Source of the DNA: a virus
IMG/VR virus record: IMGVR_UViG_3300042557_000413
Location: 1-40,487 of that record
Strand: one strand, 5' to 3'
DNA: 40,487 nt
In this document: piece by piece, positions 1-40,487 of the stretch
Layout: each line of letters starts with the position of its first letter
Position numbering within the stretch: position 1 is the first letter of the stretch
Notes under the pieces: generated by a model
The model's database searches: none
Told to the model about the DNA's origin: nothing
What the model saw: the letters and a program-made list of their open reading frames with translations, nothing else
Translations under genes and position numbers: made by a program

Positions 1-217
1 TAGAGTCGTTCCAAATGGAGACGTACTTGATTTTTCGTTGCGTGCTACTCGCAGGGCTTGCGACTATATCGGTCGTCGTAGCTGTGCTGATAGAACTGTT
101 GAGCCGTCCCGGTGTAACCGTACTACCAGAGAGGTCCACGTAGCTAGCTTGCACGCGAACATCACCAGCTACGGAAGTGACCAATCGGATTTTATCGCTG
201 GTGGATGTCAGCAGCAT
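1..217 (-). CDS. Glycine-rich tail-fibre adhesin, N-terminal part (cut by window edge)
   Basis: The 72 complete codons translate to exactly the same residues as the N-terminus of the complete glycine-rich protein at 39120-40430, starting MLLTSTSDKIRL. The rest lies beyond base 1. It begins one base after the stop of the 163-residue gene at 219-710, as the right-end copy follows its own upstream stop. The three nucleotide differences from the right-end copy inside this gene are all silent. I read this as the same locus met again on a circular or concatemeric genome. A further tandem paralogue cannot be excluded. Confidence 0.8.
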   Translation of the reverse strand, partial: MLLTSTSDKIRLVTSVAGDVRVQASYVDLSGSTVTPGRLNSSISTATTTDIVASPASSTQRKIKYVSIWNDS

Positions 218-276
218 GTTATTGAGCCTCTGGTGGCATTGGAGTAACGATGACTCTTGAAGCGTTGGCGGTGTTC
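1..276. repeat. Left copy of the near-identical terminal repeat
   Basis: This segment aligns with 40214-40487. There are 8 substitutions (positions 29, 56, 101, 231, 234, 243, 257 and 270 here) and an extra GT at 218-219. It spans the end of a 163-residue structural gene and the start of a glycine-rich fibre gene. All eight substitutions are synonymous in these frames. The simplest reading is that the contig slightly exceeds one genome unit. Confidence 0.85.
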
Positions 277-710
277 TCTAAGTTGTCACCTGCCGATGCG
301 TTCCAGACACCGATGGAATAGTATCGGCTAGTGATTGGTACGTTTTGAAAACGTGCGACTATATCCGTGGCTGTCGATGTCGTGTCTACAATCACAGCAC
401 CGATGAGTATTCCGTTGCGTCTCTTGTCCGCTGTTAGTGCAGCGTCTGACGTACCGAGTGTTCCATCCATGTAGGTGCCATCGGACTGGAACAAATACAG
501 TTCAACGGCCTCGCCAAGTGCCGGTGCAGTTTCAAACTGAAAGACTCCAATAACTTCATGTGGTTCTGCTTGGCTACCTGCTCCACGGTCGTAACGAGCA
601 GAAACACGACCAGCACCAAACCCTAGGTTGTTAAGCGTGATAACCACATCACCACCGCTATCGCGAAAGACGACTGGAGTCTCAACTGCTCTGTAAACTT
701 TACTTGGCAT
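219..710 (-). CDS. Putative tail-fibre module protein (163 aa)
   Basis: A 163-residue protein without signal peptide or membrane segment, rich in beta-prone sequence (VVITLNNLGFGAGRV near residues 22-36). I do not recognise the family. It starts at ATG 710, one base after the upstream gene's stop, and ends one base before the glycine-rich adhesin, so it sits in the fibre operon. A structural or fibre-assembly role is inferred from position only. The right edge of the window carries the last 19 codons of the same protein (ending PMPPEAQ), part of the evidence for terminal redundancy. Confidence 0.75.
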   Translation of the reverse strand: MPSKVYRAVETPVVFRDSGGDVVITLNNLGFGAGRVSARYDRGAGSQAEPHEVIGVFQFETAPALGEAVELYLFQSDGTYMDGTLGTSDAALTADKRRNGILIGAVIVDTTSTATDIVARFQNVPITSRYYSIGVWNASAGDNLENTANASRVIVTPMPPEAQ

Positions 711-711
711 A

Positions 712-1203
712 TTAGTAGAACCAACCCATAGCTTGAACTACGTCTAAGTAAGAAAGTGTTCCTTCGGCTGAAGTAACCGCTGGAACTGCATTACTACCCG
801 TGCCTGTGGCTAGTAGCTTTTCAACCCCGTTGGCTGTTCGTTTGCAATGAACGTAAACCGACGCACGTACTGCCAAATCTGCTGCCGTACCAACCCAGCA
901 AGCATCAATGCCAGCTCGCACATTAGGCTTGCTTGCATCAAACGAACCAAGGCGACTCATCCAGTCCCAGATTCGAGCCTTACCTACTGAAAGATTATCG
1001 ACTCGTGCCCAGTCCATGCCGTTTCGCATAATCTCGTCAACTGAGACAGATGTTCTCCACACGATGAACGCTGGTTCTGTCGGTTGATTCAATGCCTCGG
1101 CAATGAACAGAGCACCGCTGTTAGTTTGTGGCTGAACCGAAAAAACAGGATCGGCTAGAACGAAGTTGCGAAGCGTCGTTTGCTGTGCTGTTGTTAGCTG
1201 CAT
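712..1203 (-). CDS. Conserved phage tail-module protein (163 aa)
   Basis: It resembles, from memory, a widespread phage family of about 150-160 residues found beside tail-fibre genes. The family shares an N-terminal half like 'ADPVFSVQP...EPAFIVWRT', a central 'PNVRAGIDA' and a C-terminal 'LLATGTGSNAV...GTLSYLDV'. I know no biochemical function for it. It is soluble, without export signal. ATG 1203 starts two bases after the upstream stop and the gene ends one base before the next start, so it is co-transcribed with the fibre genes. Confidence 0.75.
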   Translation of the reverse strand: MQLTTAQQTTLRNFVLADPVFSVQPQTNSGALFIAEALNQPTEPAFIVWRTSVSVDEIMRNGMDWARVDNLSVGKARIWDWMSRLGSFDASKPNVRAGIDACWVGTAADLAVRASVYVHCKRTANGVEKLLATGTGSNAVPAVTSAEGTLSYLDVVQAMGWFY

Positions 1204-1205
1204 GG

Positions 1206-1625
1206 TTAAGCGTTTCCATCTGTCAAGGTAAACGTATTGACCGTGAAAGATTGACCTGCGGTGAATGAAGTCGAAGAAACTTCCATGTCACCACCGCCGC
1301 TAGTTGCTGTAACTGTTCCCTGGATAAAACAGGTCGTACCGTCCTTTGTCGATTGCGAGTTGTAGACGCAGAAATGACCTGCTGTTCCTGTCGCATCGGC
1401 ACTCAAGTCTTGCCAAGTTCCTGCAATGGCTTTAGCACCCGATGACGCTGCGGCCATCCAGTCCGATGGAAGGTTGATTGTGGCAAGCACTGTTCCAGTC
1501 CGTGATGCTGCACAGTTTGCAGGAACAGTACCCGAACGAATCTCCAGCGAACAGGATGTTCCGTTCGTGCTCTCGATTGTGTCAAGCCGTGCGTTGCGTG
1601 TCGCAACATTAAATTGAATCGCCAT
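1206..1625 (-). CDS. Putative phage structural/fibre protein (139 aa)
   Basis: The pattern 'MAIQFNVATRNARLDTI', then 'DLSADATGTAGHFCVY', then a C-terminal 'SFTVNTFTLTDGNA' recalls a family of phage tail-module beta-sandwich proteins of about 120-140 residues, known to me only as a sequence family. Four cysteines are present and no signal peptide. AAGGA lies 11 bases before ATG 1625. It lies between the short Mtd-like protein and the 163-residue protein in a tight minus-strand series. The structural role is inferred from neighbours. Confidence 0.7.
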   Translation of the reverse strand: MAIQFNVATRNARLDTIESTNGTSCSLEIRSGTVPANCAASRTGTVLATINLPSDWMAAASSGAKAIAGTWQDLSADATGTAGHFCVYNSQSTKDGTTCFIQGTVTATSGGGDMEVSSTSFTAGQSFTVNTFTLTDGNA

Positions 1626-1638
1626 TCGTCTTTATCCT

Positions 1639-1869
1639 TTAGGGTGAATACTGTAGATAGATATCGCCATCGTTTCCGCCAGATGGTGGAGCTGTGCCAA
1701 CTGTGATCTTAGGACTACTAAAAGCTAACCCGCTCCAAGCTGTCGATCCGTCGCCGTACTTGACTCGGTTTTCCGTTGTATCAATGCCAGCTTCACCTTG
1801 CAGCAGTATTGGATTTGCAGCAGCCCATTGACTCGTCGTACCACGCTTTAGCTTTATCTTGTCGTTCAC
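1639..1869 (-). CDS. Short Mtd-N-like tail-fibre protein (76 aa)
   Basis: Residues 5-50 match the phage 'hyaluronidase/Mtd-like' N-terminal fibre repeat: KLKRGTTSQWAAANPIL, then GEAGIDTT, then VKYGDGSTAWSGL. The same module opens the large tailspike at 33254-35863 (QWSAANPIL...GEIGYDST...VGDGVTAWNAL). Here it stands alone with a short Gly/Pro tail. The GTG start overlaps the upstream stop (GTGA) and is preceded by GGAGG at 6 bases. In known fibres this module trimerises or attaches to the baseplate. A small baseplate or fibre-anchoring subunit is inferred. Confidence 0.75.
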   Translation of the reverse strand: MNDKIKLKRGTTSQWAAANPILLQGEAGIDTTENRVKYGDGSTAWSGLAFSSPKITVGTAPPSGGNDGDIYLQYSP

Positions 1870-2321
1870 GGTGTGCCTCCGTCGTAGGTATCTCCGGTCA
1901 TTACAGACTCAGGAAATCCACCATCGATCACCGAATAAATAAACTCACCGTCTGCAGTCGGCTTCGTCACGAACTGAACAGAACAATCGGAAAGAACTCT
2001 CGTTGTCTCACGGTTTAGATGACGGACTTCGACAGAGTATCGATAACGGCCTGGCTCTAGTTCAATCGTGTCAGCTTGATAAAGTTCGAATCGAAGATAC
2101 CAATTGCCACCCGTCGCATCGATCACAGACCCTTGCACTAGGAACGCACTGTCTTTGTAGACACCGCCAAAGTAACACGTACAACCACCGATAGAGAATC
2201 CGCTGATCGCTGGTATCGTCCATTGAAATGAACGGCTTGGATGGAGGTAATCGTCTGCAATAACGATCGGTCCATTGATCGATCCGTCAGCGTTCACCAT
2301 CTTTGTCGCTGTGTACGTCAC
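1866..2321 (-). CDS. Putative baseplate/fibre protein, BppU-N-like (151 aa)
   Basis: A 151-residue all-beta-looking protein. The order 'TWTIPAI...' hydrophobic strand, 'VQGSVIDATGGNWYLRFEL', then 'LEPGRYRYSVEVRHLNRET' is like the immunoglobulin-type N-terminal domains of baseplate upper proteins, but I cannot confirm homology. It overlaps the holin-like gene upstream by 4 bases (ATGA) and the Mtd-like gene downstream by 4 bases (GTGA), so translation is coupled. It is the first gene of the fibre block after the putative lysis cluster. Confidence 0.65.
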   Translation of the reverse strand: MTYTATKMVNADGSINGPIVIADDYLHPSRSFQWTIPAISGFSIGGCTCYFGGVYKDSAFLVQGSVIDATGGNWYLRFELYQADTIELEPGRYRYSVEVRHLNRETTRVLSDCSVQFVTKPTADGEFIYSVIDGGFPESVMTGDTYDGGTP

Positions 2322-2623
2322 TTCGTTTCGTTCCTGTGTGAGTACTTCGTACCAGTAACGTCAATTTTCGAAACTTTAGATTCCAACGTCTCCATCTTTG
2401 CTTCCAGCACCGCACACTTCGTATAAAGCTCTGCCCTATCTTGCTCACACTGCTCCGAACGTTTAGCCGAGCTTTGTAAATCTGACTTCAGTTCCTGAAT
2501 GTTTTTTGCGTTTTCGTTTTCACGCAGCTTAAACAGAAACGCAACAGCAGACGCTAGCGATGCAATGATGGTTGCAACACTTGCCATCACCCAGCCTGTT
2601 AAACCAACTTGTTCCTGCGTCAT
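2318..2623 (-). CDS. Holin-like protein: one membrane segment plus coiled coil
   Basis: From ATG 2623 the 101-residue product has one N-terminal membrane segment (about residues 10-31, VMASVATIIASLASAVAFLF). A charged heptad-like region follows (ELKSDLQSSAKRSEQ... LEAKMETLESKVSK), predicted coiled coil. This resembles small phage holins or membrane-anchored lysis accessories. A GTG at 2686 would add 21 residues but overlap the upstream gene by 50 bases, so I prefer 2623. It sits downstream of two exported proteins and a subtilase. The holin role is inferred from topology and position. Confidence 0.6.
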   Translation of the reverse strand: MTQEQVGLTGWVMASVATIIASLASAVAFLFKLRENENAKNIQELKSDLQSSAKRSEQCEQDRAELYTKCAVLEAKMETLESKVSKIDVTGTKYSHRNETK

Positions 2624-2636
2624 GGATAGCACGGAT

Positions 2637-2888
2637 CTATCTGCATTTGAGTCGTGAGAAGAAACCACGGGCTTTCGATACAACACATCCTTTTGACTCG
2701 TTTGCTTTACACAAAATCATTTGTGACTCGTCACGCACGATTTGCAAGCCAGTAACAACCGGAGCCACCGCAACCGATGCGACTTTACGAACCACGTCAC
2801 AGCGACCGTTCTGACATTCGATTTCCTGTGTGTACGCGAGAGAACTTAAAACCAAAAAGCCAACCAAAACATTTATGAACTTTATCAT
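2637..2888 (-). CDS. Small exported cysteine-containing protein (83 aa)
   Basis: The N-terminus MIKFINVLVGFLVLSSLAYTQ is a typical Sec signal peptide with likely cleavage after AYTQ or nearby. The mature part of about 62 residues holds five cysteines (IECQNGRC, MILC, GCV, LKC) and ends basic. Function is unrecognised. It may be an outer lysis component, a spanin-like piece (no lipobox seen) or a secreted effector. ATG 2888 overlaps the stop of the preceding exported protein (ATGA). Confidence 0.7.
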   Translation of the reverse strand: MIKFINVLVGFLVLSSLAYTQEIECQNGRCDVVRKVASVAVAPVVTGLQIVRDESQMILCKANESKGCVVSKARGFFSRLKCR

Positions 2889-3580
2889 TCCAGACCTTTC
2901 GTAATAGCTTCGCAGGCTTCCAGATACTTTGGTGTTGTGAATTGCTGCGACTCCAAAAACTTTGCATTAGGAATCCTCCAACCGTCTTCCCAGTTGACGT
3001 TGCGAGACGATCCTTGACGTTGTAGCAGAGTATCTTCAATTGCTTTTACAAAGCGAGATTGTGCAGACTGCAGAGTAGGACAACGCATGTTGGCACATTC
3101 GGTTTTCATTGCATTCGTCACTTGCCGAAGTGACTTGGCTAGTGCTGCTTTGGTTGCTGCATCGTTAAGCCTGTTCGCGTTGTCTTTGCTTTGTTCTGTC
3201 AGTTTTGCAAAGTCACCTACTGGAGGTTGCGTAGGTGGATCGACTGGCAATACTGGAGGATCGACTACCGAACCTTCAATCACAACGGTATGTTGTGCGT
3301 ATTCAATCGCCGCCGTCTTGTCTGCGACAATCAGAATAAACGTGTAGCTACCAGGACGAGGAGTCGCAAAAAAAATCTGCGAGTCTATTGCTGTGCATCC
3401 GGCTTGCGCTGTCGAGATTCCTTCAGGAGTAATCCACTTGTGATTGTCACCGACAGACTTCGACGAGTTAAGAACTACCAGCTCGCCAGGCAATGCTTTT
3501 GACGGACCTTCGATAACTGCGGAAGCTTGACCGAAGACCGAACCGCAAAGCAGAATCCAAAGCAATGCTGTTCGCATCAT
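2885..3580 (-). CDS. Exported protein with PKD/Ig-like domain and proline-rich linker (231 aa)
   Basis: The signal peptide is MMRTALLWILLCGSVFGQASA. Residues about 22-105 look like a PKD/Ig-like sandwich: 'GPSKALPGELVVLNSS', then 'PGSYTFILIVADK', then 'YAQHTVVIEG'. A proline-rich linker (VDPPVLPVDPPTQPP) follows, then a helical C-terminal domain with cysteines (TECANMRC, LEACE). This is common architecture for periplasmic or surface proteins. It overlaps the subtilase stop by 4 bases (ATGA). A partner or target of the subtilase, or a surface-modifying factor, is possible. The function is not established. Confidence 0.75.
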   Translation of the reverse strand: MMRTALLWILLCGSVFGQASAVIEGPSKALPGELVVLNSSKSVGDNHKWITPEGISTAQAGCTAIDSQIFFATPRPGSYTFILIVADKTAAIEYAQHTVVIEGSVVDPPVLPVDPPTQPPVGDFAKLTEQSKDNANRLNDAATKAALAKSLRQVTNAMKTECANMRCPTLQSAQSRFVKAIEDTLLQRQGSSRNVNWEDGWRIPNAKFLESQQFTTPKYLEACEAITKGLE

Positions 3581-4494
3581 GCCATCACCAATTCCGAACG
3601 AAGAAGAGATTGCAAAAGAGAGTCAGCAACAGGAATACCATGCCCAAATCTTGGATCGAATCCAGGTGCACCAGCGTCTTTTAGGTTTGCCTTAAAAAAC
3701 TCATTCACGCTCTTAGCTGCAGTCCATTGTGGCTTACCTTGCCTTCGCATAATCTCGACGATGCACGCAAGAAGACCTGAACCGAAAGGAGTTGCCATCG
3801 ATGTTCCGCTCATCGAAGTGTAGCCACTTCCGTTCTTTGAAAACGAGATGATGTCTTGACCAGGACACGCCCAATCAATCTCTCGTCCACCAGAAGAGAA
3901 GTTTGCAATCTGTCCGTTGGCTTGGTACGCACCACAGCAGATGCAACCTTCGTACTTGCCAGGCCAACCTATCGTATTCGCACCGTTGTATCCAGCATTG
4001 CCTGCCGCTGCGTTGACAATACAACCTTTGGAGAATGCGTAGTCAATCGCTTGGTTAGTCGCTGCGTCCGATCCACCACCACCGAGAGACAGACTGATAA
4101 CATCAGCCCCTTCATCGGCTGCCCATCGGATACCCTGCGCGATACCAGTCGAACTTCCGCTACCTTGATCCGACAAGCACTTAAAGACAATCAGATCCGC
4201 ATCAGGAGCAACCCCGATTCCGTTGCGTCCCAATGCCGTTCCTGCACAATGAGTGCCGTGTCCATTGCCGTCACGAAGTGCAGACTGACCAGAAATAAAT
4301 GACTTTGACGCAATCGGTTCAGGACCGTCTACGTGCTTCGTGTAGCCAGTATCACCGATCGCAAGTTTAATCGATTTCCCAGTTGCAATCGACTTGACTT
4401 TTTCCGCAAGTTCCTGCGGCCAATGCCATAGCCGCGGAGCCATAGCAAACAGATCATTATTGTAGATCGTGTCAGGTGGGATCGTGTAATCCAC
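3577..4494 (-). CDS. Subtilisin-like serine protease (peptidase family S8)
   Basis: The complete catalytic set is visible in 305 residues: Asp48 in AIGDTGY, His79 in GNGHGTHCAG, oxyanion Asn166 in AAAGNAGYN, and Ser232 in SGTSMATPFGSG. There is no signal peptide or propeptide; the protein begins nearly at the catalytic domain. It would need a holin, or act in the cytoplasm or after lysis. The GTG 4494 start follows directly on the upstream TAA. It is placed with two exported proteins and a holin-like gene, while no muramidase, amidase or transglycosylase is visible. A lysis role on protein-rich envelopes is my inference. Virion maturation or immunity are alternatives. Confidence 0.95.
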   Translation of the reverse strand: MDYTIPPDTIYNNDLFAMAPRLWHWPQELAEKVKSIATGKSIKLAIGDTGYTKHVDGPEPIASKSFISGQSALRDGNGHGTHCAGTALGRNGIGVAPDADLIVFKCLSDQGSGSSTGIAQGIRWAADEGADVISLSLGGGGSDAATNQAIDYAFSKGCIVNAAAGNAGYNGANTIGWPGKYEGCICCGAYQANGQIANFSSGGREIDWACPGQDIISFSKNGSGYTSMSGTSMATPFGSGLLACIVEIMRRQGKPQWTAAKSVNEFFKANLKDAGAPGFDPRFGHGIPVADSLLQSLLRSELVMA

Positions 4495-4812
4495 TTAGCT
4501 ACCTCGACGAGCGAGCCAAAGCTCGATCAACTTCAGCACAATCGGAATCAACAGCGAAGGATCGATTGCTGTCGCTTGCGGATCTTCTGTCGTAATCGCA
4601 TCAAGTGCATGAATGCAGCCGCTGATAGTAGACGGCAACTCGTCTTCCGCACCTAGCGAGATAACGAAACCAGTTTTTAGAAGTGCTCCGATCTCACCCG
4701 AGATAGCACCAACCAGTAAAAGATTGTCGCCGCGATCAAAATCTCCAGAGCGAAGATTCTTTACCAACTGCAACACATGGTTGACTGGCAACCGTGCTTC
4801 GAAATCGTACAT
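4495..4812 (-). CDS. Unknown protein with hydrophobic C-terminal helix (105 aa)
   Basis: ATG 4812 has GGAG at 7 bases; a TTG at 4854 would add 14 residues but lacks such support. The product starts MYDFEARLPVNHVLQLV and ends with an amphipathic or hydrophobic stretch (SLLIPIVLKLIELWLARRG), which could bind a membrane or oligomerise. I do not recognise a family. It directly precedes the subtilase (the stop TAA abuts the GTG start), so it may be the first gene of the putative lysis cluster. Confidence 0.7.
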   Translation of the reverse strand: MYDFEARLPVNHVLQLVKNLRSGDFDRGDNLLLVGAISGEIGALLKTGFVISLGAEDELPSTISGCIHALDAITTEDPQATAIDPSLLIPIVLKLIELWLARRGS

Positions 4813-4878
4813 GCCAATACTCCAGCGGAATCGGGAAAGATAATCCGATTTCAATCATGCATGTATCGATGATGGTAG

Positions 4879-5082
4879 CTAGTCGCTATCTACCACCGTG
4901 TCGCTATTTGTCGCACTATGTCGCAACCATACTACAATTTGCGACATCGTCCAAGTCGGCCTGGTAAGAACTGGATTCGTAGGAGGCAGTTTGCCAGCTC
5001 GCTTCCATCTCTCGATCGTTCTAACAGACCGATCAACCATTTTTGCCAGAGCCTTTTTGTCAATCAGTTTCAAATCATCCAT
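4879..5082 (-). CDS. AlpA/excisionase-like HTH protein (67 aa)
   Basis: From ATG 5082, with AGGAAGG 6 bases upstream, the product reads MDDLKLIDKKALAKMV, then SVRTIERWKRAGKLPP, then WTMSQIVVWL. This is the winged helix-turn-helix pattern of AlpA-type phage regulators and excisionases. The recognition helix is RTIERWKRAG. As the last gene of the early block before the putative lysis cluster it could be a late-gene activator or the excisionase. It is far from the integrase (10.7 kb), so the regulator role is somewhat favoured. Confidence 0.8.
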   Translation of the reverse strand: MDDLKLIDKKALAKMVDRSVRTIERWKRAGKLPPTNPVLTRPTWTMSQIVVWLRHSATNSDTVVDSD

Positions 5083-5109
5083 GTTTTTCCTTCCTTCTTG
5101 CAACCCGAT

Positions 5110-5313
5110 CTAATTACCTGGGAAAACCAAATACTCAATTGTTGGTTTGTCTGGTCGCATGTTCGCCACCCAGCCATCTTCTCGCTGAACACACAAACTT
5201 TTAACAACGATGTCCTTGCCCTCCAATAAACAATGCTCAGACATCATCTCGTAAGCCACTGGCAAATCTTGTGGGTATGTCTTTAGTAACTCAATCAACT
5301 CTGAAACTTTCAT
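5110..5313 (-). CDS. Conserved small phage protein (67 aa)
   Basis: The opening MKVSELIELLKTYPQDLPVAY and the closing 'DGWVANMRPDKP...YLVFPGN' fit a small protein common in phage early regions, known only by sequence. There are no membrane segments. ATG 5313 overlaps the upstream stop by 4 bases (ATGA), so translation is coupled. Function unknown. Confidence 0.75.
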   Translation of the reverse strand: MKVSELIELLKTYPQDLPVAYEMMSEHCLLEGKDIVVKSLCVQREDGWVANMRPDKPTIEYLVFPGN

Positions 5314-5579
5314 AATTTTTTCCTTTGTTTCCTATCCTGCCGCTTTTCCCGAAACACCTTATTGATAAACGTCGCTTTTTCAAACTCTTCGCTTATCGTT
5401 GCCAGCACACACTCGTCGTACTTGTGCCACAGCGGTTGGCCCAGCCGAACACGTTCCGTGATTACGAATAGCTTTTCAAGACTACCTGGCCGAGCTCCAG
5501 TCGGATCGCATTCGTTGCGTGGTTCAAAGTCTTCGTCATGTTGCTTTAGACGCAGTTCGCGGAAGATGTTGTTTGTCAT
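5310..5579 (-). CDS. Small charged early protein (89 aa)
   Basis: Unrecognised, strongly charged protein with a basic C-terminus (FREKRQDRKQRKKL). The central part 'SLEKLFVITERVRLGQPLWHKYDECVLATI' recalls early phage proteins of unknown role. It begins MTNNIFRE, the same seven residues that open the gene at 5919-6251, an unusual sharing of translation starts. It follows the zinc-ribbon gene by 16 bases and overlaps the next gene by 4. Confidence 0.65.
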   Translation of the reverse strand: MTNNIFRELRLKQHDEDFEPRNECDPTGARPGSLEKLFVITERVRLGQPLWHKYDECVLATISEEFEKATFINKVFREKRQDRKQRKKL

Positions 5580-5595
5580 TGCTTCATCGTCGATT

Positions 5596-5919
5596 TTACG
5601 TGTTAAATTCCGTCATCCAGTATGGGCAATCAACCATCTGTACAGATTCATCGTCGTCAATGGAATTTCGCTGCTTCACAGTCAAATTGAAATACAAAGG
5701 CTTCGCGATCGTGACATGCTGGCTACTCCACCTCTCAACGGTCCATTTTTCCCGGATTAAGGCAGACCGTTTATTTATTTCTTCCTTAGTTGGGACGCAA
5801 TCCGCACGTGTCAAAGCGTTACTTTTGCAAGCAGGGCAAGTTCCATAGTAAGTCCGAGAAAAGTGCTGGAGGTGAAAACCGCAATCTGAACATCCAAGTA
5901 GTATTTTCTTCATTGCCAT
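5596..5919 (-). CDS. Zinc-ribbon protein (107 aa)
   Basis: Two CxxC knuckles (CSDCG at about 9-13 and CPAC at about 28-31) define an N-terminal zinc ribbon. The rest contains 'CVPTKEEINKRSALIREKWTVER' and more cysteines. ATG 5919 overlaps the upstream stop as ATGA; a second ATG two codons later (5913) is possible. Nucleic-acid or protein binding in the early operon is inferred. Confidence 0.7.
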   Translation of the reverse strand: MAMKKILLGCSDCGFHLQHFSRTYYGTCPACKSNALTRADCVPTKEEINKRSALIREKWTVERWSSQHVTIAKPLYFNLTVKQRNSIDDDESVQMVDCPYWMTEFNT

Positions 5920-6251
5920 CACTTTTCTGGCACTTGAGGCAGTGCCATCCAATGAGTGCATGGATACCATCCGTCTGACGATGTTTCCATTGCGATAGCA
6001 TCACCCTCTGTTTTGTGTCCTTCGTACCAGCCCAACTCAACGTCGCCAAATCCATGTTTGTCGATGTGGCAGCAGAACAAAACAAACTCGTTGATAGGTG
6101 GTAGTTTGTCGGAAATGTGTATCCAGTTGTTCATTTCGTACTCAATAGAATCAGACTCATCCCACAATCCTGGAAGTTCAGTTACGTCTCGACCTTCCTT
6201 ATCAAATCTTTTCACTTTACTGCCTCCAGTGCGGAAGATGTTGTTCGTCAT
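5919..6251 (-). CDS. Small conserved early protein with DUF551-like core (110 aa)
   Basis: The core 'WIHISDKLPPINEFVLFCCHID', followed by 'GWYEGHKT' and ending 'GWYPCTHWMALPQVPEK', is the pattern of the small phage DUF551-type family (WI...LP...V......THW..LP.PP). Its function is unknown. ATG 6251 overlaps the preceding stop (ATGA). Internally, GTG 6215 has a perfect GGAGG at 7 bases and could be the real start, giving 98 residues. The segment around it is a near copy of the start region at 6577. Confidence 0.75.
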   Translation of the reverse strand: MTNNIFRTGGSKVKRFDKEGRDVTELPGLWDESDSIEYEMNNWIHISDKLPPINEFVLFCCHIDKHGFGDVELGWYEGHKTEGDAIAMETSSDGWYPCTHWMALPQVPEK

Positions 6252-6577
6252 ACTCTTACCACCGTGACGATTACTTTTTCTTCCGTCTTATTCTTGACCT
6301 TGGTTTGACTGTAGAGGACTTCTTTAACTTCTTTCGTGGTGTCGTCTGCGATAACTTTGGCAAGGACCAGTGCATCAAGGACTGCCTTTCCACTAACCCC
6401 ATCGACGTCTGCCAATCGGACGCGGTACGAATCGATTCGAATACTAACTGGTGAATCGAATGCCGCACGTCCGCACGTCGCCAGCGGTTCATCGCTAGAA
6501 GTGCATTCCAGGTTGGTAGCTTGCCGGGAATCGTGATCGTTAATGATTCTAGCCGTTCCATAGCGTTTCCTTTTCAC
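6248..6577 (-). CDS. RusA-like Holliday-junction resolvase, apparently split over two frames
   Basis: In the frame starting GTG 6577 the C-terminal half carries the RusA signature: 'ADVDGVSGKAVLDALVLAKVIADD', with D, K, D and DD in order. RusA-like enzymes cut Holliday junctions and branched DNA as dimers. The first 40 residues in this frame look meaningless. The other frame, from ATG 6561 with AAGGA at 6 bases, reads a fitting N-terminus (LTITIPGKLPTWNALLAMNRW). Joining them needs a -1 shift near 6430-6470, where I see no classical slippery site. It is a decayed gene, an assembly indel, or unusual recoding. Confidence 0.6.
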   Translation of the reverse strand: MKRKRYGTARIINDHDSRQATNLECTSSDEPLATCGRAAFDSPVSIRIDSYRVRLADVDGVSGKAVLDALVLAKVIADDTTKEVKEVLYSQTKVKNKTEEKVIVTVVRV

Positions 6578-7038
6578 TTGACTGCCTCCAGTGCCACTTG
6601 CTTCCGATCTTCTACTTGCCGTTGTAGTTCCTCAAAACTTATCTGGCCTAGATCGTAAGTCGCTTTAAATCCCATGATATCACGCATATAGGAACCAAGC
6701 ACAGGATTCGATCCTCTGCCGTGTCCGCCTGCGTTCACTTGATCCAGAACCTTATCACGATGCTTGGCCGAGTACTCTTTCGTTCGATCTTGTTTCACCA
6801 CTGCGACAACGTGCTGTACGAACAGTTCCCGTTGGTATCCAGTCGGAGGAGGCAATTCGTTTTTAACCCACCTGTTCAGAACGCTAATCGCTTCGCTTGC
6901 CTTTATCGACTCCAAAGCCACTGACCAGACTTGGATCGTCGCCTGCGGATCTGGTGAGTTATCTTTTAGCCATTGCGACACACCTGGAAAAGCGATGAAG
7001 GCTTGACGTAGAAAGTCTCTGGATTCGTCGGGTGTCAT
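6574..7038 (-). CDS. Helicase-loader/inhibitor-like replication protein (154 aa)
   Basis: It begins 'MTPDESRDFLRQAFIAFPGVSQWL', then a helical run 'TIQVWSVALESIKASEAISVLNRWV' and 'LPPPTGYQREL'. These features resemble the G39P-type helicase loader/inhibitor and related proteins encoded just after phage initiators. Homology is inferred from pattern and position only. It overlaps the initiator by 4 bases (ATGA) and the RusA-like gene by 4 (GTGA), so the three form a coupled replication/recombination unit. Confidence 0.6.
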   Translation of the reverse strand: MTPDESRDFLRQAFIAFPGVSQWLKDNSPDPQATIQVWSVALESIKASEAISVLNRWVKNELPPPTGYQRELFVQHVVAVVKQDRTKEYSAKHRDKVLDQVNAGGHGRGSNPVLGSYMRDIMGFKATYDLGQISFEELQRQVEDRKQVALEAVK

Positions 7039-7790
7039 AAGCCTAGCTCCGCAAAGGTTGATTTAGAATTGTTCGTTGCTTTCCGATGATCGCCGTTGGT
7101 GATCAGGTTCACACAGTTCGTGCGACTGGTTGAATACTCAACAACCGCGATCGCCTCTTCAGTAGAAAACCGTTCTAACTCTTTCAACTGACCCTGCTGC
7201 GTCCACTGATCGATCCTGCCGCTCTTGGCAGATTGCTTTGCGATCCAGCTTCGCCATGCGTTTTGAAAATCAGAATCTTTTCCATGTGACGAAAAAGAGA
7301 GAGGGCTTTCGTGTTTCCTTTCCTCTCCCTTCCTTTCCTCTTCCTTTCCTTTCCTTTCCAGGCGTAGAACGTTCTTGGAATCTTCTTGGAACGTTCCTGG
7401 AATGGTAGTCGAATCCCTATTTACGCTGGAGTTTTCATGCGATTCTGCTGCATAACACAGTAGAAACAATGCGGACAGCTTCGATTTCTGTGCCTTGTCA
7501 ATCCGTTGGTGCGAAAGGAACTTAACCACCCTCCCGATAGCCTTTCCAGAACACTCCAAGATCTCTATGTAACCAATCTCGGAAAGCTCTTGGAGGCTTC
7601 CAGGAATGTTCTTGGAATCTTCCTGGAATGGAAAACAGTTAGCTCGAACCAGTGCTGGGTTAGCTAGAAAGTAACCCTCATCATCGCAGAAGTTAAGCAA
7701 CGCTATTGCTAATAACCTTGCGTGTTCGGACAGCAACGCAAGCTCCTCGTTCTGCCAAAACTCTGGTTTGATCGTTCGTATTCTTGGCAT
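7035..7790 (-). CDS. Phage replication initiator with internal iterons (251 aa)
   Basis: From ATG 7790 (AAGG about 8 bases upstream) the product starts MPRIRTIKPEFWQNEELALLS, the opening of a winged-helix phage replication-protein family. A central lysine/glutamate-rich linker (LERKGKEEERKGEERK) and a C-terminal domain 'AWRSWIAKQSAKSGRIDQW' follow. It probably binds the origin and recruits helicase. The gene contains two arrays of 11-bp iterons (7371-7403 and 7586-7629) and a 40-bp polypurine tract at 7317-7358. This is like lambda O, where the origin lies in the initiator gene. An ATG-proximal hairpin terminator precedes it. Confidence 0.85.
   Translation of the reverse strand: MPRIRTIKPEFWQNEELALLSEHARLLAIALLNFCDDEGYFLANPALVRANCFPFQEDSKNIPGSLQELSEIGYIEILECSGKAIGRVVKFLSHQRIDKAQKSKLSALFLLCYAAESHENSSVNRDSTTIPGTFQEDSKNVLRLERKGKEEERKGEERKHESPLSFSSHGKDSDFQNAWRSWIAKQSAKSGRIDQWTQQGQLKELERFSTEEAIAVVEYSTSRTNCVNLITNGDHRKATNNSKSTFAELGL
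7371..7403 (-). repeat. Three tandem 11-bp iterons, origin array A
   Basis: Read on the minus strand the units are ATTCCAGGAAC, GTTCCAAGAAG and ATTCCAAGAAC, in direct 11-bp register. A degenerate fourth follows at 7360-7370. The consensus RTTCCARGAAS is shared with array B. Lying in the initiator gene next to a polypurine tract, they are a good candidate for initiator-binding sites. Confidence 0.75.
7586..7629 (-). repeat. Four tandem 11-bp iterons, origin array B
   Basis: Minus-strand units are ATTCCAGGAAG, ATTCCAAGAAC, ATTCCTGGAAG and the weaker CCTCCAAGAGC, each exactly 11 bp, about one helical turn. This places repeats on the same face of DNA. The protein is repetitive here too (FQEDSKN... 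IPGSLQE), but the in-phase 11-bp period is not a multiple of three, so DNA-level selection is likely. Confidence 0.75.
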
Positions 7791-7821
7791 CGTGCTGACC
7801 TTGAAAGATTCCTGTTGCGTT

Positions 7822-7866
7822 AAAAAATTGCAGGGACGGCTCTTCCTCTGAGACCAGCCTCCCTGC
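7822..7866 (-). terminator. Intrinsic terminator/attenuator before the replication initiator
   Basis: On the minus strand GCAGGGA-GGCT pairs with AGCC-g-TCCCTGC (11 bp, one bulged G) around a 14-nt loop, followed by AATTTTTT. It ends only about 32 bases before the initiator ATG (7790), leaving no room for a promoter between them. It therefore looks like a leader attenuator rather than a plain operon end. Confidence 0.7.
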
Positions 7867-8001
7867 TGCACCGATTGCGATTATGAAGACTCGCGGCTCT
7901 AGTGCTCACCAGCGTTTTACGTCCCGTTTCAAGACGCACCGACGCCCTCGGATGTTTTGATAACCTGCGCCGCGCAGTTTAATAAATTGTTCGTATGACG
8001 A

Positions 8002-8409
8002 TCACCACTCTGGATCGTCTGGAAACTCCGGTACGCCTTCCGCTGCCACTCCAAACCAATGTTCGTGCTCCTCTGGCGTCAACTCGAACATCGTGCCATC
8101 GTCTCTCCGAATCGCCCAAATCTGCTCTGGCCCCCACGCTTGCCCGACCGATCTATCGCCGGTGAAATCCTCTGCGCACACCCAAACCGGAATCCCGCGA
8201 ATTGTGACGCCTTGACGGAACCTTGCATCAAACGCCTGATCGAGAGCCGATTGGCAACCCTCCATTGAATCGCTGTGCATCCACTGCCAAAATCCGCGAA
8301 GATTCATCACGACCAATGATCGAACATCTTCCGGTGTGTCGTCGCTCCACTTCATCGTTTTCACGAAATCGTCAACGATGCTTGCCTGCTGTATCTCTGT
8401 AACTGTCAT
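8002..8409 (-). CDS. Acidic protein of unknown function (135 aa), possibly cassette-borne
   Basis: ATG 8409 has GAGG at 6 bases. The product (start MTVTEIQQASIVDDFVKTM, end VPEFPDDPEW) is acidic and tryptophan-rich and is not recognised. It is flanked by a near-perfect inverted 9-mer (minus strand GTTCGTGTG at 8426-8434 and CATACGAAC at 7989-7997), and the upstream one edges an attC-like hairpin. This gene may therefore have entered as an integron-type cassette. After its TGA the same frame stays open for 31 codons. Confidence 0.7.
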   Translation of the reverse strand: MTVTEIQQASIVDDFVKTMKWSDDTPEDVRSLVVMNLRGFWQWMHSDSMEGCQSALDQAFDARFRQGVTIRGIPVWVCAEDFTGDRSVGQAWGPEQIWAIRRDDGTMFELTPEEHEHWFGVAAEGVPEFPDDPEW

Positions 8410-8427
8410 GTCTATCCTCGATTCGCA

Positions 8428-8518
8428 CACGAACAAACCGTTGCATCCGAGCCCCCGTCAACGGTCTTTTGAAATGGAAAGGTTCATCGCGGGGGCCGGA
8501 TGAACGGTAGCGTTATGC
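8428..8518 (-). other. Integron attC-like recombination hairpin
   Basis: An imperfect palindrome of 19 base pairs: ACCGTT-g-CATCCG-a-GCCCCCG (8437-8457) pairs with CGGGGGC-CGGATG-AACGGT (8490-8508) around a 32-nt loop. The two unpaired bases on one arm resemble attC extrahelical bases. It is bounded by GTTATGC (8512-8518; GCATAAC on the minus strand) and by AAC at 8432-8434. It begins exactly at the stop codon of the upstream gene, as in a gene cassette. The outer box at the left end is degenerate. Confidence 0.6.
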
Positions 8519-8869
8519 CTAAACTGGCGGGATTCCAGTCCAGGACGAAACACATCCACGCTCAAACTCTCTTGCGGCCCATGAGTGATCGCCACCGACA
8601 CGCCCATGCTCCAGTTTTTTCACAAAATCCGCTCGACTCATAATCTCTGGCTGCGTTAACTCCCACGTCCACTTGTTGCCGCCCACGTCTTTTGTTTTGC
8701 GACATACCGTGACAAAATCCTTTGCTACTGCCAATACGACCAGTACGGGGCAAAAATGATCCTCCCACCAGTAGTCGCCCTTTGTCGGATTGTTTCGTTT
8801 ATGCTCGGACTCCGCTTCTCGGTATTCGCTTGCCTTAAACAATCGCTCTGGCATATCGATTTGTTCCAT
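8519..8869 (-). CDS. Unknown small protein (116 aa), possible gene-cassette ORF
   Basis: From ATG 8869 (GAGGA at 6 bases) the product reads MEQIDMPERLFKASEYREAE and ends GCVSSWTGIPPV. A WWEDHFCPVLVVLAVAKDFVTV segment suggests a small alpha/beta fold. No family is recognised. Its TAG stop abuts the GCATAAC box of the attC-like hairpin, the arrangement of a cassette gene and its attC. It lies just after the exonuclease gene. Confidence 0.7.
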   Translation of the reverse strand: MEQIDMPERLFKASEYREAESEHKRNNPTKGDYWWEDHFCPVLVVLAVAKDFVTVCRKTKDVGGNKWTWELTQPEIMSRADFVKKLEHGRVGGDHSWAAREFERGCVSSWTGIPPV

Positions 8870-8884
8870 GTCTTTTCCTCGCAC

Positions 8885-9538
8885 TTAAATCAACCTCTCC
8901 ATCATCTCACCCATAACCTTCACCGCTAACTCTAACCGTGACTTCAAAAAAGCAATCTTTGCATCGTCTCGTTCTACCCTAACGATTGCTATTTTTTGCT
9001 TTCCTTCAATCCGTGGATCGAAGCTGATAAAGTCGCACCACGATCGATCGGTAACCAGCATGTGGCCGTAGACTTGCCACTCGTACTCCTTCGGTACTGT
9101 CTTCGTCAGCAAAGTACCGACATGCACACTCGGATTAAATGGACACTTGACTTCAACGGTCCCGTCAGTACCTACCAATCCGTCTGGAGTACCACCGATA
9201 AAAGCGTTGTATTCGAAGAAATTGAACGGTGTTGAATTGACTTCGTTACCAGTAAGTTGTCGATATTCGTCAATTGCAATCGGTTCGTTATTCGTTCCCC
9301 ACTGAGTCGCACTGTTGGAAAATGAGTACCAAGAACCTAACCGTTCCGCGACAAGCAATTGCAAATAGCTATAACCCGTCTGGGTGAACAAAGCGTCTTT
9401 TGCTTTCCCTTCTCCGATCAAATCACCGAAGCGACTGCAGGTAATCCGTCCAGCACGTTTCTGTAGCCACGCTTCTCTTGCAGCTTCGTCACGATCGACG
9501 ATCGCAACGTCTTCTTCCATTAGTTCTAAATCAAGCAT
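8885..9538 (-). CDS. YqaJ/lambda-type recombination exonuclease
   Basis: A 217-residue member of the PD-(D/E)XK lambda-exonuclease family. Seen in order: 'WLQKRAGRITCSRFGDLIG' (24-42), Glu85 in TNNEPIAIDEY, Asp119 in GGTPDGLVG, and Glu129-Val-Lys131 in GTVEVKCPF, then 'YEWQVYGHML'. These enzymes resect double-stranded ends for annealing-type recombination. ATG 9538 follows AAGGAGGTGA, a near-perfect anti-16S match. The upstream 122-residue gene may be its ssDNA-binding or annealing partner. Confidence 0.92.
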   Translation of the reverse strand: MLDLELMEEDVAIVDRDEAAREAWLQKRAGRITCSRFGDLIGEGKAKDALFTQTGYSYLQLLVAERLGSWYSFSNSATQWGTNNEPIAIDEYRQLTGNEVNSTPFNFFEYNAFIGGTPDGLVGTDGTVEVKCPFNPSVHVGTLLTKTVPKEYEWQVYGHMLVTDRSWCDFISFDPRIEGKQKIAIVRVERDDAKIAFLKSRLELAVKVMGEMMERLI

Positions 9539-9551
9539 TCCAATCACCTCC

Positions 9552-9920
9552 TTATTTCAAAGTCACCACCGACCAATCGTCCGACATATTCCCATTCGTC
9601 CGATTCTTCTTCTTCCCCTTGTACGTGATCTGCACAGGAGTATTTGGTGCGATTTCGTTGTTTTCAAACACCGCCACCAGCCGCTTCGAACCATTCACTA
9701 CCGTTCGAACCTCACCATCAACAGGCTCAACAAACACCGCACACGGCAACAAAATGTCTTCCCCTGTCTTCTGATCCAGAACGATCCTTTCCTGAACGCA
9801 ACTGAAAAACATACGTCGTTTCTCACCTACCTTTTCCGGTGTCCAATACTGTTGACTTAAATCAACGCTGGCAACTTCCAGCTTGGATAAATCTAAATTC
9901 TCTGGGACTATTAAACTCAT
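9552..9920 (-). CDS. Probable recombination partner or ssDNA-binding-like protein (122 aa)
   Basis: Not recognised with confidence. The sequence has beta-rich segments 'CAVFVEPVDGEVRTVVNGSKRLVAVF', then 'PVQITYKGKKKNRTNGNMSDDWSVVTL', with a very basic loop. This would fit an OB-like nucleic-acid-binding protein. It lies 13 bases upstream of the exonuclease, the usual place for an SSB or annealing protein. That role is inferred from context. ATG 9920 overlaps the previous stop (ATGA). Confidence 0.65.
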   Translation of the reverse strand: MSLIVPENLDLSKLEVASVDLSQQYWTPEKVGEKRRMFFSCVQERIVLDQKTGEDILLPCAVFVEPVDGEVRTVVNGSKRLVAVFENNEIAPNTPVQITYKGKKKNRTNGNMSDDWSVVTLK

Positions 9921-10099
9921 ACATCACCTTTCTTGATTTCTTCCAAAACAATATTTCTTGCATCCAATAAACCCATGACTCTTGCCATGTAATGCGCAGA
10001 CCATTGGTGGTCCCTCTCCTTACTGCACTTTCTAGACTGTCGGTCTAGAAATCGCATTTTCTTCTCGATCGCTTCGACGATCTGTTTCAACTGACTCAT
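9917..10099 (-). CDS. Small helical protein (60 aa)
   Basis: A 60-residue, mostly helical and positively charged protein (LKQIVEAIEKKMRFLDRQS, then ARNIVLEEIKKGDV). No family is recognised. Coupled at both ends by ATGA overlaps with its neighbours, which supports that it is translated. Confidence 0.65.
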   Translation of the reverse strand: MSQLKQIVEAIEKKMRFLDRQSRKCSKERDHQWSAHYMARVMGLLDARNIVLEEIKKGDV

Positions 10100-10323
10100 A
10101 CGTCACCCTTTCGTGGATTAAAAATTTCAGCGTGAATCGACGTTTGAACTTCAAACGTATCGATCACTTCAGGCTCTGTTTCGCAACGTACTTCAATGAC
10201 CCATTTTCCGATTCCATGCTTCTCGGAGGTTCGAATTGCTTCGTTTCGGATGGCTTGAAAAAATGAGGAATTGCCGTAGTCCGTCCATTCTTTAGATCCC
10301 TCTAATCGTGCTTGTCTGTTCAT
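10096..10323 (-). CDS. Small early protein starting MNRQA (75 aa)
   Basis: From ATG 10323 (AGGA about 8 bases upstream) the product starts MNRQARLEGSKEWTDYG and has a strand-rich C-terminus (WVIEVRCETEPEVIDTFEV). No family is recognised. The first 15 nucleotides of the gene, ATGAACAGACAAGCA, are identical to those at 10625 in the gene upstream. An ATG at 10359 is possible but would skip this shared start. Confidence 0.65.
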   Translation of the reverse strand: MNRQARLEGSKEWTDYGNSSFFQAIRNEAIRTSEKHGIGKWVIEVRCETEPEVIDTFEVQTSIHAEIFNPRKGDV

Positions 10324-10346
10324 TTGTTTTTTCCTAGTGTTGAGTC

Positions 10347-10631
10347 TTACAGTGTGCATACTTCAGGACACCCAAGTAATGTCCTTAATTTCTTCCTTAC
10401 GGAAGAAAGCCTAATCAAGTCCTTCTCGTATGAATCCGTAACAAATTTCTCTCGTTTGTTTCGATAGGAATTTTGTGATCTCAATAATTGCAAACACCTA
10501 TTGGTGTTCTCAATAGCTGTATCGCAAGCAACTATTGCCTCGCGTATGATTTCTAAGTCAACGCTAACGAATGTGGGTTGATGCCCTTGCACTCCTAATA
10601 ATCGCAGGCTTGCTTGTCTGTTCATTGGCAT
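10347..10631 (-). CDS. Small basic helical protein (94 aa)
   Basis: ATG 10631 has AAGGA at 5 bases. A second ATG two codons on opens the MNRQASL start shared with the next gene. The middle (LEIIREAIVACDTAIENTNRCLQLL) looks like a helical hairpin. The C-terminal half is basic (LSSVRKKLRTLLG). No function is recognised. It is one base away from the upstream stop. Confidence 0.65.
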   Translation of the reverse strand: MPMNRQASLRLLGVQGHQPTFVSVDLEIIREAIVACDTAIENTNRCLQLLRSQNSYRNKREKFVTDSYEKDLIRLSSVRKKLRTLLGCPEVCTL

Positions 10632-10632
10632 T

Positions 10633-10992
10633 TCAATCCTTGCTCCTAATAATATCTGGATGATCCATGTTCAACGGCTTCGCAACCGGAGGTCTTCCTT
10701 TCTTAATTGGCTCGTAAACTTCAGGTTCTTGCCTGCCTTCACGCTTGATCTTTGCTCTGAGCTTGCAGGCTGCACAAACTTCTCCGTCTTTCAAGTGGTA
10801 ATACTTGTAATTGCAAACGCTGCATTTGCCCTTCGGTTGTATCGCACCACGCCTGCCTCCCGTTGACAGAATCGAACGCTGAATTGTGTTGCGATCGAAA
10901 CCGCGTGCTAGCAGTTCTTCGTCGGATAAGCCTGCCGCTTTCAGTAATCGGCATTCGCGCTGTGCTGAGTACTTGTCTGCTTTCTTACTCAT
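10633..10992 (-). CDS. Zinc-ribbon DNA-binding-like protein (119 aa)
   Basis: From ATG 10992 (overlapping the previous stop as ATGA) the product has an N-terminal helical part with 'LSDEELLARGFDRNTIQRSI', reminiscent of a small HTH. A zinc ribbon CSVCNYKYYHL...CAACK follows, then a basic tail with KKGRPPVAKP, an AT-hook-like GRP motif. A transcription or replication accessory factor is plausible but unproven. Confidence 0.7.
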   Translation of the reverse strand: MSKKADKYSAQRECRLLKAAGLSDEELLARGFDRNTIQRSILSTGGRRGAIQPKGKCSVCNYKYYHLKDGEVCAACKLRAKIKREGRQEPEVYEPIKKGRPPVAKPLNMDHPDIIRSKD

Positions 10993-11288
10993 GCCCTGCA
11001 CTCCTCTCCCTTCAGTCTCTTGATCCCCTCCAGGTACTCATACTTGCGAATCGGCTTCACCTCCCACACCGCTGGTTGATGCCGAAACTTTTCCGACAGA
11101 TCAGCCTTCAATTGTGCCAACGTCAAAGCTTCATTGCCGACGATCTCCACAACCGCATAATGCGTTCGCGAATCGCTGAACCTGCCATCCGTAAAAGCAT
11201 CGCTGTTCGGGTCAGCGTAAAACAAATAGTTGGCTGGAGAAGTTTGAAAAAACCAAGTGATCTTTACTTGAACGTACAAGTTAGCCAT
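10989..11288 (-). CDS. Unknown early protein (99 aa)
   Basis: ATG 11288 has AGGAG about 9 bases upstream and overlaps the acetyltransferase stop by 8 bases. The longer reading from 11408 runs against the acetyltransferase frame and is rejected. The product MANLYVQVKITWFFQTS, then RTHYAVVEIVGNEALTLAQLKADL, is alpha/beta in character without known motifs. Function unknown. Confidence 0.7.
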   Translation of the reverse strand: MANLYVQVKITWFFQTSPANYLFYADPNSDAFTDGRFSDSRTHYAVVEIVGNEALTLAQLKADLSEKFRHQPAVWEVKPIRKYEYLEGIKRLKGEECRA

Positions 11289-11763
11289 TTCGAAACTCTC
11301 CTGTACTGAACTGCATTCGATACGCAACGGACTCTTCTTCGACTGCATACCAACCGTGCAAAATTGACGTACATAAAAAACCAGCTTGGCGAAAAAATAG
11401 CTGACCATCCAAGTTCCTTTCTCGCAGCTCCAGCGATATCTTGTTCCGTCGTTCGTAAGCTAGTTTCGACTTCAGCTTTTCGATCATTGCAGAACCAATA
11501 CCAAGACGTTGCGACCTAGAACGGACTGCAAAGTTAAGCAACTCGATGCGTGTCTTGTGTAGTTCGTAGACCATGTACCCAACGACTTCTTCGTTTCGTT
11601 CTGCGACCATGCCGATACAGTTTCGTTGACGCAGTGCGATCAAGAACTCTTGTTGACTCCACGGGAAGTCGAATACGTCTTTTTCGATTGCGACTACTGA
11701 GGACAAGTCGCTTCGCACCATCCAGCGGATGTATGATTGAGTAGCCATTTGAATTGCAGTCAT
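11281..11763 (-). CDS. GNAT-family N-acetyltransferase, RimI-like
   Basis: A 160-residue GNAT protein. 'LLNFAVRSRSQRLGIGSAMIEKL' (about 75-97) contains the Q/R-x-x-G-x-G/A acetyl-CoA loop (QRLGIG). It is preceded by the typical 'EEVVGYMVYEL' strand and followed by 'SLELRERNLDGQLFFRQAGF'. The order and spacing resemble ribosomal-protein acetyltransferase RimI. In a phage it could modify host proteins or antagonise a toxin; the target is unknown. ATG 11763 overlaps the csrA stop (ATGA), so the two are co-translated. Confidence 0.88.
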   Translation of the reverse strand: MTAIQMATQSYIRWMVRSDLSSVVAIEKDVFDFPWSQQEFLIALRQRNCIGMVAERNEEVVGYMVYELHKTRIELLNFAVRSRSQRLGIGSAMIEKLKSKLAYERRNKISLELRERNLDGQLFFRQAGFLCTSILHGWYAVEEESVAYRMQFSTGEFRNG

Positions 11764-11945
11764 GATGCGATTTTCTCCTCGCTTTGTTGCATGATGATGT
11801 CGTACACTTCTTGACGATGAATAGAAACGTCCTTCGGTGCGTTAAACCCAAGACGTACCTTGTCCCCGCGTATTTCAATGATCGTGATAACGATGTCGCT
11901 TCCAATGCGAACTGATTCCGTTTTCTTCCTGCTAAGTACCAACAT
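11760..11945 (-). CDS. csrA: CsrA-type post-transcriptional regulator
   Basis: At 61 residues it has the full CsrA form: MLVLSRKKTESVRIGSDI, VITIIEIRGDKVRLGF and APKDVSIHRQEVYDII. The first-strand (LxLSRK) and late (V.IHR.E) RNA-binding surfaces are intact. CsrA dimers bind GGA in hairpin loops and control translation or stability of mRNAs. ATG 11945 is chosen for GGAG at 6 bases and for the exact family start. Upstream ATGs add unrelated residues. A phage copy may reprogram host mRNAs or time phage genes. Confidence 0.95.
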   Translation of the reverse strand: MLVLSRKKTESVRIGSDIVITIIEIRGDKVRLGFNAPKDVSIHRQEVYDIIMQQSEEKIAS

Positions 11946-11986
11946 AAAACACTCCATGCCTAAAGATTCCATAAAACATTAACCAA

Positions 11987-12078
11987 TGAATCGAGTTGGG
12001 ATCGAACCAACTTAACGCAGCGTTTTTAAGGAGGGTGAATCACCTTGTTTCCGCTACGACTGACCTTCCAGCCGATTC
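11987..12078 (-). tRNA. tRNA-like element, class-II size, possibly degenerate
   Basis: Between two early genes the minus strand can form a 7-bp acceptor stem (GAATCGG with TCGATTC, one G-T), discriminator A, and a perfect T arm GTTGG-TTCGATC-CCAAC matching the B-box consensus. A hairpin AACG-CTG-CGTT could be a long variable arm. The D arm does not pair. The best anticodon stem has a mismatch, with loop ATTCACC, so the identity cannot be called (UCA if taken literally). Likely a tRNA relic or an unusual tRNA. No CCA is encoded. Confidence 0.4.
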
Positions 12079-12083
12079 AAATA

Positions 12084-13043
12084 TCAAGCATTTACAAGTG
12101 ATCGTTTTCGCCTGTCTTTACGTGGTAATGTTTTGCGCATTACTTGCCTCTCAGCCTTTGCTAACGCTTCCTCAACAGTAGCAACCTCACTCGGAACAAT
12201 AGAAACGTTCATAGATCCATGAGAGAATAAATCTTGCCCTCGCATGTGTTTGCGAACATAGACTTCCGCTTCTGGATCGGATCGATCTTGCCTCCAGTGG
12301 TCGCACACCCAATTCAATAAAGCCTCTCTTCGTTTCTTTCCGGCAGGCACGTCTCGCATCTTCCATAACTCTTTCACACCTGTCGGATCGGTCAATAACG
12401 AAAGACTAGGAACGTCCTCTTGTATGCGTACCTTCGCAATCCAATGTGCTCGTATTCCGGCAGCAAGACCAACTAAAAGCTCGTTTGCTCTATGCAGCAT
12501 CCCTTCCTCAGCCGCCACTTCGCTATCCACTTCCAAGGAAAACCACTTTGAACCTTTGTAGCCGTATGCAATCCGTGGATTGAACAACCGAGATACCTTT
12601 ACTCCATTACTGTAATACTTGTTTTCATCTAAAGGAAACTTATAAAACTTTCCATACTTATCGATTTTAGAAAAGTAAAGCTCTGAAAAGCAATCGTAAT
12701 CAGTCGCGTAGTGATCAAGTCGCTGACCTAAAACTTTCAGCTTTTTGCGATGTCTTTCTAATTGACTCCAAACAATACTCCATTCAAGATGACAGGCTGT
12801 CATTAGGTTCAGTTCTTCATTTGCAATGTAAACAGATTTAATTCCCCAGTCTTGCGTTAACCCGCTCTTAATAGGATTAAAGTTGCATCCACCTATATCT
12901 TTGGTTGAATCAGAGGTGGCTAAACAGTCGATAGGAATAGCACCTTCCATAGATTTTGTGCCAATGTTTGCACATCGCAAATACACAAAAATTGACTCTA
13001 AGTTATCTATTATCTTACAACGTTCGTCAGCTACTTTACTCAT
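12084..13043 (-). CDS. Large early protein of unknown function (319 aa)
   Basis: Not recognised. The N-terminal two thirds are mixed alpha/beta ('WSIVWSQLERHRKKLKVL', 'SKWFSLEVDSEVAAEEG'). The C-terminal part ('MRDVPAGKKRREALLNWV', 'DPEAEVYVRKHMRGQ', final 'TLPRKDRRKRSLVNA') is basic and could bind nucleic acid or a partner. ATG 13043 stands 9 bases after the upstream stop. As one of the biggest genes in the early operon, beside a methyltransferase and a nuclease, it may be a host-takeover or defence factor. That is context only. Confidence 0.7.
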   Translation of the reverse strand: MSKVADERCKIIDNLESIFVYLRCANIGTKSMEGAIPIDCLATSDSTKDIGGCNFNPIKSGLTQDWGIKSVYIANEELNLMTACHLEWSIVWSQLERHRKKLKVLGQRLDHYATDYDCFSELYFSKIDKYGKFYKFPLDENKYYSNGVKVSRLFNPRIAYGYKGSKWFSLEVDSEVAAEEGMLHRANELLVGLAAGIRAHWIAKVRIQEDVPSLSLLTDPTGVKELWKMRDVPAGKKRREALLNWVCDHWRQDRSDPEAEVYVRKHMRGQDLFSHGSMNVSIVPSEVATVEEALAKAERQVMRKTLPRKDRRKRSLVNA

Positions 13044-13052
13044 ATTAAACCT

Positions 13053-13268
13053 CTACTTCGCAACCTTGCTGCACAGCTTCGCCACTTCCAACAAATCACT
13101 ATCCCCAAGCTTGTAGCCGTATCGATTCATCAGCGATACTATCTCGACCGAGAGACGTAAGCCCTCCACAGTTACGTTCGTGGTGGTGTTTTGTTTGGAA
13201 ACCGCAGCCTCTCGAAACCTCTTTTGTGCTTCGCTAAACTCGACTTCGCATTCGACTGTAAAACTCAT
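13053..13268 (-). CDS. Small unknown early protein (71 aa)
   Basis: A soluble 71-residue protein: 'MSFTVECEVEFSEAQKRFREAA', then 'VEGLRLSVEIVSLMNRYGYKL'. No motif is recognised. It is placed between the PD-(D/E)XK-like nuclease and the 319-residue gene with short gaps, so part of the same transcript. Confidence 0.6.
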   Translation of the reverse strand: MSFTVECEVEFSEAQKRFREAAVSKQNTTTNVTVEGLRLSVEIVSLMNRYGYKLGDSDLLEVAKLCSKVAK

Positions 13269-13286
13269 GATTCAATTACCTTTCAG

Positions 13287-13898
13287 TTAAAGACCGTTAT
13301 TTTCAAATAGTGGTTGCTGTCGTGTTTTGTGATGATCACGATACAGCTCGCTGATACTTTCAAACCTCACTGGATCGACATCGAAGGATAAGATTTTAGT
13401 AAGCATTTCTGCGTCGATCGGCTTATCGTTCCACGCAATAAACTCCGAATCGATCGGACCTAAACCACTAAACCGCAACTTAAAAAAACCAAAGTGAAGC
13501 AACGTCACTATTCGCTTTGCGTACAACGAATAGACTTTCGTCTCACCCTTTGAATATGCATGAAAGTCGTTTGCGTTCCACTTGTCTCGATTGTCCATCA
13601 ACGCACTGTTGATAGTTCTGTTTTGAGTGACCTGCGATGCCATGTAAAGGCTGTCTCGCTGTTCGTCAGTCATATCTGAATTGCGTGTCTTTACCTCAAC
13701 AAACATCATCAACTGCTTATGTCTGCCGTAGTAGCTTTTGTACCTATGAACGATATAGTCGATGTCGTAGACAATAATCCCGTTCGCAGAATCTAAGTGC
13801 TTATTATCTCGAATCCATCGACCGAAGGAAGTTTCTGCCGATGTCATGCATCCGCAATTGGAGCATTGATATTGAGTGTTGAACTGTCTAGTTGTCAT
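13287..13898 (-). CDS. PD-(D/E)XK nuclease-like protein with N-terminal zinc knuckle (203 aa)
   Basis: The N-terminus carries CSNCGC (12-17). Then 'FGRWIRDNKHLDSANGI' is followed by YDIDYIV (Asp45/Asp47) and FVEVKTR (Glu68-Val-Lys70). The D...ExK spacing with flanking hydrophobic strands is the core of PD-(D/E)XK nucleases, here with an HNH/VRR-like gene-edge look. ATG 13898 overlaps the methyltransferase stop (ATGA), with GAGG at 8 bases. Pairing with a methyltransferase suggests a restriction-like or DNA-processing unit. Substrate unknown. Confidence 0.65.
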   Translation of the reverse strand: MTTRQFNTQYQCSNCGCMTSAETSFGRWIRDNKHLDSANGIIVYDIDYIVHRYKSYYGRHKQLMMFVEVKTRNSDMTDEQRDSLYMASQVTQNRTINSALMDNRDKWNANDFHAYSKGETKVYSLYAKRIVTLLHFGFFKLRFSGLGPIDSEFIAWNDKPIDAEMLTKILSFDVDPVRFESISELYRDHHKTRQQPLFENNGL

Positions 13899-15115
13899 GA
13901 CTTGCACCTCGTCATAGCCAGAACAGCTTGATCGTGGTCAATCTCAAATCCAACCCACTTTCTTTTTTTCGCTATTGCAGCAGCAGCAGTTGTTCCACCT
14001 CCAAGGAATGGATCGCAAACTACCCCGTCTGGCTCGCATAGATTCTCAATCCAATACTCAGCCTCAGATTGCGATTGCTGCCAATCGTGGTGGCTTTTCT
14101 CTCTGCCACCTGATACAACGTCGTGGACTATTCGCTGCTTGTCGTGCCTTGTGCCTTTGACAAACCAAAGCATTGCTTTCCAGCCGACTCGAATACCGTA
14201 CTCTTTCATCAGAGACTCGCCGCCAGAATGTACGCAGCAGCACACCCACCAATAGCGAAGATGACTCGACAGCGCGTCTATGGCCTCTGGTATTTGGATG
14301 TGCCCAACATAAGCCATCAATGAACCGCCTTCAGCTAGCTTGTCAGCAGCGAACTCTCCAAGGCCGTCAAACAACTCGATAGCCTTTCGATCGTAAGGAG
14401 GATCGGTAAAGATCAGCGATAGAGAACCATCCTCTACTTTGTTCGATAGCTTTCGGAAGTCACCAATATGCACATTGTCAAAGAACTGCGGTTCAGCTTT
14501 GGCAACTGCTTCCTTGCGTTGCGTCTGCCTTTTTTCAGCAGACTGGTTTTCTTTGATGTCTCTGGCTACTCTATTGATCGAAACCGCGCCGCTGTGCAAC
14601 TTTGCAATCGTCTCGGGAGATACCTTGCCTTCTTCCTTAGCCTTGTTGATTACCTTGACCTTTGCGACAGTATCATGCGATACGTCTGCGACTTTCGCTA
14701 TCTCCTTTTTTGTGTCGATCGATACAATAGGTTTGTCAGATATCTGACAACCCTTTCCGTACTCCTTACCGCTAGCTACTTGATTTGCTTTTGCCTTTGC
14801 AGCAATCAACGGTTCAAGCTGCAATGCTAGGTTCGTCTTCGTGTACGGTTGAAGATTACGACGACCAAATTGATTTTCGATGATCCAGATTTTCACGTCG
14901 TCACGAGTCTGAAAGTACAACTCGATCGTTTCAAATCCAATGTCGTTTCGGGTACAAATCTCGTGTCGATTGTGGCCGTCAATTAGGATGTTCTTCCAGA
15001 CAACCAAAGCATCTCGACAACCGTCCTTGATGATGTTCGATTCAAGCTGACTCCTCTCCTCTAAAGACAAAGGAGGAATCAATGCTTTAAACTCAGCATC
15101 GATAACAATAGCCAT
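13895..15115 (-). CDS. ParB-domain DNA methyltransferase (406 aa)
   Basis: From ATG 15115, residues about 8-105 form a ParB/sulfiredoxin-type domain (IDGHNRHEI at 45-53, IENQFGRRNL). A helical middle follows (KEIAKVADVSHDTVAKVKVI, HTH-like), then an amino-methyltransferase with TDPPYD (238-242). Near the end are DPFLGGGTT and KWVGFEID, the AdoMet site. The order DPPY then FxGxG is the beta-class arrangement of N6-adenine or N4-cytosine enzymes. It probably protects phage DNA or acts in regulation. A TTG at 15202 is an unlikely earlier start. Confidence 0.9.
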   Translation of the reverse strand: MAIVIDAEFKALIPPLSLEERSQLESNIIKDGCRDALVVWKNILIDGHNRHEICTRNDIGFETIELYFQTRDDVKIWIIENQFGRRNLQPYTKTNLALQLEPLIAAKAKANQVASGKEYGKGCQISDKPIVSIDTKKEIAKVADVSHDTVAKVKVINKAKEEGKVSPETIAKLHSGAVSINRVARDIKENQSAEKRQTQRKEAVAKAEPQFFDNVHIGDFRKLSNKVEDGSLSLIFTDPPYDRKAIELFDGLGEFAADKLAEGGSLMAYVGHIQIPEAIDALSSHLRYWWVCCCVHSGGESLMKEYGIRVGWKAMLWFVKGTRHDKQRIVHDVVSGGREKSHHDWQQSQSEAEYWIENLCEPDGVVCDPFLGGGTTAAAAIAKKRKWVGFEIDHDQAVLAMTRCKS

Positions 15116-15265
15116 GTGGATTCCGTTTTCCGTGCGTCCGTTGCCAATCAAGGCAGGCACTCTAAAGTCGTTGAATACGACTTGGTGGATCAGCAGATCC
15201 AAGAAGTCGCTAGTTTGTTCATCGCGATACAGTCAGTTGCAAGGCTTTCTGTATCACTGCCGAAT

Positions 15266-15294
15266 ACTTTACGCGTTAGTGCGTAAACACGCAA
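15266..15294 (-). promoter_or_regulatory. Promoter with operator in the spacer, methyltransferase operon
   Basis: TTGCGT (15289-15294), 17-bp spacer, TAAAGT (15266-15271). The spacer contains GTTTACGCACTAA, and TTTACGC-gttagt-GCGTAAA (15268-15287, plus strand) is a perfect 7-bp inverted repeat. The same 13-mer occupies the spacer of the regulator's own promoter. It would start RNA near 15259, 144 bases before the methyltransferase ATG. The -10 match is moderate. Confidence 0.6.
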
Positions 15295-15304
15295 TAGGGG
15301 TTAC

Positions 15305-15508
15305 CTAGTTTTTTTGCACTTTTCTTGGACGCCCTGTTTTCGCTGGAGTTCTTGCGACTTTCTCCGCTGTTTTGCGTTCGATAGCCCAGCAGTTCCCGAA
15401 CTTTTTGGCGACCAGTTTGTCGTCATCAATCAAATGCCGAATATGACCGTTGGAACATCCGATGATTTCCGCAGCCTCTTTTACCGTAACCCAGTTTTTG
15501 TCTATCAT
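15305..15508 (-). CDS. Small HTH regulator (67 aa), likely repressor of the early operon
   Basis: The sequence WVTVKEAAEIIGCSNGHIRH, then LIDDDKLVAKKFG and WAIERKTAEKV, is the helix-turn-helix_17/excisionase-type winged helix. A lysine/arginine tail (TGRPRKVQ) follows. Two starts are possible: ATG 15508 (GGAG at 10 bases) or ATG 15517. The latter would coincide with the predicted RNA start and give a leaderless message, as for lambda cI from PRM. Its operator-like 13-mer occurs at its own promoter and at the downstream operon promoter, suggesting autoregulation. Confidence 0.75.
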   Translation of the reverse strand: MIDKNWVTVKEAAEIIGCSNGHIRHLIDDDKLVAKKFGNCWAIERKTAEKVARTPAKTGRPRKVQKN

Positions 15509-15523
15509 TGCGATCATGCTCCA

Positions 15524-15552
15524 ATTATGCTTTAGTGCGTAAACTAAATCAA
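15524..15552 (-). promoter_or_regulatory. Sigma70-like promoter of the HTH regulator with shared operator
   Basis: TTGATT (15547-15552), 17-bp spacer, CATAAT (15524-15529). GTTTACGCACTAA fills most of the spacer, as at 15266-15294. The predicted start point, about 15517, falls on an ATG. A protein bound there would block polymerase. Confidence 0.7.
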
Positions 15553-15811
15553 GGAGAAACACTCGGGGCTTGCAACGGACTAACTAGCGGAAGCCCTACC
15601 CCGAATGTTTCTTCTTTTGCCTAGCTTGGTAAATCGCAGAGATTTAGACGCAAGCTAGAACGGAGGAGACAGGATTCCAACTTGTCAGAATAATCGTTAC
15701 GACCGCTACAACCGGAAAATTAGGATCAGACTACAGGAGCAAATACGGAGGTTTTTTCAGGAAGCCCGAAAATGAGAGCTACGTTCCGAACACGAAAGGA
15801 ACACTCCAGAA
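15553..15811. other. Intergenic control region with candidate attP, upstream of integrase
   Basis: No gene is seen in these 259 bases. They hold a long imperfect hairpin GGGGCTT...AAGCCCtaCCCC (15565-15602). A nested palindrome CTAGCTTG...CAAGCTAG (15621-15658) has an inner AAATC/GATTT. Next to it 15661-15680, on the minus strand, reads like a tRNA 3' end (GGAATCCTGTCTCCTCCG). Integrases of this class often recombine in tRNA 3' ends, so this is my candidate attP core. The integrase is about 130 bases away. Confidence 0.5.
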
Positions 15812-16684
15812 ATGCTACTTGACGACCTATTCGCACTCTACTGCCGCAAACGTCTGCGGATGAGATCACCCAACACGATACGACTCTACCGCCACTCGAT
15901 CGCCGCGTTTGAAAAAACGTTAGGTAGGAAAGCAACTACCGATGATCTCAACGACGATAACGTCGAGCTGCACATGAGTCGGATCGTTGACTCTGGTTTA
16001 TCTACAGCATCGGCGAATAAAGACCTCTGGCAGCTCGGTGCTATCTGGCGTTTTGCGAACCGAAACAGGCTGTGCAATACCTGGCCGAACGTCCAGCTCT
16101 ATCCAGAACCTGAGCACGTTCCGATGGCATGGCTACCAGATGAACTTGACAGACTGTTCGCAAGCGTAGCGAAAGAAGACGGCACAGTATCAGGCGCACC
16201 AGCAAGCCTATGGTGGCAATCGCTGTTGAGTGTCTTGCTCGACTGTGGCGAAAGAATCGGTGCGATTATGCGATGCACTCGGCACAATATCCACGGTAGT
16301 TATCTGCTAGTTCCAGCGTGCCATCGGAAAGGAAAGACGAGAGATAAGCTTTTCGAACTTTCAAGCGAGACGTTGGTGTTGCTGTCGTCGCTTACGCTAT
16401 CCCATCGCTATAACGAGCTGTTTCCGTGGGACAGATCAGAGACGCACATTTACTATCGGTACACGCAAATTCTGAAGCGTGCAAATCTGCCAAGCGATTC
16501 AAAGTCGAAGTTCCACCGGCTGAGGAGAACGGTGGCAAGTGCAGTGAAGAATCAAGGTGGAGACGCAACCGCAGCAATGGATCATGCATCGAGTGCGACG
16601 ACGAAACGCTACCTCGATCCTCGTCTTACTGGCGAGGTTTCAACGTGCAGCTTGGTGGATGAGTGGAGGAAGAAACCTAAGTGA
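15812..16684 (+). CDS. int: Tyrosine recombinase / phage integrase (290 aa)
   Basis: An N-terminal SAM-like core-binding domain (about 1-95) is followed by the catalytic domain. Visible residues are Arg in DCGERIGAIMR, Lys in HRKGKTRDKL, the H-x-x-R box FHRLRRTVAS, His in MDHASS, and the nucleophile Tyr in TTKRYLDP near the C-terminus. It integrates and excises the phage genome by site-specific recombination. It is the only clear plus-strand gene, between two HTH regulators, and marks the phage as temperate. It resembles short planctomycete-type integrases without an arm-binding domain. Confidence 0.93.
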   Translation: MLLDDLFALYCRKRLRMRSPNTIRLYRHSIAAFEKTLGRKATTDDLNDDNVELHMSRIVDSGLSTASANKDLWQLGAIWRFANRNRLCNTWPNVQLYPEPEHVPMAWLPDELDRLFASVAKEDGTVSGAPASLWWQSLLSVLLDCGERIGAIMRCTRHNIHGSYLLVPACHRKGKTRDKLFELSSETLVLLSSLTLSHRYNELFPWDRSETHIYYRYTQILKRANLPSDSKSKFHRLRRTVASAVKNQGGDATAAMDHASSATTKRYLDPRLTGEVSTCSLVDEWRKKPK

Positions 16685-16685
16685 G

Positions 16686-16901
16686 TTACTTCCTCTTCCT
16701 CGCCCGCAAATCCAACCCAAGCACATCGCAGATCTTCGACACATGCTGCGTGCCAAGATGGCAACGCTTGGCAATATACCGCTTGACCGTTTCTTCTGTT
16801 GGAGATCCGTTAAGTAGCTTGGCGATTGCGTAAGCGGTAAGCCCTTGGGACTCGGCTGCGTTGGCTACCGAGTCGCGTATCCAATCGTTGGAGTCTGGCA
16901 T
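16686..16901 (-). CDS. Small Cro/CI-like HTH repressor (71 aa)
   Basis: WIRDSVANAAESQGLTAYAI then AKLLNGSPTEETVKRYIAK and HVSKICDVLGLDLRARKRK make a compact XRE-type helix-turn-helix protein with a basic tail. It is convergent with the integrase, only one base apart, and coupled to the upstream gene by TAATG. The operon promoter at 17379-17407 holds a palindrome in its spacer that this protein may bind. Probable lysogeny repressor or Cro; I cannot tell which. Confidence 0.75.
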   Translation of the reverse strand: MPDSNDWIRDSVANAAESQGLTAYAIAKLLNGSPTEETVKRYIAKRCHLGTQHVSKICDVLGLDLRARKRK

Positions 16902-17311
16902 TAGTTTACGTCCACTTCTGACACAATCCCGCCAGCGGATTCAAAAAACTCGCGAGCGTCATCTTCACCCCACAGGTGAACCAACAAATTGCGATCCATT
17001 GCATCGACTAGAAAACCATCGCGATCACGAGTATCTTCCCAGTACACTCCAGTGAATTGCAGCTCACGAACGAAGTCGGAAACATCGGCCCAAATTTCGT
17101 CTTGAGCGTTATTGTGAAACCACAAAGACCCATCTTCAAATAGTTCGTAACTGCAAGCGTCAGAACGTTCTCTGTTTGATCTAAAATTCTTAACAGAGTC
17201 AACGCTTCCACCGAATTGCTCGGCAATATAAGCTTGTCCAGCTTCAATCGTGAACAAGTCTTCGAATGTGCTGTTTTCCCAGTTTGCTGGTTTTCGAATT
17301 TCTTGCGCCAT
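16901..17311 (-). CDS. Unknown acidic protein in the repressor operon (136 aa)
   Basis: ATG 17311 is preferred because GGGAG lies 9 bases upstream; ATGs at 17317 and 17320 are too close to it. The product (MAQEIRKPANWENSTFEDLF, then DGSLWFHNNAQDEIWADVSDFV) is acidic and tryptophan-rich and matches nothing I know. It is the first gene of the transcript that also encodes the HTH repressor, so superinfection immunity, regulation or a moron function is possible. Confidence 0.65.
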   Translation of the reverse strand: MAQEIRKPANWENSTFEDLFTIEAGQAYIAEQFGGSVDSVKNFRSNRERSDACSYELFEDGSLWFHNNAQDEIWADVSDFVRELQFTGVYWEDTRDRDGFLVDAMDRNLLVHLWGEDDAREFFESAGGIVSEVDVN

Positions 17312-17378
17312 TTCCATCATCTCCCAAAGCTCGAAACCGTCGAGGCGGCCAACCGATCAATCGTCGTCTGATGTAGTT

Positions 17379-17407
17379 ACTATACCGTATCGGACTACGG
17401 TAGTCAA
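17379..17407 (-). promoter_or_regulatory. Strong promoter with palindromic operator, repressor operon
   Basis: TTGACT (17402-17407), exactly 17 bp, TATAGT (17379-17384). The spacer is filled by a perfect palindrome ACCGTA-tcggac-TACGGT (17384-17401, plus strand). It drives 17311 and the repressor gene 16901. The operator position implies autoregulation by occlusion. Confidence 0.8.
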
Positions 17408-17463
17408 CAGCTTTAGGAAAAGATTTTTGGAATTCTAGCTGCTGTTTTCGGTGGGGTCATTTT

Positions 17464-18534
17464 TCATTCCTTTTGTTGGTTCCAGCGTCCTGTATTGCGG
17501 TCATATTTCCAATTCGGTTCGATGTCTTTTCGGAAAGTTTCTCGGAACCACATTGGGTTTACTCCGTATCGGTCCTGCATCCAGTGAGAGCCCTTCCACC
17601 AATACTCATCTTTCCAGTTTTGTTGGTGGTCTTCGTGCAGTAACCATTGCCCATGATTGATACGGAAGGGGATATCGTGATGCATCAATAGCCACGGCAC
17701 AGCGTAGTCCCACATGGCTTGTCCGATGCAAAACGGGAAGTCCTGCGGGATAACTTTCTTAGCTTCGTCCGTGAGGTGCATTCCATCCAGACCCCATTCA
17801 AACTCGCGAGCTCTGTAGACACCACTGGTATAGTTCCAACGGATAAAGAACTCGGAGATTGAATCCGTTTCGTCTAGTTGATAGTCACCACTCATTTCGC
17901 AATCGGAGTTCAGGAGCATTGTTTCTGGGACGTTAGCTAGATTGCGGATCTTCTGCGTTGGAAAATTGTAAAAGCTTTCAACGTCGTTCGATTCTACCCA
18001 TTCGATTTTCAAGTCAGAGAACAACGGTTGAAACAACGGCAGTTCTCTGGCTGTCTGCATCGCAATCACTTCAAATCCTGCATCGATCCAACTCGATATG
18101 CAATGTCGTTGACGGTCGATTCGGTTCGGTCCGATGGCGGTTACGATTTTGCGATGTCGTTTTCGGTTGACTGGTCCTGGAAAAGTACCGTTCCAATTCC
18201 ACCGATTACACGCTTCCTCCCATGCGACTATAGACTTTCCTATCTTCGAATTGACTTCGTTATGCACCTCCCATGTCCATTTGAACCAGTCATCAAAGCG
18301 CGGCGGACTGTATTCAAGGATTTTGCGGAAGTTAGCTCTGCATGGCGAACAGCCTGGTATCCTCTCTATCCATTTGTTAAACTTCTCAGTGTCGAAAGTT
18401 TCTGTATGAAGTTTCCTCCAATGGGCTTGTTGCCTTAGTATCATCGCTGGTGAATGGGCATTGGTTGGAACCTGACTAACTGATTGCGAAACAGGCTCGT
18501 CGGTTCTAAGGTATGCAGCAGTTCGAAGTATCAC
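17464..18534 (-). CDS. Erv/ALR-like sulfhydryl-oxidase domain fused to glycosyltransferase-like domain (356 aa)
   Basis: Residues 38-100 show the Erv/ALR pattern: HWRKLHT (38-44), CSPC (62-65), then WEVHNEVNSKIGK (88-100), i.e. W..LH, CxxC, HN.VN..L.K. In that family CxxC with FAD makes disulfides. Residues about 128-215 look like a GT-A fold start: 'RQRHCISSWIDAGFEVIAMQ', later MLLNSDCEMSGD, then conserved 'QAMWDYAVPWLLMHHDIP' and 'GQWLLHEDHQ'. The GTG start overlaps the Cys-rich gene upstream (GTGA). ATG 18444 is an alternative start just before the domain. Both activities are inferred. Confidence 0.65.
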   Translation of the reverse strand: MILRTAAYLRTDEPVSQSVSQVPTNAHSPAMILRQQAHWRKLHTETFDTEKFNKWIERIPGCSPCRANFRKILEYSPPRFDDWFKWTWEVHNEVNSKIGKSIVAWEEACNRWNWNGTFPGPVNRKRHRKIVTAIGPNRIDRQRHCISSWIDAGFEVIAMQTARELPLFQPLFSDLKIEWVESNDVESFYNFPTQKIRNLANVPETMLLNSDCEMSGDYQLDETDSISEFFIRWNYTSGVYRAREFEWGLDGMHLTDEAKKVIPQDFPFCIGQAMWDYAVPWLLMHHDIPFRINHGQWLLHEDHQQNWKDEYWWKGSHWMQDRYGVNPMWFRETFRKDIEPNWKYDRNTGRWNQQKE

Positions 18535-19628
18535 GGCAATCGAAATCGGACGGTGTAGGTTGAATGGATTATCAAATCTACCGGGTTATATTCTCTTAAG
18601 CATGTGGACGTTATGACCTCAGCCCGTTGTCTCCAGACCCAAAACTGAGTGCTTTCGTTGTATTCACAAACAGTCGATGGATCGATGCAGCATCCCGAAT
18701 TGAGTCGCAATGAATTGTTTGTGACTTTCCCAGACAAGAACAAAGCGTCAAATAAAACTGCCCCCGTTGTTATTATTTCTTCCCCGCAAGTGTCTGAATC
18801 CACTTCTATTTGACTGCATAGCGGTGGAGGATCTAGGCCGTAAGAAATCAAAAACGGATCTTGGACTCCAGGTACACACCCAGCAACGCTAGGTGTATTT
18901 TCGTCTGTCGTTGACACACCTTGCTCCAGCCAGTCGCCTGGAGGTAATGCTTCCAAGTCATCTACTTTAACCAGCCCAAAAGTTACTGATGCATCCACGT
19001 AACTAGAGCTTACGGGTGTTTGCTCTACCCAAGAGCTGGTTGGTCTGCTGGCATAGGTTGGGTCGTCTCCACCAAGCCAATTAACGCATTCGATTGCAAC
19101 TTGAATGTTGTCAACGTAGTTTCGAAACTTGCGATCGTATCCGTAGGTTGCGGTAAATTCTTCAGTAATTCCAAAAGCCCAATACAGAACAGGAACGCCC
19201 ATTTCCATAATTGTAATCAAGAAGGCTTTAACGATAACTTGATTAGCCGCCGGAGCTACGTAGGCATATTTCCTCCATGCATCCTCATAGATTCTCCATC
19301 TTTCAATATAGGCGACATCGATCTCCTCTTGGTCTATACAGTAGCTTCCTGAGATGGTTCCAATAGTCGCGAAAGACGTTCGCCTTCCCTTAAACTCAAG
19401 ATTAAATTCCTGTATTACCGGACTTGTAAACCTAGTCGGAAGTATAGGCCACGAATCATACGTGAATCTTTTTTCCCAGCAACAAAACGAAGGGTTTGCG
19501 AGATACCAATCCGGTGCTCCAGGATGCCATCCAGAAGCTTCCGTCAAGCCTGTTATTTGCATTTCCGGAGGTTCGATGCACTCATCATTATCACAACCAC
19601 AACAACCAGGAGAGTTTCTTATCTTCAT
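18531..19628 (-). CDS. Cysteine-rich tail-tip protein (365 aa)
   Basis: Fifteen cysteines in 365 residues, clustered as GCCGCDNDEC at the N-terminus, then SFCCW, NSGCCID and others; no signal peptide. The middle is aromatic and beta-rich. It starts at ATG 19628 (TAATG with the previous gene) and lies in the tail-tip part of the tail operon. A disulfide-stabilised distal tail or receptor-facing protein is inferred. The next gene encodes an Erv/ALR-like domain that could make those disulfides. Confidence 0.7.
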   Translation of the reverse strand: MKIRNSPGCCGCDNDECIEPPEMQITGLTEASGWHPGAPDWYLANPSFCCWEKRFTYDSWPILPTRFTSPVIQEFNLEFKGRRTSFATIGTISGSYCIDQEEIDVAYIERWRIYEDAWRKYAYVAPAANQVIVKAFLITIMEMGVPVLYWAFGITEEFTATYGYDRKFRNYVDNIQVAIECVNWLGGDDPTYASRPTSSWVEQTPVSSSYVDASVTFGLVKVDDLEALPPGDWLEQGVSTTDENTPSVAGCVPGVQDPFLISYGLDPPPLCSQIEVDSDTCGEEIITTGAVLFDALFLSGKVTNNSLRLNSGCCIDPSTVCEYNESTQFWVWRQRAEVITSTCLREYNPVDLIIHSTYTVRFRLP

Positions 19629-19984
19629 TAGCACTCTTCCCAGATGCAGATATAATCCGCACCAAGACGAGCTAGAAGGATGTATTTGCTAGGACCAACT
19701 GCAGTTGAAGACAAGTTAAAGTATGAAATAGAATCCGAAGTTGTGTTTATAACTCTATTAGCTCCAGATTCGCTTAACCATCTTGATGTCGCCGTACCGG
19801 TTCCTAGAGTGGTCCCCGACCTGGCTGTTGCTCCTGCTGTCGTGTAAGCCAAGACGACTTCCGCATCACCATACGAACGCATGGCAGGATGCGGCGCTCC
19901 GGACGGCTCGTTAAAAACGAACTTCAGTATCTCGTCACTGTCCGCACGAGTGAACAGAACTAGCTCTTCGTCTTTGCTTGCCAT
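19628..19984 (-). CDS. Putative tail-tip protein (118 aa)
   Basis: A 118-residue beta-rich protein (EELVLFTRADSDEILKFVF, then YILLARLGADYICIWEEC). Not recognised. Coupled by TAATG at both ends within the tail operon after the tape measure, where distal tail and baseplate proteins are usually encoded. Confidence 0.65.
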   Translation of the reverse strand: MASKDEELVLFTRADSDEILKFVFNEPSGAPHPAMRSYGDAEVVLAYTTAGATARSGTTLGTGTATSRWLSESGANRVINTTSDSISYFNLSSTAVGPSKYILLARLGADYICIWEEC

Positions 19985-20877
19985 TACGAAGGTAACCTGA
20001 TAAAGCTGAAATCTATTTGTGGATAAGGCACAAACTTTGAGGTGAGCGGGTTTGCATTGCTAGCCAGTTTGTTTCCGTTCGTGTCTAGCTTGCCAACCAT
20101 GCGATGGCTTCGAATATCGTCCAAATATGGCTTTAGTTTATTTCCGTCTGCCGTATCGACAAACTGACTTCCAACCTCTAGAAGCTCCACGTCCCATGTG
20201 TCTGGATCGTAGGAACAACGATAAGCAACTCGCCAAGCTGCGTATCCACCGTAATAACCTAATCCGGCACTTGTTACGTTTAGCTTCAGAGTTCTCGCGT
20301 CTCGGCCTGCAAACTCTCCATCGTTTAGCTTGTCGTTCCTGTCCATAATGTCGTTGATGTCTTGTGCAGGATCTTCGAACTGGGTGAACGAAAAAGAACA
20401 TAGCGTTTTGGTGGTTAGTATCGGCTCTTGGAATGGTTGCTTCGCAAAGTTGACTATCTTCTTCGGTGGGTCGCTGAAGTCTTCTTGGATGACGACTTGC
20501 TTGGTCTCAAACGAATCGACAACGAAAACCGGAATCCAAGTCGTTGGATCTGGATCTGGAAAATCAGGATCACCACCTGTCGGCGGTTTTTGCTCTTCTG
20601 TTCCTGATTCGAATTGACACGTAACGTCCCAGTAAAGTGGATTCTCTTTCTTACGCTTTGCATCTTTGGATGTGCAGCGTTGTTGGGTAAATCCGTAAAC
20701 TAAACCAACGACCGGAAGGCCTGGAGTACCAAGCAGTATTTCTTCGCGTCCGACACTGGTTGAACTTGCCAGTACGAGAAAGTTCCAAGTGCTTCGGAAT
20801 ACAAGTTTATTGCTGCTGATCGCGATCGCTCCAGAACCTTCGCGTCTTTCCTGGCTGTTTACAATTTCGCTTGGCAT
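19984..20877 (-). CDS. Putative distal tail/baseplate protein (297 aa)
   Basis: First gene after the tape measure, joined by TAATG. The 297 residues include 'STWNFLVLASSTSVGREEIL', an acidic proline stretch DPDFPDPDPTTWIPVFVV, and 'GGYAAWRVAYRCSYDPDTWD', which look like beta-sandwich tail proteins. Position is that of a Dit or baseplate-hub component. Homology is not established. Confidence 0.65.
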   Translation of the reverse strand: MPSEIVNSQERREGSGAIAISSNKLVFRSTWNFLVLASSTSVGREEILLGTPGLPVVGLVYGFTQQRCTSKDAKRKKENPLYWDVTCQFESGTEEQKPPTGGDPDFPDPDPTTWIPVFVVDSFETKQVVIQEDFSDPPKKIVNFAKQPFQEPILTTKTLCSFSFTQFEDPAQDINDIMDRNDKLNDGEFAGRDARTLKLNVTSAGLGYYGGYAAWRVAYRCSYDPDTWDVELLEVGSQFVDTADGNKLKPYLDDIRSHRMVGKLDTNGNKLASNANPLTSKFVPYPQIDFSFIRLPS

Positions 20878-22613
20878 TAAGCTGTCCTCCCTGCTATTCC
20901 GATCATCTGCGAGCTTTGAAAGGCTTCTAGTTGCTGTTGTTGAACAACTAGCTGCTCGCGTGCGATCTCTGCTTGCTCTTGTGCAATCTCTGCGGCTTCG
21001 TTGCGTTGGTTCATTAGGAACCGATACGCCTCAACGCTGCCAGCTCGTAACGCTGGAGCAACCGCTGCGGCGATGTTGTTTGGATTGTCGTTCTTTAAGT
21101 CGGACTTCAGTTTGTCAAAGTCTTTTTCTGCTTTTTGAATACGATCCTTCGTTTGCGAATCCATCTTCTTGCGTTTTTCCGTATCCTCGGTGATGCTCTT
21201 TTCAAGTTCAAGCTTTTCTTGCAAGTCTCGCAGCTCGCTAGCTTGTTTTTCACTAAGTCCTTTTTTCAAGTTCTCTTGGTACTCGACTTCAGCAGTACCG
21301 AGTTGCAAGATATCTAGCTTTCGTTGAAGCTCTTGCTGCTCTTTCGTGTACAGATCCAAAGCACTTTGTTTGGCTTTTTCTTCGTTCGCTATTCGCTGTA
21401 GTTCCTTCCGTTCCGTGTCAGCTTTGGCTGCCATGTTCTTTTCACGAATCAACTGCTCGGCTGGTGTTAGAACGTGCTTCAGAGCTTCCATTTGCCTGTC
21501 GCCTTCCTGCTTTCCTAACCTAGCCAAAAAGTCGTCGAACTTTGTTCCAACAGAATTTTCGTCAAGGTTAGTAATCGCATCTAAAGCAATTGCTACCATG
21601 CCTTCGATTCCAGCGGAAAAGTTAGTCGCAATACCTGCAAGTAAACCACCTTGCCCTTTGCTATTCGCTCCAGCGTTCATGATCTCCATCAATGATTTAG
21701 CCGCTGGCAGGAGGTTTGTTCCAATCTCAGTTGCTAGCAACTCCACATCTGACTTCATCTTGGCATATTGCCCGGCTGCACTATTCTTCAGCCGCTCATT
21801 CATTTCAAAGAATCGACCACCTTCGGAGGTGGCAGACTTAAAAGCATCGGAAACCATCTCTGACGATATCGCGCCGTTCTCCATTTGCTTTTTCAATTCA
21901 AGCATACTGGTACCAGTCGTTCGGCTGATTTCCTGCAGCGGATTAAAGCCTGCGTTCACCATCTGCAAGACTTCTTGCCCCATCAGCCTTCCGTTAGCTT
22001 GCACCTGCCCGAACGCCAACGCAAGCGATTGAAATCGATCGGCATTACCAATAGAAACTTCGCTCAGTGCTCGCAGTGCTGGCATGGTTTGTTCTGCGGC
22101 CAGTCCGTAGCCTACTAAAGTTTGTGCTGCTTTGGAAAAGTCTTGCCGACTTAGCGGAGAAGATCGATCTAAAGCGATGAATCCTTCGAAAAGAAATCTT
22201 GCTTTTTCGGCTGAGCCTGTCAGTACTTCTAGCGATATCTTGTTGCTTTCTGCAGTAGCCGCTAACGACATGCTCGTCTGGATGCCACGGAACGCAACCG
22301 CAAGACCTGCGTATTGTGCAAGAGTGCTCTTTAAATCAGCAACCATCGGATTGGTTTTTTGCTGTGGTGTTTGCTTGTACTTTTGGTTTAGATGTTCTAA
22401 GGCTTCCGCATGCCTTTTCGCGGACAATGCACCTGCGTTATGTGCACGCTCCAATATCGCAATGTCTCGGTTGTATCGATCGATAGGCGTAACTGAGTCT
22501 TGTACTATCCGACCAAGTTTTCTAAGTTCACCGGCAGAAAGATCGACTCCGCGAGTAATCTTCGACGCATCGAAACCGAGTGCGATGTTAGCCAGATTTA
22601 TTGTTGTTGCCAT
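20877..22613 (-). CDS. Tail tape measure protein (578 aa)
   Basis: The N-terminal half has the tape-measure core: 'TSMSLAATAESNKISLEVL', 'PLSRQDFSKAAQTLVGYG', 'QANGRLMGQEVLQMVNAGFN', 'SMLELKKQMENGAISSEMV', then LATEIGTNLLPAAKSL. The C-terminal third is heavily charged coiled coil. Length would set a short siphovirus-type tail (about 85-90 nm if 0.15 nm per residue holds). ATG 22613 lies inside the end of the chaperone GT frame, a usual arrangement. Confidence 0.93.
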   Translation of the reverse strand: MATTINLANIALGFDASKITRGVDLSAGELRKLGRIVQDSVTPIDRYNRDIAILERAHNAGALSAKRHAEALEHLNQKYKQTPQQKTNPMVADLKSTLAQYAGLAVAFRGIQTSMSLAATAESNKISLEVLTGSAEKARFLFEGFIALDRSSPLSRQDFSKAAQTLVGYGLAAEQTMPALRALSEVSIGNADRFQSLALAFGQVQANGRLMGQEVLQMVNAGFNPLQEISRTTGTSMLELKKQMENGAISSEMVSDAFKSATSEGGRFFEMNERLKNSAAGQYAKMKSDVELLATEIGTNLLPAAKSLMEIMNAGANSKGQGGLLAGIATNFSAGIEGMVAIALDAITNLDENSVGTKFDDFLARLGKQEGDRQMEALKHVLTPAEQLIREKNMAAKADTERKELQRIANEEKAKQSALDLYTKEQQELQRKLDILQLGTAEVEYQENLKKGLSEKQASELRDLQEKLELEKSITEDTEKRKKMDSQTKDRIQKAEKDFDKLKSDLKNDNPNNIAAAVAPALRAGSVEAYRFLMNQRNEAAEIAQEQAEIAREQLVVQQQQLEAFQSSQMIGIAGRTA

Positions 22614-23318
22614 TTGCTCTGACTACTGCTCCTAGCCCCAAAGTGGCTCCGAGTGATTCAAACTCTGTTTTCGTCGTCTTCTTCGTCCGCTTCGTCTTTT
22701 GACGTTGCGGTTCTGGAAAGTATCTAGCTGGCATGTGTCGTTCAAACGTGCTCGGCTCAAACTTCGCTCCAACCTTCATTGCCTCTAGTTCGATTTGTCT
22801 TTCCAGTAAGCATTGTGTTTGCGCTGATTGCTTCCACGCTTCTCCAATTGGCTCAACTGCATCGAAAGCCATCCAGAAGTCCAAAACATGACTTGGCACT
22901 GTCTCCAGCCATGCCTGAACGTCTGCAATACCCCAAGCAAAGCAAAGTCTGGCAGCAAGCCTTAGCCTGCTGCCGGTTCGGAGTTTTTTACAAGCTCCTC
23001 AATGTCTCCTTCGTCGTATCCGCAATGATCCTGAGCAACGCCGTACAATGCTGATGTAATCTTTCCATCCATTGACATGACTGCATCGCAATCGGAATCA
23101 AGTAGCAGTCTGTCACCTGTCGAATCGACAAGCACACGACAAAGGAACAAAGCACGAGCTTTCTTGAAACTCATGCCTGCTTTTTTGTCTTGCAACTTGA
23201 TTTCGTAGTCTGCCTTTTCCGCTTCGCTCATGCTTTGGATTCGGTACTCTTCTCCAAGTACCTTTACGTCCAAGTATCGCTTCGCTTTGAGTGCTAAAAA
23301 CTTATCGCGGCTAATCAT
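22588..23318 (-). CDS. Tail assembly chaperone GT, -1 frameshift product
   Basis: Ribosomes slipping -1 at 22983-22989 leave the G frame after EELVKK. They continue 'LRLAARLCFAWGIADVQAWLE' and 'HVLDFWMAFDAVEPIGEAW' in the frame ending at 22588. This T part has the familiar 'A..G....W...DP.G' look of phage GT chaperones, which bind the tape measure and recruit tube subunits. A separate start (GTG 22899) inside the T part would cut this motif, so the fusion is preferred. The end overlaps the tape measure by 26 bases. Confidence 0.85.
22962..23318 (-). CDS. Tail assembly chaperone G (118 aa)
   Basis: From ATG 23318 (overlapping the upstream TAG by 8 bases) the product begins MISRDKFLALKAKRYLDVKV and contains 'YRIQSMSEAEKADYEI', 'ARALFLCRVLVDSTGDRLL' and a C-terminal 'DIEELVKNSEPAAG', as in phage tail chaperone families. 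It coats the tape measure during tail assembly and is not in the virion. An ATG at 23360 would overlap the preceding gene by 50 bases. Most ribosomes should make this short form. Confidence 0.85.
   Translation of the reverse strand: MISRDKFLALKAKRYLDVKVLGEEYRIQSMSEAEKADYEIKLQDKKAGMSFKKARALFLCRVLVDSTGDRLLLDSDCDAVMSMDGKITSALYGVAQDHCGYDEGDIEELVKNSEPAAG
22983..22989 (-). promoter_or_regulatory. Programmed -1 frameshift slippery site A AAA AAC
   Basis: In the G frame the codons are GTA AAA AAC, giving the classical heptamer A AAA AAC seven codons before the G stop (22962). Shifting -1 opens the GT frame down to 22588. The setting, directly before the tape measure, is where tail phages conserve such shifts. 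Confidence 0.85.
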
Positions 23319-23631
23319 TATCCTGGTCGTCCTCTTCGTCGTCTGTGTAGTCGTCTTCACCTGCGGAATTGTCGATCTCTGGAGGCTCTACAATTTCCAT
23401 TGGAGGCAAAACAGTTCGCTTGGTGATCGCTTCGCACTTGGTTACAAGCTCGCGAACTATATTGACTGGTTGATTCGTTACCAGCATCAATGGAATCTCT
23501 TCGTCGTGCGATAAATAACCGACAAGAACCCGGTTACCGTTAGCACCTGTCGCAAAGACTTGCCATTGATCGAATACGACAGTCTCGCCGTCGTATCGAA
23601 TACCGCTATGCTGCTGTAGTTCAACTTTCAT
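23311..23631 (-). CDS. Small tail-region protein with acidic tail (106 aa)
   Basis: The N-terminal part (ELQQHSGIRYDGETVVFDQW, then VTNQPVNIVRELVTKCEAI) may form a small alpha/beta fold. The last 20 residues are almost all Asp/Glu (EDDYTDDEEDDQDND). No family is recognised. It sits between the tail tube and the chaperone, a usual place for tail assembly accessories. ATG 23631 is 4 bases after the tube stop. Confidence 0.65.
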   Translation of the reverse strand: MKVELQQHSGIRYDGETVVFDQWQVFATGANGNRVLVGYLSHDEEIPLMLVTNQPVNIVRELVTKCEAITKRTVLPPMEIVEPPEIDNSAGEDDYTDDEEDDQDND

Positions 23632-23635
23632 TCGA

Positions 23636-24025
23636 TTATGCAGCAGTAAACGCTGGTCCTGTCATGCCGTCGAAAGTAATTTCGTAGCTGCACATCATTG
23701 CAGTGCCGCTTTCCGCGTCTGGATAGTTGACCGCTGTTACGATCGCAGTTCCAGAAAACGAACCAGCCGCAGGATAGGTGATAGTGAACGTACCAACAGA
23801 TCCTAAAGAAATAGCCTGCCCAATGTGATAACATTCGACTGTCACCACTGGGTTATCGGCCAGGTCTTGCTTTTCAAGAGTCTTGTACGCAGTAGTGGAA
23901 AGATCGGTCGTGTCAAACGTCCCAATCTTCTCTTTGGCTCCGGTGACTTTCTTGACGAAAGTCGTTTGGCCCAAACCGGAAACCGTGGTTCCGTTTCCTA
24001 CTGCTGGTGATGTTAAAGCTGGCAT
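23636..24025 (-). CDS. Major tail (tube) protein (129 aa)
   Basis: A 129-residue beta-rich protein with 'AKEKIGTFDTTDLSTTAYKT', 'TVECYHIGQAIS' and 'AIVTAVNYPDAESGTAMMCSYEITFDG', in the style of siphovirus tube subunits. The place fits: after the tail terminator and before the chaperone and tape measure. It polymerises into the tube through which DNA leaves. Joined to the previous gene by TAATG. Confidence 0.8.
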   Translation of the reverse strand: MPALTSPAVGNGTTVSGLGQTTFVKKVTGAKEKIGTFDTTDLSTTAYKTLEKQDLADNPVVTVECYHIGQAISLGSVGTFTITYPAAGSFSGTAIVTAVNYPDAESGTAMMCSYEITFDGMTGPAFTAA

Positions 24026-24459
24026 TATGCGGCCTCCAAATAGTGAACCATGAAATCGAAAGAAGTAATGTAACGATGCTGCTGATTGCCATCCGTTGGA
24101 GGATCGTTGTCGTAGTAGTCTCCGCTGTCGATCTCGACAGCTTGGATTGCAATTCCGTCAACAGTCCCTCGAAAAGCACAGATGCCAGAGTTGCGGATAG
24201 CATGTGCTATATCGTTCGCTTTATCTCTGCCACCGTTTGCTTTTTCCGCATAGCAATCAACTTGGATTCGAGAGTGTGCAAGCCTCATGCAGTCAAGTAG
24301 CGTGTGTTCGCGTAGCGTCGAAATCTTGTAGTAGCTGACGGCAGGCAATGCAGCACCTTGTGGGATAACGTCAGGATAAAAGCGTGTCCCAATAAGCCCT
24401 GTCAGGGTTGCATCTTGAAGCAATCTCGTTCGTAGTGCCTTACCAACGTCGCTTGCCAT
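24025..24459 (-). CDS. Tail terminator/completion protein, DUF3168-like (144 aa)
   Basis: 'MASDVGKALRTRLLQDATLTGLIGTRFYPDVIPQGAALPAVSY' at the N-terminus (shown in pieces here: GKALRTRLLQD, LIGTRFYPDVIPQG, LPAVSYYKIS) is the DUF3168 opening. It is followed by 'HSRIQVDCYAEKANGGRDKANDI'. These proteins cap the tail tube at the head end. It stands between the gp10-like group and the tube gene. TAATG links on both sides. Confidence 0.85.
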   Translation of the reverse strand: MASDVGKALRTRLLQDATLTGLIGTRFYPDVIPQGAALPAVSYYKISTLREHTLLDCMRLAHSRIQVDCYAEKANGGRDKANDIAHAIRNSGICAFRGTVDGIAIQAVEIDSGDYYDNDPPTDGNQQHRYITSFDFMVHYLEAA

Positions 24460-24785
24460 TATTCGCCGCTAATTACCTTAATTGTTCTGCTTGCTGCTTC
24501 TGCTGACCCGCTAACGACCTGCAAAAACTTGACACCCTCAAACGCAATTCGATTCAATGCATGGTGTCTGCTTGTCGAAGTTGTAAGCGAGTAAAGCGTC
24601 GATTCGTAGTACAATGGAGTGAATGTGGAACCGTTGTCGGACACGTTGAACGTGATTGCCGTTCCAGTTAGTGCCGCTGGCGTAACGATTGCTACAGGTA
24701 TGCGATTGTTTTCCAACGAAAGCGTTGTCGATACTGTTCCGCTGGTTGCGATCGTGACGTTGCCGATTCGTAAATTCTTAGCCAT
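24459..24785 (-). CDS. Putative small structural protein (108 aa)
   Basis: From ATG 24785 (AGGA at about 9 bases; a TTG at 24791 is rejected) the product is beta-rich: KNLRIGNVTIATSGTVSTTL, then GTAITFNVSDNGSTFTPLYY, then EGVKFLQVVSGS. The pattern is like small virion proteins of the head-tail region that I cannot name. It lies between a gp10-like protein and the tail terminator. Confidence 0.65.
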   Translation of the reverse strand: MAKNLRIGNVTIATSGTVSTTLSLENNRIPVAIVTPAALTGTAITFNVSDNGSTFTPLYYESTLYSLTTSTSRHHALNRIAFEGVKFLQVVSGSAEAASRTIKVISGE

Positions 24786-25266
24786 TGCCAAGTTCCTTTA
24801 TTTCTTTCGCAAGCTGTTCGTTGCCTGCTGTGATTTGTTGTGTTCTAGTCTCGTCGAAAGCTTTCTGCATGAAGCGTTCACTCGGATTGATTCGCTTTAT
24901 CTTGCTGGTTTTCTTTCCCCAGTAGACGATCTTTCGCTTGTCGCCTGCTTCGTAGTTCTGTTTGTTGGCTCGTGGATACTTACCTCCGACGATCATCAAT
25001 CCACCGCGTTCGGTTTTGATGAACTTCATGCCGATGTACTTGCCTGAGTCCTCTTGGTAAGCAGCGTTGTCTTTGTATTTTTTGCTCCACTTTTTTCTCG
25101 TTCCGCTTCGTCTAGAGCTTGGTGCAATAGACTTGGCTCGCTCTATGACAGGCTTTGCCATTGCCTTCAAGACTCTTTCCGCTGGTCCAATCCTCATCAA
25201 TAGAGGAATTTTCAAAAGCTTCTGAATCTGTGCTTCGTCAAAATTGATTTGTATTTCTAGTGTCAT
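24778..25266 (-). CDS. HK97 gp10-like head-tail connector/tail completion protein (162 aa)
   Basis: A basic 162-residue protein: 'LLMRIGPAERVLKAMAKPVIERAKSIAPSS' (in parts: RVLKAMAKPV, RAKSIAPSS), 'KYIGMKFIKTERGGLMIVG', and the C-terminal 'NPSERFMQKAFDETRTQQI'. This is the order of the HK97 gp10-like family found between head-tail adaptor and tail terminator. ATG 25266 overlaps the previous stop as ATGA. Confidence 0.8.
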   Translation of the reverse strand: MTLEIQINFDEAQIQKLLKIPLLMRIGPAERVLKAMAKPVIERAKSIAPSSRRSGTRKKWSKKYKDNAAYQEDSGKYIGMKFIKTERGGLMIVGGKYPRANKQNYEAGDKRKIVYWGKKTSKIKRINPSERFMQKAFDETRTQQITAGNEQLAKEIKELGNG

Positions 25267-25586
25267 GCTGTTGTGGTCACCAGTATTTCTAGTTCGCGCC
25301 GCATAACACCAATTGGGTTGATGTGGGTAATTCCGTAAATACGTCCTTCGAATAGGATTCGCATCTTGGTTGTGTAGCCTTCCCGGCTGTTGACTTTGAA
25401 TATCGCTTTCGTCTGTGCTTCAAGCTGTCTTCCGCGAATCGTTTCAATACCACTCAACGACGTAAACTCCGCAGGCTCACCGCACCGAAAGTTAGTCCAT
25501 TCGATTCGAGATTCTCCTGTTGCGTCCTGCGTCTCTACGGGTGTTTCGAAGTCTATTCTGTGCCGTTTGTTCGCTGCGTTGCTCAC
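25263..25586 (-). CDS. Head-tail adaptor (SPP1 gp16-like, 107 aa)
   Basis: 'RHRIDFETPVETQDATGESR', 'FTSLSGIETIRGRQLEAQT', and 'MRILFEGRIYGITHINPIG' are the typical strand pattern of the phage head-tail joining (stopper) family. The GTG start overlaps the connector stop by 4 bases (GTGA). It closes the connector below the portal and joins head to tail. Confidence 0.88.
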   Translation of the reverse strand: MSNAANKRHRIDFETPVETQDATGESRIEWTNFRCGEPAEFTSLSGIETIRGRQLEAQTKAIFKVNSREGYTTKMRILFEGRIYGITHINPIGVMRRELEILVTTTA

Positions 25587-26140
25587 GGATATGTACTCCG
25601 TTGCAGTTTACTAATCAAACGACCGTAGGAACGAAATTCAGACTCTTTGTGAGGGTCGCGAGCCAGAAAGTAATTTTCCACCAAGAGCAAAACAGCTTTT
25701 TGCACAATTGCAGGAACGTTGCTGTATCCGCAAACGTAAACTATCCGCCAAGCGTCCCAACGTGCCTGGGCGACAGGCCAAAGCTCATTGTATTTAAGTT
25801 GTATTTTCCTGTTCGCAACATCCAAACCGTAAATCGTAGTTGGAAGAGTTGTCAGCAATCCGTTGGTGTCGTAATACTCGATCGATGTTATCGACTGAAC
25901 TGGTGACTTGTGAAGCTGCAAGCCGTCTATCATCGCATCGGTTTTTAGCTCCCAAGTTTGGGGACAAATAGCAATGTCACAATCGCTCTCAACTTCTTGC
26001 CTAGCTTGCGAGATTAGATCAAGTAAATGAGAATCGTGCGACGGATCGCCAAGTGCGATTTCCACGCATTCTTTCACTTGATCTAAAAGTACTGGCTCTA
26101 TCGTTGGACCAGTCAGCAAGGTAGGACGGTAGTTGTTCAC
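25583..26140 (-). CDS. gp6-like head-tail connector (185 aa)
   Basis: 'PVLLDQVKECVEIALGDPS' with 'LLDLISQARQEVESDCDI', then 'SPVQSITSIEYYDTNG' and 'AIVQKAVLLLVENYFLARD' is the HK97 gp6/SPP1 gp15 connector arrangement (helical bundle with beta insert). It forms a ring beneath the portal. The GTG 26140 start overlaps the stop of the 54-residue gene (GTGA). Confidence 0.88.
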   Translation of the reverse strand: MNNYRPTLLTGPTIEPVLLDQVKECVEIALGDPSHDSHLLDLISQARQEVESDCDIAICPQTWELKTDAMIDGLQLHKSPVQSITSIEYYDTNGLLTTLPTTIYGLDVANRKIQLKYNELWPVAQARWDAWRIVYVCGYSNVPAIVQKAVLLLVENYFLARDPHKESEFRSYGRLISKLQRSTYP

Positions 26141-26301
26141 TTTTGCTTTCGCGGTTTGTGACGCTGTTTCTGTTCTCGATCATCAGTTGATTCTGACGCG
26201 ATTCCGCGTTGAATCATGATTTCCGCTTGCCCTGCCTGGACGCCTACCAGCCGAAAACCGACTGGCAGGCCATTCCACATTTGCAGTAAAACCAAATCCA
26301 T
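26137..26301 (-). CDS. Small protein between capsid-region and connector genes (54 aa)
   Basis: A 54-codon frame. ATG 26301 overlaps the previous stop as TAATG and its TGA overlaps the GTG start of the connector gene, so translation is coupled at both ends. The product MDLVLLQMWNGLPVGFRLV, then GQAEIMIQRGIASES, ends with a basic tail (REQKQRHKPRKQK). Its function is unrecognised. It is similar in place to the small head proteins found between capsid and connector genes. Confidence 0.65.
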   Translation of the reverse strand: MDLVLLQMWNGLPVGFRLVGVQAGQAEIMIQRGIASESTDDREQKQRHKPRKQK

Positions 26302-26759
26302 TAGAGGACTCGGCAAACGTCGCCATCCGCCATCGTTGCGGATGTTGCTGGAGAGAGGTGTGCTTTCGTCAAGATTGCAACCGCAGCAATGAATCCACCT
26401 GTCGAACCGCTACCGAACGTCGCAACCACTCGAAGAAACGGATTCTTCCCTCGCATGTCGATTTGAAAAACGCATGTCTGGCTGTCATCAGTCGCAGATG
26501 GCAAAGCAAGCGTAGTTCCGTCTGGTGAAGTTCCACCGGCAAAAGTCGCTCCAGTGATATCTGCGTAAACACCACCGCTTGTCGTTGAAGACTCGACCTT
26601 CAGTGCTGTCAAAGCAATGTCAGTTGCTCCGAGCTGCACGACAATCGTGCAGTAATCGAAGTCTCTTGCGTCAATCACGACTTGCGCAGCACTTGCGTTG
26701 TTTATAATTGCCGCAGGGCTGATCGCCCTGACGTATTTAGCCTGTTGCATCAAATTCAT
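26301..26759 (-). CDS. Putative head decoration/structural protein (152 aa)
   Basis: A 152-residue beta-rich Ala/Thr/Gly protein next to the major capsid gene: 'VRAISPAAIINNASAAQVV', 'SSTTSGGVYADITGATFAG', 'FIAAVAILTKAHLSP'. No export signal. The place and composition suggest a head decoration or minor head protein; no family is recognised. ATG 26759 has AGGA 9 bases upstream. Confidence 0.7.
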   Translation of the reverse strand: MNLMQQAKYVRAISPAAIINNASAAQVVIDARDFDYCTIVVQLGATDIALTALKVESSTTSGGVYADITGATFAGGTSPDGTTLALPSATDDSQTCVFQIDMRGKNPFLRVVATFGSGSTGGFIAAVAILTKAHLSPATSATMADGDVCRVL

Positions 26760-26807
26760 GTTTTGTTTCCTATTTTTTGTTTTTCAAAAGAATTGAACCG
26801 CTACCAA

Positions 26808-28163
26808 TTAGGAAGCAGAAACGAGCGACACCATTGGACCAGCGACGGAAGCCGTTCCACGTTCGTGTACAGCTATGTCGTATCGCAAAGTCGATCTAAT
26901 AGCAGTTTGATCGAATTCGAAGTATCTAGAAGAGTCCGCTGCGATTGTCACTCCTCTACGATTGCCCTTGGTTGCTGCCATAGACAGGTCACCAAAGTAA
27001 GCGAACTTCGTTGAGGCTCCGACTGTTGCCGGCAAGCATTGTGCAAAAGTCACTGGGTAACCCATGAACTGCATTACAGGACCGTTGCCGAGATCGGAAA
27101 CATTGTTTCCACCTGCTGCAAGCTGTAAGCGTGCCATGACGTTCCAGTAAACGGCACTATGAACAAACCAACGTGGCTGGATACCTGGGAATTGCGGAAT
27201 CTTAGAAACGGCGTCTTGGAAGACTGCAATTGTCAAGCTGGCTGCTGTGTTTTGCGAAGCTGCTGCGGTCGCAACTGAACCAGCAAGCAACGCATTAGCA
27301 ACACCAACAATTCCGTTGTGGGTGGTCGTGCCATCTCCTAGGAAACCAGCTTGGTCTTCCTTGACTGCGTGAGCGTATGCAATTTCGTTAGCCAAGAAAT
27401 CGGCTACTGCGATGATTGCATCTTCGCTTAGTTCGCTGCTGATTCGTGTCAACGTGCCCCACTTTTTAGCGGTCAAGCTGACCTGATTCATCGTGGCATC
27501 GGAATCGGTGATTTGCTGAGCTTCGGTAACAGCGTAAGCGGTAAGACCACTCAACCGACGAGGACCAATCCACTGATCCGAAGTCATTGGAACGTTTCGA
27601 ACGTACTGACCGAAAACGCCAAACGTTTCCTTTAGGTTGACGATTGCTGATTCGAACTGCGGAATAACCAAAACACCGCCGAGCAAGTCGTTATTCTCGC
27701 CCATTGCGTTAGTGACTAGACCATGCTCACGGCACCATTGACGTGAAGCCTGATCGCCGCCGATGGTTGCCATCAAGAATCGACCGGAAGCGTAAGCGTC
27801 AGCTTCTGCGTTGACACCTTTGAACGCTGTCAGACGGTTTCCTCCGCGTGCTCTTGCTGGCACTCGAATAACTCGTTCTGGTTCGCTAAAACCGTGGTGA
27901 GAGTTTTCGATATGCTCATCAAGTCTTGGAGACATACGAGCTGTCGCACGGTCTAGAACTGCTAGACGCTGTTCCATTGTGGAAACTTCTTCGCCAAGCT
28001 GGTCAAGCAACCCGCCCTTGGCTGTGATTGCTTCTAGACGTGCCTTTTCTTCGGCTGTCTCAACTCGGTTTTCCTTAGTTGTGATGTTGTCGATTGCTTC
28101 GACTTCTGCAACAAGGTTCGAGATTTCGGCACGCTTTGCAGCGATCAGTTTTTTCAAATTCAT
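26808..28163 (-). CDS. HK97-fold major capsid protein (451 aa)
   Basis: ATG 28163 (not the earlier 28265) starts MNLKKLIAAKRAEISNLVAE, a coiled-coil delta/scaffold domain of about 100 residues. A likely cleavage area near RVIRVPARARGG follows, then the HK97 core: 'ATIGGDQASRQWCREHGLV', 'VLVIPQFESAIVNLKE', 'EDQAGFLGDGTTTHNGIVG', 'RWFVHSAVYWNVMARL', 'VMQFMGYPVTFAQ'. The upstream ClpP-like enzyme probably removes the delta domain. A strong promoter (28336-28364) precedes it. Confidence 0.95.
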   Translation of the reverse strand: MNLKKLIAAKRAEISNLVAEVEAIDNITTKENRVETAEEKARLEAITAKGGLLDQLGEEVSTMEQRLAVLDRATARMSPRLDEHIENSHHGFSEPERVIRVPARARGGNRLTAFKGVNAEADAYASGRFLMATIGGDQASRQWCREHGLVTNAMGENNDLLGGVLVIPQFESAIVNLKETFGVFGQYVRNVPMTSDQWIGPRRLSGLTAYAVTEAQQITDSDATMNQVSLTAKKWGTLTRISSELSEDAIIAVADFLANEIAYAHAVKEDQAGFLGDGTTTHNGIVGVANALLAGSVATAAASQNTAASLTIAVFQDAVSKIPQFPGIQPRWFVHSAVYWNVMARLQLAAGGNNVSDLGNGPVMQFMGYPVTFAQCLPATVGASTKFAYFGDLSMAATKGNRRGVTIAADSSRYFEFDQTAIRSTLRYDIAVHERGTASVAGPMVSLVSAS

Positions 28164-28335
28164 CTGGTTTGCCTTTGCAAATTGCTGGCATACCAAACGA
28201 AAATAGCGGCTGGTGATGCCAGCGTGGAACGAAACATAAAGTAACGTTCGACGCCTGCCATCCACTGCCGCTAACGAGTTGCAATCAGATAACTGAGTCG
28301 ATTAAATTTTTGCGGGATTTCTCCCAATTCAACAA

Positions 28336-28364
28336 ATACTAAGCTAAGTGTTTTACTAAGTCAA
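28336..28364 (-). promoter_or_regulatory. Sigma70-like promoter for the major capsid gene
   Basis: TTGACT (28359-28364), 17 bp, TAGTAT (28336-28341), overlapping the last codons of the protease gene. The following 170-base leader to the capsid ATG 28163 holds no gene. It would boost capsid RNA relative to the rest of the late operon. Confidence 0.7.
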
Positions 28365-28985
28365 GCATTTGGCTCGAACGTATGGCCCTCTCTCCTTGCG
28401 CACTGCAGTTTGAACCAAAGATGCTGGTGGATTCTTGAACCAGCTAGCCAACGTTGCCTTAGCCTGCGTTACACCACCTGTCGCAGTCGATAGCCCTGCC
28501 GCAACCGCTTCCGGTCCTGTGTACCAAGTTTCCGCATCAAGCAACGCCATCACGTTCGTTTCGGTTGGCATGTATTCGGAATAAATCTCCACAAGCGAAC
28601 GATCGTAAGTTTCTAGAGTGTCGGCAGTCTTTCGTAGCTGCGTTGCATTCCCAAGATCGATCGTCAACGCTCTGTGAATCATCCAACGACCACCTGCCGA
28701 TGTCGTCCGAGTCTCTCCAGCTAACGCTATAACGCTTGCAGCACTTGCGGCCAGTGCATCAACGTGCGTGTCCACACCTGGCTTGTGTCGTTTTAGTGCG
28801 TTGTAGATTGCGATACCTTCGTCAGCGACTCCACCAGGAGAATTTATTCGAACGATTGCACGTTTTTTTCCAATCGACGCAAGAGCCTCAATAACTTCCA
28901 TCGAAGTAAAGGAATCTTCAAACCAGGATGCACCAACAGCACCATAAAGAAAAAGTTCTCCAGTCGATTGATTTACGGCAAGCAT
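28356..28985 (-). CDS. ClpP-like head maturation protease (209 aa)
   Basis: The Clp/S14 (SppA-like) core is visible: IVRINSPGGVADEGIAIYN, then HVDALAASAASVIALAGE with the likely nucleophile in ASAAS. RWMIHRAL holds the catalytic His, and WYTGPEAVAAGL follows. Such enzymes cleave capsid delta domains during head expansion. It overlaps the portal gene by 13 bases and precedes the capsid gene, the usual HK97-type order. Confidence 0.92.
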   Translation of the reverse strand: MLAVNQSTGELFLYGAVGASWFEDSFTSMEVIEALASIGKKRAIVRINSPGGVADEGIAIYNALKRHKPGVDTHVDALAASAASVIALAGETRTTSAGGRWMIHRALTIDLGNATQLRKTADTLETYDRSLVEIYSEYMPTETNVMALLDAETWYTGPEAVAAGLSTATGGVTQAKATLASWFKNPPASLVQTAVRKERGPYVRAKCLT

Positions 28986-30493
28986 TGTTCATGTTCCTTG
29001 TTGTTTTTTACAGAAAAAACACGGTTTTCCCAAGATTCTACACAGTTTTCTAGCGTTTTTCGGAAGTCTTCTGGCTTTGAATTCGTTGCTTCCAAAAGAA
29101 GTCTCTTAGATTCTTCGCAATGCGTTTGGGATGAGTCGCGATCGAGCCCAAGCTCCTCCATTTTGTCACCAAGCGTTTTTTCCCAGTCACAATACCAATT
29201 CTCCATCCACGTGAGAAAATTCTTGTCGTCTGCGTGCTGCAAAACACGCTTTGACTCGACGCGAATCATGTGACGAAGCTGTGATTCTATAGCTGCCTCA
29301 GCTCTGTCGTCAGACTGGCTAGATTCACGTGAAGAAGTGTTAGGGTTTTCGTACTCGTCCCCACCATCCACCGGATTCATATCGAAGTAGCTTCTAGCCT
29401 CATTTCGACTGATAACGGTTGCTGTTATTAGCTTTGATACGAACTCTGCAGTTGCAGACTTGTCGGAACGAAGCAAAGCACCGTCGTTGAACTTGTGGTA
29501 AAAGCCCCTAGAACGTTCTGATTCCGTCAGTAGCTTCATGTTTGCTTGCTCCTCATACTGCGTAAGCCACGCGCCAAGGCAGTTCATCAAGTAAGACAAA
29601 ACCTTTTGTTCCAGCGAGTTGTAAGAAAAGCTGTTATCGTCTCCGAGTATCGTTTCTAGGCCTAGCCATAAAGCGACCTGCTGACGAGTGAATTTTCTAT
29701 TTTCTAAAAGTTGAGCGTCCGCGTTACTCATTGCTAGAACATTCGCTTTTATTCCTTCACGAAGTAAACCTGTTTTACCTGCGTTTGAGTCCCCGTCGTG
29801 TGCGTTCCTAAACTGCTCTAGAAACTCTTTTGCTTTAGCCTCTTCTCGGAATGCACCTGGAGGAGCTTCTAGCATCAAGCCGCCTGCGTAGCCTTTTTTA
29901 AGTTGCTTTAGTGAATGGTTATCGCTTGCGGTGTCGATCCCTAAAGTGCTTGCGGCTAGCTGGACAATTGAAACACCCGTAAAACCGTCTAAAGTAAATC
30001 CCATCGTATGAAACACGTTGGAGTCTTCTAAAACAACAGTATCCTCTGGATTTTCTCGCATGTCGTTCAGCAAATCAAAACGCTCGTCTCTATGTGGTTT
30101 TGTAAAATGAAGTTTTAGTCCTTCACTCATGACTGTAAGTGTTCTGTCTGGCATCAATGGGATTAGCTCGACAGGAACTCCATTTACGCGGTGTATGTAA
30201 GCTCTAGCATTTCCCCAAAGCAGTGCATGGTTTAAGTGTTGCTGCTTGTAGATTAATGGTGACTGGTAAGCGTTTGGCCTATCCTTCAGAAGTTTATGCG
30301 AAGGATGGTTGACTTGTACTGTCGTTGACCTGTTTTGTTTTCTGTAAAGGGAACATGGCAGCATCGAAAAGTTGTTACTGATCTTGCGAACTCCGTAGAA
30401 AAACGCTGCGCTAGTCAACGCTTTATTGACAGTCATTGCTGACTCGTCGCTACTCTTAAACATATCCCAAAACCAACGTAGTGGCTGCATCAT
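28973..30493 (-). CDS. HK97-family portal protein (506 aa)
   Basis: Order of motifs: 'SAAFFYGVRKISNNFSMLPC', 'HPSHKLLKDRPNAYQSPL', 'HALLWGNARAYIHR', 'PVELIPLMPDRTLTV', and later 'QVALWLGLETILGDDNSFSYNS'. All are typical of the HK97 portal family, the dodecameric DNA gate at one head vertex. C-terminal residues 380-506 are charged. ATG 30493 overlaps the terminase stop (ATGA). Confidence 0.95.
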   Translation of the reverse strand: MMQPLRWFWDMFKSSDESAMTVNKALTSAAFFYGVRKISNNFSMLPCSLYRKQNRSTTVQVNHPSHKLLKDRPNAYQSPLIYKQQHLNHALLWGNARAYIHRVNGVPVELIPLMPDRTLTVMSEGLKLHFTKPHRDERFDLLNDMRENPEDTVVLEDSNVFHTMGFTLDGFTGVSIVQLAASTLGIDTASDNHSLKQLKKGYAGGLMLEAPPGAFREEAKAKEFLEQFRNAHDGDSNAGKTGLLREGIKANVLAMSNADAQLLENRKFTRQQVALWLGLETILGDDNSFSYNSLEQKVLSYLMNCLGAWLTQYEEQANMKLLTESERSRGFYHKFNDGALLRSDKSATAEFVSKLITATVISRNEARSYFDMNPVDGGDEYENPNTSSRESSQSDDRAEAAIESQLRHMIRVESKRVLQHADDKNFLTWMENWYCDWEKTLGDKMEELGLDRDSSQTHCEESKRLLLEATNSKPEDFRKTLENCVESWENRVFSVKNNKEHEQCLP

Positions 30494-32199
30494 ATCAAAA
30501 ACATGCTCCCCGTACTGCGTGTAGGTGCCAGTTGACAGACGCGAAACGCCATAACAATAGCGACTATCATGTCAATTTTATCATTGGAGTTTCCTTTGTC
30601 GAATCTCCATTTTCCATCTGCATCGGCCACGATGATTGCATTGCACGCCATCCACGACAAAACAGGATGACCATCATGCTTAATCAGTCCAATCTTTAGC
30701 AAGTGCAAGAACTCGCGTATTGGCTCGTTAAACATATAAGCCTTTTGAGCCATCGAAACAGCTTGAAATCCTTCCGATATAATCTCTTCCGCCATTAACT
30801 TTGCGTTACTCGGATCGTATGCGGCTGTAGTTATCCCAAAATCTTCCATATCTGTCAGGATATCAGTACGCATTTTTATTAACGGTTGCTGGTGCGAATG
30901 CATCTTGTCGCCATAAATCCAGCTAGCAAAAGGTTCCGCTGTTAGGTCTCGCAACGTGTCAGACGCTATGTAAGCCTTTGCCTTTATCTCATATCGATAA
31001 ACAGGAACGACTTTTTCGCCATCCTTTTCGTCGATGATCGTTTCTTCTCCAACCAAGAAGCGTGCACACGTGCCGAACGCAGCAAAATCGTCTCTAGCTC
31101 CAACGTCGATTCCTAATCCTATTGCGTCCGCTAGTTTCCAATCGGACAAAACGTCCTTGGCGGCGTCCCACGTATCTTTTTCGATAGCACGCTGCGAAGA
31201 ACTTGTAATTCTCTGCATGTGCTTAGACAAAAATGTCTTCTTAAAACTCGGCTTGTTTTTTGCGTCTGTCGCTTGCTGTTGCAAGTAGTCTAAAGAAACC
31301 GAGATTCCTAGATTTGGATTTGCTTTTATCCAGCAATTTTCATCAAACGGATCGTCTTCGTCATCGATTGCAGCGATGAACACAAACTTAGATTCATCGA
31401 CTACGCTACCAAGTGAGATCGACTTGCATAGTTGCAACGTCTCTAGCCAAATTTCGCTTTGATCGTCTCCGAATGTCGTGATCTCAATCTGCAGAGGTTG
31501 CGTTCTCGAGGCTGAACCCGTCACCATCGTGTCATAGTATTTCCGGTGCTGCTTGCGCCATGCGTGCAACTCGTCAAAGATTACATAGTGAGGGTTTGGC
31601 CCGTCCAAAGGCTTGTCGCTTGCTGTCGTGCAGCAAAAGGAGTTAGTTTCTGGCACAAAAAGCCTGTTTATATGGCTTTTTACCATGCTTTTTAAGGAAT
31701 TGTTGGAAGTCCTCATTCGAACAGCTTCATCAAACACGCACTTCGCTTGGTCTTTCTTAGTTGCTGCGATATAGATTTCGCTACCTGGCTCGCGATCCAT
31801 TACCAAACCAATCAACGCAAAGCCAGCAGCAAGCGTACTTTTCCCGTTCTTCCTACCGAAACTCAGATGAGCATAACGAAATCTTCGAGTGTCGTCCGCT
31901 GTTCGCTTCCATCCGTAGATACTCCAAACAATAAACAACTGCCACGGTTCTAAGTGAAAAGGATGGCCAGCAAACTTACTTCCTTTCGAATGACGCAATG
32001 CCATCGGAAAGAAGTTGCAAATATCCTCCGCTTCGACTTCATCGAAGTAGTACGGAAAATCCTCGTTGCCGATTCGCTCCAAGTCCTTTAGGTGACGTTC
32101 ACATGCCGCGATTGCCAACTTACCAGCCACGACCGTACCATCGAGGACATCCTCAATGTACTTGTGTATTCTTTGCTTAGTTGGAGTCGTGCAAATCAT
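30490..32199 (-). CDS. terL: Terminase large subunit, ATPase and nuclease (569 aa)
   Basis: Walker A GRKNGKST (115-122), Walker B VIFDE (206-210) followed by LHAW, then a nuclease domain with GLGIDVGARDDFAAFG and 'GITTAAYDPSNAKLMAE'. It resembles the HK97/phi-type TerL that pumps and cuts DNA. It lies 3 bases after TerS and overlaps the portal by 4. Confidence 0.95.
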   Translation of the reverse strand: MICTTPTKQRIHKYIEDVLDGTVVAGKLAIAACERHLKDLERIGNEDFPYYFDEVEAEDICNFFPMALRHSKGSKFAGHPFHLEPWQLFIVWSIYGWKRTADDTRRFRYAHLSFGRKNGKSTLAAGFALIGLVMDREPGSEIYIAATKKDQAKCVFDEAVRMRTSNNSLKSMVKSHINRLFVPETNSFCCTTASDKPLDGPNPHYVIFDELHAWRKQHRKYYDTMVTGSASRTQPLQIEITTFGDDQSEIWLETLQLCKSISLGSVVDESKFVFIAAIDDEDDPFDENCWIKANPNLGISVSLDYLQQQATDAKNKPSFKKTFLSKHMQRITSSSQRAIEKDTWDAAKDVLSDWKLADAIGLGIDVGARDDFAAFGTCARFLVGEETIIDEKDGEKVVPVYRYEIKAKAYIASDTLRDLTAEPFASWIYGDKMHSHQQPLIKMRTDILTDMEDFGITTAAYDPSNAKLMAEEIISEGFQAVSMAQKAYMFNEPIREFLHLLKIGLIKHDGHPVLSWMACNAIIVADADGKWRFDKGNSNDKIDMIVAIVMAFRVCQLAPTRSTGSMFLI

Positions 32200-32201
32200 A
32201 A

Positions 32202-32690
32202 TCAGTTAGGTTTTGGTCCCATCCTTCGAAGTAGCATTTCGGCAAACGGGTCTAGTTCTTTCTTGCCACCGACGGCAACAATCTTCGATTTGCTTGCAGG
32301 AGTAAGCCCGAACTCTGTCAACTCTTTTAGAAATCGGTTTGCGTGCATGTGTAGTTGAGTTGCTTCCGGCTTCGTAATCGGTCCTCCTGTCGCCCCAACC
32401 GTTGCTACATTGCCTTCCTTACATTCTGAGTAAAGCCACATCAACTGTGCCCAGTCTAGAGCGTGCATAGTAAGCAAAGGAGCACAAGCCGTCGTTAGAA
32501 CTCCTGCGTCACCAAGGATCGTGCAGCACCAATTCCAATACCAAGCGGCGTCTTTGTTTTCAGACACAATCTCAGGCATTTCCGGAGCCCCCTGGACATA
32601 CTTCGGCATATCCTTAGGTCTGCGTTGCGGATCTTTTACGTACGCTCCAGAGGCTTCTAATACTGCGGGATCTTTTCTAGGTCTTGCCAT
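32202..32690 (-). CDS. terS: Terminase small subunit, P27-like (162 aa)
   Basis: The N-terminus MARPRKDPAVLEASGAYVKD with 'RRPKDMPKYVQGAPEMPEI' and the helical core 'WYWNWCCTILGDAGVLTTA...ALDWAQLMWLY' match the phage terminase small-subunit P27 family. It recognises the packaging site and recruits TerL. It is joined to the HNH gene by TAATG. Confidence 0.85.
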   Translation of the reverse strand: MARPRKDPAVLEASGAYVKDPQRRPKDMPKYVQGAPEMPEIVSENKDAAWYWNWCCTILGDAGVLTTACAPLLTMHALDWAQLMWLYSECKEGNVATVGATGGPITKPEATQLHMHANRFLKELTEFGLTPASKSKIVAVGGKKELDPFAEMLLRRMGPKPN

Positions 32691-33064
32691 TACGATAGTC
32701 CTTCATTTAATGCTTCAACGTAGTGTTGATTGCTCCACTGCTTAACCTCTATTCCCGCCATCGCATCACCTTCTAAAAGATCATGGCACGGCACACAGAC
32801 AGCTAGCCAATTGTCGAAGTTCATCCGCCTGGATTCGTCGTCTTTTACTGCAATTATGTGGTGCATGTGCTCGCTTATGTTTGCCGACTCGACTCCAACT
32901 ACCATCATGCACCTTTCGCAAAGTGGGTAGTTTGTTCGATGTCTTTCGCTCGCTGCTCTGTGATCCGATCCATAACCTCTTTCCTTCGTCTTCCTTGTTT
33001 CTGGCTTGCAGTTCTTGCAACTCTCGCCGTTTTTCAAAACTTTTCCACACTTACAAAACCTCAA
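32690..33064 (-). CDS. HNH endonuclease (124 aa)
   Basis: Two cysteine pairs form an N-terminal ribbon (CKC, CKNC). 'YPLCERCMM' (46-54) opens the HNH domain, with HMHHI (66-70), FDNWLAVCVPCHD (83-95) and C90/C93-H94 as metal and fold residues. HNH proteins beside TerS/TerL are typical of cos phages with HK97-type terminases and stimulate end cutting. A TTG start is used here (GGGGAG 9 bases upstream), which is uncommon. Confidence 0.9.
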   Translation of the reverse strand: MRFCKCGKVLKNGESCKNCKPETRKTKERGYGSDHRAASERHRTNYPLCERCMMVVGVESANISEHMHHIIAVKDDESRRMNFDNWLAVCVPCHDLLEGDAMAGIEVKQWSNQHYVEALNEGLS

Positions 33065-33253
33065 AAATTAAAACTCCCCGTTTTGCGGACATATACGGAA
33101 GTGGGCAAGGCGGTCGCTGTGTTAAAATCGCTGTACATTTTCACCACCCCCCGTACTGTGTCCTAAGTGTTCGCCGCCTTCGGTCGCGATTCGTATTGAT
33201 TGATGCATGGAAGTACCTTTTGGCATGGGGGAGGGCTGTGGGTACGAGTTCCA
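33065..33253. other. Intergenic region between tailspike and packaging genes; possible cos
   Basis: These 189 bases carry no gene I can support. They contain a G/C-run segment (ACCACCCCCCGTACTGTG near 33140-33160), a repeated CGGTCGC, and an AT-rich end. Position directly before HNH/TerS is where cos sites lie in this class, so this is the best place for cos and a packaging-operon promoter. No clear -35/-10 pair is seen. Confidence 0.4.
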
Positions 33254-35863
33254 TTAGTACAAACTTTCGTTGGCCCCAACAGGTCGCCAAGGTGGAATCG
33301 TTGGTGATGTCATCCCAGAAATGCTGATTACGGTATTATTGGCTTGCACCGAGTCATGTGTTCCAGCAATTGCAACTGATTTGGCAATCACATTTCCAAC
33401 AGCAACGCAATTTTTATTGCTCACGTTATCAGAAGTCATTCCAAGCCGAATAGCTTGTGACGACCCTGGGGCAACCGGAACGTAACAACCGATAGCAGCT
33501 CCACCGATTGTCTTTGTCGCATCGATTGGGCCTGAGCATCTAATACCAATAGCTGCGGATGAGGTAGATCGATCAGACATATAAACTTTGCAGTTGGTTG
33601 CCGATGCACCCGCCGGTACTTCTATCCCGAGCACTTCCGCGTATAGGTTGTCGCGGAAAGTGTAGACACGTACATCGTCGAATGTCCATGATGCTGTATC
33701 GAATGGAACGGGAACAGCCCACCATGCATCTAAACGAGTTGCAATACCAGCTTGAAATCCGGTTATGTCAATGTTACTTACGTGCACATCCATGTAGGCA
33801 ACGGTAGTCGTTCCTGATTCCGTTTTTCGGAACGTCTGAACTAGAGGCAGGATTCCAACGTTAAACGTGTCGTTTGGCTTGAACCCAGGCCCGGCCATGT
33901 AACCACCGGAAATGTTAACGTTTCCGCAATCGACCAGATACAACGCACAACCGACAGAAGTCAGAGGCAGATTAGCCGATGCAACAGCATCACGAACCCA
34001 CACACCAGCCGTGCGAATGTAGATACCTTTAGTGTTTGATCCGTCGTTAAAAACTAACGAGCAAGCGTCCCCGTTTTGAACGGACGTACCGTCTAGCCTT
34101 GTGGTCGGAAGCCCTGCAAACGTGCCAGACACACCACAGAACGGCCCGTTATGCAGCTCCCATCGATAGACGTTGTTTTGCCAGTTGATGTAACGAATTC
34201 CCCGAAGATCAACCCAACAATTTACAAATTCACAATCTCTTACGTTTAGTTCGCCAATGTACGGGCCGTTCGTTACATCCGCCGCACTGATTTGCATCAT
34301 GCCACAGCTTTCGAATTTGCACTTCGAAAACGAAAGTCTTTCCATGTTGACGCCTGTTGAAACGGAAGACAATGTGATAGCTGAAAAGTTTTTGGCCACA
34401 ACGTTTTCGGCTAGAAAATTATCATCTTTGTCATTTGCGGAAACAGCGTCGAGAGTACCGAACACACCTTGGCCTTTAATGCCTCCAGAGTTGTCGAAGA
34501 CACAATCCTTTACACGTATATTGCGAGAATTAGCCGAGAACGTAATGACTCCTTCCGAGTGGCCGCTATCTTTCGTGTTGGTGTTGACTGTCTGGCAATT
34601 TTGAACCAATAACCCTCTGGCTTCCGATCCATTCCCCGAAATTGAGCTATGGAAAAAGGAACCGTTAAGATTTTCTCCGTAGCAATCACGAACAACCCCA
34701 GCGCCAATAGTCAAATTTTCGTTCGGCATGTTTGTAAACGTGCAGTTCTCAACCTTTGCACGCCCCAGATTTACGCCATATCCTGCTGCCCAGTCGAGTA
34801 CATCGGAATGATTAGCATTATCCCCATCGAACGTAATGTCTTTAATCTCGGTTCTCAAGTTGTTTACGTCGGCTATTATCAACGCTTCGAGGGCTACTAA
34901 CTTGTTTCCTATGACACAATTTTGTTGCAAGGCTTCACCGAATGTAACAACATTTCCTACGATGCTTGCGATGATAAAACCACCTGAACCATAGGTTACA
35001 GAAGTTCCATTCACCATTGCATGGCCGCCAACTACCCCCGCAGTTTTCACGACGAACGCACGCATTCCAACACGAAAAACTGAAGCATCAGCTACCGTTA
35101 CTGAAGTCGTTCCAGAATTGCTATTGGCCGTTAGTAGAGACGCTCTTTGTGGTGCACGCTTTATTGTTGCACCGTTGCCGTTGATTCGCATACGCCTGCT
35201 TATTCGCATAGGGAAATCAACGTTGTATGTAGTGCTACGTTGCAGCTCTAAAATGCATCCAGACGGAATAATGTGTGCTGCTGCGGTCAGCTTATCACCA
35301 TTGATTGTCGAGCTTGTAACGCCCCAATCTCCGACCTGAACACCCATTGGAACCCACTCGACATTGAATCGAACACCATCCCAGATGCGTTCGATAATCG
35401 ACCCATCGGTTCTCGCAATACGAAATACGTTGTCGGTTGCCGATACTTGATCGGATGAAAGACGGTACTCGCCAGTTAGATCACGAATGTACTTCGTCGT
35501 CGTTGCTAGTAACGCTGCTCGTGTTGTCACCTGAGCCGCAACAGCATCGTTGACGGTAGACGTGCCATCAACCACCGCCCCACTGCCATTCATCGCTAAT
35601 AGCTGAGTCGATGCCGGTGTTGCCAAATCTGCAAGCGATTTAACCTTTGCTGATAACCTAGCATCAGGTAGCGTACCAGTCGTTAGATTCGTTGCCGATA
35701 TGTCCAAGTACGCCAACGCATTCCAAGCCGTCACCCCATCACCGACCTTCATCTGCTTCGTCGTACTGTCGTAGCCGATCTCACCGTCCGCAAGTATCGG
35801 ATTAGCCGCACTCCATTGTGCAGAGCTACCTCGTCGTGATTGAATTGTATCTTTCACTGGCAT
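33254..35863 (-). CDS. Beta-helix tailspike/receptor-binding protein (869 aa)
   Basis: ATG 35863 (AGGT at 7 bases) opens with the Mtd-like N-terminal module: MPVKDTIQSRRGSSAQWSAA, then VGDGVTAWNALAY. A linker follows, then a long right-handed beta-helix region: 'MRINGNGATIKRAPQR', 'EIKDITFDGDNANHSD', 'AKVENCTFTNMPNENLTIG', 'NIRVKDCVFDNSGG', 'GELNVRDCEFVNCWVDL'. This is a pectate-lyase-like tailspike that may bind or digest surface polysaccharide; catalytic residues are not identified. It ends the fibre block. Confidence 0.88.
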   Translation of the reverse strand: MPVKDTIQSRRGSSAQWSAANPILADGEIGYDSTTKQMKVGDGVTAWNALAYLDISATNLTTGTLPDARLSAKVKSLADLATPASTQLLAMNGSGAVVDGTSTVNDAVAAQVTTRAALLATTTKYIRDLTGEYRLSSDQVSATDNVFRIARTDGSIIERIWDGVRFNVEWVPMGVQVGDWGVTSSTINGDKLTAAAHIIPSGCILELQRSTTYNVDFPMRISRRMRINGNGATIKRAPQRASLLTANSNSGTTSVTVADASVFRVGMRAFVVKTAGVVGGHAMVNGTSVTYGSGGFIIASIVGNVVTFGEALQQNCVIGNKLVALEALIIADVNNLRTEIKDITFDGDNANHSDVLDWAAGYGVNLGRAKVENCTFTNMPNENLTIGAGVVRDCYGENLNGSFFHSSISGNGSEARGLLVQNCQTVNTNTKDSGHSEGVITFSANSRNIRVKDCVFDNSGGIKGQGVFGTLDAVSANDKDDNFLAENVVAKNFSAITLSSVSTGVNMERLSFSKCKFESCGMMQISAADVTNGPYIGELNVRDCEFVNCWVDLRGIRYINWQNNVYRWELHNGPFCGVSGTFAGLPTTRLDGTSVQNGDACSLVFNDGSNTKGIYIRTAGVWVRDAVASANLPLTSVGCALYLVDCGNVNISGGYMAGPGFKPNDTFNVGILPLVQTFRKTESGTTTVAYMDVHVSNIDITGFQAGIATRLDAWWAVPVPFDTASWTFDDVRVYTFRDNLYAEVLGIEVPAGASATNCKVYMSDRSTSSAAIGIRCSGPIDATKTIGGAAIGCYVPVAPGSSQAIRLGMTSDNVSNKNCVAVGNVIAKSVAIAGTHDSVQANNTVISISGMTSPTIPPWRPVGANESLY

Positions 35864-35888
35864 GGTTTTACCTGACTTATTTTTCTGA

Positions 35889-37622
35889 TCATTCCCAAAC
35901 ACCTCCAACCTTAACGAAGGGTGTTGCACTCTTCCAAGTGCCAGTTACTTTCACAAAAGCCATCGCATCTTTCCACTCACCCGCAACCTTCAGCCTGAAG
36001 CCACCCAGAGCAACATTGCCACTCTGCAAAGTTGCCGAAGCAAGCTGAACAGATAGCGAACCAGTAGCACCGTTTGCAACTGTACCAGTTGACGATACAA
36101 CGCACGAGTCGAGTGCTCGGTTGACTGACGCTGTTAAGCCAGCACTGAAAGAACCAGTGGACGACAACGTAGCATCTGCGAGTGTTCGCGTTACGCTACC
36201 TGATGCACCGGCAGCTAATGTGCCAGTTGCCGACGATACAACGTCAGCGAGTGTCCTGTTGACGCTACCACTTAGCCCAGCCGCAAGCGTTCCAGTTGCC
36301 GAGCAAGTAACAGCCGCAAGAGTTGACGATACCGAACCAGTTACGGAACCAGCCGCACCACCTGTTGCTGATAGCGTTGCGTTGTCCAGTGTACGCGTTA
36401 CCGTACCTGATGCACCCGCAGCGACAGTGCCAGAAGACGATAGCGAAGCATTATCGAGTGTTCTAGTTACAGTTCCGCTCAAGCCAGAAGCAAGCGTACC
36501 AGAAGCCGACAGCGTTGCCGCTGCTAGCGTAACCGATACTGTTGCTGTTACCCCACTTCCGACCGTGCCAGTGGAAGCTAATGTTGCTGCATCCAGCGTG
36601 CTTGTCACCGTACCAGAAGCACCAGCAGTTAAAGTCCCTGACGACGATAGAGTTGCACCGTCTAGCGTCTTTGCAAGCGTACCGCTTGGACTGGCTGCTC
36701 CTGAACGTACGGCTAAACGTCGGCGGCTTTCGTATGCGATACCACGACGAGTGGCTAATGTGCGGATTTCGGACGGGGTGAGGACGCGGTCGTAAACGCG
36801 GATGTCGTCCATTTGCCCGTTAAGTGGATAGGAACCTCCTGTGGGACGATCACCAAAAGTTAAGTTTTGGATGCTTGATATAGGCGACTGGTTTGCGATT
36901 GTTCCCTGTAAAATTCCATTTACATATAATCGAGTATCAGAGCCGCGTGTCAAAGCAACATGCTGCCAAATATTATCGGTTGCCGCAAAACTGACACCAA
37001 ACGGAAAGCTACTTCCTACAAAGTCCGAAGCATTCGAGATAAACAACTCGAATACTTCGCCATCAGAGTTCCAATTTGTTACTAAAGCTTGAAACTGGCC
37101 GGTAATCCTCGGTCTTACCCAAATAACATAGCTGATTGCATTCCACGAACCTATTTTAAGTGTAGTTGTTACTCTGTCATCTGTCCCGTCAAAATCCAAA
37201 GCCCCCTTCCCACCGCTCACAACCCAGTCACTAGCCGCATCCATATTCGTCAGCGTACCGTGATTGCCGTACACAGACTCATCACGCAGAGTCAAACCAG
37301 TCGCACCAAGAGACGGTGCCCAAGCACCCACGCAACCATCCCATAGACTAGGATACTTCGGTGTGCCACCACGACGAGGAGAATAGAAACCGCTTCGGTA
37401 GCTCGGGTTATTCGAGCTTGGGATAACAATCGCGGATGAGGTTGTAGGTCCGGTGCCTGTAGCTGACAGCGTTGCACTACCAAGCGTCGCGGTCAGCGTA
37501 CCTGTTACACCAGCTACTGGCTCGACGAGCAATTCATCGACGTACCAGCCCGCAGGAATCAGTTCTGCTTCCCACCATGCTAACGGTTCTAGATGTCGAT
37601 CAAACGCACCGATCCGCGCCAT
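35889..37622 (-). CDS. LamG/ConA-like fibre protein with 23-residue repeats (577 aa)
   Basis: ATG 37622 starts MARIGAFDRHLEPLAWW. A ConA/LamG domain spans about residues 100-300: 'GALDFDGTDDRVTTTL', 'SYVIWVRPRITGQ', 'WQHVALTRGSDTRLYVNG', 'LNGQMDDIRVYDRVLTPSEI'. About ten 23-residue repeats follow (consensus SGTVTRTLDNATLSSTGTVAA). The C-terminal 42 residues include a short doublet 'GEWKDAMAFVKV/GTWKSATPFVKV'. A surface-binding tail fibre is inferred. Confidence 0.8.
   Translation of the reverse strand: MARIGAFDRHLEPLAWWEAELIPAGWYVDELLVEPVAGVTGTLTATLGSATLSATGTGPTTSSAIVIPSSNNPSYRSGFYSPRRGGTPKYPSLWDGCVGAWAPSLGATGLTLRDESVYGNHGTLTNMDAASDWVVSGGKGALDFDGTDDRVTTTLKIGSWNAISYVIWVRPRITGQFQALVTNWNSDGEVFELFISNASDFVGSSFPFGVSFAATDNIWQHVALTRGSDTRLYVNGILQGTIANQSPISSIQNLTFGDRPTGGSYPLNGQMDDIRVYDRVLTPSEIRTLATRRGIAYESRRRLAVRSGAASPSGTLAKTLDGATLSSSGTLTAGASGTVTSTLDAATLASTGTVGSGVTATVSVTLAAATLSASGTLASGLSGTVTRTLDNASLSSSGTVAAGASGTVTRTLDNATLSATGGAAGSVTGSVSSTLAAVTCSATGTLAAGLSGSVNRTLADVVSSATGTLAAGASGSVTRTLADATLSSTGSFSAGLTASVNRALDSCVVSSTGTVANGATGSLSVQLASATLQSGNVALGGFRLKVAGEWKDAMAFVKVTGTWKSATPFVKVGGVWE
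36018..36686 (-). repeat. 69-bp tandem repeats encoding the 23-residue units
   Basis: Nine full and one partial 69-bp units encode SGTVTRTLDNATLSSTGTVAAG-like segments with alternating Thr/Ser-Leu strands. One isolated copy (TGTLTATLGSATLSATGTG) lies near the N-terminus at about 37470. The units vary by point changes, so they are old rather than newly copied. Confidence 0.8.
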
Positions 37623-37623
37623 T

Positions 37624-37821
37624 TTAGTCGCCCCCGCCTTCTTCAACAGGAGGAGGAATCAGAGACCACTCCGAATCGACGTATTGCCAACCAGGGCCAG
37701 CGTAATCGGGACACACAATAACAGTGAGATGGACCGGCGCAGTCCAAGCCTCGACCCCATCCCAAACACACACGTTAAAGACTTGACCTGATGCTGTCAG
37801 TAACGCCCAACGTGTCACCAT
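37624..37821 (-). CDS. Small fibre-associated protein (65 aa)
   Basis: A 65-residue protein: MVTRWALLTASGQVFNVCVW, then PGWQYVDSEWSLIPPPVEEG. Tryptophan-rich, soluble, family not recognised. It overlaps the glycine-rich adhesin by 7 bases and stands one base before the LamG protein. It may be an adaptor or chaperone for the adjacent fibres. Confidence 0.65.
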   Translation of the reverse strand: MVTRWALLTASGQVFNVCVWDGVEAWTAPVHLTVIVCPDYAGPGWQYVDSEWSLIPPPVEEGGGD

Positions 37822-39113
37822 GATATTATGATCCCATAGCCGTTGCCTCCGTTGCCACCCCGGCCACCGACGCCGGGGTTCATGCCGACACCGCCACCAC
37901 CACCACCGCCGCCACCTTTGCCCCCGTTGCCGCCAGCCGCGCCCGCAGTAGATGCCGTGACAGTCGTTCCGCCACCACCTCCGCCTGTGCCGCCTACGAT
38001 GCCGGTAGTGTCAATGCCGTTTGCGCCTGCCGTAGGCGATGCACCGCTCGTGCCCGCTGCACCGCCAAGCCCGCCCGCCGTAGCGCCAACGCTGTTGCCT
38101 GTGCCGCCGCCTGCCGATGCATCGATGGTGGTGGGGGTGCTGCTGTGACACCCGCCAGAGCCGCCACCGCCGCCACCCCACCGGGCAGTGCTACCCGCAG
38201 TTACGAGAGGCACGGTTGCGCTGTTGCTGGACCCGCCACCGCCACCGCCGCCTTCCCAAGCAGGGCCAAACGCAGTCGAATTGCTGCCGTTGATAGGCTG
38301 TCCCGATGCCCCCGCGCTGTTTATGGCTCCTAGGTTGGCGCCATGAGTGCCCGCCCCGGTGCCGCCGTTGGAAGTCGCGGCGCTGATCGCACCACCCGTC
38401 CCCGCAGCCCCGCCATGGGCGAAAAGTAGCGTGTAGGTCGTTGCCCGAACATACGACGGGGATCCAAAAAGCGGGCTCAAGCCCGCTGCGCCAGCCGTGC
38501 CGCCGCCACCACCGCCGCCGCCCAATCCGATCACGACAGTCAATTTTTCGGGCAGAGAATCGGTCGGAAAAATCTGACTGGCGCACAGCCCCCCGCCGCC
38601 GCCCGATCCACCTTTAGCGACAACTGCAGTTGCCAGAGACGCGCCGCCTCCGCCGCCGCCTCCGCCGCCCCACAGCCGGATAAGGGTCAGCCCGGTGCGA
38701 GGACCGGTCGGCTTGGTCCACGTTCCACCCGGGGCATCAAAAGTCTTAATGTCCGCCGAAGGGAACGGAGATGACACCTTCCACCCGCTTGCTTCGTCGA
38801 AAATCAATCCTGACTGGGCAGGAATGCTACCGCTCCACAAATCCGCCGTCGTTGTTCCATCCGTATGCAGCACTGTAATTGTCTGAGCCGCTGAATTGTG
38901 GTCGTTCCATACCGATAGAAACTTTACGACTCGGCTATCGCTCCCACTAGGGCTGCCCACTACGTCAGTTGTGGTTGCCGCTGCTATGCTCGTGTTGAGC
39001 CTGCCTGGTGTGACTGTACTACCGGACAGGTCCACATAGGAAGCGTGAACTAGGACGCTGTTCGATGAACTTGTTGTGACTCTGATTTTGTCGCTGGTTG
39101 ACGTTAGGTACAT
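37815..39113 (-). CDS. Glycine-rich tail-fibre adhesin, paralogue 2 (432 aa)
   Basis: About 110 N-terminal residues (LTSTSDKIRVTTSSSNSVLV, SYVDLSGSTVTPGRLN, WNDHNSAAQTITVLHTDGTT) match the neighbouring paralogue. A large glycine-rich domain follows with many runs of 5-9 Gly separated by Ser/Ala/Thr loops. Such Gly-runs form polyglycine-II lattices in the gp38-type adhesins of T-even-like phages. It may show variable receptor-binding loops. Local GC content is clearly raised. Confidence 0.88.
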   Translation of the reverse strand: MYLTSTSDKIRVTTSSSNSVLVHASYVDLSGSTVTPGRLNTSIAAATTTDVVGSPSGSDSRVVKFLSVWNDHNSAAQTITVLHTDGTTTADLWSGSIPAQSGLIFDEASGWKVSSPFPSADIKTFDAPGGTWTKPTGPRTGLTLIRLWGGGGGGGGGASLATAVVAKGGSGGGGGLCASQIFPTDSLPEKLTVVIGLGGGGGGGGTAGAAGLSPLFGSPSYVRATTYTLLFAHGGAAGTGGAISAATSNGGTGAGTHGANLGAINSAGASGQPINGSNSTAFGPAWEGGGGGGGSSNSATVPLVTAGSTARWGGGGGGSGGCHSSTPTTIDASAGGGTGNSVGATAGGLGGAAGTSGASPTAGANGIDTTGIVGGTGGGGGGTTVTASTAGAAGGNGGKGGGGGGGGGVGMNPGVGGRGGNGGNGYGIIISW

Positions 39114-39119
39114 TTTTTG

Positions 39120-40430
39120 TTACCAAGAGATTACGACACAGTATCCAGCGCCACCAATGCCGCCAGCACCACCAAGACCCGGGTTGCTACCGCGACCACC
39201 ACCACCGCCACCGCCGCCACCAAGCCCGCCCGCGCCGCCCGCTGCCCCACTCGCGTTTGCCTGCACAGTCGAGCCACCACCGCCGCCGCCCGCGCCGCCC
39301 GTTGTGCCGTTGGTGGCCCCGCCCGCATCGCCGGGCAGAGGTGCCGGGCCGCTCGTGCCCGCTGAGACGCCCGCCGCGCCCCCGCCGCCAACAGACGAGC
39401 TAAAACCGCCGCCGGTCGTCGGGCTGGTTGCCGCAGGAACTGCGCTTGTTCCACCGCCCGAGCCGCCGCCACCGCCGCCAAAAAGCGACCCGCCGCCAGA
39501 GGTTGAAGCGGCAGCATTTGTCGAGCCGCCACCGCCGCCCCCGCCGAAGTGACCGTAATAACTATTACCCGAGCCAACCGCCCCCGTGATGCCTTGAATG
39601 TCAAAACCCGGCCCGGACGAAATTGGCTGCCCCCCGTTGCCGCCCACCGCTGCGGTGGCTGTTTGACCGGCAGAGTGCCCGCCACCGCCGCCGCCACCGC
39701 CAGTCGCAAGCGCAGAGTTTTGCCCGCCTCTTCCGCCGCCGCCACCGTAGCCGGTCAGCAGTGAGCCAAATGTCGTGTTGCCGCCGACGCCACCATCGCC
39801 GCCGGAGCCGCCTGCCGTTGCACCCGTGCCCGCTGAGCCTCCTGCACCGATGGTCACCGATACGTCGTCGCCAAGGTCAGATGCTCTGAAAATTCTTTCA
39901 ACAAAGCAACCCCCGCCGCCGCCACCGCCACCCTTGGTAACGGTCGCAGTTGCCAGAGACGAACCCCCACCGCCACCGCCACCTGCACCCCAGACGCGAA
40001 CCATAACAACGCCCGGGTTGAAGCTGGTCGGCTTGTTCCATGTGCCACTTGCGGAAAAGGTTTGAATGTTTGTCGGTCTAGAATTGCCGATTACAGTCCA
40101 GCCTTGCCCATCGACGTAGGTCAATCCTGATTGGCTTGGCAGACTGACGACGTAAATATCGACGACTGTCGTCCCGTCAGTGTGTTGCACTGTAACCGAA
40201 TTGGCTGAACTGCTAGAGTCGTTCCAAATGGAGACGTACTTTATTTTTCGTTGCGTGCTACTCGCAGGACTTGCGACTATATCGGTCGTCGTAGCTGTGC
40301 TGATAGAACTGTTAAGCCGTCCCGGTGTAACCGTACTACCAGAGAGGTCCACGTAGCTAGCTTGCACGCGAACATCACCAGCTACGGAAGTGACCAATCG
40401 GATTTTATCGCTGGTGGATGTCAGCAGCAT
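39120..40430 (-). CDS. Glycine-rich tail-fibre adhesin, paralogue 1 (436 aa)
   Basis: This has the same architecture as the 432-residue neighbour: a conserved N-terminus (MLLTSTSDKIRLVTSVAG, SYVDLSGSTVTPGRLNSS), then 'GTWNKPTSFNPGVVMVRVWG', then Gly-runs to the end (GGAGYCVVISW). The two genes arose by duplication; conservation is strongest at the N-terminal anchor and at the terminal GGxGY...ISW. ATG 40430 overlaps the previous stop as TAATG. Confidence 0.9.
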   Translation of the reverse strand: MLLTSTSDKIRLVTSVAGDVRVQASYVDLSGSTVTPGRLNSSISTATTTDIVASPASSTQRKIKYVSIWNDSSSSANSVTVQHTDGTTVVDIYVVSLPSQSGLTYVDGQGWTVIGNSRPTNIQTFSASGTWNKPTSFNPGVVMVRVWGAGGGGGGGSSLATATVTKGGGGGGGGCFVERIFRASDLGDDVSVTIGAGGSAGTGATAGGSGGDGGVGGNTTFGSLLTGYGGGGGRGGQNSALATGGGGGGGGHSAGQTATAAVGGNGGQPISSGPGFDIQGITGAVGSGNSYYGHFGGGGGGGSTNAAASTSGGGSLFGGGGGGSGGGTSAVPAATSPTTGGGFSSSVGGGGAAGVSAGTSGPAPLPGDAGGATNGTTGGAGGGGGGSTVQANASGAAGGAGGLGGGGGGGGGRGSNPGLGGAGGIGGAGYCVVISW

Positions 40431-40487
40431 TATTGAGCCTCCGGCGGCATTGGTGTAACGATGACTCGTGAAGCGTTGGCTGTGTTC
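40214..40487. repeat. Right copy of the near-identical terminal repeat
   Basis: This aligns with 1-276 with 8 silent substitutions and a 2-base deletion between stop and start. The deletion makes the junction TAATG here instead of a one-base gap. It contains the end of the 163-residue gene and the start of the glycine-rich adhesin. Confidence 0.85.
40430..40487 (-). CDS. C-terminal end of the 163-aa tail-module protein (partial copy)
   Basis: The last 19 codons read NTANASRVIVTPMPPEAQ and stop, identical in protein to the end of 219-710. The stop overlaps the adhesin ATG (TAATG). The rest of the gene is outside the window, or is the same gene at the left end if the genome is circular. Confidence 0.8.
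   Translation of the reverse strand, partial: NTANASRVIVTPMPPEAQ

Follow-up and report, generated by a model that had tools for sequence, protein, structure and literature searches.

Integron-type gene cassettes have been described on phages before. CALINs (two or more attC sites and no intI) are carried by virulent phages, namely, Tetrasphaera phage TJE1, Polaribacter phage P12002L, and Pseudoalteromonas phage PH101, according to Qi et al. 2023 (PMC9892861), and the attC sites of TJE1 recombine with IntI1 (PMC9892861). The locus examined here lies in the window, i.e., the whole 40,487-nt stretch of viral DNA that was analysed (IMG/VR record IMGVR_UViG_3300042557_000413). It and its relatives resemble the CALIN phages in having attC clusters on phage DNA without intI, together with small genes and methyltransferases. 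The CALIN definition fits many of the relatives, and the window itself holds one intact attC by the covariance model described below (R1). Compared with the known phage cassettes, there are three departures: the open reading frames (ORFs) are antisense to attC, whereas those of TJE1 lie on the attC strand; a docking site is present on the phage, where the available portion of PMC9892861 reports none; and no IntI gene was found in 49 phage records. The extent also differs, in that dozens of contigs are involved here and one pair of them shows a one-cassette insertion state.

Sedentary chromosomal integrons (PMC8352920, PMC2727003) have in common with these arrays the folding of attC, extrahelical bases on the R''-L'' arm, the G^TT junction, and one small ORF per cassette. 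Unlike them, the arrays described here are located on phages, lack intI, carry antisense ORFs, and have C, not G, at the first extrahelical position on the bottom strand. Cassette ORFs generally have one orientation and intI is sometimes reversed, according to the integron literature. An unusual orientation within the integron is shared with the Treponema-type integrons (PMC3607928); there, intI is reversed relative to the array, whereas here the ORFs are reversed relative to attC and an integrase gene is lacking. Judged from its sequence features, the window quite probably contains a small integrase-less integron platform, made up of an attI-like site, one complete cassette, and one truncated cassette, in a leftward early operon. 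The platform is situated between a replication-initiation gene to the left of the docking site (7035-7790, - strand, start MPRIRTIKPEFW; phrog_1408, E 4e-31) and a YqaJ/RecE-like exonuclease gene to the right of the array (8885-9547, - strand), whose stop in the relative L009 lies at a G^TTA junction.

The hairpin at 8428-8518 and its attC geometry

The initial annotation had drawn attention to a 19-bp imperfect palindrome with two unpaired bases, a 32-nt loop, and a GTTATGC box, all of which are present. On the + strand, the site begins with R'' (CACGAAC, 8428-8434) and AA, followed by stems of 6, 6, and 7 bp (8437-8442/8503-8508, 8444-8449/8497-8502, and 8451-8457/8490-8496; 19 bp in total) around a loop of 32 nt (8458-8489), with G8443 and A8450 as extrahelical bases on one arm. 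The return arm is followed by AGC and by R' (GTTATGC, 8512-8518), and we infer that crossover takes place at 8512^8513. DNA folding of the two hairpin strands greatly outperformed dinucleotide shuffles (z -3.35, with 0/200 shuffles as good, and z -3.52, with 1/200). Inspection confirmed that the hairpin adjoins the stop of the gene at 8519, and the next gene is bordered, in gene sense, by GTTCGTGTG (8436-8428) and CATACGAAC (7997-7989), as had been claimed.

Being located 5' of a gene within its transcript and able to pair well as RNA, the hairpin could also be regarded as an RNA element or a terminator between two early genes. Against this, the terminator and promoter scan at the hairpin gave no terminator-like T-run, and no Rfam family fits the stretch, the single sub-threshold match of the Rfam scan falling elsewhere. 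In addition, the two-base asymmetry is fixed across sites, and cassette borders lie at G^TT. This border evidence already contradicts an RNA element or terminator as the main role, which we hold to be most improbable; a secondary role in the mRNA is possible.

Relatives of the site were recognised with a spacing rule (AAC, 8 nt, one base, 5-7 bp, one base, stem), which we take to be that of the aadA1 attC and which served as a lead only. In the loci then collected it returned seven distinct sites, against none in reversed sequences; a looser structural scan lost the contrast with reversed sequence and was left out of the evidence. The sites of six relatives were aligned and converted into covariance model R1, of which the attC site of the window (8428-8518, + strand; 99 bits) is a training-set member. 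In the six-site alignment, 95.9% of the stem cells are paired, and the main stem has both-sided (compensatory) changes at 13 of its 18 pairs, a number reached by none of 500 shuffles. Sliding the structure along the alignment reduces the score to below half, and RNAalifold, unaided, predicts a nearly identical stem. Model R1 also detects sites beyond its training set.

TJE1 served as an outside control for R1. The best three matches on this phage (244, 1016, and 1462; E 0.2, 1.5e-4, and 0.02) coincide precisely with the ends of the three ORFs (orf1, orf2, and orf3) and lie on the ORF strand, with two of the three being weak (E 0.02 and 0.2). The sites described here have the AAC-8-base-6-base geometry of TJE1 and the same R'/R'' signature, a match between R' and R'' of the same cassette being found in both TJE1 intervals. 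The proposed attC-like identity is upheld by the stem covariation of the model built from relatives and by its matches at the TJE1 cassette ends: the hairpin at 8428-8518 is an integron-type attC, read on the + strand and thus opposite to the phage genes. Reading the attC in gene sense was also considered and was rejected, because the exchanged unit consists of the hairpin and the gene at 8002-8409, and because the extrahelical bases, by definition on the R''-L'' arm (PMC2727003), would then sit on the wrong arm.

The exact attC geometry, i.e., two extrahelical bases, the R''-L'' arm, and fixed spacing, was found in 90 of 108 sites. GTT is present in R' in all 109 intervals, the R'' box contains AAC, and shared cassettes terminate at G^TT. 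On the bottom strand, the second extrahelical base is T in 90/90 sites and the first is C in 84/90, where a conserved G is expected. The G at this position is a conserved and not a defining base, because a change from G to C leads to only a 2.7-fold loss with IntI1 (PMC2727003). As putative attC sites, they would be recombined by IntI in the form of folded bottom strands.

Cassette borders, exchange between phages, and ORF orientation

The complete cassette of the window spans 7990-8512 (+ strand; TTCGTATG, antisense gene, attC, and G), and exactly this block is shared with the contig L002. Homology between the two extends only from GTTCGTATG (7989) to GCGTT (8514), i.e., over the hairpin and the gene at 8002-8409; the BLAST alignment adds a few chance A+T-rich bases on the left, and the surroundings are unrelated. 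The gene (8002-8409, - strand) encodes 135 aa of unassigned function and has no Pfam or PHROG match. Of the cassette reading in the initial annotation, the view that the boxes are cassette borders holds; the mobile unit, however, is the hairpin with the gene at 8002-8409, and not the gene whose stop adjoins the hairpin. A second cassette (8513-8884, + strand) is truncated and has lost the right arm of its attC, and is present as a complete cassette with attC in L006. Its antisense gene (8519-8869, - strand, or up to 8884; 116-121 aa) has no assigned function either, and reads SSWTGIPPV in the window where the relatives end in SST-stop.

The gene at 8519 is shared by L003-L006, all of which stop at TCCACCTAAC or TCCACCTAGC and then diverge where the contig continues; beyond the shared gene, L004 and L006 contain further hairpins that are built alike. 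On the + strand, each unit comprises TT after G, an antisense gene, a box ending in AAC, the hairpin, and a closing G, and this anatomy is that of an integron gene cassette with the ORF reversed. The comparison of related phages that had been proposed (L002-L006) revealed a mosaic with breaks at exactly the cassette borders, and the genes and hairpin are not kept vertically. The contigs L003, L005, and L107 end at or barely past such a border or a docking site, which is where population variants would be expected to break the assembly.

The first bases of an integron cassette derive from its own circular form, and the 5' end of a cassette therefore agrees with the complement of R'' in that cassette and not with that of the preceding site. 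Over the 109 intervals, the four bases after GTT agree with R'' of the same cassette at 3.71 of 4 positions (81% perfect), versus 2.06 of 4 (15% perfect) for R'' of the same site and a maximum of 2.14 in 10,000 shuffles. In the window cassette at 7990-8512, the 5' end differs from the complement of its own R'' at one position, and in the L002 copy at none. Where cassettes are shared by different phages, including the window and L002, homology ends at G^TT on the right. The own-R'' match is the mark that circular cassettes and crossover at G^TT would leave.

A pattern scan of IMG/VR yielded 83 stretches, in which R1 has approximately 150 matches, some of them in near-identical contigs. The arrays contain up to ten sites, in a single direction within each array. 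By our count, an attC-type site is present in about 47 viral contigs, the window included, which makes the earlier statement that phage-borne cassettes are rare doubtful; the attC call of the initial annotation is right and its scale was understated. Among the large ORFs of four of these contigs are matches to phage portal, terminase, head, tape measure, and replication families. Terminase types vary between array contigs, and therefore several phage lineages are involved. Most proteins encoded by the cassettes occur only once (106 proteins in 97 families; median length 92 aa), with recognisable products including Lar, GIY-YIG endonucleases, and methyltransferases.

The longer ORF of an interval is antisense to attC in 99 of the 109 cases and sense in nine, with no ORF in the remaining one; a simple binomial puts this bias at 1e-20, a value that treats the intervals as independent, which within an array they are not. 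In 27 of 37 cases, neighbouring large ORFs and cassette ORFs have the same direction. An ORF in the sense of the attC top strand is a usual, not a strictly defining, feature of integrons, and here 99/108 are antisense. No report of phage cassette arrays with antisense ORFs was found in a literature search. The antisense orientation argues for what may be a separate phage cassette pool. In L112 (8741-8780, attC-oriented), the docking site adjoins the start of a replication-initiation gene, as in the window, but the ORF of the first cassette runs in the direction of attC, which makes it one of few departures from the antisense rule.

The docking site and the insertion state

An attI-like docking site, TTTTGATAACCTGCGCCGCGCAGTTTAATAAATTG^TT (7955-7989, + strand), precedes the complete cassette of the window and is part of a longer conserved block starting at 7914. 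It is also present in L004, L006, L007, and L009, followed there by different cassettes. Whereas first cassettes vary, the left ends of the arrays are conserved, even where the upstream sequence is unrelated. A second docking type, CATAACACCGTGATATG...ATAATACTTG^TT, has tandem repeats and was found in contigs that are unrelated to one another upstream of it; all of the contigs recovered with this pattern (10/10) have attC arrays, and a cassette follows the docking site immediately. The exact docking-site pattern was absent from bacterial genome contigs. The docking core of the window (AATAAATTG^TT) resembles the reported attI2 core (AATAAAATG^TT; PMC12901181), a likeness that carries little weight between such short A+T-rich sequences.

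The clearest sign of insertion, or of precise excision, at G^TT is the difference between L107 and L130. These contigs have the same docking site, after which 2288/2288 nt are identical downstream except for one 283-nt cassette, which in L130 (1976-2258) separates the docking G from the first cassette of L107; the comparison covers no further upstream context, as L107 starts only 51 nt before the junction. A conserved docking site with varied first cassettes is observed together with a one-cassette insertion state, and the position of the docking site and the exchange next to it suggest an attI role.

The arrays might alternatively be passive relics of occasional off-target capture from host chromosomal integrons, now drifting or moving between phages by homologous recombination alone. 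The phages have no integrase, the array in the window is partly degraded (one truncated cassette), and off-target insertion has been proposed as the origin of CALINs (PMC8618304), all of which would agree with relics. However, L107 and L130 differ by a single docking-site cassette between flanks that are otherwise identical, 81% of the cassettes retain an intact circular-cassette signature, the ORFs are antisense, unlike those of ordinary integron cassettes, and the docking sites are conserved. We therefore consider passive relics unlikely and favour a working platform.

Copies of parts of the docking site were also observed elsewhere. Inner copies of the docking motif bounded by G^TT are located at 8315-8360 and 9320-9400 of L006 and at 2600-2640 of L009; in this respect these two arrays are like the delta-attI-type cassettes of class 1/2 integrons (PMC12901181), and unlike them they are phage-borne and without integrase. 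An 18-mer of the docking palindrome also occurs in L008, L013, and L014, where the context is the same in all three and lacks the G^TT border; it is probably unrelated. Between the docking site and the replication-initiation gene of L004, an extra segment (8850-8925) resembles a tRNA 3' half (GGTTCGAGTCCGCACGCCGCC); neither ARAGORN nor Rfam reports a tRNA at this place.

The recombinase and the source of the cassettes

No protein above the TIGR02249 cut-off for IntI was found in the 49 phage records (8+38+3), many of which are fragments, so that IntI could lie outside them, and a tyrosine recombinase of any kind is present in only 7 of 32 array-bearing records, with varied types. The window encodes a phage tyrosine integrase (15812-16684, + strand), which is XerC/D-like and not an integron integrase. 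It was set aside as the cassette recombinase because of this type and because most array-bearing records have no tyrosine recombinase.

The sites could also be made and used by a phage recombinase unrelated to IntI, the system being merely integron-like. This would be in line with the different first extrahelical base, the antisense ORFs, and the failure to find IntI, and many of the genes of the cassettes and phages lack a functional assignment. The scarcity and variety of the tyrosine recombinases argue against it, as does a geometry equal to that of the TJE1 attC sites that recombine with IntI1; moreover, no shared candidate enzyme was noted, short of a full gene-content comparison. Such a recombinase is decidedly unlikely. 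As IntI is missing from the 49 records and tyrosine recombinases are confined to 7/32, the leading explanation is that a host integrase works the phage platforms in trans.

In this host-integrase scheme, the attC bottom strand, here the - strand, would fold when the phage DNA is single-stranded, e.g., in replication. IntI from the host or a co-resident element would then cut at G/TT and link cassette and docking site, after which the junction would be resolved by replication. New cassettes would enter at the promoter-distal end of the leftward operon, so that only ORFs antisense to attC would be read; consequently, the phages would draw on their own cassette pool. We lean, with reservation, towards a large set of phages that share an integrase-less platform, consisting of an attI-like docking site and a private pool of small antisense-ORF cassettes, with host integrases loading and exchanging these in trans. 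Points against a host-IntI platform are that no integrase for these sites was seen in the 49 records, that bacterial genome contigs lack the exact docking-site pattern, that the first extrahelical base is C and not G, that the unpaired spacer is short, and that two of the three TJE1 matches are weak.

Capture of the cassettes from a chromosomal integron, as initially suggested, finds no backing: no bacterial relative of the gene at 8519 was recovered by protein alignment in one scan of genome contigs, IntI was not found, and the ORFs are antisense. BLAST searches of GenBank phages and plasmids, with the whole region, the individual genes, and a single attC as queries, gave no relevant match; both genes (8002 and 8519) are unmatched in GenBank phages, and the gene at 8002 also in plasmids.

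Phage genomes are rich in small early genes of no known function that come and go. Cassettes would provide a site-specific route for this turnover, and their defined borders make such genes readable from metagenomes. The data suggest that these phages exchange small genes with the aid of a borrowed bacterial enzyme, and the proposed scheme predicts that phages exploit host integron integrases. The cassette route may explain part of the diversity of phage counter-defence genes (methyltransferases, Lar). If this holds true, an adaptive system of the host serves as the gene-exchange machine of its phages.

Three other regions of the window may be mentioned. In the early region, a small protein encoded at 11760-11972 was judged CsrA-like by eye, and a similar one is present in another locus. 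The segment 12085-13052 (gene 12084-13043) is cleanly inserted by comparison with L003, in which the flanks are joined at one base (4730/4729). At the right end (37800-40430), the G+C content rises from about 47% to 65-67% over two genes that are glycine-rich or unknown.
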